DNA from: Candidatus Brocadia pituitae | Lineage (GTDB): Bacteria > Planctomycetota > Brocadiia > Brocadiales > Brocadiaceae | NCBI GenBank assembly: GCA_017347445.1 | Contig: AP021856.1 | Location: 3,170,613-3,234,612 of the forward strand | DNA: 64,000 bases | Direction: 5' to 3' | Shown here: positions 1 to 64,000 of the stretch, piece after piece | How the letters are laid out: every line of letters begins with the position of its first letter | How positions within the stretch are numbered: the stretch's first letter is position 1 | Program-made: the position numbers and the translations under genes | Notes under the pieces: generated by a model | Seen by the model: only the letters and a program-made list of their open reading frames with translations | Database searches by the model: none | Told to the model about the DNA's origin: nothing

Positions 1-7
1 AAAAGAA

Positions 8-808
8 TTACATCTGCCTTTTTAGAATAAAAGGCAGGTGAACCTGGTCCTGTTTATAGTCGCCGGTAAGCGCATACATGATGATGTTTATACCGAGACG
101 AAATGCCATAGACCGTTGTGCCTCACCTCCAGGAGTCACCTGATATTCCCAGGAACCAAGCGGGTCTTTAGCCCAGGCGCCTCCCATGTCGTTCTGTGAA
201 TAGATAATGGCCGCCCGGTTTTCTGTGGTTATACCTTCCAGATAAGATTTTTCCATAATCCTTCCGTAGGACTGGTTCAGTAAGTAAAAAGATTTGAAAA
301 TCGTGTGATCTGCGGGTAGTCTTTCCAGGGATTTATTGGGAAACAGCCGCTTGACTTCACGCCGCACAGAATTATCAAACCCAAAATTGCTCTTTCCGAC
401 GCAGTCGTCAATCAAGAGTGTGCCTCCGAATTCCAGATATAGTTTGAGATTGCTGATTTCTCTATCACTGAATGGTGGAAGTTCCTGGTCGCCCGACATA
501 TAAAGAAATGGGTATTCAAAGATAGTGATGTCATCTGCCCGAAGGATTACCGTATCAATACGCGCCTCAACGCTGGTTCGCTTGATAAGCTCCCACATCA
601 GGCGATTTCCCGCACGGGGTCGTGGATTCCAGTTCCCTCCTGAATACTCTAGTTGGGCAAAGGTAAATTTTGAAGCTTCACCCATCGCAAAACCCTTACA
701 GGGGAAAAAAGTAAAACCGCAGATTACAAAGATTGCACAGATAAAGAATCTGAGATTCCTGCGGATGACAGGCCACAGCAGGACAGAGACACGGAGACAA
801 TAATACAT
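8..808 (-). CDS. DUF4159 domain protein, exported
   Basis: Complete 266-residue protein. A hydrophobic stretch at about residues 20-42 looks like a signal anchor or uncleaved signal peptide, so the rest is probably outside the cytoplasm. The body fits DUF4159: an early FAQLEYSGG motif, WELIKRTS, then the paired motifs PFLYMSGD and GGTLLIDDC, typical of these glutamine-amidotransferase-like folds. The biochemical role of the family is unknown. DUF4159 genes often neighbour MoxR/DUF58/BatA-type clusters, but here the next gene to the right is divergent, so any operon partners lie left of the window. The ATG at 808 is preceded by GAGGAT and is accepted as start. An extra open frame over its upstream region (724-954) is a shadow. 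Confidence 0.8.
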   Translation of the reverse strand: MYYCLRVSVLLWPVIRRNLRFFICAIFVICGFTFFPCKGFAMGEASKFTFAQLEYSGGNWNPRPRAGNRLMWELIKRTSVEARIDTVILRADDITIFEYPFLYMSGDQELPPFSDREISNLKLYLEFGGTLLIDDCVGKSNFGFDNSVRREVKRLFPNKSLERLPADHTIFKSFYLLNQSYGRIMEKSYLEGITTENRAAIIYSQNDMGGAWAKDPLGSWEYQVTPGGEAQRSMAFRLGINIIMYALTGDYKQDQVHLPFILKRQM

Positions 809-1171
809 GCTATTATCCTCAATTTTGCTCCCCTTTCCTCAATACAGCGGAAAGCGAATTTGCGCAGTACATATTTCAGATCGTGTAAAGAGTGCAGTTG
901 ACAGAAGGAGACGGAGATGAAAGAAAGTGTATCACATACGGTAGGGGAGTGCAAGTATCATGTGGCAGTGAGTCCTGTTGAAATATTTCAAGGGAATACA
1001 TTTCCTCGACAAAAAGGGAAAAATAGTGTATGCTAAAGCTTTAAAGAGATAAGGTGCAGGATTCAAGATGAGAGATGAAGCGTGCCGTCGTAAATAGCAC
1101 GACCTTCGATAGAGTGGCGTGTTCTCAGTGGTTAATTTTTCGTACTATTTAAAATCGACGAGGAGAAAGAA

Positions 1172-4100
1172 ATGAGTCGGAAGATGGTTACCGTTGATGG
1201 CTGTACGGCGTGTGCACATGTGGTGCATGCTACCAATGAAATTATCACAATTTATCCGATAACGCCTTCTTCGCCAATCGCCGAGATATGCGATGCCAAG
1301 ACGGCCGCTGGACAGGTGAACATCTGGGGGTCGGTGCCGAAGGTAAGCCAGATGCAGTCAGAGGCAGGCGTTGCTGGGGCGGTGCACGGGTCGCTGACAA
1401 CAGGTGCGCTGGCAACCACGATTTCATGTTCTCAGGGGCTTCTATTGCTTCTTCCGAACATGTACAAGATTGCCGGAGAACTTGTCCCAACTGTCTTTCA
1501 CTTGACTGCTCGTTCCCTGGCATGTCAGGGATTATCGATTTTTGGCGACCATTCAGACGTCATGGCCGCGCGTTCTACGGGCTTTGCCATGCTGTGCTCG
1601 AAAAACGTGCAGGAGGCCATGGACTTCGCCTTGATTGCTCAGGCGGCGGCCCTCGAGTCCAGGATACCGTTCATGCATTTCTTCGATGGATTCAGGACGT
1701 CCCACGAGGTGCAAAAGATTGAAGAGGTGTCTTTTGATGATATGCGGGCAATGATCGATAACGATCTGGTGATAGCCCACCGCAAGCGGGGTCTTACCCC
1801 AGACAATCCTTCTATCCGCGGCACTGCTCAGAACCCTGATGTGTACTTTCAGGGACGGGAAACCGTGAATAAATATTATGCCGCGACACCTTCCCTTGTG
1901 CAGAAGGCAATGGACAAATTTGCCAGGGTTACCGGTCGCCAGTATAAACTTTTTGACTACTCTGGCGTACCCAATGCTGAACGCATTATTATCATTATGG
2001 GCTCAGCCGGAGAGACAGTGTTTAATACCATCCAGAAACTCAACGCACAGGGAGAAAAACTGGGATTGATCCAGGTAAGGCTGTACCGACCGTTTGATGT
2101 TGATGCCTTTGCCGATAGCTTGCCTGCCAGTGTAAAGGCGATTGCCGTCCTTGACCGCACCAAGGAGCCCGGCGCTATTGGTGAACCGTTATATCTCGAT
2201 GTAAGAACGGCCATCGGTGAAGCACTGGATAGGGGGACGGCAAAATTCAAGAATTACCCGGTAGTGGTTGGCGGCCGTTATGGGCTTGGTTCAAAGGATT
2301 TCACCCCAGCTATGGTGAAGGCCGTATTTGATAATATCGCACAGAGTAAACCGAAGAACCACTTTACCATTGGTATTAACGATGACGTTACCGGCACCAG
2401 CCTTACGTACAATGAATCCTTTACGATTGAAGGGAAAGAGGCGTATCGGGCATTGTTTTATGGCCTTGGGGCAGACGGTACCGTTGGCGCAAATAAGAAT
2501 ACAATCAAGATTATTGGCTCTGAAACAGATAACTATGCGCAGGGTTACTTTGTGTATGACTCAAAAAAGTCTGGTTCAACGACGGTATCCCACCTGCGCT
2601 TTGGAAAAGACAAAATACTTAATCCGTACCTTGTCACAAAGGCAAATTTCATTGCCTGCCATAATCCGTCATTCCTTGAAAAATACGATATGTTGTCTCA
2701 TGCGGAGGAAGGCGCAACGTTTCTCCTGACTACCTCAAAAAACAAGGACGAGATATGGGACAGTCTGCCGGTGGAAGTGCAGGAACATCTCATTACCAAG
2801 AAGATGAAATTCTATATTATCGATGCTATCGCCCTTGCCGAGGAGATCGGGCTAGGCACGCGGATTAACACCATTATGCAGACCGCCTTCTTTGTTATTT
2901 CAGGCATTATTCCCAGGGAAGAAGCTGTCGATGCAATCAAGACCGAGCTTAAAAAGACGTATCAAAAGAAGGGCGATGAAGTGGTCAAGATGAACTACGC
3001 CTCCGTGGACAAGGCGCTTCAAAATATTGTTGAGGTAAAAGTGCCTGCCAGGGTTACCAGCAAACTCAGGATGCGGCCGCCAGTACCTGAAAATGCCCCT
3101 GAATTTGTAAAAAATGTAACAGCAAAGATGATTGCCAACAAAGGGGATTATTTGCCCGTTTCAGCCATACCGGCCGATGGCACCTGGCCTACCGGAACGA
3201 CTCAGTATGAAAAGAGGAATATTGGGGTACATATTCCTGAGTGGGAACCTGATGCATGTATTCAGTGCGGTCAGTGCTCATTTGTCTGTCCCCACGCAAC
3301 GATCCGGATAAAGGCGTATGATTCTGCATTATTAAAGGATGCACCCCAAAAATTTAAATCGATTGATGCGACGGGTAAAGAACTGAAAGGGCTGAAGTTT
3401 ACCGTCCAGGTAGCGCCGGAAGATTGTACCGGGTGTGGTTCCTGTGTGTTCAACTGTCCCGGCCAAAAGAAGGATGAACAGGGGAACAAGATCCCCGGTG
3501 TCAAGGCTATCAATATGAAGCTTCAGGAGCCGCTCCGTCATCATGAGGCGGAGAACTACCAGTTCTTCCTTGATCTCCCCGAAACGGATGCTTCGCGGTT
3601 TAACGTTAATTCCGTGAAAGGGAGCCAGTTTGTAAAGCCGCTTATTGAATATCACAGCGCTTGCGCAGGATGCGGGGAAACTCCCTATATCAAATTGATT
3701 ACCCAGCTATTTGGCGATCGCCTGATTATTGCCAATGCCACAGGGTGTTCATCCATTTACGGTGGAAATCTACCAACAACTCCCTATACCAAGAGGGCTG
3801 ATGGACGTGGGCCAGCGTGGTCGAACTCCCTCTTTGAGGACACAGCAGAATTTGGTCTTGGTATGCGGCAGACGGTAGATAAGTTTCATTCCCAGGCAGT
3901 AGAGTTGCTGGAAAAACTGGTCAAGACGCCTGCGTATGGGGATGCAAAAGAACTTTTTGAGTCCTTGAAAAACGCCGACCAATCTACCCAGGAAGGAATT
4001 GAAAAACAGAGAGGACGTATAGAAGAGCTGAAAAAGCGGCTGTCAAAGGATGCCTCATCCGATGCAAAGAGTCTCCTCTCTCTTGCTGATTATTTGGTCA

Positions 4101-4753
4101 AGAAATCGGTATGGTCGATTGGCGGTGACGGATGGGGTTATGACATCGGGTATGGTGGGGTTGATCATGTACTGGCGTCGGGCGAAAATATAAAGCTCCT
4201 TATTATGGATACCGAGGTCTATTCGAATACCGGTGGACAGATGTCCAAGGCGACTCCGATGGGGGCGGTTGCACAGTTTGCAGCCGGTGGAAAGAGGACA
4301 CACAAGAAAAATATCGCTTTGATGATGGCTACCTATGGCAAGATATACGTTGCTCAGGTGGCATTCGGGGCAAACCTTGCCCAAACCGTCAGGGCAATAA
4401 CAGAGGCAGAGGCATACAACGGCCCGGCGCTGATTGTTGCCTACTCGGTGTGTATTGCCCATGGCTTTGACATGAGCAGGGGCATAGAACAGCAGAAAAA
4501 GGCGGTTGCCAGTGGATATTGGCCGCTTTACCGGTATAATCCGCAGCTTGAGGCACAAGGGAAGAATCCTTTGGTTCTTGACAGCAAGGATCCCTCCGCT
4601 TCTTTTGAAGAATATGCCTATAATGAAAATCGCTATCGGGCGTTAAAGGCGAGCAATCCTGAAGTAGCCGCAGCGCTGATGAAGCAGGCGGAGGCAGAAA
4701 TCCAGAGGCGGTGGAAATTGCTCAAACACCAGGCAGCATGGTCGCCTGTGTAG
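1172..4753 (+). CDS. nifJ: Pyruvate:ferredoxin (flavodoxin) oxidoreductase
   Basis: 1193-residue homodimer-type PFOR, full length. It interconverts pyruvate plus CoA with acetyl-CoA, CO2 and reduced ferredoxin in the cytoplasm. The N-terminal domain carries the ITPSSPIAE motif. Two ferredoxin-type 4Fe-4S motifs follow, CIQCGQCSFVCP near residue 696 and CTGCGSCVFNCP near 752. The cluster and thiamine-diphosphate domain begins with CAGCGE near 831, continues with ATGCSSIYGG, and has the TPP signature GDGWGYDIGYGG near 985 followed by DTEVYSNTGGQ. The GAGGAG at 1160-1165 fixes the ATG start. No operon partner is adjacent. In autotrophs using the Wood-Ljungdahl route the enzyme commonly runs in the pyruvate-synthesis direction; that is family knowledge, not visible here. 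Confidence 0.97.
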   Translation: MSRKMVTVDGCTACAHVVHATNEIITIYPITPSSPIAEICDAKTAAGQVNIWGSVPKVSQMQSEAGVAGAVHGSLTTGALATTISCSQGLLLLLPNMYKIAGELVPTVFHLTARSLACQGLSIFGDHSDVMAARSTGFAMLCSKNVQEAMDFALIAQAAALESRIPFMHFFDGFRTSHEVQKIEEVSFDDMRAMIDNDLVIAHRKRGLTPDNPSIRGTAQNPDVYFQGRETVNKYYAATPSLVQKAMDKFARVTGRQYKLFDYSGVPNAERIIIIMGSAGETVFNTIQKLNAQGEKLGLIQVRLYRPFDVDAFADSLPASVKAIAVLDRTKEPGAIGEPLYLDVRTAIGEALDRGTAKFKNYPVVVGGRYGLGSKDFTPAMVKAVFDNIAQSKPKNHFTIGINDDVTGTSLTYNESFTIEGKEAYRALFYGLGADGTVGANKNTIKIIGSETDNYAQGYFVYDSKKSGSTTVSHLRFGKDKILNPYLVTKANFIACHNPSFLEKYDMLSHAEEGATFLLTTSKNKDEIWDSLPVEVQEHLITKKMKFYIIDAIALAEEIGLGTRINTIMQTAFFVISGIIPREEAVDAIKTELKKTYQKKGDEVVKMNYASVDKALQNIVEVKVPARVTSKLRMRPPVPENAPEFVKNVTAKMIANKGDYLPVSAIPADGTWPTGTTQYEKRNIGVHIPEWEPDACIQCGQCSFVCPHATIRIKAYDSALLKDAPQKFKSIDATGKELKGLKFTVQVAPEDCTGCGSCVFNCPGQKKDEQGNKIPGVKAINMKLQEPLRHHEAENYQFFLDLPETDASRFNVNSVKGSQFVKPLIEYHSACAGCGETPYIKLITQLFGDRLIIANATGCSSIYGGNLPTTPYTKRADGRGPAWSNSLFEDTAEFGLGMRQTVDKFHSQAVELLEKLVKTPAYGDAKELFESLKNADQSTQEGIEKQRGRIEELKKRLSKDASSDAKSLLSLADYLVKKSVWSIGGDGWGYDIGYGGVDHVLASGENIKLLIMDTEVYSNTGGQMSKATPMGAVAQFAAGGKRTHKKNIALMMATYGKIYVAQVAFGANLAQTVRAITEAEAYNGPALIVAYSVCIAHGFDMSRGIEQQKKAVASGYWPLYRYNPQLEAQGKNPLVLDSKDPSASFEEYAYNENRYRALKASNPEVAAALMKQAEAEIQRRWKLLKHQAAWSPV

Positions 4754-4966
4754 ATTTTTTATTCAGCAGTATGCCGTATTTAGTAAATAAAGCGGCAGGG
4801 ATATTTAGCATAAGTACTTATCCTGTTTTCTTGATATCACTCAATTTGTAATGTTAACAAGTTAGAATTATAGTAGTAAAAATTTTATATGTAAATATTT
4901 ATATCAATTTTCCTTGATTTGCACTGTACTATTTGTCAAATTAAAGAAAACTTGTTAATAACATTA

Positions 4967-6028
4967 TTAGGCGGCGATGGGCACGCCGGCGGAGTGAAGC
5001 GGTGAAACACTACGACATCATAAACAACGAACTGGTCGTATCGCCCGTTGGCGCCGGCGCGATCGTGGTCGCGAGCGCGCCAGATGCTGAGGAGCGAAGG
5101 TCTATCAAGGAGACATTTCAGCTTGATGACTACGACTTGGGATCAACTCTGGACCCAGACGAGGTTCCTCGTCTGGAGAATTCTAAAGGGAGGCTGTTCC
5201 TGATCTGGAAGGTTCCGGAACCGGCATCGGTATCAGGTACCGTGGAGTTGGGTATCAGCACATTGGGGATCTACCTTGTGCAGGATCGACTCATGCTGGT
5301 TCGGGCCAGCGGCGACGTCGGGTTCGCCGACCGAGAGTTTCGCGGTGTTCGGAACGCTTCCGACGTGATGTTGGCCATCCTGCTGCGGACGGTCCGACAC
5401 TGTGTCGGACACCTTCGGGTTATCCGTCAGATGAGCAGAGAACTGGAGAAGAAGATCACGACGTCCATGGAGAACAGGCATCTGGTCCAAATGTTCTCCT
5501 TGAACGAGGACCTTGTTTACTATCAGGACGCTATCGAGGGTAACGCCGCTGTGCTGTCAAAGCTTCGGGGCGTTGCGGGCCAGTTCGGGTTTGAGGCTCG
5601 GCAGTTGGAACTGCTCGACAACATCGTACTGGAGAACACCCAAGCCGCCCGTCAAGCGGCTATCTTCGCCTCCGTGCTTAGTGGTCTCATGGACGCTCGG
5701 GGCACCATCGTCAACAACAACATGAACGTATTGCTTAAGAACCTCACGCTGATCAACATCGTCTTCTTGCCGCTCAATCTCATCGCGAGCATTGGCGGGA
5801 TGTCTGAGTGGAGCATGATGACGGAGGGCCTGGATTGGCGGCTATCCTACACCCTTTTCTCTCTTGGAATGGTGGTTATTGGCGGTGTCACGTGGCTTCT
5901 GATGAAGAAGTTAATCAACAGGGGCGTGGCGCGGTCGCAAGTGACCGGCGGCGCGCCGCCTAGTCGCCGCCTAACAGGCCGATGAAGCTGACAGTTGCCT
6001 GCGGCGCCCGCAGCTTATCGGCATGACG
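4967..6028 (+). mobile_element. Single integron-type gene cassette carrying a corA-like gene
   Basis: The interval begins TTAGGC (4967-4972) and ends with the G of GTTAGGT at 6028, the two points where integron integrases cut. One GC-rich gene fills it, starting 35 bp from the left edge with its stop codon inside the attC, as in classical cassettes. The 5' TTAGGC is the exact reverse complement of GCCTAA in the left core of the attC (5969-5975), so the excised circle would have a perfect attC. The one mismatch at the integrated right core (GTTAGGT) falls in bases supplied by the neighbouring DNA. No integrase gene or second attC is visible, so this is a lone cassette or an array remnant. The base before the left cut is A rather than the usual G. 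Confidence 0.82.
5002..5985 (+). CDS. CorA-family divalent metal ion transporter
   Basis: 327 residues. The long charged N-terminal cytoplasmic region fits a CorA funnel. Two C-terminal membrane helices follow: about residues 250-272 (INIVFLPLNLIASIGGM) and 283-307. CorA channels carry Mg2+ or Co2+ as pentamers and have a GMN loop after the first helix. Here the loop reads GMSEW, so the Asn is replaced by Ser; GMN variants occur in the wider CorA/ZntB-like superfamily and may alter ion choice. The start is taken as GTG at 5002, just inside the cassette edge. The stop TGA (5983-5985) lies within the attC and contains its extrahelical G. The gene is clearly richer in GC than its neighbours, which supports recent transfer. 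Confidence 0.82.
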   Translation: MKHYDIINNELVVSPVGAGAIVVASAPDAEERRSIKETFQLDDYDLGSTLDPDEVPRLENSKGRLFLIWKVPEPASVSGTVELGISTLGIYLVQDRLMLVRASGDVGFADREFRGVRNASDVMLAILLRTVRHCVGHLRVIRQMSRELEKKITTSMENRHLVQMFSLNEDLVYYQDAIEGNAAVLSKLRGVAGQFGFEARQLELLDNIVLENTQAARQAAIFASVLSGLMDARGTIVNNNMNVLLKNLTLINIVFLPLNLIASIGGMSEWSMMTEGLDWRLSYTLFSLGMVVIGGVTWLLMKKLINRGVARSQVTGGAPPSRRLTGR

Positions 6029-6034
6029 TTAGGT
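5969..6034 (+). other. attC recombination site
   Basis: 66 bp. The outer cores are GCCTAAC (5969-5975) and GTTAGGT (6028-6034), matching RYYYAAC and GTTRRRY. The inner arms are GCCGATGAAGCTG (5978-5990) and CAGCTTATCGGC (6011-6022). They pair perfectly except for one extra G at 5984, the typical extrahelical base that sets strand choice. The 20-base centre is a GC-rich variable terminal structure. Confidence 0.85.
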
Positions 6035-6473
6035 AGTGTCTGAACGAAAACGCACTTTTTGTAAAAGTGCGAGGGCGATTTTTTCCTTACCAAGAGATCA
6101 TTTTAAAATTTGAGATTGGGTTTTTGCTAAAATACGGTTCTTTTACCCGTTTCCCTTGATTTTTTCTTTAATTTAACCTTGTCTGGGCGCACCTTCCGCC
6201 CTGCAGACTGTTTTTCTTCGTGTTTTCTGTTTGCTTAGGCGGCTTTTCGCGACTTTTCGCACTGCTTCCGGGAAACAGAGGGGTCAAATCTTTACAGGCT
6301 GTCCGAGAATGCAACCATGAATAAAGACACAGGAAATTGTGTATAAAGGAAATACGATCGATAAACAAATCAGAAAAAGGTTAAAATATTTCCATCCAAA
6401 TCATACTTTTATCTCAAGAGCATAAAAAGGACATGAAACTCCCCCAATGCGGGCTTGTTTTCCTTGTATTACC
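6035..6473. other. Non-coding stretch between cassette and IS1182 remnant
   Basis: No convincing gene. A perfect 9-bp hairpin with a 3-base loop lies at 6051-6071 (CGCACTTTT / AAAAGTGCG), followed by T6 about a dozen bases on, so it could act as a terminator. CTGTCCGAGAAT at 6299-6310 recurs at two other insertion scars in the window. A 66-codon minus-strand frame here has no recognisable motif and is not called. Confidence 0.5.
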
Positions 6474-7420
6474 TTATACCGCGGCGAGCCGTATTCCAAG
6501 TTTCAGCATCTTTTTTAAATTCCAACCAATACACATCAGTTTAAACTCCCACGGACTTTTTCCAGTCCTCGCAAGAGAAAGTTGCGATACCCCACATTAA
6601 ATTTCAGATGCCCAAAGACGGGTTCAATGATATACTGACGCATAAAATATTTTCGCCTTCCCTCATCCGATATCAGCTTTTATCTCATCTTTTGTAAAAG
6701 AGGTTCACGAATATCTATGAGGAGTTCTCTCGCCTTTGCCTTCGTGCATAATGACCGCTTCTGACATGCCCCACACTCCGTCCCCCGGTAAACTTTATGA
6801 TTCCACTGACGGCTCTCCGTCTTCTTTGTTCTGGTCCTCCAGTATGTTAGCCGCTTCCCCTCCGGACATACATAACTATCACTTGTCGCATCATATTTAA
6901 AATTACTGTAGTGATACCGATGTTCCTCTTTTTCATACTCGCCTGACTGGTATTGTTGAAAATTACTATCAGGCACATATCCATCTATCTCTCTTTGCTC
7001 CAGATACTCATAGTTTGCATAGCTCCCGTACCCACAATCTGCCGCTACTTCTTTGACTTTTTCTTGCGTGTTTGACTCTGTCTGCTCTATCACCGGTTTC
7101 AATTGATTCCGATCATTCGCTTCTGTTACTGCTTCCCCTGCTACGATAATCCCTGATTCGGTTACCGCCGCCTGGCAATTGTATCCAGGACGAATGTCTT
7201 TACTTCCGCCCGATTTCATATGATTGGCATCCCGGTCGGTAAGATTGATCTTCTCTTTTCCTTCCTCCTTCATTACCTCCAGCGCCTCTTCTATTCTCCT
7301 TTTCAGGTACGTACGCTCGGATAACTTCTTCTGTAATGCCTCTTGTTCCGAATCAATTTTGCAGCTCTCGTCTTCCTGGTTGTCAATGGTTTCCGCTTCC
7401 TTTAATAATGTCGCTATCTA
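6474..7420 (-). pseudogene. IS1182-type transposase, 3' exon, degraded
   Basis: C-terminal two thirds of a DDE transposase. Reading leftward from the intron there is a charged coiled segment, then TDRDANHMKSGG, the second catalytic region VAADCGYGSYANYEYL, a CPEGKRLTY / CGACQKRSLCT cysteine region, and the third catalytic region IIEPVFGHLKFN. The gene is dead. An in-frame TAA sits at 6680-6682 and one base is missing from a G run near 6555, after which the frame resumes as CIGWNLKKMLKLG and ends at 6474. The 5' exon lies beyond the group II intron at 9415-9945. Confidence 0.82.
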
Positions 7421-9414
7421 GCTGGTAGACTGGAGGCAGAGCCTCCAGCCCCCAATCGTCGCCAGGTACATTGGACAACGACCACTGCACCTTTTTAAAC
7501 CATACGTCTTTCTCGTAGTTAGCGACCCCAGTAGCGTTGCTCTATACCAGAGAAGAGGTAACCTATCATGCCTTAGCACACGTCTTAAGAAATTCTCTTT
7601 CAAATGAGAGTAATCCCATCTTGAAGAAACGGTGTACCGGGAAGCGTTTGTTGTCAGTTTTCCACTTTCTCGAAAACTTGAAGCATCGAAGCCTCATTCG
7701 TACCCAGCAGTCTAACGAGCGATATACCTTTTGTACATCGCCCAGCCGAAAATAGTTGACATGTCCACGAATTACCGGGTTTAATGTATCAATGACGGCT
7801 TGCAGATTAACGCCTTGTGTGCGTCTGGTGATGTTCCTGATGTTGTTCTTGAGTTTATCCAGTGACTTCATGCTTATCCCTTTGTAATTGCCAGAGAAGT
7901 TGTATCCGAGAAACCTGAAGCCTCGTTTGAAGTTGGTGAGCTTGGTTTTATCCTCGCTCAGCTTCATTCCAAGCTTCCCTTCAATGATTTCCTTGACATA
8001 AGTAAGGGCGGCAGGGAGTTCTTCTTTGGTCTTTGTCATGACAACGAAGTCATCAGCATAGCGGACAAACTTATATCCCGCTTTTTCAAGCTCCTTATCG
8101 ATGATGTCACCGACAAGGTTGGCAAGTAGGGGAGATATGACACCTCCTTGCGGAGTGCCTTCGGTTGTCTTATGCACGATGCCGTCCTCCATGACACCTG
8201 CCTTAAGCATGTGCTCAACGCTGTTTAAAACCCATCCATCAGCAATCTTTTCACGCAAGGAGTTCATGATGAGCTTATGAGGTATCGTGTCATAGAATGC
8301 CTTTATATCGGCATCCAATAAACTCCGATACCCTTCCTGCTTATACTGTTCAAGCCTCTTGATAGCATCGTGGCAGCATCTCTCCGGACGAAATCCAAAG
8401 CTGTTGTCTGAGAATTCCTTCTCAAATATTGGCTCTATGATTTGCCTGAATGCCTGCTGTACCACCCTGTCTTTAACGATGGGAATGCCAAGAGGTCTTT
8501 TCCCGTGTTTGCCTTTGGGAATATATACCCTCAGCACAGGAGAGGGTTGGTATATCGTAGTTTTTAGCTCCTTGTGAATATTCGTGATATTCGTATCAAG
8601 ATCAGCTTCAAACTGTTTTATACTCACCCTGTCAAGACCAGCTTTGCCTTTGTTCTTCTTTACGTGCCCAAAAGCAGCATAAAGGTTTTTGAGGCCAAAC
8701 ACCTTGTCTCTTAATGAATGATACTTCAGCATCTCCCGATAAATTCCTTTTGATTGATTACGGTTGATAGATTTGTCAACCGTGTTTCCTGAGTGCTCGT
8801 ACCCCATGCCATAAACACCACAAGAGAGGCTCTTGTTACTACCGTGCTTTCTGCAAAGAGTATCTGTCCTCACTGAACGTATTTAATCTATCCCTTTCAT
8901 CAACTCCACTACGGTTATGCCCCTTCATCCTGAAGCCAGTTCAGGACTATTATGAGCAATGCTGACGACTTCAAAGACAGACCTGTGAGAGCCAGTCGTC
9001 TGTTACCATCTCATATAGCCTGGATTTCGGATTTCCCTTATACCTTGCTGTTAGGGAATTTCTTCCCAAGACGTAAGTCCTCCCTCGGTCATATGGATTA
9101 CCCCTTTTCACTTCGTGATGTATGTTCAAACGCATTATCCAGAGATGTTTTCGCCTAATCTCCTGCATCATCTCTAACAGGGACATTGTCAGTGCTTCAC
9201 CGAGAAAGGGCAGTTGGCACGAACTAACACGCCATACTCATACACCCCAAAAGGTCGTCTGTACCTCGTAACTCCGTCATACCCCTCACGGGAAATACGC
9301 TATCTTTCTACGCATACGGATTGCTCCATGGTATGCGCATAGGGACAAACTTCTCCACGAGAACTTAGGCTTGCAGAGATGGTATTTTCAACCACTTAGG
9401 TATTCCATACTTCA
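7421..9414 (-). mobile_element. Group II intron inserted in an IS1182 transposase gene
   Basis: About 2 kb lies between two halves of one transposase: the upstream half breaks off after LSGIEE and the downstream half resumes at IATLLKEAE. The architecture fits a mobile group II intron: about 540 nt of non-coding RNA (domains I-III) on the 5' side, a maturase gene in domain IV, and about 145 nt on the 3' side where domains V and VI should lie. The 5' end near GTGCCTTG resembles, but does not exactly match, the common GTGYG start. A GAAA-containing hairpin near 7500-7530 is a weak domain V candidate. Exact ends are uncertain by several bases. Its orientation matches the host gene, so splicing would rejoin the exons. 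Confidence 0.8.
7566..8873 (-). CDS. ltrA: Group II intron-encoded reverse transcriptase/maturase
   Basis: 435 residues. The reverse-transcriptase core shows RPLGIPIVKDRVVQ, FGFRPERCCHDAI, the TPQGGVISPLLANL motif and the catalytic YADD near residue 272. The C-terminal maturase (X/GIIM) region includes HVNYFRLGDVQKVYR and WVRMRLRCFKFSRKWK. There is no HNH endonuclease domain, so it belongs to the endonuclease-free lineages. The protein assists intron splicing and reverse-transcribes the intron into target DNA. The frame is intact, unlike the surrounding transposase, suggesting the intron is younger than the IS decay or still selected. The exact start is unsure; the conserved part begins near MLKYHSLRDKVFGLKNL. 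Confidence 0.93.
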   Translation of the reverse strand: MRTDTLCRKHGSNKSLSCGVYGMGYEHSGNTVDKSINRNQSKGIYREMLKYHSLRDKVFGLKNLYAAFGHVKKNKGKAGLDRVSIKQFEADLDTNITNIHKELKTTIYQPSPVLRVYIPKGKHGKRPLGIPIVKDRVVQQAFRQIIEPIFEKEFSDNSFGFRPERCCHDAIKRLEQYKQEGYRSLLDADIKAFYDTIPHKLIMNSLREKIADGWVLNSVEHMLKAGVMEDGIVHKTTEGTPQGGVISPLLANLVGDIIDKELEKAGYKFVRYADDFVVMTKTKEELPAALTYVKEIIEGKLGMKLSEDKTKLTNFKRGFRFLGYNFSGNYKGISMKSLDKLKNNIRNITRRTQGVNLQAVIDTLNPVIRGHVNYFRLGDVQKVYRSLDCWVRMRLRCFKFSRKWKTDNKRFPVHRFFKMGLLSFEREFLKTCAKA

Positions 9415-9945
9415 AGGCACGCCCTCCTCTATCCCTGAAAGCCATTTCTCAAACCCTTCGCGGTCTTTCGTCCGCTTTGCTGAGGCATTGCCTTTGATCT
9501 TTGTCCCATCCAGGTATATCTTTCCTACGCTGGTATATCCCAACTTACTGAATATCCTCACGATATCCACAAAATACTTCTCTATCTCTTTGAGATTATT
9601 CTTCCGAAAATCGCTTATTGTCCGATGATCCGGTGTGTAACATTGCATCAGATAAATATAAACGTGGTCACTCAGGCATCTCTCCTCTAACTTTCTACTA
9701 CTCCGTACACCGGTTGCATACCCATAAAACAGCATACTCAAGAGTAACTTCGGATGATAGGTGCGTTGGCCTAAAAAAGAATATTTCGCCTCTATCGCTT
9801 CTGTATCTAACGAGAATACTACCTCTTTGACTACTCTGCACAGATGGTCTTTCGGTAGTACCGTTTCGACATAATCGAAAAACGCTTCAGGGGTAAATCC
9901 CATCAGGGGTTTCTGGAATTCATGAAACGGCTTAAATTTAGCCAT
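9415..9945 (-). pseudogene. IS1182-type transposase, 5' exon
   Basis: N-terminal part of the transposase split by the group II intron. The start is ATG at 9945 with AAGGAGAA immediately upstream; the frame stays open further upstream only by running through a broken helicase gene. Visible motifs are YHPKLLLSMLFYGYATG, CYTPDHRTISDFRK and the first catalytic region YLDGTKIKGNASAKRTK, typical of IS1182/IS5-like DDE enzymes. The sequence stops matching the family after WLSGIEE, where the intron begins. The exon itself shows no stop or frameshift, but its partner exon is broken. Confidence 0.82.
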
Positions 9946-10009
9946 ATGATTGATTCTCCTTGGTTGGGTATCTTTTGGTAAGGAAAAGAATGATACGGTC
10001 GATTTGCTC

Positions 10010-10307
10010 GGTAAAAGGATCGGCTCAATGAAAAGCTTTAACTGCTTCGTGTGGTTTTGCTGTGAAGAGTTCATTTTGCTTTTTGAATGAGTTCTATTGT
10101 CTGTTTGTTTGTACTTATTCCAACAAGATCCTGATCTTTTCGGTATTTTCCAGAGATTTGTAAATGGCATGAAACCCGCTGGTATAGAAATAACCAACGA
10201 GCGCATCGAAAAATCGGGTGTCTTGAATAAGTACCCTGAATCTTTCTTGCAGGTTTTTATTTTCTTCGTCGGTAATAAAGGTCAGGTCAGGTCAGGTCAG
10301 AATTCAT
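10010..10307 (-). pseudogene. 5' fragment of a helicase-like gene (PLD-like N-terminus)
   Basis: Read leftward, the translation FITDEENKNLQERF, FFDALVGYFYTSGFHAIY and EKIRIL, then after a frameshift GISTNKQTIELIQKAKM, resembles the N-terminus of bacterial helicase-related proteins with a phospholipase-D-like domain. Those proteins belong to SNF2-type accessory loci, often defence islands. The likely start ATG (10305-10307) is followed by four copies of GACCT that put it out of frame; two copies would restore frame. A second frameshift lies near 10128. The rest of the gene is replaced by the IS1182 insertion, and no continuation was found on the other side. Family assignment is by motif memory and moderate. 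Confidence 0.6.
10279..10298. repeat. Four tandem AGGTC pentamers at a start codon
   Basis: Four perfect copies of AGGTC (GACCT on the coding strand), nine bases inside the presumed ATG of the helicase-like pseudogene. Because the unit is five bases, changing copy number shifts the frame; three or more copies also create an in-frame TGA. Confidence 0.85.
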
Positions 10308-10382
10308 GGTTATTTAGATACTTTTTAATTTCCACTTCAAAGGTTAATATGTGTCTTGTTTCAAAAAAAAAACTGTTATGAA

Positions 10383-10756
10383 TTAAGGTATGTCTTCAAT
10401 CCATAAAATACTTCCTTTGAACGGTGTTCTTTCGATGGCACGATATAGTTTAAGGTCTGCTGTAACCACTTGGCATGCATTTCTTACGGCAAGCGATAAA
10501 TACAGGCTGTCGTAAAATGTTCTTTTCGCACGACAGGCTATATCAAGGGCATCCTCTGCCAGAATTCCGGTATTCCATATTTGAAAAGGCATGGTTTCAA
10601 TTGCCCTTATTATTTTTACTGCCTTGTCATACGGACACTCTGATTTCATTACCTGTTTCCATAAAATATTGCCTGTTTCAGCAAACATAAGTTCAGGGAC
10701 AAGCAATTCAAATAATGGATTTAGCAGGCGGTCGGCATCTTCGCTAAATTTTCAGG
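10383..10756 (-). pseudogene. PIN-domain (VapC-like) toxin, N-terminally truncated
   Basis: About 120 codons read FSEDADRLLNPL, LVPELMFAETGNILWK, AEDALDIACRAKRTFYDSLYLSLA and CQVVTADLKLYRAI. These are the middle and C-terminal acidic motifs of PIN ribonucleases. The N-terminal segment with the first catalytic Asp is missing or disrupted: an in-frame TGA lies just upstream of FSED, and the sequence then merges into the IS630 border. A 107-codon frame starting at 10706 remains open, but a functional nuclease is unlikely. No antitoxin gene is attached. Confidence 0.72.
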
Positions 10757-10847
10757 CAGATACCATTAATAGCAACGCTAGTGCATACTTGCAAAAATAA
10801 GTTAAATATAGTAGACTCCTTTTATTTCTATATGAAGGAGGTCTGCC

Positions 10848-11870
10848 ATGCCAAGAAAAGCACCAATACCTTGTTGTTCGGAGCAAGATCGGCAGATTCT
10901 TACCGAATTGGCTAATAGTCGGAGTGCAGAGTGGAGGCTTGTTGGACGAGCTAAAATCATGAACATGCTGCTTGCCGGAGAGCAGGTGAATAAGGTGGCC
11001 ACAGCCCTTGGGACATCCCAGAAAACTGTTATTGAGTGGCGTGGTCGCTTTAGTACAAACGGGATCAAAGGCTTGTACGATCTGCCTCGTTCCGGCAAAC
11101 CTGCGAAATATGATAAGGAGTTTCGCAATCAGGTTTTGAAGGCATTGGAGCTTGAGCCGCCAAAAGGACAGGCAAGTTGAGATGGTCCCTCCTTTGCAAA
11201 GCATTTGGGGGCATCAGACGATGCCGTCTGGCGTATTCTTCGAAAGGAAGGCATTTGCCTTGTGCGGCAAAGAAGCTGGTGTGTGAGTACTGACCCGGAA
11301 TTTACGACCAAGGCGGCTGATATCGTAGGTTTATACCTGTCCCCGCCAGAGAATGTCATAGTGATTTCTGTTGACGAAAAGCCAAGTATACAAGCTTTAG
11401 AGCGAACCAAAGGCTATGTATGTACAAGCAACAGAAAAATCGTACATGGTCTTAAAAGTACCTATAAGCGTCATGGGACGCTGAACCTGTTTGCAGCTCT
11501 CAACGTGGCAACAGGAACTATTCATACGCAAACAACAGAATTAAAAAGACGGGTGGAATTTCTGGCATTCATGGATCAACTGCTTTTGGATTTACCGGAT
11601 AGCGACAAGAAGGAAATCCATGTTATTCTCGACAACTACTGTATTCACAAGCGAAACGGGGAATGGTTGGCAGCACACCCGAATGTTAAATTCCATTTTA
11701 CACCTACTTCTGCAAGTTGGCTCAATCAGGTGGAAATATGGTTTGGTATTCTTTCGAGAAAAGCTTTGAAGAACGCCAGCTTTAAAAGTGTTGAGCAATT
11801 GAGGTGTGCAATCGAGGCATTCATCGAAGCTTATCAACCGAATGCAAAACCTCTCGTGTGGCGTAAGAGA
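10848..11870 (+). pseudogene. IS630-family transposase, interrupted and 3'-truncated
   Basis: The N-terminal helix-turn-helix region (VNKVATALGTSQKTVIEW) and the DDE domain (ISVDEKPSIQALER, HVILDNYCIHK, WLNQVEIWFGIL) are clear. The two parts share one frame, broken by TGA at 11178-11180 where the family has Trp (PPKGQAS-stop-DGPSFAKHL, TGG to TGA). The usual C-terminus is absent: after PLVWRKRD near 11870 the reading frame runs into unrelated DNA that encodes a different protein remnant on the other strand. The insertion abuts the truncated PIN gene on its left. Confidence 0.85.
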
Positions 11871-12095
11871 GATGCCATCATAAATCTCCCCAAGGTTTAC
11901 CAATTCATACGTGGAGATATTGTTCTTCCATTTGGAGGGGTCGTTTCCCTTGAAATAGCTGACCTTTGTTACAGATTCGTCTTCGCCTTTTATCCCAGAA
12001 ATCTTTGCGCCGATGAATTCCTCTTTCAGTGCAACGGTTTTTGTAGGGGTGGTTGGGGTTGCATTATACGCCCCATTCCCGCCTTGCGGGTTCAA
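11865..12095 (-). pseudogene. Remnant of a DUF7948/SBBP-type beta-propeller protein
   Basis: The minus-strand translation includes EFIGAKISGIKGED, KVSYFKGNDPSKWKNNIS and TYELVNLGEIYDGISL. These match the characteristic domain at the N-terminus of secreted SBBP-repeat proteins, where a Y(F)IGNDP-KW--NI-TY stretch is conserved. It stops at the IS630 junction and has no proper start, so it is a fragment of a once much longer secreted protein. It overlaps the end of the IS630 remnant by a few bases, marking the breakpoint. Confidence 0.65.
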
Positions 12096-12154
12096 GTTTG
12101 CAACTTGATAACCATTTACCAGGCTACGTATCTAATTCATAACCACTCAAATAT

Positions 12155-13225
12155 TTATGCCGTTTGTCCAACATAGTCTTTGTTTGAGTGTGCTAATTTT
12201 GTGCTAAATTCACTGTAGCTTTTTTCCAACATTCCGATAGCCTTTGTGAGATGTGCGGGAGTAATATGAGCATAACGCATCGTCATTTTCGTGTCTTTAT
12301 GCCCCATTAATTCAGCAAGTGTATATATGTCAACACCTGCTTGCCTATTCCATGATGCAAAGCAATGCCTTAAATCATGAAATCTGAAATCCTCTATTCC
12401 CGCACGTGCTAAGGTCTTTTTAAATACTTTGTACACCTTTTTTGGATCGTAAGGCTTACCTTCACCGTCACAGAAAACATAAGGGCTGTTCACCTTGTCA
12501 TTGGTTACGCGACTTGCTATTACCTCATAAGCATTGTTAGCAATAGGGATTCTCAGATTTTCACCATTCTTGATTTCCTTGCCATCAACCATTATTTCCC
12601 GTGTTAAATGATTTATCTGATCCTTCCTCAATCTAACAACATTTTCACGCCTCAGCCCCGTCCATGCAGCCACAATGACAATATCCTTTAACCATGCATC
12701 ACAAAACCCCAGGAGTTTATGAAACTCTTCATAGGTTAAATGCCTTGTGCGCTTGTTATCTGCATTGGGTTCCATTTCGATAAGAGGAATTTCTTTTATC
12801 CACATCCAACGCTTTTTTGCAAGGCTAAACATCCTTCTCAAAAAAGAAAACTGGCAGTTAATGGTTGCAGGCTTTACCCCTTGTTCTTTTCTCATCTGTC
12901 GAAAATCATCTATCAATGCAGGAGTAATTTCGCTCAACTTGTATTTTCCAAAGAATGCCCTGAGCTGGTTTACATAACATCTGTTCTTCTTGTAGCTCCT
13001 GAGTTCTTTAAACACATGAGTCTCATATTTCTCTGCAAGTTCCTCAAATGTCCTCTGGTTTCCCTCATCAACATCAAACCATTTACCTTCTGTAATCTGA
13101 TTGATTACCTTATGGTAAATCCTTTCTGCCAGCTTCTTGTCCGTTGTTTCTGTCGATTTTCTTACTTGTTGGCTATGGTAAGTAAACCGCATCCACCAGA
13201 CCAGACCTCTTTTATAAAGTCCCAT
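12155..13225 (-). CDS. int: Tyrosine recombinase (integrase)
   Basis: 356 residues from ATG 13225, preceded by AAGGAGG. The catalytic set is visible: R192 in TGLRRENV, H283 and R286 in HDLRH, H309 in MGHK and nucleophile Y318 in MRYAH. The N-terminal SAM-like core-binding domain spans about residues 60-150. It would catalyse integration and excision at the attL/attR repeats. It is the last gene of a tightly packed minus-strand set: the upstream stop ends one base before this start. The C-terminal tail after about residue 337 overlaps the candidate attachment site. Confidence 0.93.
   Translation of the reverse strand: MGLYKRGLVWWMRFTYHSQQVRKSTETTDKKLAERIYHKVINQITEGKWFDVDEGNQRTFEELAEKYETHVFKELRSYKKNRCYVNQLRAFFGKYKLSEITPALIDDFRQMRKEQGVKPATINCQFSFLRRMFSLAKKRWMWIKEIPLIEMEPNADNKRTRHLTYEEFHKLLGFCDAWLKDIVIVAAWTGLRRENVVRLRKDQINHLTREIMVDGKEIKNGENLRIPIANNAYEVIASRVTNDKVNSPYVFCDGEGKPYDPKKVYKVFKKTLARAGIEDFRFHDLRHCFASWNRQAGVDIYTLAELMGHKDTKMTMRYAHITPAHLTKAIGMLEKSYSEFSTKLAHSNKDYVGQTA
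12191..12213. other. Candidate attL of the integrative element
   Basis: Contains CTAATTTTGTGCTAAA (12195-12210), identical to 20158-20173; the 23-bp alignment has two mismatches. It overlaps integrase codons 338-345, so the last codons of the integrase would come from the flanking chromosome. Such att sites at the end of int are common. Confidence 0.65.
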
Positions 13226-13226
13226 G

Positions 13227-13730
13227 TTATACGACCTCCTTTCCGAGACCTTGATTTGGGCCTGGTTTCCCGTTGGGTGGATTATATACATCATCCACAA
13301 TGGTATCAATACCATTTTTGGTGCAATATAACTTAATGCATCTCTTGTTCATTTCTTCCCATTGCTTTACTATTTCTTGAAAGGCTTTTATGTCTTTTCC
13401 CTCATCCCACATCTTGTTCATTCTCTGTTCGAGTTCTTGTGTTTTATCATACATCCTGGGAAATACTAGCATTATGTAACTAAACGTATCCTCTCGGTAT
13501 ACTTGTGCAATTTCGCTTACCGTATCCTTAAAAATAGCTTCCATTTCGTTCATAGTCTTCAGATACTCTATAACTGTAGCCTTATTTCCTTTTATCTCAT
13601 TGATTGTTGTCGAAGCTTCTTTCGGTGGATTGTCTTTACCTACAAACTTTAGTTTAATCTTGTCACCGTTAAGAATGACTTTATACCCCATGCTTTGCAC
13701 GGTATGGATAAGTTTTGGTATCGCGTTCAA
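13227..13730 (-). CDS. TubC N-terminal-domain-like small protein
   Basis: 167 residues with a TTG start at 13730. GGAG sits upstream and the TTGA overlaps the stop of the ATPase gene, so translation is probably coupled. The first 55 residues (IPKLIHTVQSMGYKVILNGDK, then a K-rich strand and KATVIEYLK) resemble the TubC_N-like fold often attached to primases and replication proteins of mobile elements. The rest is charged and helical with no recognised domain. Its place between ATPase and integrase suggests an accessory replication or excision role; that is inference. Confidence 0.68.
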   Translation of the reverse strand: MNAIPKLIHTVQSMGYKVILNGDKIKLKFVGKDNPPKEASTTINEIKGNKATVIEYLKTMNEMEAIFKDTVSEIAQVYREDTFSYIMLVFPRMYDKTQELEQRMNKMWDEGKDIKAFQEIVKQWEEMNKRCIKLYCTKNGIDTIVDDVYNPPNGKPGPNQGLGKEVV

Positions 13731-15202
13731 ATCTCAATCTCCTTTTCTGTCATGTGGATATCCCCTGCCATTTCCTCAGTTTTAGTCTCCAGGTCTACCA
13801 ACATATTAACTGACATTGACTTATGACTTAATACACAGGTCTCCCCGTAGTCTCCCGATGTTGTATCGGTTTTGTATCTCTGATATATGTTTTCAATATG
13901 CTCGCAACTAAATTCATATGCCTTTCTTCCGTCTTTTTTACCCGCATGTCTCGTATAAAGACTCAACTGATTTAACGTCCTGCCTATCCACGTTTGTATG
14001 CCTCTTTTTTCTTTATCATTCATAGCTGTATAATCCGATTTGAGTTTCTCCGCTATATCGGTGACGGTCAATATGTCCTTGTCTTTCCCCTTGAGAATTT
14101 CTTTTAACGTCTCAAAGAGTTTAATTTCATATTCAGAAAGTTCATTTTGAGTTTCTTGCATGCTTTCCAGGAAAAAGCCTTTAATCTCTTTCGTTTCTTC
14201 CCCAGAAACATCCTCAAGCCTTAATATAGTCTCAAGAGGTCTCCAGAGTTCCTTTATCCTGTGGGATACGTCTTTTCCTGTGACCTGATAGAGGTCTCTT
14301 ACCGTATGCCATCTTGTTAAAAGGAGTTTGTATAACTTATCCCTTAAATCGCCCCAGATTATCAGGTATGCATCAGGATAGGGATATTCCTTTATTGCCC
14401 TGAGCATGGTAATTTCAATACACCTATCTTTTAAATCGCTATCTAGTTCTTTTATGCTTGCAAATGCCTTTGGCCCGAAGGTCTCAAATTCCATAATTCT
14501 ACGACCCTTGTTTGACATGTTTACAATCCTTCTCTTACCGCCCCCAATGGTGTAACTGTCTGAAAGGATACCTAATATTTCTGTGTTCTTTTTATTGCTG
14601 AGTTCTTCGGCCTGGTCATTTAAAAAAGTCCCTCGTATCCCGTCAATGCTATCTGCAAGGGATGCAACGGAAACCCCTTTTACCTTCATGGCATTGAAGG
14701 ATAGCCTTTCCAGTAAGTCCAGAAACCTGCTTTTACCGCTCTGTTTCTTTCCATAAATGAATAGAAAGGGGAAGGCATGAAAGCATCGGTGAAAGTAGGT
14801 GGCTATAATCCACGCCGTTATGATGCCGTAAACAGCTTCTTTTTGAAATTCGATATAGTTTTTGAGTGTCTGTTTCATTTCCTGATAGAGTTCTTTTGGT
14901 GGTTCTGGATTTGTAATAAAGCTTACTATCTTATATTTGTCCCATCGGTCATTTACCTTTAAGAGTGTCCTGTCTTGCTCATGGAATAGGATTGACTTAT
15001 CTCCGTATTTAAAAAGATACTCTTTGTGTATTGATATATCGTTCCTGGAAATGATATAAAAATTCTTGTCTTCTGGTTGGTTGTTTGAGATTACCGTTTC
15101 CCGGAAGCCTAACGATAGAAATGTCTGGTTTACTTCGTAAGAAGGATGGGCAAGAATAATGTCGTATTCGTTCTGTATATTAGCTGTGTTGCTCGTTTCC
15201 AT
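13727..15202 (-). CDS. P4/D5-like replication ATPase
   Basis: 491 residues from ATG 15202, which has GAGGAA four bases upstream; a longer frame to 15238 would overlap alpA more. Walker A is GKKQSGKS at 151-158, and GTFLNDQAEELS about 40 residues later is the probable Walker B. FGPKAFASIKELDSDLKDRCI resembles the sensor region of DUF927/D5-like helicases of satellites and plasmids. A helical C-terminal region follows, possibly winged-helix DNA binding. It probably unwinds DNA during replication of the element. It overlaps its neighbours at both ends, indicating one transcript. Confidence 0.72.
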   Translation of the reverse strand: METSNTANIQNEYDIILAHPSYEVNQTFLSLGFRETVISNNQPEDKNFYIISRNDISIHKEYLFKYGDKSILFHEQDRTLLKVNDRWDKYKIVSFITNPEPPKELYQEMKQTLKNYIEFQKEAVYGIITAWIIATYFHRCFHAFPFLFIYGKKQSGKSRFLDLLERLSFNAMKVKGVSVASLADSIDGIRGTFLNDQAEELSNKKNTEILGILSDSYTIGGGKRRIVNMSNKGRRIMEFETFGPKAFASIKELDSDLKDRCIEITMLRAIKEYPYPDAYLIIWGDLRDKLYKLLLTRWHTVRDLYQVTGKDVSHRIKELWRPLETILRLEDVSGEETKEIKGFFLESMQETQNELSEYEIKLFETLKEILKGKDKDILTVTDIAEKLKSDYTAMNDKEKRGIQTWIGRTLNQLSLYTRHAGKKDGRKAYEFSCEHIENIYQRYKTDTTSGDYGETCVLSHKSMSVNMLVDLETKTEEMAGDIHMTEKEIEI

Positions 15203-15452
15203 GAATTTCCTCGATTGCGTGCTTAATAATTTTGTCAATATCCTGCTTTTTCGTTGTCTTTTTTGTAATCCTCTGGATTACGACCTTTGTATTTGTTGAT
15301 GCTTTTACCCAATCCTCTATCTTTTCCATATCAAAACGCCAGAGGCCATTTAATTTGAATGAGGGTATCAATTTTTGATTCATCCATGAATAGAGGGTTG
15401 ATTTTTTGACTTTCAGAAATTCCGATACCTCTTGTATGGTGACTATCTTCAT
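15180..15452 (-). CDS. AlpA-like excisionase/helix-turn-helix regulator
   Basis: 90 residues. The MerR/excisionase-type motif is VSEFLKVKKSTLYSWMNQ, followed by LNGLWRFDMEKIEDWV, the standard layout of AlpA and helix_turn_helix_17 proteins. Such proteins direct excision by a tyrosine integrase or regulate int. The lysine-rich C-terminal half (KVVIQRITKKTTKKQ) may bind DNA without sequence preference. It lies 11 bp downstream of the rep gene, and its end overlaps the ATPase start. Confidence 0.85.
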   Translation of the reverse strand: MKIVTIQEVSEFLKVKKSTLYSWMNQKLIPSFKLNGLWRFDMEKIEDWVKASTNTKVVIQRITKKTTKKQDIDKIIKHAIEEIHGNEQHS

Positions 15453-15463
15453 GGTGTTTCACC

Positions 15464-16570
15464 TTATGCCTTGTTATATTTCTTCTTTTTATTACGTATC
15501 TTTGTCTTTAAATATTCTTCGTCTCTGCCGTTTGTTTGTTCCCTGAGATAGTTTTTGGCCTTCTCTAAATACTCATTGACGGTTTCAGGGTTTACGCTTT
15601 CATGTCCTTCCCTTGCTGCATAGGCCGTTATATAGCCAATGCCATTTTGATATAACGTCTTATCGCTGGGTATCCTTGATTTATCTACCTCTCTTAATAT
15701 CCCGGTGAATTTACCGTCATGAAATCTTATATCCTGAATCTTTTCCCATAGCGGATTTGTTTTCCATCGTGTTCTATTGATGGTAGTTTCTTTTATTGCG
15801 AGCCTTAGCCAATCACGGGTACAATACTTCCACATATCGTTAATTTTTTCCATAAGGCTTGAATATGTGTTTATTTTCATCTGTCCCAAAAGTTCCCTTC
15901 TCAATTGAAATTCAAGTCTCCATACCCTTTGGAAGGTGTCCCAGCCTTGCTTTTCCCATATCTCCCTGAGATAATCCTTACGACTCTTTTCAATCTCAAC
16001 GGTTTTGTCATAGAGTCTTGCTAAAATATCTCCACCCTGGCCTATTGTCCAGCCGGTGAATATATCACCATTCCAATATTTATGGGTCTTTTGTGCCCTC
16101 GTAATCCAGGATACCTTTTCTATGGTTTCCAATTCTCCATTGGTAGTAAAATCAGTAAAGACATCGGTTCTGCTGACAGTCTCTTCTTCTATCTTTTCTA
16201 AAAGCATAGGTACGATTTTTCTTAATTCGTTAATAGCGTTATCAAGACCATAACAGGTAAGGAGTTCGCTTGATATCTGGACATATATTTGAGGGAGTTT
16301 TTGTCTTTTACTTCCCGATATTTGCAGGTGATACCAGTTATCAACCAGGATAAATGAATACCACCTTGTACCCTTGTCTAATACCTCAAAACAATGATCA
16401 TCAATGGTCATTACCGCTAAGGCTTGTTCCTTTGCATCTTCCGACTGAGCCAGTTTCTTTTTTTCTTCCAGGCGTTCTTTTAACCCTTCCTTGAGCGTAC
16501 CCTTATAAGACACATATAAACTGTCAATTCCCTTCAATACCTCTTTAAACTCCATCTTTAAATCCTCCAA
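15464..16570 (-). CDS. Rep_trans/MobT-like initiator (rolling-circle replication or relaxase)
   Basis: 368 residues. Family features are RTDVFTDF, ARLYDKTVEIEKSRKD and VWRLEFQLRRELL. These are the three hallmark blocks of the replication initiation factor family (PF02486), which includes plasmid RepR/RepN-type initiators and the NicK/MobT relaxases of integrative elements. A catalytic Tyr would nick one strand at an origin. The first gene of the operon, it faces the 650-bp non-coding region that holds a strong inverted repeat and is the likeliest origin. The start may instead be the Met five codons in (16555). Confidence 0.82.
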   Translation of the reverse strand: MEDLKMEFKEVLKGIDSLYVSYKGTLKEGLKERLEEKKKLAQSEDAKEQALAVMTIDDHCFEVLDKGTRWYSFILVDNWYHLQISGSKRQKLPQIYVQISSELLTCYGLDNAINELRKIVPMLLEKIEEETVSRTDVFTDFTTNGELETIEKVSWITRAQKTHKYWNGDIFTGWTIGQGGDILARLYDKTVEIEKSRKDYLREIWEKQGWDTFQRVWRLEFQLRRELLGQMKINTYSSLMEKINDMWKYCTRDWLRLAIKETTINRTRWKTNPLWEKIQDIRFHDGKFTGILREVDKSRIPSDKTLYQNGIGYITAYAAREGHESVNPETVNEYLEKAKNYLREQTNGRDEEYLKTKIRNKKKKYNKA

Positions 16571-17223
16571 AATAGTTCCCTGTAAATTGGCGGTGCTGTG
16601 TTACTAGCCTTCGCACCGCATGGATTATTGCCAGCCCTTTTTAATCTTTATCCGACCGTTATTATTGTTCTGCTCACCCAACACAGATTCACTTGCGCCT
16701 GTATATTTATGTTACCTGCGTACTTTGCCTTTCCTGGGGCAGTACGCCTAAGGAATGGCGCAAGCACATTGTTGTTCCAGGAGAGGCATTCACACGCTTT
16801 TTAAAATATTGCGATATATCAGCTTTTCTTCCGGTACGTACGCGTGCGTGCTTCGTTGTGCTCCCGCTTATGCTCCGCGCCACTCAGCACGCGTACCTTC
16901 AGCTTTTAACCCATCGCATCCTTACTGTTTCATTCATTACTTTCATAAACCGCTTACCTTTATTTCTCAATACATTTCACTGCTGATACTCAGATGAAAC
17001 ACTCAAATGCTTCACGCCTTTACTCATAGCTGTCGCAAAAGAAACCTCTCATTACACCAATTGACTCTTTTCCCTCTTCGCTTCGTACAAGACACTACGC
17101 AAAGAGAGAAGGTTTTAAGCCAATTTCTTCGGTCAATCTTTCATTTGTTGCCGGGCACAGCCTTCTTTCATTTTCTACAAGACAGAAAATCAAAGAAGGC
17201 TGTGATTATTCATTGAAAATGCA
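16571..17223. other. Non-coding control/origin region of the integrative element
   Basis: 650 bp upstream of the rep gene with no supported gene; open frames here lack motifs and starts. It contains the inverted repeat at 16838-16896 and hairpin repeat copy A (16846-16893). It should also hold the rep promoter. Position and structure suggest the nick site (dso or oriT), unproven. Confidence 0.5.
16838..16896. repeat. Inverted repeat with 45-bp hairpin copy A
   Basis: Perfect 10-bp arms GTACGCGTGC (16838-16847) and GCACGCGTAC (16887-16896). The DNA between (16846-16893) is closely similar to 18251-18297: both share GTGCTTCGTTG, CGCTCNCGCTT-like and CTCCCGC/CTCCGCGCC blocks. A candidate Rep recognition or nick structure. 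Confidence 0.7.
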
Positions 17224-17271
17224 ATAAAAAAGCCGAGACTACGGTTGAGCATATCAACCACAGACTCGGCT
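17224..17271 (-). terminator. Rho-independent terminator of the RHH/zinc-ribbon operon
   Basis: AGCCGAG (17231-17237) pairs with CTCGGCT (17265-17271), and inner GGTTGA pairs with TCAACC. A run of A on the left of the plus strand gives a U-tract for minus-strand transcripts. It sits 50 bp after the zinc-ribbon gene. Confidence 0.82.
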
Positions 17272-17321
17272 TCTTTGTCTTCAAGAGACTTCTTTACCGA
17301 TTACAAAGATAATAAAATTTA

Positions 17322-17495
17322 TTATCTTTTATCCACAATTAATTCTTTACATTTAGGACACTTTGTTTCTACCTTTCCCTCTAATTTATATATAATTACA
17401 GGTTTTGATTTATATCCTATATAGTCGTCTGTTTCGACTTTTAGTATTTTTTTGCATTTTGGACATTTACCACTTGGAAGAAGATCGTATTTCAT
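17322..17495 (-). CDS. Small zinc-ribbon protein, two CPKC motifs
   Basis: 57 residues. CPKC occurs near residues 12-15 and again near 48-51, separated by a beta-rich stretch with several tyrosines. This is a classical four-cysteine zinc ribbon (or rubredoxin-like knuckle pair). It starts 4 bp after the stop of the RHH gene, so the two are co-transcribed, and it ends before a strong terminator. A zinc ribbon paired with an RHH protein suggests DNA or RNA binding; no function is established. Confidence 0.7.
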   Translation of the reverse strand: MKYDLLPSGKCPKCKKILKVETDDYIGYKSKPVIIYKLEGKVETKCPKCKELIVDKR

Positions 17496-17499
17496 CTTG

Positions 17500-18135
17500 C
17501 TATGCTCCTGTTTCTTTCTTTTCTTTTAATTCCTTTATTAATTCATTACGTACCTTTTCAAGTTCTGTCTTTATCTTTATATAAGGATCTTTTGCAAAGG
17601 CCAGGGCTGTAAAATGATAGCATGCCTTTTCGGCTAAGTCTTTTTTCATGTCTATTATGTGTCCCTGGGTTTCCTTGTCATTAGACTTTATATATGCGAG
17701 TCCATCTATAAGAGATTTACCAAATAATTCAATAAAGTCACCAGCTGCACTCCTTTTGTATTCTTCGGGAATCGAATCAAAATGCTTTATCGTTGCACTT
17801 AAAATATGATCAATCAAACCTAAAAGTACAACAGGGTGATAGTCTGTTGCGCTCTTGTTTAGTAGATTTAGAAATTCAGTGTAGAGCGATGCAATATAAT
17901 CCTCAAATTCCCTTATTATTGGTGATTTGTCTAACTCTTTCCAAAAAACAGGCCTTTCTTGTTTTCTTTTGTTAATAGTGCTTAATATGAATTCTTTATC
18001 TTCTTTAAAGCTATCAATAAGGTGTTCATCAATGAGTTTTGATAGAGAAATACCTTTTTCTTTTGCCTTCTTGTCCAGGAAAGTCCTAAGTTCTTTGCTG
18101 ATTCTTATTCCTATAAACTCTTCTTTTTTTGCCAT
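17500..18135 (-). CDS. Ribbon-helix-helix protein with helical C-terminal domain
   Basis: 211 residues. Residues 5-45 (EEFIGIRISKELRTFLDKKA, then GISLSKLIDEHL) fit a ribbon-helix-helix DNA-binding fold. The remaining 165 residues are helical, with no recognised family, and end in a Lys/Glu-rich coiled tail. The gene leads a two-gene operon with the zinc-ribbon protein. It may regulate the element or, by analogy with plasmid-borne RHH proteins, take part in copy control or partition. Hairpin copy B lies 115 bp upstream and may be its operator or an origin. Confidence 0.65.
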   Translation of the reverse strand: MAKKEEFIGIRISKELRTFLDKKAKEKGISLSKLIDEHLIDSFKEDKEFILSTINKRKQERPVFWKELDKSPIIREFEDYIASLYTEFLNLLNKSATDYHPVVLLGLIDHILSATIKHFDSIPEEYKRSAAGDFIELFGKSLIDGLAYIKSNDKETQGHIIDMKKDLAEKACYHFTALAFAKDPYIKIKTELEKVRNELIKELKEKKETGA

Positions 18136-18250
18136 AGCTAATAGTGTTTAGTTAACAAATGTTTAACAAATGTTTACACATGATAATGTATAATAAATAA
18201 TTGTCAAGCAAAATTATTAAATACTTGTATTTTTATATCAATTATCCTTG

Positions 18251-18297
18251 CCGTGCTTCGTTGCGCTCACGCTTTTCTCCCGCCCCACGAAGCACAT
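18251..18297. repeat. Hairpin repeat copy B
   Basis: GTGCTTCGT (18253-18261) and ACGAAGCAC (18287-18295) form a perfect 9-bp stem around a C-rich 25-base loop. Closely similar to copy A at 16846-16893. It lies in the 331-bp gap between the divergent RHH and TPR genes; nothing else is recognisable there. Confidence 0.7.
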
Positions 18298-18467
18298 GAT
18301 TGCTGATATAATAATATTGAAATTTCTTTTTAATAGCATATACTCGTTGTTGTTAAAAAAGATAATCTGTAAATCAGTCACCCTAGAAAAAGGCGGTAAT
18401 AAGCAAAATGAATTACACTGAAAAATCCTCTATTATTTTTATCAGGCATCTATAATCATCAAACGAT

Positions 18468-19973
18468 ATGTCACTAACAAAAGTCGATAAAATATTAAAC
18501 TGTTTCAAAAATAATAAAATAATTTCGGTGATTATTGTGCTTGTACTGATATCAATGGGTTTGAATAAATTTATTGGCTCTGCTAAAGAAAATATAACCT
18601 TTTTTCAATCTTTCTTAAATAAATATGTGTTAAATCGACAAAAAGTTATTAACAAAGTACAAGAAAGTGGCAAAAATGAGATTGTTGACAAAATGGAGGA
18701 TCAAAGTCCAGCAGTTGTTTCAGATGGGAATGTAACAATTAGCTACGGTGTATCTCAGGAAACATATAATACCTTGGTAGAGACATTAAAAGGAAATCAA
18801 AAGACATTAAACCGTTTACTTAAAACTCTAGATGAAAAAGACATTGATATAAAAGATCGTGATGCAGAGATTCAGAAGTGGATAGAAAAATACAAAGAAT
18901 TAGAGTCTCGACTTACACTACGTTCAACTGAAGATACCCTTGATGCTCAAGCGAAGGAAAAATTAGATGCTGGAGATCTTGAAGGTGCGGAGAAACTTCT
19001 GCAACAATCCTTGGAACGGAAAAAACAGCATATAGATACAATGAAGAAGGCTGCAGCCTCAGACTCTTATGTGTTAGGATTGATTAAAGAACTACAATTA
19101 GATTATCAGGGGGCTAGAAATTATTTTAAACAGACATTGGAGTATGATTCAGAAAATAGTGAATACCTCAATAAGTACGGATTGATCTTAATTATCTTGG
19201 GTAATTCAAAAGAAGCCATCGAATATTTCACGAAGGCGTTGGATATCAAACTCAAGGTGCATGGAGAGGGTCTCCCCAAAGTTGCAGAATGCTACAATAA
19301 CCTTGGTGCTGCATGGTCTGACTTAGGCTATGCAAAGAAGGCCATCGAGTATTACACAAAGGCTCTTGATATCAATCTAAAGTTGTATGGAGAAATGCAC
19401 CCCACAGTTGCAGCTAGATACAATAATCTTGGTTCTGCTTGGAATCATTTAGGCGATGCAAAGAAGGCCATTGAGTATTACACAAAGGCGCTTGATATCG
19501 ACCTCAAGGTGTATGGAGAAATGCACCCTCATGTCGCAATTAGATACAATAATCTTGGTTTGGCGTGGGATACGTTAGGCGATGCAAAAAAAGCCATCGA
19601 GTATTACACAAAGGCGCTTGATATCGACCTCAAGGTGTATGGAGAAATGCACCCTACTGTTGCAACTAGATACAATAATCTTGGTTCTGCTTGGAATCAT
19701 TTAGGCGATTCAAAGAAGGCCATTGAGTATCACACAAAGGCGCTTGATATCGACCTCAAGGTGTATGGAGAAGAGCACCCCGATGTTGCAAGAGACTACA
19801 ATAATCTTGGTTTGGCGTGGGATCATTTAGGCGATGCAAAGAAGGCCATTGAGTATTACACAAGGGCACTCGATATACTTAAAGCTACATACGGAGATAG
19901 CCATCCCAAAACAATTCAGGCCAAATCAAATCTAGAATTTGCAAAAAAATCCTTAAAAGCAACTTCCCAATAA
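18468..19973 (+). CDS. Membrane-anchored kinesin-light-chain-type TPR protein
   Basis: 501 residues. One membrane helix lies at about 19-36, followed by a coiled coil at about 100-165 and a first helical TPR-like region. Six 42-residue TPR_12/TPR_10-type repeats follow from about residue 225 to 480, each built on YNNLG-AW--LGDAKKAIEYY-KALDI. The inner repeats are nearly identical at DNA level (126-bp period), so they have expanded recently. The repeats form a protein-binding surface, probably cytoplasmic. The gene is the likely cargo of the integrative element and the only plus-strand gene inside it. Similar repeats occur in NB-ARC/STAND effectors, but no NTPase domain is present here. Confidence 0.85.
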   Translation: MSLTKVDKILNCFKNNKIISVIIVLVLISMGLNKFIGSAKENITFFQSFLNKYVLNRQKVINKVQESGKNEIVDKMEDQSPAVVSDGNVTISYGVSQETYNTLVETLKGNQKTLNRLLKTLDEKDIDIKDRDAEIQKWIEKYKELESRLTLRSTEDTLDAQAKEKLDAGDLEGAEKLLQQSLERKKQHIDTMKKAAASDSYVLGLIKELQLDYQGARNYFKQTLEYDSENSEYLNKYGLILIILGNSKEAIEYFTKALDIKLKVHGEGLPKVAECYNNLGAAWSDLGYAKKAIEYYTKALDINLKLYGEMHPTVAARYNNLGSAWNHLGDAKKAIEYYTKALDIDLKVYGEMHPHVAIRYNNLGLAWDTLGDAKKAIEYYTKALDIDLKVYGEMHPTVATRYNNLGSAWNHLGDSKKAIEYHTKALDIDLKVYGEEHPDVARDYNNLGLAWDHLGDAKKAIEYYTRALDILKATYGDSHPKTIQAKSNLEFAKKSLKATSQ

Positions 19974-20611
19974 TAAATTATTTTTTTTCTATAATTACAC
20001 TTGTTATTAGAAAAACAAAAATACTAAACGATACAATGTCTTTTGTATTAATTTTGTTCTAAAATTATTTGAAATAGAACAGGAAAGGGTCAGGTTCGTA
20101 TCTTAACTGACTGTCCGAGAATAGGTGTTTTATAAAATTCTTGTATTATAATTTGTACTAATTTTGTGCTAAAATCAATCCAAAAGGATAGAATTAATTG
20201 AAATAAATAGAATTGATATAATGCCAACAGCACCTTATTTTAAAGGTAAAACAGGAAACCAACCCAATATCAAGGACTTATAATTTTAATCTATTTCACA
20301 TTTGCAACTTGAATCCAATAATTTGATATCCGCCAGTTTTAATTCCCTGAGGTTATTGGCGAACAAAATATAGGGGCCGGGTTGCAAACCCGAACCCGCC
20401 ATGATAAATATTGCCATTCTTTTCGCAATTATTTACGATGTGGTCAAATTTATGAACTTTATTATACGCCAAAATAGCCGTATAACAAGTCACCTGTAAC
20501 CGTATTATATGTACTAATAACCGTAAAATAAAACAGCTATTAGTACGGCTAATTAATGTTAGCCTGAAAATAGGAATTGGATAAATCTCTAAAATAATTT
20601 AAAATTCTCTT
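19974..20611. other. Gap with element end, palindromes and TA upstream region
   Basis: 638 bp, no gene. From left: diverged att copy 20045-20067; CTGTCCGAGAAT scar motif 20111-20122; attR 20154-20176; TTTGCAACTTGA 20301-20312; GC palindrome at 20380-20402 (GGGTTGCAAACCCG core); and a 9-bp inverted repeat GTACTAATA / TATTAGTAC at 20511-20519 and 20538-20546, about 65 bp before the antitoxin gene, which could be its operator. Confidence 0.55.
20154..20176. other. Candidate attR of the integrative element
   Basis: Matches 12191-12213 at 21 of 23 positions, including 16 identical bases (20158-20173). A more diverged copy at 20045-20067 (TTAATTTTGTTCTAAAAT) lies 109 bp to the left and could be an arm site or an older junction. 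Confidence 0.65.
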
Positions 20612-20833
20612 ATGATTATTGACAAAATTCCAGAATTAAAAAAATTGTCCAATCCCGAAAAACTTTTACTTATCAACGAGTTATGGGCTTCTTTATCTTT
20701 ACAAGAAGATGCTTTACCGGTTCCAGAATCCCACAAAAAAATATTAGACGAACGCCTTAGAGAGCATGAAGCGAATCCAGAACAAGGCTCTACATGGAAA
20801 GAAGTAAAGTCTAGGATATTGAAGAAAAAATGA
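20612..20833 (+). CDS. Antitoxin, addiction-module component (TIGR02574 type)
   Basis: 73 residues. The pattern IPELKKLSNPEKLLLINELW, then PVPESHKKILDERL and a C-terminal W-EVKSRI tail is that of the RelB/ParD-like addiction module component family. It would bind and neutralise the toxin encoded by the next gene, with which it shares an ATGA overlap. Likely autoregulated as a TA complex; an upstream 9-bp inverted repeat is a candidate site. Confidence 0.85.
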   Translation: MIIDKIPELKKLSNPEKLLLINELWASLSLQEDALPVPESHKKILDERLREHEANPEQGSTWKEVKSRILKKK

Positions 20834-21138
20834 ACCATGAAATTTTCATCAAGCCTCGAGCGGAATTGGATTTATTTGAGGCCTTCAAATTTTACGATGA
20901 ACAATCTTCTGGTTTAGGTGATGAATTTATCCGTTGTGTTGATGCCAAATTGGAATTTATTAATAGGAATCCCAAGGCTTGCCCAAAAATGTATAAGGAC
21001 TTTCATCGTGGATTAATTTCAAGATTTCCTTTTGGTATTTATTATAAAATAGAGGGGAAAAGAATCGTGGTTTTTGCTATTCTTGATTTAAGACAAGATC
21101 CTGAAAGAATTCAGTTTCGCTTAACAAAAGAAGGCTAA
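20830..21138 (+). CDS. RelE/ParE-family toxin
   Basis: 102 residues of typical length. Family pattern: N-terminal beta strand and helix (AELDLFEAFKFYDEQSSGLG, then FIRCVDAKLEFI), and the C-terminal strands RGLISRFPFGIYYKI and RIVVFAILDLRQDP. Toxins of this fold act on ribosome-bound mRNA (RelE) or gyrase (ParE); which applies is not visible. The ATGA overlap with the antitoxin gene confirms the pair. Confidence 0.88.
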   Translation: MNHEIFIKPRAELDLFEAFKFYDEQSSGLGDEFIRCVDAKLEFINRNPKACPKMYKDFHRGLISRFPFGIYYKIEGKRIVVFAILDLRQDPERIQFRLTKEG

Positions 21139-21286
21139 CAATGCAATCCAGCCGACCGCAAAAAATGCGGCGGCTGATTTTTTATGTTAGTCGTTGAAAA
21201 TGATTGTTATTATGACGGTACGTAGATGATGGTTTGACGGTCAAACAATCAGATGTTTTTGCATACATCAAATAGCAGAAAATAAA

Positions 21287-21718
21287 ATGAAGAGCACGAA
21301 GAAGCCAAAGAACATGCCGCACAGTCCAGGCACATGGATTGATGAAATTGCGGAAGCATATTATGATGCGTACGAAGTGAAACCATTTGGCGTCTTTGTG
21401 GGACAGAAAATTACCGACAAAGACTTGTTCCATATAACACCTTCTCTATGCCTCAAATTTCGTGGGATTGAGAGAACTGAAGCTAACGTGGATAGGGCAA
21501 CAGAAGCGATGCTTTCCAGTTATGCAGCTACAGAATCTCAGAATGAAGGCATATTTGCCGACCCTCATCTTGCCTTTAGTTTTGGATATTTGGCGAGCCA
21601 TTACGGAATGGGATTACTTACAGAAGATGAAGTAAGAGAGGTAATGGTTTATCTGGAAGATAACCACATTGAATTGAAAAAAACCGTCAATAAAAAGATT
21701 AAGAAGAAAAACGACTAG
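21287..21718 (+). CDS. Hypothetical protein
   Basis: 143 residues, soluble, with a Lys-rich start and end. Central features are GTWIDEIAEAYYDAYEVKPFG, and an SFGYLASHYGMGLL segment followed by an acidic helix. I do not recognise the family. It stands alone between two toxin-antitoxin pairs, same strand, with no clear ribosome-binding site, so it is probably cargo of the accessory region. Confidence 0.55.
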   Translation: MKSTKKPKNMPHSPGTWIDEIAEAYYDAYEVKPFGVFVGQKITDKDLFHITPSLCLKFRGIERTEANVDRATEAMLSSYAATESQNEGIFADPHLAFSFGYLASHYGMGLLTEDEVREVMVYLEDNHIELKKTVNKKIKKKND

Positions 21719-21854
21719 CATCGTCCTGGAGTTAAACGAATACTACAGGTTATTTTAGGCTGCATTGTTTTAAAACGTGCAAATTAGTTTCAGGCATGTT
21801 ATTATTCAGTGGTGTCCGTTATTCTGCTTAGTATTAGGAAAGGAGACAAGTAAT

Positions 21855-22070
21855 TTGAAAAGGGTTTATAAAGGCGTAGTTGAAGACAATGTAATCCGTT
21901 TCAAAGAAAAGATAAGCCTTCCTGTTGGCACGGAAGCCCTTGTTACATTAAGGACTGTGAAGAAGGAAGAACAAAAAGAAATAAAAGATAGACAACTAAG
22001 ACTTCTTGATAAAGGTTTTTATTTAGGAAAGAAACTTTACTCAACACGTGAAGACCTGTATGCCAGATAA
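21855..22070 (+). CDS. Antitoxin-like protein upstream of a PIN gene
   Basis: 71 residues from TTG 21855, chosen because AAAGGAG lies nine bases upstream. The beta-hairpin opening RVYKGVVEDNVIRFKEKISL and PVGTEALVTL match the AF2212/DUF104-like beta-barrel antitoxins paired with VapC toxins. The tail DKGFYLGKKLYSTREDLYAR is the usual toxin-binding end. It overlaps the start of the PIN gene by 11 bp. Confidence 0.72.
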   Translation: MKRVYKGVVEDNVIRFKEKISLPVGTEALVTLRTVKKEEQKEIKDRQLRLLDKGFYLGKKLYSTREDLYAR

Positions 22071-22480
22071 GCTCATTGACACGAACATTCTTGTATATGC
22101 TTACGATTGTTCCGAAGGAGAAAACACGCGGTTTCAAGAGACCTTTTAAAACGGATTTGGAAAGAAGGCGGAGGAGTTGTTAGTCTGCAAAACCTTATGG
22201 AATTCTTTGTCGTTATAACTAAAAAAGTTGATAGTCCAGTTGCTGTTACAGAGGCAAAACTATTGTTGAGGACTTTCTGAAATCAGACAACTGGAGGATT
22301 ATAGACAGAGATGTGGACACATTTTTAAGCGCCATTGACATTGTTTCTGAATATGGAATTCATTTGTGGGATGCAGTAATTGTAGCTTGTATGAAGGAAA
22401 ATGGCATAATTGATATTGTTACAGAAAACAAGAAGGACTTTGAAAAAATTCCAGATATTAAAGTATCTGTTCCGTTCTGA
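22060..22480 (+). pseudogene. PIN-domain toxin (VapC-like), two frameshifts
   Basis: ATG 22060. Frame 1 gives KLIDTNILVYAYD with the first catalytic Asp. After a missing A in GGAGAAAACAC (near 22119) the next frame gives SRDLLKRIWKEGGGVVSLQNL and EFFVVITKKV. After another missing A near 22260 the last frame gives IHLWDAVIVACM and ending KVSVPF. Adding one A to each A4 run restores a complete PIN protein of about 140 residues. Both lesions are single-base losses in A runs, so sequencing error is as likely as true decay. Confidence 0.78.
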
Positions 22481-22846
22481 TAATATCCCTCTCAAAGGAT
22501 TTGAAAAATAAAATCATCCTATTGAAAGTCTAATACCTCACTGCATCAACCGACTTTAGAGTGGGCTGCTCATGAATTCTGTAACTGAAATACTTATTAT
22601 TCACCCGCCACATCTATGAAATCCATCCCTTGGATGACCTTGAATTTTAATGTTCTTCAGGAAACAGTTTGGGTATCAAAACTTATCATAATTAACCCAT
22701 CGGGGAAAAATGTTCATGGGCAGGCAATTTATTGCCTGTATAATTAAGTATATAAAAATAAAGTCCCGTAGGGACGATTAAAATATAGAATTCTCTATGG
22801 CAAATACTTATATAACCATTCTTATTCAAATTTCTTAGATGGTTGC
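22481..22846. other. Gap left of the IS481-like transposon
   Basis: 366 bp without a gene. It contains short dispersed palindromes such as GTCCCGTAGGGAC near 22764-22776 and a GGCAGGCAATTTATTGCCTG-type repeat near 22720. Nothing else is recognised. Confidence 0.4.
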
Positions 22847-22915
22847 TATCATAACATCGTGAACTGATTTTTAATGCTCAGAAATATCATAACATCGTGA
22901 ACATAATCAGATAAA

Positions 22916-22974
22916 GGGCAGGCATGGTTAACGGAAGGAGTCCGTAGGACGACTGGAGTTAACCATGCCTGCCC
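22916..22974. repeat. 17-bp perfect inverted repeat inside the transposon
   Basis: Arms GGGCAGGCATGGTTAAC (22916-22932) and its exact complement (22958-22974) enclose a 25-base loop that itself contains GTCCGTAGGAC. It lies between the left transposon end and the end of the transposase gene, so it may terminate the transposase transcript or be a nested dispersed palindrome. Confidence 0.75.
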
Positions 22975-23057
22975 GCCAAAAAAATTAAACAATGTGTAAC
23001 GAAAACAAACTCGTACTCTCTCTACAATAATCTGTTGTGTCCCCTGAGAAATAGGTT

Positions 23058-24347
23058 TTATAAGGTTTGTCGTTTCTTTTTGTCTTTCCGTAAGGAATCG
23101 ATTATATGACCCTTTATGGGAAAAGAAAAAGTCTTGATCGTCTTACCCTCGTGTTTTACCACCAGTTTCTTGTGTTGCGTAAAAATGGTTGCAACAAGGT
23201 ACTGCCCTTCAAGCTTCTTCCTGATAAAGTATTGATTACCGTTAATTTCAACTTTACCATGCGTGCCTACCTTCCTTATAAAGGAGATATTCCCTTTTGC
23301 AACGGGAATATCCAAACAACCCCGTGCATCCAGGTAAGGTTCGAGATTGAACCCTATGGGTATCTGTTTCAGAGACTCCCACAAAGAGTCTCTCAGTACT
23401 CCAGGAAACCGCGTACCATGGTCTTTTTGAGTAAGTCCTCGGTGCGGTTTTTTATACTGATAGTACCTCAGAAACCGCTCATTGACTTTCTTCAATCGTG
23501 CAAGGGAGAGACACCTATGTCTTCTCAGTACCCTTTCCTGCCAAAGATCGTTAAAACTCTCAACCGTGGCATTTCTTCCCGGCTCGCCTTGTGGAATAAA
23601 TACCACGTGAATACCCAAAAGCAGATGAAGGCGAATAACCTGAGAAATACTGTACGGATATCTCCCACCTCCCGTGGCAGCCATTTCATTGTCCATCTGC
23701 GATGCCTCTGGGATTCCAAGGTTTCTCCATGCCTCAAGCAGATGTTTGCACAGAGAAATCGACTGTTTGTCGGTAAACTGACTCGCCCAGACAGTACGTC
23801 CTGCAACATCAACCGTATGAAACGTATAAAACCGGATAACCTTGTCAGTACCCCTGAGATATCTTGGCCCCACAAGATCAGTCTGGTGGAGTTCTCCCAT
23901 CTTTTCAGCTTTAAAGTAAGGGTAGGGGTGTTTTTTCCCCTTTTCCTTACGTCCTTGTTTATTGCCTGTTTTCCCATATCGAGAAAGTATTCGTGCAATA
24001 GTAGGTATCGATGGAATATCCCGTATCTTCTTCTGTTCGAGTTCCCAGTGGATAACTTCCGCTCCTATCCCAGAAAAAGCAGAACGGCGTGTCTTGTGAG
24101 TCTCCAGTTCTTCCCGAAGAGAAAGTATTTTCTTTATCAATCGCCCAGATATTTTTCTCCAAATTCGTCTCGGTGCACGACTGCGATCTTTGAGACCTTT
24201 ATTCCCGTATTCTTTGTATCTTCTAAGCCATTTATGCAGCCATCCACGACTCCTTTGTACCAACTGAAGTATCTTATTGAATCCGTGCCCCTTTTTATAC
24301 AACTGAATCGCTTGGTGCCGTTTCTCATATTCTCTATGATTCTCCAT
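23058..24347 (-). CDS. IS481-family DDE transposase
   Basis: 429 residues from ATG 24347, preceded by GGAGGAGG; the frame runs five codons further to a TTG. The N-terminal helix-turn-helix is QLYKKGHGFNKILQLVQRSR. The integrase core carries D in LHQTDLVGP, D in SQMDNEMA and E in NATVESFN. The C-terminal beta-barrel-like region is YFIRKKLEGQYLVATIF. It cuts and joins the transposon ends. The frame is complete with no lesion, in contrast to most other transposases in the window. A long opposite-strand frame is a shadow. Confidence 0.9.
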   Translation of the reverse strand: MENHREYEKRHQAIQLYKKGHGFNKILQLVQRSRGWLHKWLRRYKEYGNKGLKDRSRAPRRIWRKISGRLIKKILSLREELETHKTRRSAFSGIGAEVIHWELEQKKIRDIPSIPTIARILSRYGKTGNKQGRKEKGKKHPYPYFKAEKMGELHQTDLVGPRYLRGTDKVIRFYTFHTVDVAGRTVWASQFTDKQSISLCKHLLEAWRNLGIPEASQMDNEMAATGGGRYPYSISQVIRLHLLLGIHVVFIPQGEPGRNATVESFNDLWQERVLRRHRCLSLARLKKVNERFLRYYQYKKPHRGLTQKDHGTRFPGVLRDSLWESLKQIPIGFNLEPYLDARGCLDIPVAKGNISFIRKVGTHGKVEINGNQYFIRKKLEGQYLVATIFTQHKKLVVKHEGKTIKTFSFPIKGHIIDSLRKDKKKRQTL

Positions 24348-24563
24348 CGTCTCCTCCTCCAAAAATGTTTTTGGAGAAAGTTTAGACGATCTTCTACAAA
24401 GTTCACGATGTTATGATATTTTTTAAGTTCACGATGTTATGATATAAACCCCTTAGAAAAAACAATATAGATTTTGATGAAAAATACCTGTGGGGGGATA
24501 AAGGCTCGTGACCAATCCAGTCGTCCTCAAGGGACTAAAATGGTATACATGAAGGGGGACAAT

Positions 24564-24822
24564 ATGCGTTGCTGAATCCGATTTTACTGGTGGAGTGCGT
24601 GGCAAACATTACAGAGCCATGGAAGGCGGGTATACAATTACTATTCATCAAGAAGACGGCACGACTATTACTAAGAACGTAATGCCAAAAGAGGGCGCAG
24701 TTGTCCTGGAGCCAGATATTCGCGCGTATTTCCCAGACTCACAATCTGTGAACAGGGCTTTGCGTTGTTTGATTCCGCTGCTGCCAAAAAAACGCAGAGC
24801 AGCAAGGACGAAGAAATTCTAA
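24564..24822 (+). pseudogene. Small hypothetical protein, N-terminus frameshifted
   Basis: The frame ESDFTGGVRGKHYRAMEGGY, then TITIHQEDGTT, GAVVLEPDIRAYFPDS and LRCLIPLLPKKRR is a recognisable small family common in planctomycetes and cyanobacteria, function unknown, often beside toxin-like genes. The start ATG at 24564 reads MRC-stop; removing one T from GTTG near 24569 restores MRAESDF. The intact part is open from GTG 24595. Confidence 0.6.
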
Positions 24823-24917
24823 AAAGTCATTCCATCAGGCGCTCCTATCGTCGAGAGCAACTGAATTTTGTGGTCAGGTAGAGGAACAATGAGAAATCGT
24901 GTTGATGGAGAATTTTT

Positions 24918-25262
24918 ATGTCTTATAACGATGTAAGCTATGAATGGACAAAAAAGGGATGTACTCTAAGCGATAAGACTGCTTTTAAAGAATTTGGTCT
25001 GACACAAGATGACATTATAAAAGCAATTAATGAAGGAAATCTCCAATTTAGAGAGGGCAGTATATACGGCAATCCCTATCTTAGATTGCTTAGATCAGAA
25101 GTTGAAAAACTGGCTTCAAAAAAATTTGGGAAAGATTTGTTTCATAAGAAAAAGGCCAGGAATGAATTGAAAAAGATAAATAAAGAACTGAAAGAATTGA
25201 AATCGAAGATCGCAGGACTCGAAATGAGAAAAACAGAATTAACTCATATCATAAAAGCATAA
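24918..25262 (+). CDS. Hypothetical protein with C-terminal coiled coil
   Basis: 114 residues. The N-terminal 60 residues (FGLTQDDIIKAINEGNLQFR, then YGNPYLRLLRSEVEKL) look like a small helix-turn-helix-type module that reads a residue pattern such as Ile/Gly in a loop. A Lys/Glu coiled coil of about 45 residues follows. Family function is unknown. A decayed copy of the same module lies at 46485-46580, so it belongs to a multicopy accessory family in this genome. Confidence 0.62.
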   Translation: MSYNDVSYEWTKKGCTLSDKTAFKEFGLTQDDIIKAINEGNLQFREGSIYGNPYLRLLRSEVEKLASKKFGKDLFHKKKARNELKKINKELKELKSKIAGLEMRKTELTHIIKA

Positions 25263-25362
25263 TAGATCAATTACAGCGGATATACTTCAATGTTAAGGAA
25301 TTTGCTGTAGCTGAAAAACTTATGCAAGAAAGAAATTCTTTACCGGTGTCACACAATAACCC

Positions 25363-27396
25363 ATGAAACAAGCATCCTTACCACAGTCATCCGCAGCCCA
25401 TCACATTGAGCATATTATCATCGGCACAGCAGGGCATATCGACCACGGAAAGACGTCCCTGGTGAAGGCATTGACGGGAATTGATACCGACAGGCTGCCT
25501 GAAGAAAAGAGACGTGGATTGACCATCGATTTGGGTTTTGCCTATCTGGACCTCGATGAAAACCGCAGGGTGAGCATTGTGGATGTGCCGGGACACGAAC
25601 GGTTCGTCAAGAACATGCTGGTAGGCGCCACCAGCATTAACCTTGTATTGCTCGTTATTGCGGCCGATGACGGTGTTATGCCACAAACCATCGAACACCT
25701 GGAGATCATTAACCTTTTAGGTATAAAACACGGCCTTATTGTTCTGACAAAAAAAGACCTGGTTACTGATGAGTGGCTGGCGATAGTGCGGGAAGATGTC
25801 AAAAAAACCGTGTCGGGTACGTCCCTGGAGCATGCCCCGATTATCCCGGTATCGGTGATTACGGGCGAAGGGATTGAAACGTGTGAGACGATGATAAAAG
25901 AACTGATTGCACAGATACAAGTTCGAAACAGTATCCGCGTATTCCGGATGCCCATTGACCGGTCTTTTACCATTTCCGGGTATGGATGCGTCGTCACCGG
26001 CCCTATTCTGGGTGGTCAGGTTTCCGTGGAGGATGAAATAGAAATATTGCCCATGAAAAGGGCCTTGCGCGTGCGGGGAATTGAAGTAACCGGAGAGCGG
26101 GTCACTTCGGCCTTTGCAGGACAACGGGCAGCGGTCAATCTGGCAGGTATTAAATCAGTTGAAATTCAACGCGGCCAAGAACTCTCACTTCCGGGATATT
26201 TACAGCCCACAAAGATCATTGATGCCTTGCTGAGACTGATAAAAAGTGCAAAAAATCCTTTAAAAAACAGGGCGAGGATTCGATTTCACCTTAATACCTC
26301 TGAGGTAATGGGCCGGGTTGTTCTGCTCGACCGGGATGCGTTGAAACCCGGCGAAGAGGCCTTGTGCCAATTCCTCCTTGAAGACTTTGTTACCACTGAG
26401 CGTGAAGACCGTTTCATTATCCGAGCCTATTCACCGGCTTACACCATCGGCGGCGGCAAGGTTTTGAGGAACAACACAGTCCGATTAAAACGTTTTCAGG
26501 AAAAGGCGCTTCACATCCTGAAGATTCTTGCCAGCGGCAACCTTCCTGATATTGTAGAGCAGGCATATTTGGATAATACCCACGTTTACAGGGGAGAACG
26601 GCCGTTTGCCTTTACCGTTGGTGACATTTCCAGGCAGGTGAATATTCATCCTTCCGTTGCCGAGAATGTTATAGCAGGATTAGTAAAGAAGGGGTTGCTT
26701 CTAAAATTTCTCATAGAGGGTAAAGAAGGTATCGTTCATCGTGATGTTATTGCATCGGTAAAGGAGCACATCCTGAATACCCTCAGTGCATTTCATAAGG
26801 AAAATCCTGTAAAAACGGGGATTGAGGAGTCCCAGCTCAGGGCGTTGGTATCTGCAGGCTTTCTGTCTGCGCCAAAAACAGAAAAGGCAAGGGTTGGAAA
26901 ATCCCGCAGTGGACCACCCTTTGCCGACACGACTCAACCTTTTTTGTTTACCGCAGCGCTCTCCGTCCTGAAGAACGAAAAAGTTGTTAAAATTATGGAT
27001 AACAAGCTATCGCTTATGGATTTTAAACTTGAAGTATCAACGAAAGATAAGGGCGCAGCGGATAAAATCGAAGAGGCCTTCCTGAAGGCTGGATTTACCC
27101 CGCCTTCTTTACAAGAAATCATAACAAAGTTTGGGGCTTCCGGCAAGACAGCCATTTCATTACTGGTAGAACAAAAGAAACTCATGATGCTTGAAAATGG
27201 CCTCTATTTTCATGCAATGGCACTGACCAAATTAAAGGAATTGGTCAGGACGCATGTCACGAGAAACGGCCCGATGAGTGTGGCCCAATTCAGGGACATG
27301 AGCGGGACCACGCGTAAATATGCCGTCCCATTGCTCGAATATTTTGATGCCATCCATTTCACCAAAAGAACAGGTGACGTACGGGTCGTGTTGTAA
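25363..27396 (+). CDS. selB: Selenocysteine-specific translation elongation factor
   Basis: 677 residues, full length. The GTPase domain has GTAGHIDHGKTS at residues 21-32, GLTIDLGFAYL, DVPGHERFVKNM and TKKDLV, the SelB-type variants of the EF-Tu motifs. Domains II-III follow to about residue 370. The C-terminal third holds the winged-helix repeats that bind SECIS hairpins. It delivers Sec-tRNA to the ribosome at UGA codons. The neighbouring genes do not include selA, selC or selD, and no Sec-containing reading frame was seen in the window, so the rest of the machinery must be elsewhere. Confidence 0.96.
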   Translation: MKQASLPQSSAAHHIEHIIIGTAGHIDHGKTSLVKALTGIDTDRLPEEKRRGLTIDLGFAYLDLDENRRVSIVDVPGHERFVKNMLVGATSINLVLLVIAADDGVMPQTIEHLEIINLLGIKHGLIVLTKKDLVTDEWLAIVREDVKKTVSGTSLEHAPIIPVSVITGEGIETCETMIKELIAQIQVRNSIRVFRMPIDRSFTISGYGCVVTGPILGGQVSVEDEIEILPMKRALRVRGIEVTGERVTSAFAGQRAAVNLAGIKSVEIQRGQELSLPGYLQPTKIIDALLRLIKSAKNPLKNRARIRFHLNTSEVMGRVVLLDRDALKPGEEALCQFLLEDFVTTEREDRFIIRAYSPAYTIGGGKVLRNNTVRLKRFQEKALHILKILASGNLPDIVEQAYLDNTHVYRGERPFAFTVGDISRQVNIHPSVAENVIAGLVKKGLLLKFLIEGKEGIVHRDVIASVKEHILNTLSAFHKENPVKTGIEESQLRALVSAGFLSAPKTEKARVGKSRSGPPFADTTQPFLFTAALSVLKNEKVVKIMDNKLSLMDFKLEVSTKDKGAADKIEEAFLKAGFTPPSLQEIITKFGASGKTAISLLVEQKKLMMLENGLYFHAMALTKLKELVRTHVTRNGPMSVAQFRDMSGTTRKYAVPLLEYFDAIHFTKRTGDVRVVL

Positions 27397-27550
27397 ACCC
27401 AATATGATAAGAAATAAATTGAAAATTTCTCATGAACCGTGTTTAATTAAAGTATATACTATATTTACTAACAAACAATGTTGTAAAGTTCAGGGAAAAT
27501 TAGTAGTGTCCGGTTAGGTATTTCCCGTCTTATCTTATTGCTCTCATGAT

Positions 27551-27630
27551 GTCATTCCCGCAAGTTTTTGCGGGAATCCAGGAAAAACAATACACACTGG
27601 ATACCCGATAAAAACGTTCAGGTATGACAA
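27551..27630. repeat. Dispersed palindromic repeat (MITE-like)
   Basis: Starts GTCATTCCCGCAA, forms a hairpin with TTGCGGGAAT (27554-27577), then GGAATCCAGG, CTGGATACCCG and ends GTATGAC. The ends are imperfect inverted repeats and the layout is that of common intergenic palindromic repeats. It lies in the 330-bp gap between selB and the Ig-like gene, which holds nothing else. Confidence 0.68.
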
Positions 27631-27726
27631 AAATCGTGCCCGCAAATTTCTAACCGTACAACGCTGAGGAAAAATACCTTTATAACCAGTTATTGTAAAA
27701 AACGTAACTAATAGGGAGGGACGTGC

Positions 27727-29163
27727 ATGGAGTGGCTGAAGTTTAAATATTTATTGTACGTGACAGTCTTTATTCTGTTTGGCATTATCGCCGGTTTTAA
27801 ACCATATAGCGTGACTGCACAGGGGAGTGGAAACACAGGAACATCTACCTGCAAACCTAAGATAATTATGGCGCATCCCGATCAGGAATTGATAATGCAA
27901 AAGGGGAAGAATGCAAATATTATCGTAAAGGTAAGGTGCAAAGATGACAAACCTGCAGCGGGAGTCAAGGTTGAGACTGAGATCCTAAAGGGAAAGAAGA
28001 TTATAGAGCTTTCTCCTGCAAGCGCTGTGACCGATGAAAACGGAAAAGCGGTATTTACCGTTACAGGTAACAAGAAAACAGAAGAGGAACTTCCGGAAAT
28101 CAAATTTACCGCAGGGGATTTGAAGACGAAAATAGCGGTGAGGGTACAGACAACAGGATGTACTCCTCAGAGCATGCAAACGGAACCGGAAGAGAAGCTG
28201 GTGCTGGAGCCGGGGAAGAACGGAAACGTTACGGTGAGGGTAAAATGCGAAAAGGGCAATCCGGCGGTGGATGCCAAGGTTGAGGCAGTTATCCAGGAGG
28301 GCGTTAAGAAGATAGAGGTTTCTCCCAGCGCAGTGTTAACGGATGCAAGTGGTTATGCGGTTTTCACGGTAACGGGATGGAATCTGACAGAGAAAGATCT
28401 AGCCAGGATTAAATTCGTGGCTGGAACACTTACGTCTGCCCTTGAGGTAAAGGTTGCAAAAGAGATTGCCGAATCTTCTCTGGGAAAAACAGGGAAGGAA
28501 ACGACAGGAAACAAGCCCCGGTTGATTGTTACGCATCCTGATCAGGAACTAGTAATGCAAAAGGGGAAGAATGCGAATATCAATGTAAGGATAAAGTATA
28601 AAGATGACAAACCTGCCGGAGGTGTCAAGGTTGAAGCGGAGATCCTGAAAGGAAAGAAGATCATAGAGCTTTCTCCTGCAAGCGCGGTGACCGATGAAAA
28701 CGGGAAAGCGGTATTTACCGTTACAGGTAACAAGAAAACAGAAGAGGAGCTTCCGGAGATTAAATTTACCGCAGGGGAGCTGAAGACGAAAATAGCAGTG
28801 AGGATTCAAACAAAAGGGTATTCACCTGAGAGCATGCAAATAGAGCCGGAGGAAAAGCTGGTGCTGGAGCTGGGCAAGAGCAGAAACGTTACGGTAAAGG
28901 TACGACGCGAAAAGGACAGTCCTGCGGTGGATGCCAAGGTTGAGGCAATTATCCAGGAGGGTGTCAATAAGGTAGAACTTTCTCCCAGCGCACTGTTAAC
29001 GGATACAAGTGGTTATGCGGTTTTTACGATAACGGGACGGAATCTGACAGAGAAAAATCTCGCGAGGATTAAATTCGCGGTTGGAACACTTACGTCGGCC
29101 CTCGAGGTCAAGGTGAAATCAGTGGCTGAAGAGAGAAAATCAACCGAGACGAAGACGCCATAA
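27727..29163 (+). CDS. Secreted Ig-like (Big-1-type) repeat protein
   Basis: 478 residues. A signal peptide spans about residues 1-32, cleaved near TAQGS. Four Ig-like domains follow in the order A-B-A'-B'. A and A' begin near HPDQELIMQKGKNANI and carry VTDENGKAVFTVTGNKKT. B and B' begin near EPEEKLVLE and carry TDASGYAVFTVTG. The A-B unit (about 27860-28450) and A'-B' unit (about 28510-29110) are nearly identical at DNA level over about 600 bp, a recent tandem duplication. The pattern V--GKAVFTV is that of invasin/Big-1 filament domains, so a structural or adhesive cell-envelope role is likely. It stands alone. Confidence 0.78.
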   Translation: MEWLKFKYLLYVTVFILFGIIAGFKPYSVTAQGSGNTGTSTCKPKIIMAHPDQELIMQKGKNANIIVKVRCKDDKPAAGVKVETEILKGKKIIELSPASAVTDENGKAVFTVTGNKKTEEELPEIKFTAGDLKTKIAVRVQTTGCTPQSMQTEPEEKLVLEPGKNGNVTVRVKCEKGNPAVDAKVEAVIQEGVKKIEVSPSAVLTDASGYAVFTVTGWNLTEKDLARIKFVAGTLTSALEVKVAKEIAESSLGKTGKETTGNKPRLIVTHPDQELVMQKGKNANINVRIKYKDDKPAGGVKVEAEILKGKKIIELSPASAVTDENGKAVFTVTGNKKTEEELPEIKFTAGELKTKIAVRIQTKGYSPESMQIEPEEKLVLELGKSRNVTVKVRREKDSPAVDAKVEAIIQEGVNKVELSPSALLTDTSGYAVFTITGRNLTEKNLARIKFAVGTLTSALEVKVKSVAEERKSTETKTP

Positions 29164-29177
29164 ATAACCATGTCAGT

Positions 29178-29203
29178 GCCCTGTCTCTTGCAAGAGACAG
29201 GGC
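29178..29203. terminator. Perfect 13-bp palindromic hairpin after the Ig-like gene
   Basis: GCCCTGTCTCTTG pairs with CAAGAGACAGGGC without a loop base, 15 bp after the stop. There is no U-tract, so it is a stable 3' hairpin rather than a textbook intrinsic terminator. Confidence 0.6.
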
Positions 29204-29370
29204 ATCGCTGCGCAATGGCAATTAGAGTTCTGTGTCAGACATCCATCTGAAACAGGCAGAAGGTACGGTAGTAGAAATTTGTGTAATAATTCTTATATAT
29301 GGAAAACACGGACTCCAAGTCTTGTGCAGATTGCCCGGTTTTCAGGAGGTCTCAAACAACGAAAGACATA

Positions 29371-29838
29371 TCACTTCCCCAAACCTTCTAATTTTTCTTT
29401 AATCTCCGAGCTTTTTTCTGTAGCCATGGTCTTGAGCTTTTCTGTAACGGTGGCAATAATATCTTTGGCCTCTTGTGATGCACTATCGTAATTTTTCAGA
29501 ACATCATGAGCAACAGCGCTGGCTTCTTCGTACGCACCTTTATCAAGCAATGCTTTGGCTTTTGCAATAAGCTCTTTGACGATTGAGGCTGTTTTCTCTT
29601 TTACAGACTCTGTTTTAGTCTCTGTCTTTTCTGGTTCCCCCTTTGCCACCTTCTCTTCAGTCTGCTCAAGTGCGGATTCTTTTGTTTGTACTGCTTCTTG
29701 CTTCTCTTGCTGAATCATCTTTTTACCTTCTTCCGTCTTGGTTTCGACATACCCGGTCTGTTCTTGTTTCTTTCCACAACCGACAACAAATAAACTTATC
29801 ACCAATCCACAGGTAAGTATGTTTTCAATTTTCAACAT
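29371..29838 (-). CDS. Small lipoprotein with helical charged body
   Basis: 155 residues from ATG 29838, chosen because AAAGGAGAAG lies just upstream and a lipoprotein signal follows (LVISLFVVGCGKK, lipidation Cys near residue 21). The middle is a low-complexity Glu/Lys/Thr-rich linker. The C-terminal 60 residues (LIAKAKALLDKGAYEEASAV, then HDVLKNYDSASQEAKDII) resemble a single TPR-like helical hairpin. It faces the end of nqrF with about 110 bp between, same strand, and could be the last gene of that transcript. Function unknown. Confidence 0.72.
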   Translation of the reverse strand: MLKIENILTCGLVISLFVVGCGKKQEQTGYVETKTEEGKKMIQQEKQEAVQTKESALEQTEEKVAKGEPEKTETKTESVKEKTASIVKELIAKAKALLDKGAYEEASAVAHDVLKNYDSASQEAKDIIATVTEKLKTMATEKSSEIKEKLEGLGK

Positions 29839-29948
29839 CTTCTTCTCCTTTCCTTTTAAGGTATTTTTTGTTATCCCTATAGTTAAAACTTTTTTCATAA
29901 ATCCCTTTGTCTGTAATCCCCCTGTTTACAGCATGTTGTCCAAGATTA

Positions 29949-31601
29949 TTAACTCCATATTTTTTCGTGAAAATATGATTGAATTATTGTTTCCAGGCCT
30001 TTATCCTTCTGCTCAGACTTTCCAAGGGTATCTCTCACCAAGTCAAGAAAACGGTAACTTTCCTCAATCTTGTCTTTCAAAATCAACTGAACAATCAGAA
30101 CATGGGTGATTTTTTCGATAAGATTATCGGCATTTGTTAGGTTTAAACGGCAAATCCTTTGCTTGATTTCGAGCTTTTGATAGATCAGATCTACCGAAGG
30201 GGTCAGCGTTCCCGTAAAATCGTCAAAGAGGGCGTCTTCCTTTTTCAAATTCAACTGGTTCGCCGCTGCATCGATGACGGTGACGGTCATGGGTGATGGC
30301 CCGCAGAGGTAGAATACTATATTCTGATCCGGAGAGAGATATTTTCTCAGGAGCGGTCCGATAAAACCTACTTCACCTTTCCATAGTTTTTCCTGGTCAT
30401 CAATCAGCCCTTGTTCTTTTGCGAGGTGTTTGGATTCCGGAGAAAGTGATTGAAAACATTGCTTGTCAATATCGTTCAATTCGACGGGATTATCGCCCCG
30501 GAAGGCACCAGACAGCACCGGCACCAGTTTAAACTGTGGGTTTTTTTGCTGCCAGGTCAACCACTTGGGCAGATAGACCATGGGAATATCCTGGAATCGC
30601 CTTTCCCCCAGGAAAAATACGGCGGTATCCTGCCGTCCTTCATGAAACCATTGTTCCAGAAGGGCTAAAATAGGCGCCAGACCTGCGCCGCCGGCAACAA
30701 AGACTGCGGTGTGCGGTTCTTCTTTCAGGGTAAAATGCCCATACGGACCCGTAAAACGAATCTTTTCGCCACGGAAAAAATTCCACAGGCTTTTCTCTAA
30801 AATGTATTCGTGTACACAAGCAGGTCCTATGCAGGGAGGACCGCCTTTCTCAATCGACATGGTCGGATGAGCAGGGGCCATGCGGACAATGAGTTTCAGA
30901 ATATCCGGTTCCGTAGATGCAAGGGAATAGCCCCGATAGAGGGTTGTGCCTGGTATATAGGGAACAAATTCCTTTCCTAAGAGTTTGCATGCCTGCCGGA
31001 TAAAATCCTCATGTTTTTTATAGTGCTCTTCCACAAAATCTTCCGGGATCGCCAGCTGGATATATTGGCCTGGTTTGTATTGAATGGGCATTGACGGTTG
31101 CAACCACATCTCCATCTTGTCGCTGGTAATTGCCCGTTTCTTGATTACCCGGGCGGTGTATTTCCTGACATTCAAAGTGTCTTTCGGCAGATACAGACTC
31201 ACATCCTTTTCAACCCTGACCTGACAGGCCAATCGCATATACCCATCGCCAATCCCCTCTTCCAAAAATCTTCTGGAAGCTTCTCTCGTGCGCATGTCAA
31301 AATGAGGGGTCTCTACGGCGGTATACGTACCAACATCGGTTTGGAGTTTTACCTTACACTGACCGCAGGTGGCCATTCCTCCACATGCAGCAGGAATGTT
31401 GAATCCCCGGTTCTGAAGGAGTGAAAGAAGTCTTTCGCCGCCTTCGATATCGAGCTCTTTTTTATATTCGTCGTCGCTTAGTACCGTCAGCTTGCGCTTT
31501 TCACCGCGCCCGAAAAACTGATAGATGATCTCGCTAAAGATGCTCAGCAACAATACTAATAAGGCAAGGATGCCTGCGCCAAGCAATAGGGAAATGGTCA
31601 T
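29949..31601 (-). CDS. nqrF: Na+-translocating NADH:quinone reductase subunit F
   Basis: 550 residues. A membrane anchor spans about 4-24. A 2Fe-2S ferredoxin domain has C73, C79 and C82 (CGGMATCGQC) and C126. The FAD domain carries RGYS at 223-226, and the NADH domain has VFVAGGAGLAP and YLCGPSPM. It takes electrons from NADH into the complex. The roughly 80 residues after FDDFTG are a C-terminal extension beyond the usual NqrF length, charged and helical, unknown role. The start ATG overlaps the stop of the upstream toxin gene (ATGA at 31598-31601), so its translation is coupled to a toxin-antitoxin pair inserted in the operon. Confidence 0.93.
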   Translation of the reverse strand: MTISLLLGAGILALLVLLLSIFSEIIYQFFGRGEKRKLTVLSDDEYKKELDIEGGERLLSLLQNRGFNIPAACGGMATCGQCKVKLQTDVGTYTAVETPHFDMRTREASRRFLEEGIGDGYMRLACQVRVEKDVSLYLPKDTLNVRKYTARVIKKRAITSDKMEMWLQPSMPIQYKPGQYIQLAIPEDFVEEHYKKHEDFIRQACKLLGKEFVPYIPGTTLYRGYSLASTEPDILKLIVRMAPAHPTMSIEKGGPPCIGPACVHEYILEKSLWNFFRGEKIRFTGPYGHFTLKEEPHTAVFVAGGAGLAPILALLEQWFHEGRQDTAVFFLGERRFQDIPMVYLPKWLTWQQKNPQFKLVPVLSGAFRGDNPVELNDIDKQCFQSLSPESKHLAKEQGLIDDQEKLWKGEVGFIGPLLRKYLSPDQNIVFYLCGPSPMTVTVIDAAANQLNLKKEDALFDDFTGTLTPSVDLIYQKLEIKQRICRLNLTNADNLIEKITHVLIVQLILKDKIEESYRFLDLVRDTLGKSEQKDKGLETIIQSYFHEKIWS

Positions 31602-31948
31602 GGTTTTACTCCAAGCTTCGTTTCGATGCTTTTTAATACTTTTTCCAGCATAATCTCATACGATTCAACCACGGTTCCATCTGAAAGATGCTTGTGATGG
31701 GGAAACGTTTTTACTTTCTGGTGTGGTGCGTTATCCCATCGGACAATTAATGTCCCGTCCTTTCCTTGCCAGTGATATGAATATTTTTCATCTCCAATAC
31801 ACATATATTCTCTTATATATAGCTCTGTGTTATTCTTAATGTCAGCCCGTATTTTTAAATAATAAAAATCTTTTCCTCGTTTAACATCCAGTGTCTCATA
31901 CTTCTTAACTATTTTGCTATTTTGTAATAACCTTAATGTTTTTCTCAT
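31598..31948 (-). CDS. TumE-type toxin (DUF6516 family)
   Basis: 116 residues. The diagnostic C-terminal half reads SYHWQGKDGTLIVRWDNAPHQ, then TFPHHKHLSDGTVVESYE, the conserved core of DUF6516/TumE toxins; family knowledge places these as type II toxins. It overlaps the antitoxin gene by 32 bp and shares ATGA with the downstream nqrF start. It therefore sits physically and translationally inside the NQR operon. No lesion is visible, so it is probably expressed with the respiratory genes. Confidence 0.75.
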   Translation of the reverse strand: MRKTLRLLQNSKIVKKYETLDVKRGKDFYYLKIRADIKNNTELYIREYMCIGDEKYSYHWQGKDGTLIVRWDNAPHQKVKTFPHHKHLSDGTVVESYEIMLEKVLKSIETKLGVKP

Positions 31949-32195
31949 CTTTCAAGTTTTTAAGATGCTTCATTCGATCTTTATAGGTATCACCATAGGC
32001 CTTCCACTCCATATAATCATCCCATTTTACAAATTCCTCTTCTCCTTCTAGCACTTCCTTTTCAAATTCTTTAAATGATTTGCTATATTTTCTCTCAAAA
32101 AGTTCCAGGGATTTTTTTATGGACTGAATTTCAGATATCAAATCTAACCTCAGGAAATTTATAATTTCGCTTTTATCTATTCCAATAGTCTTCAT
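31917..32195 (-). CDS. Putative antitoxin of the TumE-type toxin
   Basis: 92 residues, helical and acidic. KKSLELFERKYSKSFKEFEKEV followed by EEEFVKWDDYMEWKAYGDTY is the pattern of small antitoxins paired with DUF6516 toxins, where a conserved aromatic D-Y-EW segment closes the protein. It begins 13 bp after the stop of the fused nqrDE gene and overlaps the toxin gene. Assigned mainly from the pair arrangement. Confidence 0.65.
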   Translation of the reverse strand: MKTIGIDKSEIINFLRLDLISEIQSIKKSLELFERKYSKSFKEFEKEVLEGEEEFVKWDDYMEWKAYGDTYKDRMKHLKNLKDEKNIKVITK

Positions 32196-32208
32196 TTCTC
32201 AATTCTGA

Positions 32209-33630
32209 TTAAAAAAGGTGAATCATGCCAATACCCGTGAAGATGGCCGCCATGATGCCCAAGAGCAGGATGGCAATCGTATCTTCGTCCCATGCATTCG
32301 TGGGGACAAAGAGTCGCTGCCGTCTTAAGACGGCAAGCCACACGACAACCATCATCCAGTGAAGTCCGTATCCAAACGCCGTTACGGTTGTGACCAGAAA
32401 TTTTGCCCCCGTGGGTATCGTAAACGTGGCGCTGGCAAGCACAATACAATTGACCGTGATAAGTTCCAGAAACTGCCCCATCTGCTCATATACATTTTTT
32501 GCAAATTTTCTGAGGAGCACACTCAGGATCTGAACAAACACGGCAATGGTAACGATAAAAACCGTTAAATAAAAGATGTTTTCCAGCCGGAGCGGGATAG
32601 GTGAATAGTGTGATAAAAAGTCACTGCACCGCACCAGGACATGCTGATATACGATCCAATTTAAAGCGGTGGACAATGTTGTTACAATAATTACCGCTAC
32701 TCCCATCTTCCATGCAGCATCAATCTGGCGCGATTTATTGATCAGGGGGCACAACCCTAAAAGCTTGCTCAGCACAATCCCGTCAAAGAAGAGTGCATTC
32801 AGGAGAACAGGGAAAAGCACCATAAATTGCTGGTGCAACGTGGGTATGGTTTTTATATTGATGATAAGGCTAACAAACAGACATGCGCCCAACCCTAAAG
32901 CGATCAGGGATGTCCTGGAGATCCCCTGTTTAGGACGTGATGTGAGCACAGGGGCTCCGCTGCTGGCTTCAGCAGCAGATGCGCATTCGCAATGAGATGA
33001 CTCCTGACATACGATTCCTGTCTTGAGAAGAAACGGACGTAACAAGAGCCTGAAGGCGGCAAGCGCAAAGAACCCCCCCACCGGGGTAACCATGAGGACT
33101 ACCCGTGGAAAGGTGTCCGACAGCACGTGAAAACCCATAACTGTTCCGAATCCCAGGGGTTCCCGCAAAAATGCGAGCAGGATCAAGGCGATGGAATATC
33201 CGAAACATGCTTTTAATATCTTTTTTTGAGCCTCCCAAAAGTCAACCGTGAGTCCCTCGGAGATTACTGCAAGCACGATGCAATTGGTGGTAATGAGATC
33301 GATATATGCCTTGATATTTGCCGTAATCGCGGGAACAAATGCCTGCGCAAAAAATCCAAAGATCGCCACAAAGACGGACACAATAATCATTAAAAGGGAG
33401 ATTTTGTGGTGCGTTCCTGCATTTGCTATCAACCGTTTGAAAGGATAGACCATGCAAAAACTACCAGCCGTTACGAGGGTGACACCAATTCCCATGGTCA
33501 GGGAATTTTCCAGTTTGTTTGTTACGGCCAGGGAAGAACAAAAGCCAAGTCCGGCGCCGGCAGTCAAAATGAGATTGTCTCTCATAAAATATTTGGAAAC
33601 CTTTCGTACGCTTCTCTTCAACCCTACCAT
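32209..33630 (-). CDS. nqrDE: Fused NqrD-NqrE (RnfE-RnfA-like) membrane subunit
   Basis: 473 residues from ATG 33630, overlapping the nqrC stop by seven bases. Two homologous halves, each of about six membrane helices, are joined by a cytoplasmic or periplasmic linker near residues 215-240 rich in Ser/Ala. Both halves carry the signature LIT-NCIVLA: LITTNCIVLAVISEG in the first, LITVNCIVLASATF in the second, equivalent to the inverted pair NqrD and NqrE. These subunits form the central part of the sodium channel and hold a buried iron centre bound by cysteines. Normally they are two genes, so the fusion is unusual. The frame is continuous with no ambiguity. Confidence 0.88.
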   Translation of the reverse strand: MVGLKRSVRKVSKYFMRDNLILTAGAGLGFCSSLAVTNKLENSLTMGIGVTLVTAGSFCMVYPFKRLIANAGTHHKISLLMIIVSVFVAIFGFFAQAFVPAITANIKAYIDLITTNCIVLAVISEGLTVDFWEAQKKILKACFGYSIALILLAFLREPLGFGTVMGFHVLSDTFPRVVLMVTPVGGFFALAAFRLLLRPFLLKTGIVCQESSHCECASAAEASSGAPVLTSRPKQGISRTSLIALGLGACLFVSLIINIKTIPTLHQQFMVLFPVLLNALFFDGIVLSKLLGLCPLINKSRQIDAAWKMGVAVIIVTTLSTALNWIVYQHVLVRCSDFLSHYSPIPLRLENIFYLTVFIVTIAVFVQILSVLLRKFAKNVYEQMGQFLELITVNCIVLASATFTIPTGAKFLVTTVTAFGYGLHWMMVVVWLAVLRRQRLFVPTNAWDEDTIAILLLGIMAAIFTGIGMIHLF

Positions 33631-34358
33631 GTGATGTCCCCTTGCCCTTCCCAAAATTCTTTCATGGCGTCATTCAGAAATTCTTCTATGCCCCTGCTGG
33701 TATTCGTAGCGCCGGTAATCGCATCAACCTCATTAACGCCTTCAGCCTTCCGCCCCCTCACGACGAGCATTTTGGGTTTCACCTTTTTACCGATGAACTG
33801 TCTTTTAAATGATTCCTCGGTAATTCTTCCGCCCAGTCCCGGCGTTTCGCTGTGGTCCAGCACCTCAATTCCTTTCAGGGTTTCCAGATCGGGCTCAACG
33901 CAGATAAAAAGCGATATGGTGCTTGATTTATTATAACCATATCCCATCTTGGATTCCACAAAGCCAATCCCCTGAAGCGCCCCGTCTTTCATATATTTGT
34001 AGAGTTTCTTTCTGCCTTTGCCTTTCAGTTTTCCCTCAGCGGTTTGCGTCCCCGCAGGCTGAACTTCCCACACCACTTTTGGTTCTTCAACCGTGATGTT
34101 TTCGCGAAAGACATCCTGGATGTTTTTTTTGTCAAAACTCTTGAAAGTAAAACCTGCAATGCTCCGCTCCCTGATGCGATACGGAATGTTGAAGATGTCC
34201 AATACCGCCCGCTTTTCCTTTATGTCATAGTATTCAGCAATCCTGGGGGCGGTAAAAACATATACCATAAGAAGCCCCGCGCAGGGCAAAAAAGTAATGA
34301 GAAGGATTGACGCGATCCGGCATATGATTGTTTTTAATTCTTCCCTGTATTTTCTCAT
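33624..34358 (-). CDS. nqrC: NQR/RNF subunit C/G with covalent FMN site
   Basis: 244 residues from ATG 34358, which overlaps the nqrB stop (ATGA); the frame continues upstream inside nqrB but that is a shadow. An N-terminal membrane helix at about 14-34 is followed by a soluble domain on the periplasmic face. The flavinylation motif is DAITGATNTSRGI near the C-terminus, where the Thr receives FMN through a phosphoester bond. HSETPGLGGRI is the conserved family stretch upstream of it. It relays electrons between the other membrane subunits. Confidence 0.92.
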   Translation of the reverse strand: MRKYREELKTIICRIASILLITFLPCAGLLMVYVFTAPRIAEYYDIKEKRAVLDIFNIPYRIRERSIAGFTFKSFDKKNIQDVFRENITVEEPKVVWEVQPAGTQTAEGKLKGKGRKKLYKYMKDGALQGIGFVESKMGYGYNKSSTISLFICVEPDLETLKGIEVLDHSETPGLGGRITEESFKRQFIGKKVKPKMLVVRGRKAEGVNEVDAITGATNTSRGIEEFLNDAMKEFWEGQGDITW

Positions 34359-35458
34359 AAACGATATCGTATCTTTACCATGAGCGATTGAATAGGTATG
34401 GCCAGCAGGTTCATGAGTAAAATGGCATACATTACGCCTTCGGGCAAGGTGGTAAAGTCCCGGATCAGCACGGTAATAAATCCACACCCCGCCCCAAAGA
34501 TCCATTTAGCAGTTTGATTATACGTGGTGGTTATCGGGTCGGTAGCCATAAAAAATGCCCCTAAAATCAACCCGCCACTCAGGAGCTGAAAGAAGGGCGG
34601 CGCTACCGTTTTACCTAAAATCAGTGAAAAAAACACGGAAAAGATAAATACACTGCCCAGATAAGATGCCGGTACTCTCCAGTTCGCAACCTTTACTTTC
34701 ATCAGCCACAATCCGGCTAGTATCAGTGCCAAGCGGCACGTCTCACCAAGAGAGCCTGTCGTCGTGCCTAATAACAGGGAAAGATATGATGCAACCTCTC
34801 CGCTCGTTTTGAATGCGGTAAACGGGGTAGCATGGGTCACGGCATCCAATCCTTGAGGTACCGTATGAATGCCCTGTGTCCCGATAAGGGGCATTTGGTA
34901 GCCGGTAACCAGAAATGCAGGAAAACAGATAGTCAGGAACAACCGGCTGAAGAGTGCGGGATTTACGAGATTGTTTCCTACTCCGCCCAGGATATTTCTG
35001 AAGATAATGGCCAACGCTGCCCCCAAACCAATCAGCCAAAGCGGCGCCTGAGGCGGAAGGATGGCTGGAATAAACAGGCAAGTGACAAATCCACCTTCGG
35101 CAATGTGTTCTTCCCGTGCAATGATTACCCAAAGAAAATCTGCGATAAAAACGCCCGCAATAAAAGAAACAATCAGTTTGGGCACAACGCATTGCCAGCC
35201 ATACAGGTATATCGCCGGCAACACCCATCCGCACACTAAAGCTACCAGGACGGCACCCATAAATCGTTTTACGTCGTAATTGTGCCTGATAAAGGGTGGT
35301 GACTGTGCAGTTTCCTTCGGGTTGCGGATCAGTCCGTCAAACGCCTCAAAAACGGCTCCAAAAAAGAAATTCACCTTCCGGTGAGTATGAATAAAGGATT
35401 CAGCCGCGTTAAGGCTCTTGTCCAGAAGGGGTTCTAAAGGCTTAAGGAACTTCTTCAT
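34355..35458 (-). CDS. nqrB: NQR/RNF subunit B/D, membrane flavoprotein
   Basis: 367 residues with about ten membrane helices. Family stretches are GGVGNNLVNPALFSR, MATDPITTTYN and IRDFTTLPEGVMYAILLMNL. A second covalent FMN site is expected in the HATPFTAFK region (the S/T-G-A-T equivalent). It also holds the quinone-side part of the complex in known NQRs. It overlaps the upstream RnfC-like gene by four bases and the downstream nqrC by four, so the operon is translationally coupled throughout. Confidence 0.92.
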   Translation of the reverse strand: MKKFLKPLEPLLDKSLNAAESFIHTHRKVNFFFGAVFEAFDGLIRNPKETAQSPPFIRHNYDVKRFMGAVLVALVCGWVLPAIYLYGWQCVVPKLIVSFIAGVFIADFLWVIIAREEHIAEGGFVTCLFIPAILPPQAPLWLIGLGAALAIIFRNILGGVGNNLVNPALFSRLFLTICFPAFLVTGYQMPLIGTQGIHTVPQGLDAVTHATPFTAFKTSGEVASYLSLLLGTTTGSLGETCRLALILAGLWLMKVKVANWRVPASYLGSVFIFSVFFSLILGKTVAPPFFQLLSGGLILGAFFMATDPITTTYNQTAKWIFGAGCGFITVLIRDFTTLPEGVMYAILLMNLLAIPIQSLMVKIRYRL

Positions 35459-36495
35459 TCGTGTTTATCCAGTGCTTTGCACTCTCTGATTATCTTCAGG
35501 AGCTCTAATTTCGACGGACAGATGAAACTGCACAGTCCACATTCAATACATTTTTCTATATGATAAAGCCTTGCCTTGTGCTTTTCTCCTCTGATATAAC
35601 TGTGGTAATAGAGCGCCGGTTCTAAGGCTACCGGACAAATATCATCGCAGAAATTACAATAGACGCACCGCCGCAATTCCCCAAGCAAGTTTGTCGTAAA
35701 TGCCAGTTCATCCGCCTTGAACATAGGAAACAACACCTTCCGGCACTTTTCTTCTAAAACCACGATATTGTTGACAGACCAGTCTATTTTCAGCGAGAAA
35801 TCGGATATTTCTTTGCCTCGCAAGGGACCGTTCATAAACACTCGGCAGGCGCTTGCGTCTTTGATCTTATTTTTCAGTATCTTTTCAACAGACGTTCCCA
35901 GTTCGGCACGAATAATTTCATTCTCCCGTAAACCCGTGCCTGAAAGGACAACGTATCGTGAATTCACGTCCTTTCTCATAATTCCTTGCTCATACATGGC
36001 CGAAACAGTTTGTGCGTCAACGATCAATATTCCAAGCGACCTTATATCCCGGCCAAAACTTACATCCATGCCTAAAAGGACCTGTATCAGGATGGCTGGG
36101 TCGTCCTGAGGATACTTTGCACAAAGGGGGATTGCCTTAATCCAATCTTCTGCACGGGCAAAATTCACCGCATCTTCAACAGCCCTGTCTTCTTTTTCAT
36201 TGATCGCCAGGTGAAACCTTGCGTCTGGAAAATAACCCGTTCTTATCTCTTTCAGCCTGTTGAGAAATGCGGTAGTTTTGTGTTTCAGGATTACCCAGTT
36301 GGGCAATGTCCACGGTTCGGTTGGGCACAGGTTTACAATAACATGCTCTACCTTCTGGCCGGTAACCGGGAATTGAAACGTCTCCGGTGCACTGTCAGAG
36401 GAAATATCATCTATGACATTGCAAAACGATAAAGGGTAAGCATCGAGCAGATGAAATCCACCGTTAAACCCTATGGCTTCTTTTCTTTTCAGCAT
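35455..36495 (-). CDS. RnfC/NqrA-like subunit with two 4Fe-4S motifs, short form
   Basis: 346 residues, shorter than RnfC or NqrA (about 440 or more). Residues 120-200 match the RnfC/NqrA middle region: AKYPQDDPAILIQVLLG, then ILIVDAQTVSAMYEQG and VLSGTGLRENEIIRAELGT. The C-terminus has CVYCNFCDDICP at 277-288 and CIECGLCSFICP at 316-327, RnfC-type ferredoxin clusters that true NqrA lacks. The N-terminal glycine-rich NADH/FMN-binding part of RnfC is reduced. It is the first gene of the operon, in the position of nqrA. The complex therefore mixes NqrF-type NADH input with an RnfC-type iron-sulfur subunit. The start is ATG with a weak AGGA. Confidence 0.82.
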   Translation of the reverse strand: MLKRKEAIGFNGGFHLLDAYPLSFCNVIDDISSDSAPETFQFPVTGQKVEHVIVNLCPTEPWTLPNWVILKHKTTAFLNRLKEIRTGYFPDARFHLAINEKEDRAVEDAVNFARAEDWIKAIPLCAKYPQDDPAILIQVLLGMDVSFGRDIRSLGILIVDAQTVSAMYEQGIMRKDVNSRYVVLSGTGLRENEIIRAELGTSVEKILKNKIKDASACRVFMNGPLRGKEISDFSLKIDWSVNNIVVLEEKCRKVLFPMFKADELAFTTNLLGELRRCVYCNFCDDICPVALEPALYYHSYIRGEKHKARLYHIEKCIECGLCSFICPSKLELLKIIRECKALDKHE

Positions 36496-36949
36496 GGCTT
36501 AATCCTGGCAAAAGCATGATGAGGCACATATGTTTTAAGAAAATTGAAAAAGATTTGCGTTAACATATCAATAAGGGTTCAAGATGTCAAGCAAACTTAT
36601 TTTGGTTGAACTTATTTTAGAAAATAGAAGGTGACCGATTACATCAGATACGAACGAGTTGGTTGAATGATAGGGAGTAATAAAGAAAATGTTGAATCAT
36701 ACCGCAGAAAAAGAGAAAAACATCGTTTCAGAGTTGATACGCTGGTTAGGGCGTATTGAAATCCCACCTGATTGCGCAGATTCTATTCTCGGTCAACCTG
36801 GAAGAACCTGACATCATTGTTTTTCCAAGGCCAGGCCAAAAATCTTGATCCAATCTGAAAAGAACCCTCATAATCAACCGATTTGCTCTCCCGCATTTCT
36901 ATTTTCAAGATGGCACCAAGAGATCCCCACTAACCAGAGAACTACCCAT
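36496..36949. other. Intergenic region upstream of the NQR operon
   Basis: 454 bp that must contain the nqr promoter on the minus strand. A possible 40-codon plus-strand frame is at 36689-36811. No strong promoter consensus or palindrome was identified. Confidence 0.4.
36689..36811 (+). CDS. Possible 40-residue protein
   Basis: ATG 36689 with AGGGAG 12 bp upstream; 40 codons, predicted helical first half (EKEKNIVSELIRWLGRIEIP), ending in RT. No family recognised. The spacing of the ribosome site is long and the frame is short, so this may not be real or may be the start of a decayed longer gene. Confidence 0.25.
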   Translation: MLNHTAEKEKNIVSELIRWLGRIEIPPDCADSILGQPGRT

Positions 36950-37909
36950 CTAAAAGGCCACTGCGAACCCTAATGTTCCTGCATAGTCCGGGGTGGATTG
37001 ATCCATCCCGATGTTATTGCTGCCAAAGAGGGCAACCCGATCGTTGAGCGTCCAGTTGAATCCCGCTCCAACTGCGTATTCTGTAACGTCCTCCGCCGTT
37101 GTCCTGCTGTCGGAACGTGACCTTAGAAGTGACTCGTTGTTGATATAACCTTGAATAAAGACGGCCAGATCGCTTATCACGTCGCGTTGGAAAGCCCATT
37201 GAAAGGACGGCTCTACGACCTCTTCGCCTGTTGGCCCATCCATGACTACGAATCCGAGGTTCCAATTCAAGGCAACATCACAAGGTAGCGCATGATCGAC
37301 ATTCATGGTGAGTGAGTACTGTGTTCCGCTATCGAAAGCCTCGGATCCCCATGTGGTCTGAATATATGCCTCGAGACCCAGTGAATAGTTGAAATATTTC
37401 CAGGTATCCTCGGCCAAGTGGATCTTTGTGTCGAAGGTCAGAGGCGAGAATCCGGCGGTGGACTGCGGCGGCCCCTGAACGCTGAAGCCCAGGGTATACA
37501 GCCTCAACTCCATGAAGTTAGTCAAGCCGTAACGCAGCAATATCTCACAGTTGTATAGTTTCGGCGAGTTGTTGCTGGCTCCCTGCAACGCCAGGGGAAC
37601 CATCTCCACATAAACACCCCCCTTGGGTAGCGTGCAGGAGGAATTGGGGAGATTGGAGAGATCGGGTCCTGGCGATCGAATTGTCACCCTGGATACCGGT
37701 GCCGTGGCCGCTGAGTCCTTATGCCGGTCTGCTGTTGTACTGTCTGGCCGCACAACCATAATATTGTCTTCCAGGGCATTTACAACAGCGACAGGTGCGG
37801 GCGATGGATCGATGACTGTTGGCGGGAACGAGCGGACGGACGTTGCGCAGCCAGTCGACACCAGGGCAGCAAATAACAGGAAAATGATTTTTCCCATAGA
37901 AATATCCAT
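36950..37909 (-). CDS. Outer-membrane beta-barrel lipoprotein, putative
   Basis: 319 residues from ATG 37909 (MDISMGK), the first Met before a lipoprotein signal (LFAALVSTGCATS); the frame continues upstream to 38014 but would bury the signal. After a Pro/Thr-rich linker, residues 95-319 show alternating beta strands: NCEILLRYGLTNFMELRLYT, FDTKIHLAEDT, YSLGLEAYIQTTWG, SFQWAFQRDV and a final aromatic strand GTLGFAVAF. This suits the transporter/phenol MetA-pathway-like barrel family. Codon use looks more GC-rich than its neighbours. No operon partner. Confidence 0.62.
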   Translation of the reverse strand: MDISMGKIIFLLFAALVSTGCATSVRSFPPTVIDPSPAPVAVVNALEDNIMVVRPDSTTADRHKDSAATAPVSRVTIRSPGPDLSNLPNSSCTLPKGGVYVEMVPLALQGASNNSPKLYNCEILLRYGLTNFMELRLYTLGFSVQGPPQSTAGFSPLTFDTKIHLAEDTWKYFNYSLGLEAYIQTTWGSEAFDSGTQYSLTMNVDHALPCDVALNWNLGFVVMDGPTGEEVVEPSFQWAFQRDVISDLAVFIQGYINNESLLRSRSDSRTTAEDVTEYAVGAGFNWTLNDRVALFGSNNIGMDQSTPDYAGTLGFAVAF

Positions 37910-38014
37910 TGAGCAAATATAAAAAAGTGCAGGTATTCTTGTTTTATCAACCCAATAGAACATCCAGGAAAAGAGAAAGAGGCTGGTGTGAAATTTTTGC
38001 TCCATTATGGCCAA

Positions 38015-38446
38015 AAAGAAGCTGAAAAGTCAAACAAAAAGACCGCTCTCGGATTAGTGATTGATTCCACTGCTTGTTTCTGTGCATATTTTTTCTCTTC
38101 CATTACCCGCCCTCCTTCTGCCTTACGCTTTCCCCGGAATCGTTTATACTGACCTTGACATTATCATGAGGCATTACCGTTTCGGCTGCAACACTTGTTT
38201 GCGCTCCCAATGCTTCACCTTTAGCCCGCATTTCTCACGGAGGGTAATTGGTGATATCAAAAGGTCTCAGGATGCGTTACAAGGTTGCTTTATCGGACAG
38301 ATTTTTCGGTTGTTCTGCAATAAAAATGAATAGTTTCATGATTTCACTGATACTATCACCGGGACATACCGCAAAAAGGCATATTTTGGGCGTAGCACTC
38401 CCCTCCGGCTTAGCAACCTACTACACGGGTAAATCTTTTCTGAACC
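38015..38446. other. Intergenic region
   Basis: 432 bp between the lipoprotein gene and an IS1380 remnant. Open frames present are motif-free and lack starts. Probably degraded insertion DNA; nothing is recognised. Confidence 0.3.
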
Positions 38447-38872
38447 TCAGCAGAGCATTGGATACGCTTTGCGAATGTTTTGAAAAGCAAGCCGAAAGAT
38501 TTCTTTATAGGGATAAGCGCTGAACAGGCAAACGGCTATTCTCCTTACGCTCACCTTTACCTGTGCGCCAATCTTGAGCAGTTTTGTGCGGATTGTATTG
38601 CACTGTGCCTGTGAGAATTCTGTTGAACAAAGCCCTACCCATCTTAATTCGTTGAGTAACACATACGCCACTGACGAGAACCACAGCCTTAGTTGATTGG
38701 CACGCATCGTCTCTGTGCTTGTCCGGTCGGCAAACAAATGCAACTGTTGTTCCTTGATCCTGTTTTCCATCTCCCCACGTGCACAATACTCTTGCTCGTA
38801 AAGACTCCTGGCGTCTCTCTCCTCCGATTTTAGTGATGTTACTACAAACCGGGGATTTGGCCCCTTCTCTCA
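38447..38872 (-). pseudogene. IS1380-family transposase, C-terminal remnant
   Basis: Read leftward: PNPRFVVTSLKSEERDARSL, YEQEYCARGEMENRIKEQQ, LFADRTSTETMRANQLRLWF, then KLLKIGAQVKVSVRRI. This is the conserved C-terminal block of IS1380 transposases, where the GEMENRIKEQQ glutamate region is catalytic. The N-terminal two thirds are missing; the remnant begins right after the end of thiE. One internal frame covers 38447-38770 from an ATG but is not a functional protein. Confidence 0.82.
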
Positions 38873-38882
38873 AGGTTCCGCC

Positions 38883-39530
38883 TTACCAACTACCCGACGT
38901 TACGATTTTAATGAATAAACCTCTGGCCATACCTTCCGGATTGTCAGCATTCATAATGCTCGAAATGACTGCAATACCATCCGCCCCGCTCCGCAAAACA
39001 CTTCCTGCATTGTCTTTATTAATTCCACCCAGTGCAACAACGGGTATATGAATTTCTTTTTTTAGTTTCTGAATCTCTGCAACTCCGGTCGGCTTAAGAA
39101 GTCCAGCCTTTGAAGGGGTATCAAAGACAGGGCCGAACGTTATGTAATCAGCCCCACAACCCTGCGCCTGCAATGCCTCCGCGCGATTGTGGGTAGATAC
39201 GCCAATAAGCCTTTTAGTGCCGACCAGTCTTCTTACAACCGGAAGCGGCAGTGATTGCCAACCCAGATGCACACCATCGGCTTCCACTGCAAGGGCAATG
39301 TCAACCCTGTCATTGATGATTAAATTTGCCTTAAAATCGGAAGTTATCTTTCGTAATTCGTATGCTAAGGAGTAAAGTTCGTGGGTGGTAAGTCCCTTTT
39401 CCCTTACTTGCACCGTCGTAACACCGCCTTGTAGAGCCAGTTGTACGGTATTGAGAAATGGTTGTTTACAGAGATTTCTATCGGTGATCAGTACCAGGGA
39501 AAGATCGCCTGGTGGCTGCTTACATCTCAT
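38883..39530 (-). CDS. thiE: Thiamine-phosphate synthase
   Basis: 215 residues, full length. It couples the thiazole and pyrimidine phosphates to thiamine phosphate. TIM-barrel family motifs: ITDRNLC, TTVQVREKG, IINDRVDIALAVEADGVHLG, IGVSTHNRAEA, DYITFGPVF and VVALGGINKDN. It overlaps the upstream Uma2 gene by 11 bp on the same strand, an odd pairing that suggests the Uma2 gene arrived or moved next to it. No TPP riboswitch is visible in front. Confidence 0.95.
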   Translation of the reverse strand: MRCKQPPGDLSLVLITDRNLCKQPFLNTVQLALQGGVTTVQVREKGLTTHELYSLAYELRKITSDFKANLIINDRVDIALAVEADGVHLGWQSLPLPVVRRLVGTKRLIGVSTHNRAEALQAQGCGADYITFGPVFDTPSKAGLLKPTGVAEIQKLKKEIHIPVVALGGINKDNAGSVLRSGADGIAVISSIMNADNPEGMARGLFIKIVTSGSW

Positions 39531-40077
39531 AAAACACGGAGTTCAAATCTATCGACAGGTCTGGAAGGAGAGGCGAGGATAATGGGGTATTTACATCATA
39601 TGTGCCGGTTTTTTTATAACCGGTCACGTCATTACTTAACACCTCTATGGTCTGCTTTATGGGGTCCACAATCCAGTACTCTTTTACACCATACTTGCCA
39701 TAGAGTTTACGCTTAATCTCACGGTCCCGGTAGCTTATCTTTGGAGAAAGAATTTCTACTACTAAGTCCGGTGCGCCCTGTATATTATTATGGGTAATTA
39801 TATTTCTTCGTTCTTTCGATACATAGATAATATCCGGTTGCACAACATCCTCTTCAGAAAAGACCACATCAAAAGGGGCATAATAAACAAAGCCTGATCT
39901 TCTCTTTTTAACAAAGGTCATTAAGGTATATTCCAATTCTCTTGAAATACGCTGATGGGATTCATTTGGTGAAGGTACCACAAAGAATTCTCCTTCGACA
40001 AGCTCGTACCGTCTATCTTCGGGCATGTGCAGATAATCCTGATAGGTAAATTTAACTTTTACATCAGTTTTTGTCAT
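39520..40077 (-). CDS. Uma2-family putative endonuclease (DUF820)
   Basis: 185 residues. The PD-(D/E)XK-like core reads YELVEGEFFVVPSPNESHQR, VVQPDIIYVS, GAPDLVVEILSP and KLYGKYGVKEYWIVDP, all hallmark Uma2 motifs with the catalytic D, E and K in place. Uma2 proteins are abundant in cyanobacteria and planctomycetes; in vivo role is unknown. A paralogue lies at 59721-60278. It starts at ATG 40077 and its end overlaps thiE by 11 bp. Confidence 0.9.
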   Translation of the reverse strand: MTKTDVKVKFTYQDYLHMPEDRRYELVEGEFFVVPSPNESHQRISRELEYTLMTFVKKRRSGFVYYAPFDVVFSEEDVVQPDIIYVSKERRNIITHNNIQGAPDLVVEILSPKISYRDREIKRKLYGKYGVKEYWIVDPIKQTIEVLSNDVTGYKKTGTYDVNTPLSSPLLPDLSIDLNSVFYEM

Positions 40078-40248
40078 AGTTTCACCGCTTAACCTGGGTA
40101 TTGATGTGAGAATTAGAGGTTAAGGAAGAGGCAAAAAATGGGTTGTCCAGCCTCTTGCATAACCTGCCTGCTGATAGTAATACAGGATGTAGATAAATTC
40201 AAGATTTATTTTTCTGCAGAAAATATTCAATTATTAACCAGCGAACAG

Positions 40249-41703
40249 TTATATGTGCAATGCCGGTATTAATTTTTTATCAATAAGCTGATTATGCTGT
40301 TTTAGCAGAGGATTCACTACTTCACTGATGAATTCTTCCACCTGCTGTGGCGCCCTGCCAACGAGCTTGACCGGATCAGAAATTTCTTTTAGCTTCGATT
40401 TAACTTTGGAAAATGCAGGGTCTTGTGCGATTTGATTCAAAAGGTCGTTTTTGCCCCCCTCTTCTTTTATCCTGCGGGCAGCCTCCATCGCGTGCCTGCG
40501 AATTTTTTCGTGCAGCGCCTGGCGGTCTCCCCCGGCATTCACGGCCTCCATAAGGATATTTTCTGTCACCATAAAAGGCAACTCATCCGCAAGATGATGA
40601 CCGATAACGGAGGGATATACGCTGAAACCGGATGCAACGTTTAATATAATATTCAATATGCCATCAATGGCAAGAAACGCTTCCGGGACAGAAATTCTCT
40701 TGTTGGCAGAATCGTCCAGCGTCCTTTCAAACCACTGTGAGGAGGCGGTAAATGCGGGGTTTAAACAGTTGCAGAGCACATAACGCGCAAGGGCTGCGAC
40801 CCGCTCACAACGCATAGGGTTCCTCTTGTAAGCCATGGCGGAGGAACCGATCTGTTCTTCCTCAAAGGGCTCTTCTACCTCTTTCAGGTGTTGCAGGAGT
40901 CGCATATCATTGGAAAATTTTTGGGAAGATTGCGCAATCCCCGCCAGACTGAACACGATCTGGCTATCAATTTTCCGGCTGTAGGTTTGACCCGTTATCG
41001 GATAATAACCATCAAACCCCATTTTCTTTGTGACGAGTTCATCCAATCTTTTTACCTTTTCCGTATCATTGTGGAAAAGCGCCATGAAACTTGCCTGGGT
41101 GCCGGTGGTGCCTTTTACGCCATGGAACCGCAGCCCTGTGATTCGCATGTCCACTTCCTCGATATCCAGGAGATAATCCTGTATCCACAGGCACACACGT
41201 TTCCCTAAGGTGGTTGGTTGTGCAGGCTGGAAATGCGTAAAACTTAAGGTTGCAAGATCTTTATATTTGATTGCCTGACTTGAAAGTACGCTTACAACAT
41301 TGACCAGCTTTGCAAAAACGATGCGCAGTCCTTCTCTCATCTGGATAAGATCGGTATTGTCCTGTACATAGGCGCTGGTTGCGCCAAGATGGATAATCGG
41401 CCTTGCATTGGGACATTGTTCACCATAGGCGTGAATATGCGACATGACGTCGTGTCTGAGTTTCCGCTCATACTGCCGTGCAACATCAAAGTTGATCGAA
41501 TCCTGAAAGCGTCGCATTTCATCGATTTGATCGCTGGTAATTGCTTCCAACCCAAGTTCTTTCTGCGCCTCTGCAAGTGCAATCCAAAGTCGCCTCCATG
41601 TGCTGAATTTATATTGATCAGAAAAGAGGGCGCACATTTCTTTACTCGCATACCGCTCGGAAAGGGGAGATTGATAGGTATTGCATTGATTGGTCAATGG
41701 CAT
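40249..41703 (-). CDS. purB: Adenylosuccinate lyase
   Basis: 484 residues of the fumarase/aspartase superfamily. It cleaves SAICAR and adenylosuccinate in purine synthesis. Motifs include LGATSAYVQDNTDL, LSFTHFQPAQPTT with the catalytic His, and the superfamily signature GSSAMAYKRNPMRCE at about residue 293. The sequence resembles the longer, eukaryote-like form. Nothing suggests an operon. Confidence 0.95.
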   Translation of the reverse strand: MPLTNQCNTYQSPLSERYASKEMCALFSDQYKFSTWRRLWIALAEAQKELGLEAITSDQIDEMRRFQDSINFDVARQYERKLRHDVMSHIHAYGEQCPNARPIIHLGATSAYVQDNTDLIQMREGLRIVFAKLVNVVSVLSSQAIKYKDLATLSFTHFQPAQPTTLGKRVCLWIQDYLLDIEEVDMRITGLRFHGVKGTTGTQASFMALFHNDTEKVKRLDELVTKKMGFDGYYPITGQTYSRKIDSQIVFSLAGIAQSSQKFSNDMRLLQHLKEVEEPFEEEQIGSSAMAYKRNPMRCERVAALARYVLCNCLNPAFTASSQWFERTLDDSANKRISVPEAFLAIDGILNIILNVASGFSVYPSVIGHHLADELPFMVTENILMEAVNAGGDRQALHEKIRRHAMEAARRIKEEGGKNDLLNQIAQDPAFSKVKSKLKEISDPVKLVGRAPQQVEEFISEVVNPLLKQHNQLIDKKLIPALHI

Positions 41704-41761
41704 AAAGATATCGCAACTACGTGCGTAACAAAATATTTTAAGATTTTTAAATAAAATGATT

Positions 41762-41794
41762 AACCCTGTCAGGGCTTATAACCCTGACAGGGTT
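41762..41794. repeat. Palindromic repeat AACCCTGTCAGGG
   Basis: AACCCTGTCAGGG (41762-41774) with its complement CCCTGACAGGGTT (41782-41794). The arm CCCTGACAGGGTT recurs at about 44947-44960, so this is a dispersed repeat. Confidence 0.65.
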
Positions 41795-41888
41795 GGCTTC
41801 ATGAATTTGTACTTCGGATTTTGTCTTTTCCGGCTCATCCGTGTCAGGGTATTTTAAACGTAAAAGTATGAAAATCAACAGGAAATAA

Positions 41889-41922
41889 AAAAGGCGTTGA
41901 CTGTTCAGGTACAACGCCTTTT
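41889..41922 (-). terminator. groESL rho-independent terminator
   Basis: AAAAGGCGTTG (41889-41899) pairs with CAACGCCTTTT (41912-41922) around a 12-base loop, with a flanking A run that becomes a U tract on the minus strand. It lies 85 bp after the groEL stop. Confidence 0.85.
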
Positions 41923-42006
41923 AATGAAAAATTTTTCTTTCGAATTTTTCTCGGGTTCTGGTCAAAAAAACTTGCACCCGCTGCTGCAATCGGTTTTCTT
42001 ATACCA

Positions 42007-43931
<1,925 letters not shown>

Positions 43932-44031
43932 ACCTCACACCGTTCCTTTCTTTGCTTTAATCCACAAAATCTTTTCACCACTGTATCTTCACATGTGCTC
44001 ATCTTCTGCCGGAAAGCATATGTCCGGCCTG

Positions 44032-44436
44032 CTATTTCCAGTAATACTTTGCGATGACCTGCTCAACGGAATCCCGCAATATATTAATATTTATGGGCTT
44101 TGGTATCAGCGTATAGGCATTCGCGCTAATAAGGTCTATCTGAAGTTCCTTTGTTATTTCTCCCGACATAAAGATGCAGGGAATAGCAAGACTGATTTCT
44201 CTTTTAATAATTTTAAATGTTTCTAAGCCGCTATAATCAGGGAGGTGGGCATCTAAAATCAGGAGATGCACCTCTTCACTCCTTGCAATCTTTATAGCCT
44301 CCCGCCCGCAACTGGCAAGATAGGTGGTATAACCCTTCGGTTCGAAAACGTCTTTTATGCTGTCACGGCACGACTCATCATCATCTGTTATCAGAAGTGA
44401 ATAATGCCCTGCCCGTGGATCTAATAATGCCATCAT
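44032..44436 (-). CDS. Single-domain CheY-like response regulator
   Basis: 134 residues. A receiver domain only: acidic pocket in ITDDDE, phosphoacceptor D62 in LLILDAHLP, switch S91 in FMSGE and K113 in IPKPIN. No output domain, so it acts through protein contact or a phosphorelay. Isolated from any histidine kinase; the partner is unknown. It lies about 100 bp before groES on the same strand but with its own start. Confidence 0.92.
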   Translation of the reverse strand: MMALLDPRAGHYSLLITDDDESCRDSIKDVFEPKGYTTYLASCGREAIKIARSEEVHLLILDAHLPDYSGLETFKIIKREISLAIPCIFMSGEITKELQIDLISANAYTLIPKPININILRDSVEQVIAKYYWK

Positions 44437-45061
44437 AATTAAATTCTCTAAAAATCTTAAAAAAAATCCTATTGTAAAGTTAGCAAATTATATACCATCA
44501 AAACACATATCAATCTGATGGTAATAGGCGCTGGATGATTCTTGCAATGAATCAAACAATGAACGATGAAGCAAAACCGATATAGTATCTTACAAAATAA
44601 CTACTTACGGCTTGTATAAAAATTACATTTGCTAAATTTTACAGAATTTTATTTTACTTATCAATACGATTTTGCCTCTACCATTTTTGGCACTTTTTGG
44701 TGACATATTTTTTTGTTGCTGTCATTATGGCAGGCATCCAAGCCATAAATATTTCCCATCATCTCCTTGATTAACACACCGTTTGTCACTATAATCTCCC
44801 CATTCGGCTCGGCGATTCTATGGGGTGGCATGGCACGGACAAATTCCGTCTGTCCATGCGGGTGCATGCACAATGTTTTGCCCGAATCGGTTATTTTTGA
44901 ATTCAAACGAGTTGGAAAAGACAAAATCTAAAGCACGAAATTTGTGAGTCAACCCTGACAGGGTTAGTCATTTTTGCTAATAATTATCCCTGCATGCTTC
45001 GGGCAGGGAATGCCAAAATTATCTTTGGAAGATCCTAATTAATGAGACACAAAAGGTCAAC

Positions 45062-45931
45062 ATGAGTTTTTCTGCCTTACTGAAAAAAATCACCTCGATA
45101 CTCGATTTAATCAAATTCAGCCACACCATATTTTCATTTCCTTTTGCCGTAATGAGCGCATTTCTTGCAGCAGACGGCATGCCCGGGCTGAAACAGTTAC
45201 TGCTTATCTTTGCCGCGCTGATAGCAGCCAGGAGCGCTGCCATGGCCTTTAACCGGCTGGTCGACACCTCGTACGATATTCATAATCCGCGCACGGCGTA
45301 TCGTGTTGCACTGCAAAAGAAGATCGGGAGAGGTTCTGTGTGGATATTTACCATTCTATGCGTCATGCTCTTTATTGCCTGCGCCTGGCTGCTCAATCAA
45401 TTGGCCTTCTTCATGGCTCCCTTAGCCATTCTTATCATCTTTGGATATTCATACACAAAGCGGTTTACCCATTTTTCCCATTTCGTCCTTGGCCTTGCAT
45501 TGGGATTGTCACCCATCGGTGCATGGGTTGGGATTCAGGGCGCTCTAACAACAACACCATTTCTGCTGGCACTTGCCGTAGTCTTGTGGACGGCGGGATT
45601 CGATATTATCTATGCATGTCAGGACATGGAACACGACGTGAAATCGGGATTATATTCCATTCCCAAGAAATTAGGCATCAAGGGGGCACTAATCCTTTCT
45701 GCAGTACTGCATCTTTTTATGGTGGGGGTGTTGCTGGTGGTATCACGATATACAGAGTTGGGTTTGATGTATACGATCGGTGTGGGTATTGTTGCCATAT
45801 TGCTCATTTATGAGCATGCCCTCGTAAGGCCAAAAGACCTGTCCAAAATTAACACGGCCTTTTTTACCGTGAATGGAATCATCAGCGTTGGCCTCATGGG
45901 TGTAACGCTACTCGATATCTTTGTGAGGTAA
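45062..45931 (+). CDS. UbiA-family prenyltransferase (4-hydroxybenzoate or MqnP type)
   Basis: 289 residues, about eight membrane helices. The first Asp motif is NRLVDTSYDIHNPRT and the second is DIIYACQDMEHDVKSGLYSIP, together binding prenyl diphosphate via Mg2+. The sequence fits the ubiA-other group, which includes MqnP of the futalosine menaquinone route. A quinone role suits the NQR complex in the same window, but no mqn genes are adjacent, so 4-hydroxybenzoate prenylation cannot be excluded. Start ATG 45062. Confidence 0.88.
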   Translation: MSFSALLKKITSILDLIKFSHTIFSFPFAVMSAFLAADGMPGLKQLLLIFAALIAARSAAMAFNRLVDTSYDIHNPRTAYRVALQKKIGRGSVWIFTILCVMLFIACAWLLNQLAFFMAPLAILIIFGYSYTKRFTHFSHFVLGLALGLSPIGAWVGIQGALTTTPFLLALAVVLWTAGFDIIYACQDMEHDVKSGLYSIPKKLGIKGALILSAVLHLFMVGVLLVVSRYTELGLMYTIGVGIVAILLIYEHALVRPKDLSKINTAFFTVNGIISVGLMGVTLLDIFVR

Positions 45932-46012
45932 GATGGCTATGGAATTACAAATTTTCACAGAGCGGATGAGGCCTGAATAACATCTCGCAAAGGTATGCAA
46001 TAAGAACAACTT

Positions 46013-46372
46013 ATGTGGAGAAGCGCGGATGCCATCGCAAACCGGCTTAATCGGATATGCTCCCAATTCCTGCCTCATTATGTGAGCGCCGATACCCTTG
46101 CCCTGAAATACCAGAGCATCCATACCTTTAGCAGAGATATGAAGAGAAACTTCCATATCCACCTCTCATCCACCGCTGGTAGCCTCTCTCTGACGTATGA
46201 TTCCTGGCTCAGGGGAACTTGCTTCTACCATGAGTCGCTCAGGAAAACCTGGAGATACCGCATCATTGCTCTTTTACGAGAAGAATTTAAAAAGGGATGC
46301 CTTAAGCTCTCTCCCTCTCTCAAGTATATTACCTCATACTTGTCTGTGTCATTCCGATTAATTTTGCGTTAG
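46013..46372 (+). pseudogene. IS91-family transposase remnant
   Basis: About 120 codons. IHTFSRDMKRNFHIHLSSTA followed by GSLSLTYDSW and YHESLRKTWRYRIIALLREE, then FKKGCLKLSPSLKYI, match the conserved HUH region of IS91-type transposases (HIHxxxTxGGLS). Glycine and His positions remain but the frame ends without the catalytic Tyr region and has no proper start, so it is a fragment. Confidence 0.65.
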
Positions 46373-47226
46373 GCGTTGTTACTTTAAATGCAAAATATTA
46401 ATATGGAGAAGAATTTGAACTTTTTCAGAGAAAAGAACGGGGTTGAATCGTTCCAGGCTGTCCGATAATCGGCGTTTGAGCAAATTCTTGTGTCATTTGG
46501 ATTGACTCAAAATGATATCATGAAAGCTTTTTGGGTAGTTCCAACTTGAAGAACAGTATTAATTCATATACGGTAACACAAGTATTACGCAGAAAACGGT
46601 ATTCAACTTGCTGGATAAAGACGATAGAGACCTAGACCTATTTCTCTACCAGGCCATCTCCTCAGGCCGGGAAGGACATTTTTTTTGGATTGAGTTACCG
46701 TTGTTAGCTTATGCAGGTGTCCTGTTTTTTTACAGACGCCCAATTTTTCAACAAGGAAGAACCGTTTAAACAACCCTTTAAAACAACCATAAGCCTCTGG
46801 CTCACAAGAGATAATAAAAATGTCACTCTGAGCCAAAGTCGAAGGGTCTCGTTAAGACCAGATTCTTCGCAGAGTTTACCCAGAGTAGTAAAAAAGATTC
46901 TTCGCTTCGCCCAGTAATGACAAAAAGCGAAGGGCTCAGAATGACCGCGGGTTATTATTTTCAGGTGAAAACAATCTTAGGTTTTATCACACTTGACCGA
47001 TACTTTTGATAAAAGGAATTTGGCTTTCCCATCGCTTTGACACATCAATTTGACATAACAAGTAATATCTTGTAAAAATAAAGTATTCATAAAAATACTT
47101 TGACGATAGTTATCCGAAGCTGCCTGTGGTTATCTGTCCGCAAATATGGACGTTTGCAGTAACCAATAAGAGAGTTTGCAGAGAAATTCATTTTGTTAAC
47201 TCTATAGATGCAGGAGGATACTAAGT
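46373..47226. other. Gap of decayed insertions and dispersed repeats
   Basis: 854 bp. It holds CTGTCCGATAAT at 46458-46469, the decayed small-gene copy at 46485-46580, and a block at about 46820-46950 resembling common intergenic repeats (GTCACTCTGAGCC, AGATTCTTCGC, AATGAC ends). No intact gene. The promoter of the next gene should lie at its right end. Confidence 0.5.
46485..46580 (+). pseudogene. Decayed copy of the hypothetical gene at 24918-25262
   Basis: FGLTQNDIMKAF is followed by frameshifted remains. The equivalent in the intact gene is FGLTQDDIIKAI. Too degraded for function. Confidence 0.5.
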
Positions 47227-48021
47227 ATGAGATATTTATTGGCAGTTGTGACCTCTGTAATTTTGTTGGATTTCTCTGGTGTAAAAGCATTTGCCGATGT
47301 TTCCTATGCAGACCTGTTTCTGGCCGGAAGAGGTTATAAACCGGTTGAAGAGACACGGTCGGAAAAGCCAACGACTCCCCGTTCTTCGTCCGGAAGCAGC
47401 ATACCTGATAATCCCCTTTACAAAGAATGGTGTACAAAGACCTTCCGTAATGGCAAACAAATCTACGAGGCATATAAGGAGATAGCCTTCGATATCGAAT
47501 ACCGATCCGAACCACCAAAAACCGATTACTGGCAAACACCGGTAGAAACAAGGCAGAGCAAGAAGGGTGATTGCGAAGATTCTGTCTTCCTGTTCTTTTC
47601 TCAGCTGTCTGAATTGGACATTGACGGGGATGTTGTATGGGGCTGGGTTGTCAATAAGAGCGATTCAATTGCCTTTGCCCATGTATGGTATCAATTATTT
47701 GATAAGCGGGGCAGGGCGTATATTGTGGAGGGTTTTTCAAAGGAGTGGAACGGGATTATTCCTGAAGAAACAATCACCGGAACGGAGAAACGCGTACCAA
47801 CCTTGATGTTAAGGCATGTCCAGATACATCGTGTGGCAGATAAAATGATTCCTCAATTTACCGAATCTTTTGAAGATGAGCAATTCGCCTGGGGTATGTA
47901 TCTTCATAATACCACGATCATTAAGAATATTTTTCAGAAACTTCAGGACATGCTTACCCGTTACCGTCTGCAGGTGAGTCAGGTATCTGCAAGCATTCAA
48001 CAATTAGCTCTTGGCAATTAG
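47227..48021 (+). CDS. Secreted transglutaminase-like cysteine protease
   Basis: 264 residues with a signal peptide of about 23 residues (cleavage near AFADV). The transglutaminase-like triad is visible: C116 in KKGDCEDSV, H152 in AHVWYQL and an acidic residue at E168 in YIVEG. The C-terminal region is helical. Such proteins hydrolyse or rearrange peptide bonds in the envelope, sometimes in peptidoglycan or biofilm adhesin processing. It has AGGAGG upstream of ATG 47227 and no operon partner. Confidence 0.83.
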   Translation: MRYLLAVVTSVILLDFSGVKAFADVSYADLFLAGRGYKPVEETRSEKPTTPRSSSGSSIPDNPLYKEWCTKTFRNGKQIYEAYKEIAFDIEYRSEPPKTDYWQTPVETRQSKKGDCEDSVFLFFSQLSELDIDGDVVWGWVVNKSDSIAFAHVWYQLFDKRGRAYIVEGFSKEWNGIIPEETITGTEKRVPTLMLRHVQIHRVADKMIPQFTESFEDEQFAWGMYLHNTTIIKNIFQKLQDMLTRYRLQVSQVSASIQQLALGN

Positions 48022-48075
48022 GAGACAGAGGTGAGAAAAAATCCGATCTCCTGATTTTACTCTTAAAAGCCATCA

Positions 48076-48825
48076 TCACCTTTGCTCCGCCCGGTCTGCA
48101 TCGGTCTTCTCGGAAGGCCAGTAATAGGCATCCGGAGTAGTGCGGACGCCAAAAATAGCCGTACCGATACGCACCATGTTTGCACCTTCTTCAATTGCGA
48201 TCTGATAATCTCCGGACATGCCCATGGAAAGGTATTTCATGTTTACCCGGTCGATATCTTCTTTGATAAGAGCGTCGTATATCTCTTTCAAGGTCTTAAA
48301 ACACTTGCGAATTTTTACCTCGTCTTTGGTAAAGAGGCCGATGGTCATGAGCCCCTGTATTTTTAGGGTGTTGTATCCGGCAATCTGCCTGACCAATGAA
48401 ATCGCCTCTTCCGGTGCAACGCCATATTTGCTCTCCTCATGCGAGGTGTTTACCTGGACCAAAATATCCAGGCAACGGCCTTCCTGCTGGAGCCGATGAT
48501 CCAACTTCTCTGCGAGAGACAATCGATCCACGGAATGGATCATATCCGCAAATTTCAACGCATCCTTGACCTTGTTGGTCTGCAGGTGTCCGATAAAGTG
48601 CCATTCCGCCTCTTCGCCTTTCAGCACTTCGTATTTTTTTAATGCCTCCTGCACCTTGTTTTCCCCGATAATATGCCCTCCAGCATGGATAGCTTCACGG
48701 ATGCGTTCCGGCGCTACCGTCTTAGTAGCCATAAGCAGGACAATATCCTCTGGTCTTTTTCCCACCCTTCTGGCAGTAGCAGCAATATTTTGTTTCACCG
48801 CTTCCAGGTTTTCTTTGATCGACAT
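48076..48825 (-). CDS. yggS: PLP homeostasis protein YggS (PROSC/PLPBP family)
   Basis: 249 residues. The pyridoxal-phosphate lysine K35 is in LMATKTV. Family motifs are GENKVQEAL, WHFIGHLQTNKV, IHSVDRLSLA and SMGMSGDYQIAIEEGANMVR. It binds PLP and maintains B6 and amino-acid balance. The tail after VRIGTAIFG is slightly longer than usual. It ends convergently to the transglutaminase-like gene. Confidence 0.95.
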   Translation of the reverse strand: MSIKENLEAVKQNIAATARRVGKRPEDIVLLMATKTVAPERIREAIHAGGHIIGENKVQEALKKYEVLKGEEAEWHFIGHLQTNKVKDALKFADMIHSVDRLSLAEKLDHRLQQEGRCLDILVQVNTSHEESKYGVAPEEAISLVRQIAGYNTLKIQGLMTIGLFTKDEVKIRKCFKTLKEIYDALIKEDIDRVNMKYLSMGMSGDYQIAIEEGANMVRIGTAIFGVRTTPDAYYWPSEKTDADRAEQR

Positions 48826-49465
48826 AAGCTCTCCTGATAAATTTATGCTTGTAACAGTTCGGTTTTTAAAATATCTTAAATAGTAATACTATTTTGTGGC
48901 CTAATGCAGTGGCATATTGCAAGATACCCCTGCACTGCTATTGATATATAATGATGAACAATATCATATCTGTCGCCAAGAATCAAAAAAGAAAGTCCAA
49001 AGACTATGTGATCCTTGAAAATGACTGAAGATACGGATAGCGGAAAATGGCTATCAGGACCAGGAAGTCATTTTTTGGTACGTGTGGAGCTCGTTCCTTA
49101 CCTGGTCTTTATAAAATCTCTGTTGCATTTGGTGCCCAAACGGTGTACCTTGAAATACATGAAATACAAAAATTTTCAATCTTCACATAATTTCCCTTGA
49201 GAAAGAGGATTCAGGGGTATTCATAGCGCAGCAAAGCCGCAACCAAAGAGAATTTAGCCACATAGCACACAAAGCCTTACACAAGGGACACAAAGAAAAA
49301 CTTACAAAAAAAGAAGTTTTTACAAGATAATACTGCAACACCCACCGGCCTCTTTTAGAGGGAAGACGAAAGGTCGGTGCTCAAGTCATTTTATGGTAGT
49401 ATCTTGCTTATAACACTGACACTACAAGTCGAAGAGGTGCTCTGCCAACCATTTTTCCAGGAAGG
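48826..49465. other. Intergenic region
   Basis: 640 bp without a gene. It contains a phrase near 49219-49245 (GCAGCAAAGCCGCAACC) resembling a sequence on the opposite strand near 52930-52955, and a poly-A-rich stretch. No riboswitch or tRNA recognised. Confidence 0.4.
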
Positions 49466-51223
49466 ATGAAAGTTATGAGAAATATACGGAGTCGTTCCCT
49501 TGCAGGCATGATACTAAAATTTAGGCCATACCTCTTTCGCTTCATCATAGTTTTATTTCTTGCCATCCTGGTGTTTGGCCGTTTTCCCTGCGGTTCGTCC
49601 CCACTTTATTCAGAAGACAGGATGTACTGCCAGGCTTCCGGTTCCGTACCTTATCTTTCCCAGTCAGAAGTTTACAATCCTCAATCCCCCGCTAATGCAC
49701 CGATTGTTGTAACCGGCTTAGCTTCAAAGATAACCTATAATTCTGCAACAATCCATGGAACAGTAAATGCGCAGGGATTATCAACGACCGTATGGCTTCA
49801 ATACCGGATTGTTGAGGGAACATCAAGAAGTAGCTTTTTAACGCAATCAGTAATTGGAACGAGTGACACAGAAATAAGTACCAGGATAATCGAGCTGCTT
49901 CCGGGCTCAACATATTATTATCGTTTTGCAGCAAAGAACGATGCTGGTACGGGATATGGAAAAGAAATGTCATTTACCACGGTCGATAACAATTCATCAA
50001 TTGCCACAGAAACAACACCTCCTATTGGCTCTGTAAGCATCAATGATGGAGACATTTGCACAAACTCTTTAACCGTTACGTTAAACCTTTCTGCTACAGA
50101 TAATACCGGGGTAACGGGTTACTATCTCTCCGCTGGCGCTGTACCGCCTTCTCGATATTCAGACGGCTGGACGTCGGTACCAGCAACCACGGATTATCGG
50201 GAGAACGTCTCTTATACCTTAGACAACGGTGACAACCGGAACACCATGCGTGTCTGGTATAAAGATGCTTCCGGAAACATATCGGATACCGCCAGCGACT
50301 CGATTGCCGTAGACATGACACCTCCCGTAATCATCATTCAGCATCCAACTGCTGATCAGGCCTATACGACTGCCAGCGAAACCATAAGTATAGCAGGAAA
50401 TGCTTCGGACAACATGCATGAGATCAGCAGCATTGTATGGACAAATAGCAGAGGGGTGAGCGATACGGAAAGAAGAACTCTCGATTGGATTATTCCCCAA
50501 GTTGATCTGGCAAGAGGGGATAATGTGATAACCGTAAAGGCCACCGATAGCATGGGTAATACGGGAATAGCAACGATAACAATAACCTTTACCACGAGCA
50601 GTAACGCTCCCGTCGTAAAAACAGGATTTGCAACGAGCCTAACCACGGAGCTGGCTACTTTGAGCGGAACGGTACATGCAATGGGATTGGCAACAACGGC
50701 GTGGTTCCAATACGGTACGAGCAGCGGGCACTACAGCAGCATGTCGCCTGTTCAGGATATGAACGAGATTGATCGCGACATACCGGTGGGCAACCGCATA
50801 AGCGGATTACAGGCAGGCACGATATATTATTACCGTCTGGTAGCACAAAATAGCGCAGGCGTCACTTCCGGAACGGAGATGACGTTTACGACATTCCCCC
50901 TGAAAGGCAAGATTTACGGGAAAGTAGTCCGCCTTGCGAAAGGAGAACCGGTAACATCGGCGAAATTACGGCTCAAGGGAACAAAGACAAGGAAAAAGGC
51001 ATTTCAGGTGGCATTCTCTGATGCACAGGGTTCTTTCACATTTCATGATTTAGAGGCAGATACCTATGATATTACCATAACAAAGACGGATTTAAAGGCT
51101 GCCATTCAAACCATAGAACTGAAAGAAGGCGAGGAAAAAAAGACTGAGATTACCTTAAAAAGCACTGAGGAAGTCAAACAAGAGGACAAGGGAACCAAAG
51201 ATGATCAACAGAAGGCAAATTGA
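49466..51223 (+). CDS. Secreted multidomain fibronectin-like protein
   Basis: 585 residues. An N-terminal hydrophobic segment at about 25-42 is a signal peptide. Two fibronectin-type-III-like units, about 78-172 and 385-480, share ATIHGTVNAQGLSTTVWLQY and LSGTVHAMGLATTAWFQYGT, and both end in YYYRLVAQNSAG-like strands. Between them are Ig-like domains (SVSINDGDICTNS and the SIAGNASDN motif). The C-terminus (about 490-570) is a carboxypeptidase-regulatory-like domain: KIYGKVVRLAKGEPV, SDAQGSFTFHDLEADTYDI. A surface or matrix protein. No partner genes; the following gap has a weak hairpin. Confidence 0.78.
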   Translation: MKVMRNIRSRSLAGMILKFRPYLFRFIIVLFLAILVFGRFPCGSSPLYSEDRMYCQASGSVPYLSQSEVYNPQSPANAPIVVTGLASKITYNSATIHGTVNAQGLSTTVWLQYRIVEGTSRSSFLTQSVIGTSDTEISTRIIELLPGSTYYYRFAAKNDAGTGYGKEMSFTTVDNNSSIATETTPPIGSVSINDGDICTNSLTVTLNLSATDNTGVTGYYLSAGAVPPSRYSDGWTSVPATTDYRENVSYTLDNGDNRNTMRVWYKDASGNISDTASDSIAVDMTPPVIIIQHPTADQAYTTASETISIAGNASDNMHEISSIVWTNSRGVSDTERRTLDWIIPQVDLARGDNVITVKATDSMGNTGIATITITFTTSSNAPVVKTGFATSLTTELATLSGTVHAMGLATTAWFQYGTSSGHYSSMSPVQDMNEIDRDIPVGNRISGLQAGTIYYYRLVAQNSAGVTSGTEMTFTTFPLKGKIYGKVVRLAKGEPVTSAKLRLKGTKTRKKAFQVAFSDAQGSFTFHDLEADTYDITITKTDLKAAIQTIELKEGEEKKTEITLKSTEEVKQEDKGTKDDQQKAN

Positions 51224-51366
51224 CCGTTACAAACGGTAAAACTTTTGTTTTCATCGAGAACGATTGAACCAACAAAGCGGTAGAAGAGGTTACGTTTAAC
51301 ATGTCCGGAAAATTTTTTTTTGAATTGTAACACCAAGCCATGTTAAAATGGAATGTGAAGTAAAGT

Positions 51367-52017
51367 GTGAACAATATGATTACTCAGTTACTTGGAAAAT
51401 GCCTCTTGCTGGGCTGTTTAACGTTGCCAAGCGTACTCATGGTGAAAGAAGCAAAGATTCTACCGGTGACTTCTCCTCAAGACAAGGAGCTTGTGACGCT
51501 TGGTGGCGGCTGCTTCTGGTGTATTGAGGCGTTCTTCGATGAACTGGAAGGCGTGGAAGATGCAGAATCTGGTTATTCAGGCGGCAGGGTTGAGAATCCA
51601 ACCTATCAGCAGGTATGCACAGGGACTACCGGGCATGCGGAGGTGGTACAAATCACTTTCGATCCCAAAGTCATCTCTTTCAGGGAGATCTTAGAGGTCT
51701 TTTTCACGATGCACGACCCCACGACCCTGAACCGCCAGGGGGCGGATGTAGGCGTGCAATATCGCTCGGTTATCTTCTACCGGAACGAGGAACAAAAGTC
51801 GGCAGTAGAACAGGTTATCCGGAAAGTTCAGGAGGCACAGGTGTGGGAGTCTCCGATCGTGACTGAAATAGCACCATTTACGGCATTCTATAAAGCAGAA
51901 GATTATCATCAGGAATATTATAAGTTGAATGCCGGACAGGGGTATTGCCGTGTCGTGATTGCGCCAAAAATGGAGAAACTCCGGGAACATTTCCGGAAAA
52001 AGCTCAAAAAAAATTGA
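51367..52017 (+). CDS. msrA: Peptide-methionine (S)-S-oxide reductase MsrA, exported
   Basis: 216 residues. Catalytic Cys in GGGCFWCIEAFFDELEGV; other motifs SGYSGG, VGVQYRSVIFY and AEDYHQEYY. It repairs methionine sulfoxide with thioredoxin-type reductants. The N-terminal 25 residues are hydrophobic (LLGKCLLLGCLTLPSVLMV), so it is probably an envelope enzyme. The start is taken as GTG 51367, with ATG three codons later as alternative. The catalytic residue is cysteine, not selenocysteine. Confidence 0.93.
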   Translation: MNNMITQLLGKCLLLGCLTLPSVLMVKEAKILPVTSPQDKELVTLGGGCFWCIEAFFDELEGVEDAESGYSGGRVENPTYQQVCTGTTGHAEVVQITFDPKVISFREILEVFFTMHDPTTLNRQGADVGVQYRSVIFYRNEEQKSAVEQVIRKVQEAQVWESPIVTEIAPFTAFYKAEDYHQEYYKLNAGQGYCRVVIAPKMEKLREHFRKKLKKN

Positions 52018-52182
52018 CCGGAGAGATACACCTTCGGCGTACAAGCATCAGGGTGAAATTTCCCGCAGGGACGGTAGCCTCACAAGAGCATCTTCTACCA
52101 TCTGGATGTGCCGGCATCACTAGGGCTACCGAATGGCATCGTCTTCCCGGATCGTTTTGAATTCAATAGAAAGGCAGGGATT

Positions 52183-52572
52183 ATGAAACCCCTTGATCCA
52201 ATATCTCATGTTATGACTGCCAATGTAAAGACCGTTCAGATAAGCCAAAAGATGAGCGAGGTACTCAGGATAGTCGCAGAAAGTCAAATCCATCATATAC
52301 CGGTGGCAGATGGCCAAAGGCTTGCCGGCATTATCAGTACGACCGATATTATCCGGTTGAACATCACCGTATCCAATGCTGACGAATGGACAATTGAACG
52401 GGTTATGAAAAAGAATCTCGTTACCATAGAGTTACATGACTCCGTACGCAAAGCTGCACAACTTCTCAGTGACGGAATATTCCATTCCCTTCCGGTAATT
52501 AACAAGGATCGTCACCTTGTAGGAATTATTACGAGTACCGATTTGATCAGATATTTGGCAAAATTGTGTTAA
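52183..52572 (+). CDS. CBS-domain pair protein
   Basis: 129 residues from ATG 52183 (AAGGCAGG upstream); the longer frame to 52108 is not used. Two CBS domains: MTANVKTVQISQKMSEVLRI with HHIPVADGQRLAGIISTTDI, then MKKNLVTIELHDSVRKAAQL with HSLPVINKDRHLVGIITSTD. Such stand-alone pairs sense adenine nucleotides or bind DNA/RNA. No partner gene. Short gap to msrA, same strand, possibly co-transcribed. Confidence 0.9.
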   Translation: MKPLDPISHVMTANVKTVQISQKMSEVLRIVAESQIHHIPVADGQRLAGIISTTDIIRLNITVSNADEWTIERVMKKNLVTIELHDSVRKAAQLLSDGIFHSLPVINKDRHLVGIITSTDLIRYLAKLC

Positions 52573-53013
52573 CCCGTTAATCTGGATGTCAGCCGTGGAA
52601 CACCTGTTTCGAATAACAATCCTTGCTGCACGTGTTTCAAAAAAATCATATTCCAAATCTTCCTCACCAATGAAGCATAGAGATTAAGAAACGTTTTTAA
52701 GCCATCAAATAAAATTGCCACCAACCTCCACTCTTCATTTCCTGTTTGGGAATACCATTGCAGAGAAACTGAGTTTCTCGGTCTTGACGCTCCCAAACTG
52801 ATACTTCACGATGTTCAGCACAAGGTTTGGGAGCGAGCAGTTGAAAGATATTTTTTTCAAAAAACCAAATTGATATGAAAAACGAGGACTTTTTTTGCGC
52901 CCTTCGGTACTTCGCGATTATTTTCTTTTAGTTGCGGCTTTGCAGCGTTACGTAATTGGTTGTCTTCAGAGAGAAACTCTGGTAGTATCCAACCCAGAAC
53001 TACATGTGACCTT
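52573..53013. other. Intergenic region with inverted repeats
   Basis: 441 bp without a gene. GCTCCCAAAC (52789-52798) pairs with GTTTGGGAGC (52825-52834), and GAGAAAC / GTTTCTC lies at 52763-52779. A terminal-repeat-like mini-element or IS scar is possible. Confidence 0.4.
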
Positions 53014-53259
53014 TCAGTGCGTATTATGTCTTAACATATTGAAAAGCTCGTCCTTTAAAGCAAGCCTGCGTTTTTTAAGGTCTTCCAGGGTTGTATCTGA
53101 GGCGGGTTCAATATCATTTTCAACCCGGTAAACCTCCTTGTCGAGTGTATGATAATCATCAAAAAGCCTTTTAAAGTGACTATTGGCTATCTTAAGATTA
53201 TGAATCTTTTCACGATATTCCGGGAATTCATGAACCAGGTCGTGATGTTCATGTTGCAT
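53014..53259 (-). CDS. YdcH/DUF465-family small protein
   Basis: 81 residues from ATG 53259, chosen because GGAGAGATACT precedes it. The pattern is FPEYREKIHNLKIANSHFKR, LFDDYHTLDKEVYR and LEDLKKRRLALKDELFNML, the YdcH helical-hairpin family. Small, His-rich at the start. Function unknown in general; often near stress genes. Confidence 0.85.
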   Translation of the reverse strand: MQHEHHDLVHEFPEYREKIHNLKIANSHFKRLFDDYHTLDKEVYRVENDIEPASDTTLEDLKKRRLALKDELFNMLRHNTH

Positions 53260-53455
53260 AGTATCTCTCCATTTTTTGGTTTCCAAAGGCCATTCAGGGT
53301 AAAACAGTATTGCCGCAGTAAAGCAGAAAAGAAAGTATTATACAAAAATCCTGCGATTCTTCCATACTATTTCCCTTCAAAATCCATCCGCATCAGGGTT
53401 TGTATTCCTCCCTGAATGCGCCGGTTGCACGATTATGGCGGAAATAACAGGGGTA

Positions 53456-54367
53456 TTATAATAAGGACTCAATCTGTAAAGATGGGAGGCATTGTGCACG
53501 AACCAGGAAAAAGGGATTGACCAGGGTATTCTTATTGTACGTTAATGGTCCTTTGGTGTGTATATCTACAACTGCCCCTTGTGCCTGTTCGACGATTGCC
53601 TGTCCTGCTGCCGTATCCCACTCCATCGTTGGGCCAAATCTTGGATAGATGTCCGCCTTGCCTTCTGCCACGAGACAAAATTTCAGGGAACTTCCCGCAG
53701 AAATGAACTCGATCTCTCCGCACGTCTCCTTTATTTTAGCTACGAAATCCGACAATTCTTGTGTTGCATGTGAACGACTGCCAACGATGGTAAGCGAAGG
53801 ATGTTTCCTCATGGCACCCGGGTTGTCATATGAACCAGATTCCCTGGCATGAATGGCTGACGGCAGTTTCTGTGATACATCAAGGAGCTTTTTTATGGAG
53901 AGGTCATTCGTTACATACTTACTATTCACGAGCTTATACGCACCGAAGTTTACAGCAGCAAAATAGAAGCAATCCTGGACGGGTATATAGATACATCCGA
54001 GGACGGGTCTGTCTTTTTGGATGAGTGCAATGTTTACCGTGAACTCCCCGTTCCTTTTGATAAACTCCTTTGTCCCGTCAAGGGGGTCAACGAGCCAGAA
54101 ATATTCCCATTTCTTTCGTTCGTCATAAGGAATATCTTTTCCCTCCTCGCTGAGTATGGGAAATAGTGGAGTATTTGTGGCCATCGGCTGTTTGAGTTCA
54201 CTGACGATGATCTCGTGTGAGCGTTTATCTGCCAGGGTTAGGGGAGATGCGTCCTCTTTATGCTCAACGGCAAAGTCTGAGTTATAGACCTCAAGGATGA
54301 CTTCACCGGCGCGTTTGGCAGCACAAAGGGCGATGATGAGTGGTTTGGTATATTGATGAATATTCAC
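53456..54367 (-). CDS. cysQ: 3'(2'),5'-bisphosphate nucleotidase CysQ
   Basis: 303 residues of the inositol-monophosphatase superfamily. Motifs: PLTLADKRSHEIIV, EEGKDIPYDERK, WLVDPLDGTKEFIKRNGEFT, and the C-terminal signature DIYPRFGPTMEWDTAAGQAI. It removes the 3' phosphate from PAP produced in sulfate assimilation, and can act on other bisphosphates. No sulfate genes adjacent. Start ATG 54367. Confidence 0.93.
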   Translation of the reverse strand: MNIHQYTKPLIIALCAAKRAGEVILEVYNSDFAVEHKEDASPLTLADKRSHEIIVSELKQPMATNTPLFPILSEEGKDIPYDERKKWEYFWLVDPLDGTKEFIKRNGEFTVNIALIQKDRPVLGCIYIPVQDCFYFAAVNFGAYKLVNSKYVTNDLSIKKLLDVSQKLPSAIHARESGSYDNPGAMRKHPSLTIVGSRSHATQELSDFVAKIKETCGEIEFISAGSSLKFCLVAEGKADIYPRFGPTMEWDTAAGQAIVEQAQGAVVDIHTKGPLTYNKNTLVNPFFLVRAQCLPSLQIESLL

Positions 54368-54414
54368 GTTTATTTCCTCTTTAGTTAGCCAGAGAAAGAG
54401 ATGACGGATCCTTT

Positions 54415-54870
54415 TTACTTGAAATCCTGACCGGGTTTTCCTACGACGGTTATGCCTACTTTTGCAATTCCACTTTCTATTAAATCCAAATCCAGACCGG
54501 CTTTATACGAAACATTCACAATCCTATCCATTGTACGTTGAAAGCGGTCTGTAACCGTCACTTCAACCCTTCTCTTGTTCCCCAGGTTGGTAATCAATAT
54601 CTTTGTTCCAAACGGCAGCGAAGGATGTGCGGCGGTCATTTTATTCCTATCGTAACGAACACCACTTGCAGTCATTTTACCATCATAGTCATTTGCAATA
54701 AATGCGGCAATTCCGGTTTCATCATAAGGGCGGGATTGCTTGTCACCAGTGTCTTTTGTTTCAGTTTTTTCAATGCCAGCTTTTCTGTCGTTCGTATTTC
54801 CACAGCCGGTTATGCACAGAATGCCAATGATTAGGACAAAAGCCCTTCCTCTTATGAAGCATGGACACAT
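54415..54870 (-). CDS. RlpA-like double-psi barrel lipoprotein
   Basis: 151 residues. The lipoprotein signal is LIIGILCITGCGN. The barrel has GKMTASGVRYDRN, then AAHPSLPFGTKILI, RRVEVTVTDRF and a C-terminal VSYKAGLDLDLIESGIAKV. These are the RlpA motifs; the catalytic Asp is present in TDRF. It probably acts at the cell wall or septum, though full RlpA carries an SPOR domain absent here. It lies 48 bp from cysQ, same strand, possibly one transcript. Confidence 0.85.
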   Translation of the reverse strand: MCPCFIRGRAFVLIIGILCITGCGNTNDRKAGIEKTETKDTGDKQSRPYDETGIAAFIANDYDGKMTASGVRYDRNKMTAAHPSLPFGTKILITNLGNKRRVEVTVTDRFQRTMDRIVNVSYKAGLDLDLIESGIAKVGITVVGKPGQDFK

Positions 54871-55182
54871 GATTCCTCCATGTATAGTTTTAGCGCAAAC
54901 ACACCCATTACTTCAACCCTTTCCCGTATAGGGAGATGGTAATTTTCTCCTTACGGGCATATGCGTTAACTCAAGAATTTAACCCAATGTAAAGCAATTA
55001 AATTCTTTGTTTTTGCAGCTTTGTGTCTTTGTGCGAATACTTTTCTTATTCAAAAAATATTTTTGCTGAAAATGTCAAAATATCTTTCATTGATTTTATA
55101 CAGGCTAAAGCCTATGGCTACCGGCCGCTCCTGCTGAAATTCCCGAACATAATCCTCGTAAACGACGCTCCCTGTTCAATGG
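54871..55182. other. Intergenic region
   Basis: 312 bp between the RlpA-like and NUDIX genes. No gene, palindrome or riboswitch recognised. Confidence 0.35.
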
Positions 55183-55752
55183 TTACCCTTTCCATACATC
55201 AAACACTTTCGTAAGCGCCAGGAGCGCCAGTGAATGACGAAAACTACCACCCTGAATTTCATATCGTACCTCATCAAGCGTCAGCGTGGCAACGACGATG
55301 TCTTCACCCTCGTCTGGGGTCATCTCTCCTGTTTGAACAGCACCCTTTGCATGCCAGGAATGACACACGTTATTCAAAATTGCAGGATTAGGCTCGACGG
55401 CGCCAAGATAAACCCAGTTATCGCAGGTAAACCCAGTTTCTTCTTTCAATTCACGGATTGCCGCTGTCTTGGAATCCTCACCATGGTCAACCATGCCACC
55501 GGGTATTTCAGTGGTTATTTTTTCGGTACCAAAGCGGTATTGCCGGACAACCACGATTTTATTGTCTGGGGTCGTGGCAACAATGTTCACCCAGTCATTT
55601 GCTTCGAGCACCAGCCGTTTCATTTCTTTTTGACTTTTGGGATGTTTTAACCAATCAAAACGTGCCTGCAGAATTTCAAGGTGGGGTCCTTTCTCGACAC
55701 GATGCCGTTGCCACACGGCTGGTTTTTTATGGTTATTCTGTTTCTTGTTCAT
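55183..55752 (-). CDS. NUDIX hydrolase, ADP-ribose pyrophosphatase type
   Basis: 189 residues. The complete Nudix box is G-M-V-D-H-G-E followed by RELKEETGF at about residues 79-102 with both catalytic glutamates. VVVRQYRFGTEKITTEIPGG upstream matches the ADP-ribose pyrophosphatase/NudF subgroup. It hydrolyses nucleoside diphosphate derivatives. It lies 30 bp before the nitroreductase gene on the same strand. Confidence 0.9.
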   Translation of the reverse strand: MNKKQNNHKKPAVWQRHRVEKGPHLEILQARFDWLKHPKSQKEMKRLVLEANDWVNIVATTPDNKIVVVRQYRFGTEKITTEIPGGMVDHGEDSKTAAIRELKEETGFTCDNWVYLGAVEPNPAILNNVCHSWHAKGAVQTGEMTPDEGEDIVVATLTLDEVRYEIQGGSFRHSLALLALTKVFDVWKG

Positions 55753-55782
55753 GAATGTGGCCCGTTCATTCCCTCTTGAAAC

Positions 55783-56301
55783 TCACCACCGATTTATTCT
55801 GATCTTGTTGAATTGCAACTTTTCTTTTGGCACACCAGGCTTTTTTTCGGCAGGATATCCCATGCTAACGACGGATTCAACTTTCATATTTTGGGGAATA
55901 GTAAAGAGCCCCTGGATATATGCCTCTGATGTTATGTCTTTGTTATGCATTCTGTTTCGTATCTGTATCCAGCAACTCCCCACGTTTATCGATTGAGCAA
56001 CCATCTGCACAATGATAGACGCGATCGAGCAGTCCTCAACCCACACATCAGACCGCTTTTCATCGCCGCAAACGATAATACCCAATGCGGCATCTTTCAG
56101 GAATTCTGAGCCATGTTCCTTTACCTTCGACAGCTTTTTGAGCAACTCTTTGCTATCAACGAAAATAAACTCCCACGGGTTTATATTCCTTGATGACGGC
56201 GATCGCAACAACGCCTCTTTCAAAATTTCAATTTTTTCCGGTTCTATGTTCCTGTCTTCATAGACCCTGATACTCCGTCTTTTTCTCAACAGTTCTATCA
56301 T
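55783..56301 (-). CDS. Nitroreductase-family FMN oxidoreductase
   Basis: 172 residues. Family pattern: LRKRRSIRVYEDRNI at the N-terminus for FMN phosphate binding, ALLRSPSSRNINPWEFIFVD, VVSMGYPAEKK in the C-terminal FMN region. Small flavin-dependent NAD(P)H oxidoreductase; natural substrate unknown. Probably co-transcribed with the NUDIX gene. It marks the left end of a 1.2-kb gap. Confidence 0.92.
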   Translation of the reverse strand: MIELLRKRRSIRVYEDRNIEPEKIEILKEALLRSPSSRNINPWEFIFVDSKELLKKLSKVKEHGSEFLKDAALGIIVCGDEKRSDVWVEDCSIASIIVQMVAQSINVGSCWIQIRNRMHNKDITSEAYIQGLFTIPQNMKVESVVSMGYPAEKKPGVPKEKLQFNKIRINRW

Positions 56302-57526
56302 GGTAAAATCCCTTAATGTAGAGTAAACGTATTAAATACGTTTACATGTACCGGTCATTGCGAGCGACAGCGATGCAATCCCACTATAGAGATTGCTTCA
56401 GGCCTGTGCCTTTGCAATGACAAGCTTCCTTATGCGTTTACCATCATCCCTTTTGGACGAAAAAAAGGTGGTCGTGTTTTTTCAATGTTTTTTACAACCC
56501 CTTCGCTGGATTACTTGTTCGGCAGATCGCTCACAATGAAGCCTGCAAGATTGAATCAACCTTGAGATATTTTCGCAACAACACTGTGCCCCCCTTACCT
56601 TCAACAGCGGGGGACAGTTGCAATCTGGGTCAAATGAGCATTTTGTGGTCATATACAGCATTCACAAATATGCACACTACAACTATGATATACTGTGATC
56701 TCCAGGAAATTGACTTTAACCCAGACTTCTTGCTTGCCATCCCTGCTGGAAGAGGAAACCTTCCTCTTTATCCCTCTCTGGAGGGGGCTAGGGGGAAAAA
56801 ATTTACACTAAAAACTTTAGCATTTGTCCTCCATACTTTACCATGATAACAAGCCAGAATACAATAAAGAATTTCAGAGAAAAACTTAATAAAGTTGTAA
56901 CAATTTAGTTTTTTTGAAAAGTTTTAATAATGGTGATGTTTTCCGCGCAGTGTAGGGGTGGAGCATTTGCTATCATTAGCATACATGTGTTTATATACAA
57001 GCCGGCAAATGCTTCACCCCTACTTTTTCAAACAACTACATTGTTACCTAAAGTTTTTATTCGAAGATCCGTCCGCATATCCTTTACAAGGACCGAAGGC
57101 TTAAGCAAACCACAGGCCTTTTCAGCTTGTCACTTTAGTTTTTTATAAAATATCCGAAAATATAAGGTAATAATTATTATTGTAACGATTTAGTAACTAT
57201 TCAGCGAAGATATTTTGATGTCCAGGAATTTCAATCAGGTAGCCGCACCCTTCATGGGTGCGCCTGGCGCAGGCGTAAAGCCTGCGGCTACCAGTTGCTG
57301 CCATAGGCAACTAATTTAATGGCACCTGTTTTCCTTACGAAATACCATAATATTACCCTTTATGCCTGAAGGGCAGGCAGCGTATAGCAGGGGGTGTAAG
57401 CCCCCTGAAAATGAATAATAGATGGTTTAGCCCTAAAAGGGCAAAAGAAATTCGTGAGACCGGCACGTTCATATTTTTTTTAGCAGTATATATTTGTGTT
57501 AGATGCAAAAAACACGCGGAGGGAGA
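56302..57526. other. Repeat-rich gap
   Basis: 1225 bp without a gene. It holds a repeat near 56351-56430 (GTCATTGCGAGCGA start, GATTGCTTC and TGCAATGACA end), the long inverted repeat at 56911-57023, the palindrome 57238-57292 (GGTAGCCGCA / TGCGGCTACC), and a short hairpin 57388-57407 (CAGGGGG / CCCCCTG). The promoter of the sigma-54 activator gene should be at its right end. Confidence 0.5.
56911..57023. repeat. Dispersed inverted-repeat element, copy 1
   Basis: Arms GTAGGGGTGGAGCATTTGC (56952-56970) and GCAAATGCTTCACCCCTAC (57005-57023), with an upstream tail near 56911. Copy 2 at 63010-63131 shares arms, tail and spacing. Confidence 0.7.
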
Positions 57527-58933
57527 ATGTCGCCTTATCATATTTTGTTTGTCGATCTTGAGTCTGATACCACGCCTCACGACAACTGCAGCCAGATTTC
57601 AAACCTCATGGACAATAGCTTTTCCGAGCAGGAAGTGTCTCTTCAAACAATTACCTTTTTTCCACCTTGGCCAGTACATGCAATACCCGATCTTATCTTA
57701 ATGCGCCCCTCGGCGACCATACCTTCGTTAGATCTTGTGCATCACCTTAGAAAACATTGGAACCAGGCGCTCATTTACGGGTTCTTCTGTGCAGAAAATT
57801 TTAATTCCACAGAGATTTTCCAATCGCTTGCCAGCGGTATGGACGACTTTTTCCTGTGCAGCATTACGAAGAAAGAATTTCATCTGCGCCTGCAACGTCT
57901 CATCCATTGGGCAAAACAGATGGTGACTCCTTCCCCCTTGGACACCGTTAAGAGAATATTCAACCACAAACAACTCATAGGAAAATCCCCGTGTTTTTTG
58001 AATACGATAGAGAAGATACCGCATCTCGCGCTGTCAGATGCGCCCATTTTGGTTTTGGGAGAGACCGGAACAGGGAAGGAACTTTTCACGCGGGCAATCC
58101 ATTACAACAGTCAGCGGCATGGCAGGCCGTTTATTCCTGTCAATTGCGGTGCGTTGCCGGACCAGCTATTTGAAAGCGAGGTATTCGGGCATGTCAAAGG
58201 GGCATTTACCGATGCTTCTTCTGAAAAAAAGGGACTCATTGCCGAGGCAGAGGGAGGGACCATGTTTTTGGACGAAGTTGACACGTTAAGCGCCCCTGCA
58301 CAAATCAAGTTGCTTCGCTTTCTCCAGGAATTTGAATACCGCCCTCTTGGTTCTTCCAAAAGCAGGGTTGCCGATGTCCGTCTGATTGCCGCCACGAACG
58401 CCGACCTGAGAGAAAAAGTGAGGGCAAAAACCTTCCGTGAGGATCTCTATTATCGCTTAAATATCCTGAAACTTCACATACCACCCCTTCGTGAACGAAT
58501 GGAAGACATCCCTCTTCTGACGGATTTCTTCCTTGAGCATTATGCACTGCAATATCGCCGGATGAAACCACGGATTTCTCCCTCCGCCATACAAAAACTT
58601 ATGGCTTACTCCTGGCCGGGAAACGTACGGGAACTGGAGGGGATCATCCAGCAGTCTATGGTGCTCTGCCTTGCCCCTGTCCTGCAGCCGGAAAATATCA
58701 ATCTTTCGGTGCCTGTGCAGAGTGAAATCACGGGAGACCATACCTTCCAGTGGGCCAAGAAGCACATGGTGGGGCAGTTCGAACGGGGCTATTTGATCGA
58801 TCTGCTAGCAAAACAGCAGGGAAACATTTCAAAGGCTGCAAAGATTGCCGGACTTGACCGCAGGGCATTTCAACGCCTGATTAAAAAATATGGCATTGAG
58901 CGGAATACGTTTTCAGTGAAAGCAACATCATAA
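57527..58933 (+). CDS. Sigma-54-dependent transcriptional activator with degenerate receiver
   Basis: 468 residues from ATG 57527, preceded by GGAGGG (the longer frame from 57503 is not used). Residues 1-125 resemble a receiver fold but show no acidic pocket or phosphoacceptor Asp at the expected places. The AAA+ domain has GETGTGKE near 178, VNCGALPDQLFESE and GAFTDA near 224 in place of the usual GAFTGA loop, then GGTMFLDEVDTL (Walker B). The C-terminal Fis-type helix-turn-helix is GNISKAAKIAGLDRRAFQRL at about 425-445. It should remodel sigma-54 polymerase, but control must come from something other than phosphorylation. No kinase nearby. Confidence 0.9.
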   Translation: MSPYHILFVDLESDTTPHDNCSQISNLMDNSFSEQEVSLQTITFFPPWPVHAIPDLILMRPSATIPSLDLVHHLRKHWNQALIYGFFCAENFNSTEIFQSLASGMDDFFLCSITKKEFHLRLQRLIHWAKQMVTPSPLDTVKRIFNHKQLIGKSPCFLNTIEKIPHLALSDAPILVLGETGTGKELFTRAIHYNSQRHGRPFIPVNCGALPDQLFESEVFGHVKGAFTDASSEKKGLIAEAEGGTMFLDEVDTLSAPAQIKLLRFLQEFEYRPLGSSKSRVADVRLIAATNADLREKVRAKTFREDLYYRLNILKLHIPPLRERMEDIPLLTDFFLEHYALQYRRMKPRISPSAIQKLMAYSWPGNVRELEGIIQQSMVLCLAPVLQPENINLSVPVQSEITGDHTFQWAKKHMVGQFERGYLIDLLAKQQGNISKAAKIAGLDRRAFQRLIKKYGIERNTFSVKATS

Positions 58934-59720
58934 TATCGAATCTGGTTGCAAATTTCCAAGATTACATTCAGGACTGCGTCAAATAAAAGTGCACGTAGTT
59001 ATAGATAAAAGCTGATTACCTCTTTACCGTAAAAGACAACCAGCCCACCCTCAAACAAGACATTGAAGACCGCGGACTGGTCTCTTTTCCCACCCTCAGC
59101 ACCAAACCATTGACCGCATCCCGGCCGTCTTGAAATCAGGCACGTCTGGCAAGTACCGATTTAAACCACTATCCTGCATCCCCCTTGTTGGACAGGTCTT
59201 TCGTGTCCACAGAATATTTACCCATCTCAAATCCCAAAAAACAACCAAACAAATTGCATCATCAGCATCTTTCGCTTCCTTAGGAAAACCTCTATCGCAC
59301 AAACTCTGAGAACTATGACCTACAAACCCCACCTTGCCATAAAACTTCTTCGCTTACAAAGACTCTTTCTCCCCTATTCAACCCCCTTTTTTCTCTTGCC
59401 TTTTCACTCCTTCTTTTTGGATTTCAAGGGCACCAAAGGGTGTGAGATTCCGAAACAAATTTGGAATGACAATTCCAGGACAACCTGTTTGCAGGCTGTC
59501 GGCGGATTGACTTTTTCGTAAGTTTTCACGTCATAAGTCCTTGCAAATAACATCTGAATTTTGCATTCCCGGACATTCTGTTCCTATCATAAATGCGCAG
59601 TATTCCCCCGACAATCCCTTTCTGCTGTATAAAATTCTTGAAATCTCGGGAGTTTTTTAAGATAATTCCTTTGTTGTGCTTGGCAAATAATGTGGGGTAA
59701 AAAAGACCAGGAGGTTTATC
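58934..59720. other. Gap with ISAs1 remnant
   Basis: 787 bp. Beyond the transposase remnant at about 59005-59330 there is no gene; a T-rich stretch and short repeats follow to the start of the Uma2 gene, which has AGGAGG-type signal at 59710. Confidence 0.5.
59005..59330 (+). pseudogene. ISAs1-family transposase remnant
   Basis: One frame reads DYLFTVKDNQPTLKQDIED; after a shift another gives HQTIDRIPAVLKSG, YRFKPLSCIPLVGQVFRVHR and LKSQKTTKQ. These match the ISAs1/DDE_Tnp catalytic-region pattern (YLFTVKDNQP, then RIETR-like and VGQVFR). At least one frameshift; no start or end. Confidence 0.68.
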
Positions 59721-60278
59721 ATGGTGACGGTCACTATAGAAAAGAAAAAATATACGTACGAGGATTATATTAAAATTTCTGATGATAAGAGATATGAACT
59801 TATCAATGGAGAATTAATTATGACGCCATCGCCTGTGCCAAAACACCAAAGGATTTCAAGAAAAATTGAGTTCATGCTTGAAAAATTTGTATCGGGTAAC
59901 AATCTTGGTGAGGTGTTTTATGCGCCCTGCGACGTATATCTTGACAATGAAAATGTCGTGCAGCCCGATATCCTGTTCATCTCCAAAGATAGATTTGGTA
60001 TTATCGGCGAAAAAAATATTCAGGGAGCCCCCGATTTTGTAATAGAAATAATTTCAGAACATAGTGTGTACCGGGATATGGTGCAAAAAAAGAAACTTTA
60101 CGCCAGATTTGGGGTAAAAGAATATTGGATCGTGATTCCTGATGAGAAAGAGATAGAAGTTTACACCCTGAAAGATAATACGTATCAGCCTTACCAGACA
60201 TATGGCAAGGCTGACACCCTCGAATCGCCTGCTTTGAAAGGCTTAAAAATAGTTTTACAGGAAATATTTTCAGAATAG
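59721..60278 (+). CDS. Uma2-family putative endonuclease (DUF820), paralogue
   Basis: 185 residues, same family and length as 39520-40077. Core motifs: YELINGELIMTPSPVPKHQR, VVQPDILFIS, GAPDFVIEIISEH and KLYARFGVKEYWIVIP, with catalytic D, E and K conserved. Start ATG 59721. It is 9 bp upstream of the iscU-like gene, but its own stop leaves a separate ribosome site (AGGAG), so co-transcription is possible. In vivo role unknown. Confidence 0.9.
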   Translation: MVTVTIEKKKYTYEDYIKISDDKRYELINGELIMTPSPVPKHQRISRKIEFMLEKFVSGNNLGEVFYAPCDVYLDNENVVQPDILFISKDRFGIIGEKNIQGAPDFVIEIISEHSVYRDMVQKKKLYARFGVKEYWIVIPDEKEIEVYTLKDNTYQPYQTYGKADTLESPALKGLKIVLQEIFSE

Positions 60279-60287
60279 GAGTTATTT

Positions 60288-60713
60288 ATGCAATACAGCG
60301 CTAAAGTTATGGATCATTTTGCCAATCCCAGGAATGTGGGGGAATTCAATGATGCCGATGGTGTGGGGGAGGTAGGAAATCCGGCATGCGGCGATATTAT
60401 GAGGATGTCTATCAAGGTGAAGGATAACGTTATCGTTGATGTAAAATTCAAGACCTTCGGATGTGGCGCTGCTATTGCAACCAGTAGTATTTCCACGGAA
60501 ATGATTAAGGGTAAGACCCTGGACGAGGCATTACAACTTACTAACAAGGCAGTAGCAGAGGCATTGGATGGGTTGCCGCCAGCCAAGATGCACTGTTCCG
60601 TGCTTGCCGAGGAGGCCATCGAGGCAGCCATTGATGACTATCTCAAGAAAACAACGGGGAAAGGCCTTGAAAACAAGAAGCAGCACGCACACGATGAACA
60701 TCATGAGCATTAA
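60288..60713 (+). CDS. iscU: Iron-sulfur cluster scaffold, IscU/NifU type
   Basis: 141 residues. Scaffold cysteines: C34 in NPACGD, C59 in FGCGAAIA and C103 in MHCSVLAEEA. It assembles 2Fe-2S and 4Fe-4S clusters with a cysteine desulfurase, which must be encoded elsewhere. The C-terminus is extended and very His-rich (KQHAHDEHHEH), which could bind Zn or Ni, an uncommon tail. It is followed 31 bp on by tusA, a sulfur-relay gene, so the two likely share sulfur supply. Confidence 0.93.
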   Translation: MQYSAKVMDHFANPRNVGEFNDADGVGEVGNPACGDIMRMSIKVKDNVIVDVKFKTFGCGAAIATSSISTEMIKGKTLDEALQLTNKAVAEALDGLPPAKMHCSVLAEEAIEAAIDDYLKKTTGKGLENKKQHAHDEHHEH

Positions 60714-60744
60714 ATTTAAAGCGAAGTAAAACGTAGGAGTTTTT

Positions 60745-60975
60745 ATGAAGGCGGATGAAACATTGGATTGTTATGGCCTCATGTGTCCCATGCCCATCTT
60801 TAAGACGTCGGTCAAGATGAATGATGTCGCAATAGGCAAGGTGCTGGAAGTCATTGCTACGGATGAGGGGATCAAGAAGGATATTGCTTCCTGGTGTAAT
60901 ACTACAGGAAATGAACTCCTGGAAATTTGTGAAGAGGACGGAGAAATACACGTCTTTATCAGAAGGTTGAAGTAA
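60745..60975 (+). CDS. tusA: TusA-like sulfur-carrier protein
   Basis: 76 residues. The family signature is LDCYGLMCPMPIFKT with C9 (persulfide carrier) and the conserved C14-P15-M-P. The rest is the usual two-layer fold (VLEVIATDEGIKKDI, then EDGEIHVFIRRLK). It shuttles sulfur in tRNA thiolation, molybdopterin or Fe-S pathways. Cotranscribed with the scaffold gene. Confidence 0.95.
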   Translation: MKADETLDCYGLMCPMPIFKTSVKMNDVAIGKVLEVIATDEGIKKDIASWCNTTGNELLEICEEDGEIHVFIRRLK

Positions 60976-61396
60976 GAAACCGCCAAACGCAGCCAAACTA
61001 AACCAGATGCAGGATAATCATTTATGGAGAAACGAATCAGCAAAAACCGGCACCCCCCTCTGCAACCTTACTGTTGGACAAAAATTGTCGGAGAAAAAAA
61101 CAACTTTAGACTGATTCAGCTATAGTTTACCGAATAGGTAACGATTGATAACAGCCCCATGAGTTCCCCTTTACTAAGAGAAACTTGAGGATATGTTCAA
61201 TGAATGTCCACCCCCGCCCCACCCGCCAGCGGGGGACATAATGGAATTCACCTTGGGAAGGGGATCGTTTTTTACGCCCATTTCAAAGATAAGCAGAACT
61301 CTCTGTTTTGATAAGGTGTATTTTGTGAAATATCCATTGCTTGTTCTGCAAAATAATTGTCCAACGGTACGCCCTGAACCAGGGGGATTGTTCCAG
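60976..61396. other. Intergenic region
   Basis: 421 bp, convergent gene ends. A CCCCGC-rich palindrome-like patch lies near 61209-61240 (CCCCCGCC and GCGGGGG). No gene or riboswitch recognised. Confidence 0.35.
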
Positions 61397-62212
61397 CTAT
61401 TTTTCTTCTTTCCCCTTTTCAATGCTTTTGCGGATCAAAGTACGCAGCACAAAACTGCGCTCTGCGCCACCCAGGAGTCGCTTGAGATTGTCGTACAGAG
61501 TTGGGTCTGAGATCAGGGCACCAAGGGTGCCTTCTCCCTGGGCAATTTTTCCCGTAATCTCATTCAGAGTCTCCATTGTCGTAATCGCATTTTCCAGAAG
61601 CTGTTTTCCTTTGGGGTCGTGCAAAAGGGCGGGCAATAATCCGTCCCCTTTGCGAAATGCCTTAACACTTTCATCCAGTGATATTGAGACGTTATTTAAT
61701 GATTCTGCAAAATGGCCTTCCTCCAGTTTTTTCACGATCTTTGAAAAGGATTCGATGATGCTGATACCACCCTCAATGGCAGTTGTATAGCTGATGGGCT
61801 CCGCACTTTTAATTGAATCCCCATCCTCCACGGCATATTCACGCCATTCATTGGAGGTAATCTCCACATAGGAATCTCCGGTTACATAGCTCAGCCACTT
61901 GATCGTGGCAACAGAATCGTGGTTGATATTTTTTCGAGCAGATTTGTCTATCTTCAGTATCACCTCGATCCCTGCACCAGGCAATTCTTTGGGTAACAGG
62001 ACGTCCTTCACCTGTCCTATTGCCACCCCCATAAACCGGACCGGAGCCCCTGCCTTTAGCCCATATACATTCACAAACCTTGTTTTAAGGATGATCTGAG
62101 GCTCAAAATATCCCTTCTGCGCACCAAGAATAAAGACCATGACGCCGAACCCTGCCAACGTTACCAGCGTAAAGAGCCCTGCCCGTAATTCAGCAAATTG
62201 ATCTTTTGTCAT
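61397..62212 (-). CDS. mlaD: MlaD-like MCE-domain lipid-transport protein
   Basis: 271 residues. An N-terminal membrane helix spans about 9-28. An MCE domain at about 38-118 carries FVNVYGLKAGAPVRFMGVAI and GQVKDVLLPKELPGAGIEVI. The remainder is helical. MlaD forms a periplasmic hexamer that moves phospholipids between membranes, driven by MlaF and MlaE encoded just upstream (11 bp from mlaF). The C-terminal half is longer than the canonical MlaD. Confidence 0.9.
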   Translation of the reverse strand: MTKDQFAELRAGLFTLVTLAGFGVMVFILGAQKGYFEPQIILKTRFVNVYGLKAGAPVRFMGVAIGQVKDVLLPKELPGAGIEVILKIDKSARKNINHDSVATIKWLSYVTGDSYVEITSNEWREYAVEDGDSIKSAEPISYTTAIEGGISIIESFSKIVKKLEEGHFAESLNNVSISLDESVKAFRKGDGLLPALLHDPKGKQLLENAITTMETLNEITGKIAQGEGTLGALISDPTLYDNLKRLLGGAERSFVLRTLIRKSIEKGKEEK

Positions 62213-62223
62213 AAAACCCTCCC

Positions 62224-62967
62224 TTAATCACAGATCGTGCCACTGATAAAATCTTTCACCGCTGGTATTCCCGAAGCTGCCAGCTCTTCCCACGTACCAA
62301 CCGTAACAATCTTTCCTTCGTGAAGCATGGCAATCCTGTCGGAGACCATTCTCACGCAATGCAGGTCATGAGTCACAACAATGGTGGTAACACCCAATTT
62401 CCTTTGTAATTCAAGAATCAACTCGTTAATCCGCTGGGCCGTCATAGGGTCCAAACCGGTTGTAGGTTCGTCATATAAGATAATATCGGGTTCTGTAGCA
62501 ATAGCCCTTGCCAGTCCGACCCGCTTCTTCATTCCGCCGCTCAATTCTGCCGGCATCTTGGCTTCGATGCCGCGGAGTCCCACGAGTTCGAGTTTCTCTT
62601 CCACCCGTTTCTGAATTTCCTGCTCGGTAAGCCGAAGATGTTCCCGGAGCGGATAGGCAATATTTTCCGACACCGTAAGCGAGTCAAACAGGGCTGCCCC
62701 CTGAAACAGCAATCCCACATGTTCGCGGAGTTGAATCAGTTTGTCTTCCCGCATTTGCGTCACATTTTTACCAAAGACCATGATGTCGCCCTTGTCAGGA
62801 CGCACGAGCCCGATTAATTCCTTGAGAAGGACACTTTTTCCGGAACCGCTACCGCCAAGAAGGGACATGATTTCACCTTCCCGTATGGACAAGTTAATCC
62901 CCTTATGGACCGGCAGACCATTAAAGGATTTATAGACATCCTTAAATTCAATAATTATATTGGACAT
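62224..62967 (-). CDS. mlaF: MlaF-like ABC transporter ATPase
   Basis: 247 residues. Walker A GGSGSGKSVL, signature LSGGMKKRVGLARAI, Walker B IILYDEPTTGLDP, H-loop VVTHDLHCVR. The pattern LSGGMKKR is typical of MlaF/Ttg2A ATPases. It powers lipid export or import together with MlaE and MlaD. It is separated from mlaE by a 305-bp gap filled by dispersed repeats. Confidence 0.95.
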   Translation of the reverse strand: MSNIIIEFKDVYKSFNGLPVHKGINLSIREGEIMSLLGGSGSGKSVLLKELIGLVRPDKGDIMVFGKNVTQMREDKLIQLREHVGLLFQGAALFDSLTVSENIAYPLREHLRLTEQEIQKRVEEKLELVGLRGIEAKMPAELSGGMKKRVGLARAIATEPDIILYDEPTTGLDPMTAQRINELILELQRKLGVTTIVVTHDLHCVRMVSDRIAMLHEGKIVTVGTWEELAASGIPAVKDFISGTICD

Positions 62968-63009
62968 TCCACGGAACCACAGATTTCACTGATTACATAG
63001 ATTTTCGCA

Positions 63010-63131
63010 AGAGTTATCTTTTTTGAAGATTTTTATACTAGCGATGTTTGTCGGGTAGCGTTGGGGCGAAGCATTTGCTATCATAGTCCTGGATACGCTC
63101 ATACCAAAACGGGCAAATGCTTCGCCCCTAC
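63010..63131. repeat. Dispersed inverted-repeat element, copy 2
   Basis: Arms GGGGCGAAGCATTTGC (63063-63078) and GCAAATGCTTCGCCCC (63113-63128), with a tail (63024-63060) matching copy 1 at 56911. Immediately right, 63143-63200, is another common intergenic repeat (TGTCATTCTGAGC to GAAGAATCTTTTTT). Together they fill the gap between mlaE and mlaF. Confidence 0.7.
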
Positions 63132-63272
63132 TCTTGCTTTTTGTCATTCTGAGCACATTCACTTCGTTCAGTGTAAACTCCGCGAAGAATCTTTTTTACC
63201 GCCCAGAGTGGCATTTATTGCCTCTTATGAGTCAGAGGACATTGATGTTTCATTGGTTTTATGATAGCATTG

Positions 63273-64000
63273 CTAGAACATAATTAAAAACAATTTTGTC
63301 AGGAAAAAATCCGAGATCAAAATCAGTATCGATACCGTTACAACGGTGTTGGTCGTAGAACGTCCCACACCCGTTGTACCACCCATGGTCCGCAACCCGA
63401 AGTAACAGCCAATCACCGCAACCAGCATCCCAAAAATTACCGTCTTCCCAATGCCACTCACTAAATCCGAAATGGTAATCGTCGTGAGAACGGAATCGAT
63501 ATAAAATGTGCGGTCTATCTCAAGTTCAAAGAGGGCAATAACCATACCTCCAAAGATTCCGACGATATCTGCTGTAACGGTGAGCAGGGGAAGCGTAATC
63601 ATTCCTGCAAGGATCTTTGGACTCACCAGTTTTTTGATGGGACTCGCCCCCAGGGCACGCATGGCGTCAATCTGTTCCGTTACCTGCATGGCACCAATCT
63701 CTGCAGCAATACCTGATCCCACCCGTGCGCCTACCATGATGGAAGCCATGACCGGGCCCAATTCCCTGACAAGGGTTAAGGAAACGACACTGCCTACATA
63801 TATCTCTGCACCATACATCCGGAGCCCATAAATCGTCTGAAGGGCCATCACCATCCCGGTAAACAGTGCAATGAGATCGACCAGCAAAAGTGATCCTGCC
63901 CCAAAATTGTCGATTTCCCGGAGTACAAGTTTCAAGTTGAACGGCGGTATAAAAATCCCCACAAATCCCTTGATCGCCAACAGAGACACTTGGCCTACCA
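63273..64000 (-). CDS. mlaE: MlaE-like ABC permease, 5' end outside window
   Basis: At least 242 residues. The frame is open through 64000, so the true start is beyond the edge; a GTG at 63989 is only a fallback. Several membrane helices, with family motifs LVRELGPVMASIMVGARVGSG and AAEIGAMQVTEQIDAM. Permease of the Mla-type phospholipid transporter. Confidence 0.92.
   Translation of the reverse strand, partial: VGQVSLLAIKGFVGIFIPPFNLKLVLREIDNFGAGSLLLVDLIALFTGMVMALQTIYGLRMYGAEIYVGSVVSLTLVRELGPVMASIMVGARVGSGIAAEIGAMQVTEQIDAMRALGASPIKKLVSPKILAGMITLPLLTVTADIVGIFGGMVIALFELEIDRTFYIDSVLTTITISDLVSGIGKTVIFGMLVAVIGCYFGLRTMGGTTGVGRSTTNTVVTVSILILISDFFLTKLFLIMF

Follow-up and report, generated by a model that had tools for sequence, protein, structure and literature searches.

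The question raised by this locus is how a GC-rich gene that ends in a single integron-type recombination site (attC) came to lie in a planctomycete chromosome with no integron integrase gene (intI) beside it. The locus lies near one end of the window, a 64,000-nucleotide stretch of the genome of Candidatus Brocadia pituitae. The host genome consists of one contig of 4.075 Mb. Two hydrazine synthase alpha genes in it mark the host as an anammox planctomycete. A first-pass annotation of the window had proposed capture by an integron-type integrase that is not encoded nearby, and both the anatomy of the cassette and the absence of intI from the window bear this out. We conclude that positions 4754–6034 are very probably an integrase-less integron remnant, composed of an attI site and one captured CorA cassette with a normal attC (Table 1).

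Table 1. Features of the locus and its surroundings, in window coordinates
Feature	Position	Strand	Basis or remark
Pyruvate:ferredoxin/flavodoxin oxidoreductase-type gene (PFOR)	1172–4753	+	1193-aa ORF; named from translation; upstream chromosomal neighbor
Predicted orphan attI element (leader and recombination site)	4754–4966	+	Repeat dispersed in family genomes, with its end at the junction; intI-adjacent in two (G004, G008)
L-box-like TTAATAAC	4955–4962	+	Followed by a 3-bp spacer; crossover after 4966
Predicted complete integron gene cassette, linear form	4967–6028	+	Left core TTAGGC complementary to R''; attC at right end
Predicted gene for a CorA-family divalent-cation transporter (327 aa) with GMS in place of the GMN filter motif	5002–5985	+	Pfam and PDB matches; alignment of relatives
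Predicted attC site, 66 bp	5969–6034	+	R'' 5969–5975; R' 6028–6034; unpaired G 5984
Insertion-sequence (IS) end of 237 bp, abutting attC	6034–6270	+	94–96% identical copies elsewhere in five genomes
Second, degraded IS fragment	6271–6943	−	85% identical to C1:2911631–2912312
Transposase-like ORF	6680–7273	−	Named from translation

The cassette, its attC site and its cargo

The sequence features on which the first-pass annotation relied, namely the TTAGGC edge, the GTTAGGT, the 66-bp attC, its pairing arms and the extrahelical G, were all found in a base-level check of the window. The left core (4967–4972) has the TTRRRY form and, as had been claimed, is perfectly complementary to the GCCTAA of R'' (GCCTAAC), while R' reads GTTAGGT. 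The inner arms of attC, GCCGAT-G-AAGCTG (from 5978) and CAGCTT-ATCGGC, pair with one another and leave the G at 5984 unpaired. The reading frame begins with a GTG codon, and its stop codon lies within attC, as annotated; the gene was also correctly described as GC-rich, the cassette having a GC content of 57.4%, as against 24.4% in the left flank and 43.5% in the window as a whole. Strictly, the last base of the linear cassette is G6028, and 6029–6034 belong to the right neighbor.

A fold of the attC bottom strand had been proposed as a check; that strand does fold (−16.4 kcal/mol, z −2.2), yet the fold of the top strand is just as stable (−16.5 kcal/mol). Because folding alone gives no polarity, the orientation of attC was taken from where the unpaired base lies and from the gene, not from energy. 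In the best-known attC sites the base extruded from the bottom strand is a G, whereas in this site it is a C.

A search of the 4.075-Mb genome with the stringent core pattern GCCTAAC-N30-60-GTTAGGY gave a single match, and none of 100 dinucleotide-shuffled versions of the window yielded a candidate that equaled attC in cores, stem and energy together. The degenerate core pattern is not enriched in the whole genome (65 matches versus 96 in the control), so only structure and family similarity are informative for attC. Within the window, no Rfam match was found at the gathering threshold. With one attC in the stringent scan and no intI, the window fits the definition of a SALIN; a CALIN, which needs at least two attC sites without intI, was considered and rejected on this count. 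A hairpin of 60 bp (GGCTAAC..GTTAGTC) with a T-run at 21133–21192 is probably a terminator that mimics attC.

An attC that is 85% identical to that of the window lies in the same genome after an unrelated gene (C1:1743140–1743210). It is the first attC of a decayed cassette array of about three units (C1:1742.2–1744.5 kb; L045 7200–9480; elsewhere given as 1.742–1.745 Mb), the last attC of which resembles that of the unclassified bacterium RI_301 described below.

The cassette protein matches Pfam CorA (E 3.9e-30) and the CorA chains of the PDB (E 1.5e-9), and by domain match its predicted product is a CorA-family transporter. The GMS filter motif in place of GMN is invariant across all 10 aligned relatives. 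In 58 related genomes, no relative is more than 31% identical over most of its length, and a search of a plasmid collection returned only CorA proteins at 25–29% identity. The closest relatives (75–78% identity) come from RI_301 (L038) and from a member of the Desulfobacterales (L030), and both are attC cassettes. The RI_301 cassette (78% identity) starts AAAG|TTAGGC next to a full-length divergent intI, and its terminal attC is a different one; the L030 cassette (75% identity) has a terminal attC of the same type as in the window, flanks that are not attI and no intI within 5 kb. Two tandem intI-like reading frames lie next to the RI_301 cassette (L038 2370–4888). The CorA gene is accordingly found as a cassette in two unrelated bacteria, in contexts that differ from that of the window.

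Two more distant relatives with common flanks (L033 and L034) have no attC, which indicates that this CorA gene family is not solely cassette-borne. The same gene without attC had been named in advance as evidence against cassette insertion; such genes do exist, but they are harmless to the cassette reading, since the relatives at 75–78% identity are cassettes. The other observation named in that sense, longer homologous flanks in relatives, was not made: homology ends exactly at the attI crossover, and the cassette call stands. Judged from its sequence, 4967–6028 is a genuine integron cassette, well supported by the perfect core complementarity, the 66-bp attC, the empty result of the shuffles, the related attC and the occurrence of the same gene as a cassette elsewhere. 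As a case of gene capture the cassette is ordinary, and its CorA-type transporter is shared between phyla.

The left flank and its copies across the family

Comparison of 4300–4966 with the related genomes returned the PFOR gene and many matches over about 4753–4965, nearly all of which end at the cassette junction. We aligned 33 distinct family copies, anchored on the junction; L081, which contains pieces of intI, was excluded on account of its degenerate junction. Mean conservation is 1.32 bits over positions −30 to −1 versus 0.13 bits over +7 to +40. The six bases 3′ of the crossover are mostly TTRRRY, and past those the copies diverge into different genes; the end of the element reads TTAATAAC-ATN-GTTRRRY. 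No right-hand terminal repeat was seen. The crossover base is G in 31 of the 33 copies and A in the window, where it may be mutated.

Two of the aligned copies have a full-length, divergent intI in the flank examined (G004 and G008, within 1.5 kb), and a third has an intI remnant (G005); for one copy (L073) the sequence upstream is missing. Like nearly all the other copies, the one in the window is not intI-adjacent; it has PFOR directly upstream. By homology with these copies, 4754–4966 is best described as an orphaned attI homologue and not as anonymous chromosome. The first-pass annotation had instead placed the capture at an ordinary site with the predicted empty form ACATTA joined to TTAGGTAGTG; that part of its account is not supported, since the left flank is a multicopy attI of the family and the right flank is the end of an IS. 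We also considered the left element as a long attC of a preceding cassette and rejected this assignment: its hairpin has no R'' complementary to GTTAGGC, and the element is intI-adjacent in two genomes.

In at least nine attI copies, a canonical attC stands behind the first gene or the first few genes, and its R'' fits the core of the same copy perfectly or with one mismatch; about two-thirds of the copies have no recognizable attC after the first gene. Pairing between the core and a downstream R'' was found in 13 of 33 real cases versus 30 of 145 in which cores had been swapped between copies, a test that is only mildly discriminating. The intI-linked copy of G004 is followed by an acetyltransferase cassette, the attC of which starts GATTAAC, the exact complement of the core TTAATC. 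Behind other copies lie genes for RidA-like, TIR-domain, Mrr-type restriction, ParE-like, methyltransferase, DUF433 or DUF3786 proteins, and such mixed cargo is usual for cassettes.

Many leaders, including that of the window (about 4900–4940), retain a TTGAC..GTCAA inverted repeat (TTGAT in the window), possibly in a promoter or operator position. At one locus of G004 (C1:3.487–3.489 Mb; L085 1551–3704), three attI copies lie about 1 kb apart with a different gene after each, and the region upstream of the third, which comprises attI and the end of a transporter-like gene, is in part a repeat of that upstream of the first. This arrangement suggests a segmental duplication or attI-type cassettes.

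Family genomes contain attI copies at several unlinked loci, up to about seven per genome, and dozens of integrase-less attI sites are scattered across the genomes of relatives. The host has three copies (3.175, 1.615 and 3.334 Mb), none of them intI-adjacent. A search for intI elsewhere in the host genome, which had been proposed, was productive: an intact gene lies at 1.436 Mb, an N-terminally truncated copy at 1.779 Mb, and fragments at 2.940 and 0.630 Mb. The intact gene is 1.74 Mb from the window and belongs to a subfamily different from that of the attI-linked integrase. To the attI-linked integrase of G004, the host intI genes are 41–46% identical, and the host has no close homologue of it. 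The intact host gene forms part of an intact integron with one divergent cassette and a 93-bp attC (C1:1435.0–1437.0 kb; L001 445–2439). No intI was found in the 64-kb window, and the locus thus lacks the combination of intI, attI and cassette at one place that defines a complete integron. The tyrosine recombinase at 12155–13315 (−) was considered as an integron integrase and rejected on a weak score.

PFOR and insertion sequences around the probable remnant

Orthologues of PFOR are present in most family genomes, and in three of them (the host, its sister species G007, and G004) an attI lies downstream of this gene. In the window, attI follows directly after the PFOR stop codon. In G007, it lies about 400 bp after PFOR with a RidA-like cassette and attC, a cargo unlike that of the window, and in G004 it lies about 130 bp after PFOR and is split by an IS. 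In the other ten genomes examined, no attI was found within 900 bp of PFOR. The left boundary of the attI in the window differs from those in G007 and G004, so a single ancestral insertion of attI behind PFOR is not proven. An 11-bp repeat, GATTTTTTATT, is found at the window junction, in an intI-linked leader (L069) and in the PFOR flank of G006. These repeats would fit a deletion of intI between short repeats, which we offer as a suggestion only, given that the flanks differ in the two genomes whose PFOR is closest.

On the right, the sequence abutting attC has full-length counterparts in five genomes, the host included, which begin at the same base (TAGTGTCTGAACG) and are preceded by diverse sequence; the notion that this IS targets integron sites was rejected on account of that diversity. 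The first base of the IS doubles as the final T of R'. The annotation had ascribed the one-base difference in R' to a neighbor, and the base is indeed external, but the neighbor is an IS and the base its first. Because AGTG and the final T of R' are IS sequence, the predicted empty site provides no clean test; the string was absent from every locus examined. A cassette-less counterpart of the window's layout is seen in G002 (C336; L125 138–236), where attI is followed directly by IS-end-like sequence (TAGTGTTTGAACGG), and the arrival of the IS before or after the cassette is therefore possible in either order. In the IS-rich stretch of the window, a reverse-transcriptase/maturase-like ORF (7566–8873, −) is of the group II intron type from its translation and has no Rfam intron match at the gathering score.

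Origin of the locus and comparison with known systems

A remnant of this kind would arise if an integron integrase recombined a circular cassette, by way of the folded bottom strand of its attC, with attI to give attI|TTAGGC...attC. An upstream intI would then have been lost, perhaps through recombination at GATTTTTTATT, which occurs in both the intI-linked leader and the PFOR 3′ flank of a relative. The IS end would have come to lie against the right side of attC later, or it may already have been present when the cassette entered. The cargo may be expressed from the attI leader.

The reading implied by the first-pass annotation, in which a trans-acting integrase inserted the cassette at a secondary, attG-type site and the left flank is ordinary chromosome, would account for the single attC and the lack of a nearby intI. 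Non-classical sites tolerate a crossover base other than G, and the L030 cassette, described above, may be an example. However, the 213 bp on the left are an attI element common to many loci and intI-adjacent in two genomes, and we consider an attG-type origin very improbable. One could alternatively take the dispersed 213-bp element as a mobile promoter or MITE-like repeat to which cassettes are linked only secondarily; it occurs in many copies per genome, most without intI and some in tandem, and most copies lack a recognized downstream attC. That all copies diverge at the integron core, that this core is TTRRRY with no terminal repeat seen on the right, and that two copies are intI-adjacent and at least nine are followed by gene and attC make such a repeat very unlikely.

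That the locus is a GC-rich gene with a terminator-like hairpin behind it, similar to a cassette only by chance, has next to no probability. The two attC strands fold equally well, and degenerate core motifs are common; yet no shuffle reproduced the site, an attC of the same type stands behind an unrelated gene, and the same gene is a cassette next to intI in RI_301, such that the independent cassette copies effectively refute a coincidence. The integrase-less integron remnant is thus the reading we retain. A broader proposal, that integrase-less attI sites serve as genome-wide docking and expression points, loaded singly in trans by any integron integrase in the cell, strikes us as rather doubtful.

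The orphan attI as target takes the finding past one insertion, as the family carries many such sites, recognized here by homology. Integron surveys seek intI and attC, and attI outside class 1 goes unsearched. The attI of this family is recognizable from sequence alone, and stranded cassettes mark old platforms, some of which adjoin a housekeeping gene that is the same from species to species while the cargo differs. Recognition of attI is accordingly a direct route to the mapping of lost integrons, and the orphan sites allow one to ask whether a non-cognate integrase can still load them.

In terms of known systems, a published intI tree includes a sequence from the anammox genus Kuenenia. 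For a family-wide scatter of orphan attI sites, a literature search covering titles and abstracts and few subscription papers found nothing relevant, which is weak evidence of novelty. Single-attC loci (SALIN) and attC clusters (CALIN) without integrase are recognized classes (PMC12690207; PMC9024848; PMC12444791), and like them the window has an attC cassette with no intI nearby and an integrase encoded elsewhere in the genome. These classes are defined by attC alone, whereas the window also has an attI, and IntegronFinder does not detect attI outside class 1 (PMC9024848). In Xanthomonas, sedentary chromosomal integrons at ilvD have retained their arrays after inactivation or loss of intI (PMC12444791); as in the window, the platform site is kept, the integrase is lost and cassettes are stranded. 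Where Xanthomonas keeps intI, it is always at one conserved locus, whereas here attI occurs at several unlinked loci per genome. Non-attI genomic targets of cassettes, termed attG (Loot et al. 2024, as cited in PMC12690207 and PMC12444791), are, as far as those citing papers describe them, similar in that a single chromosomal cassette lies away from intI; the target in the window differs in being an attI homologue. Finally, in the Delta-attI-type gene cassettes of class 1 and 2 integrons, the downstream end carries an attI fragment in place of attC (PMC12901181). These resemble the present case in having attI fragments away from intI, and the attI2 consensus AATAAAATGTTRRRY resembles the AATAACATNGTTRRRY of the window's family. 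In the window, by contrast, attI lies on the upstream side of a cassette that has a normal attC; the tandem attI copies of G004 may be closer to the Delta-attI type.
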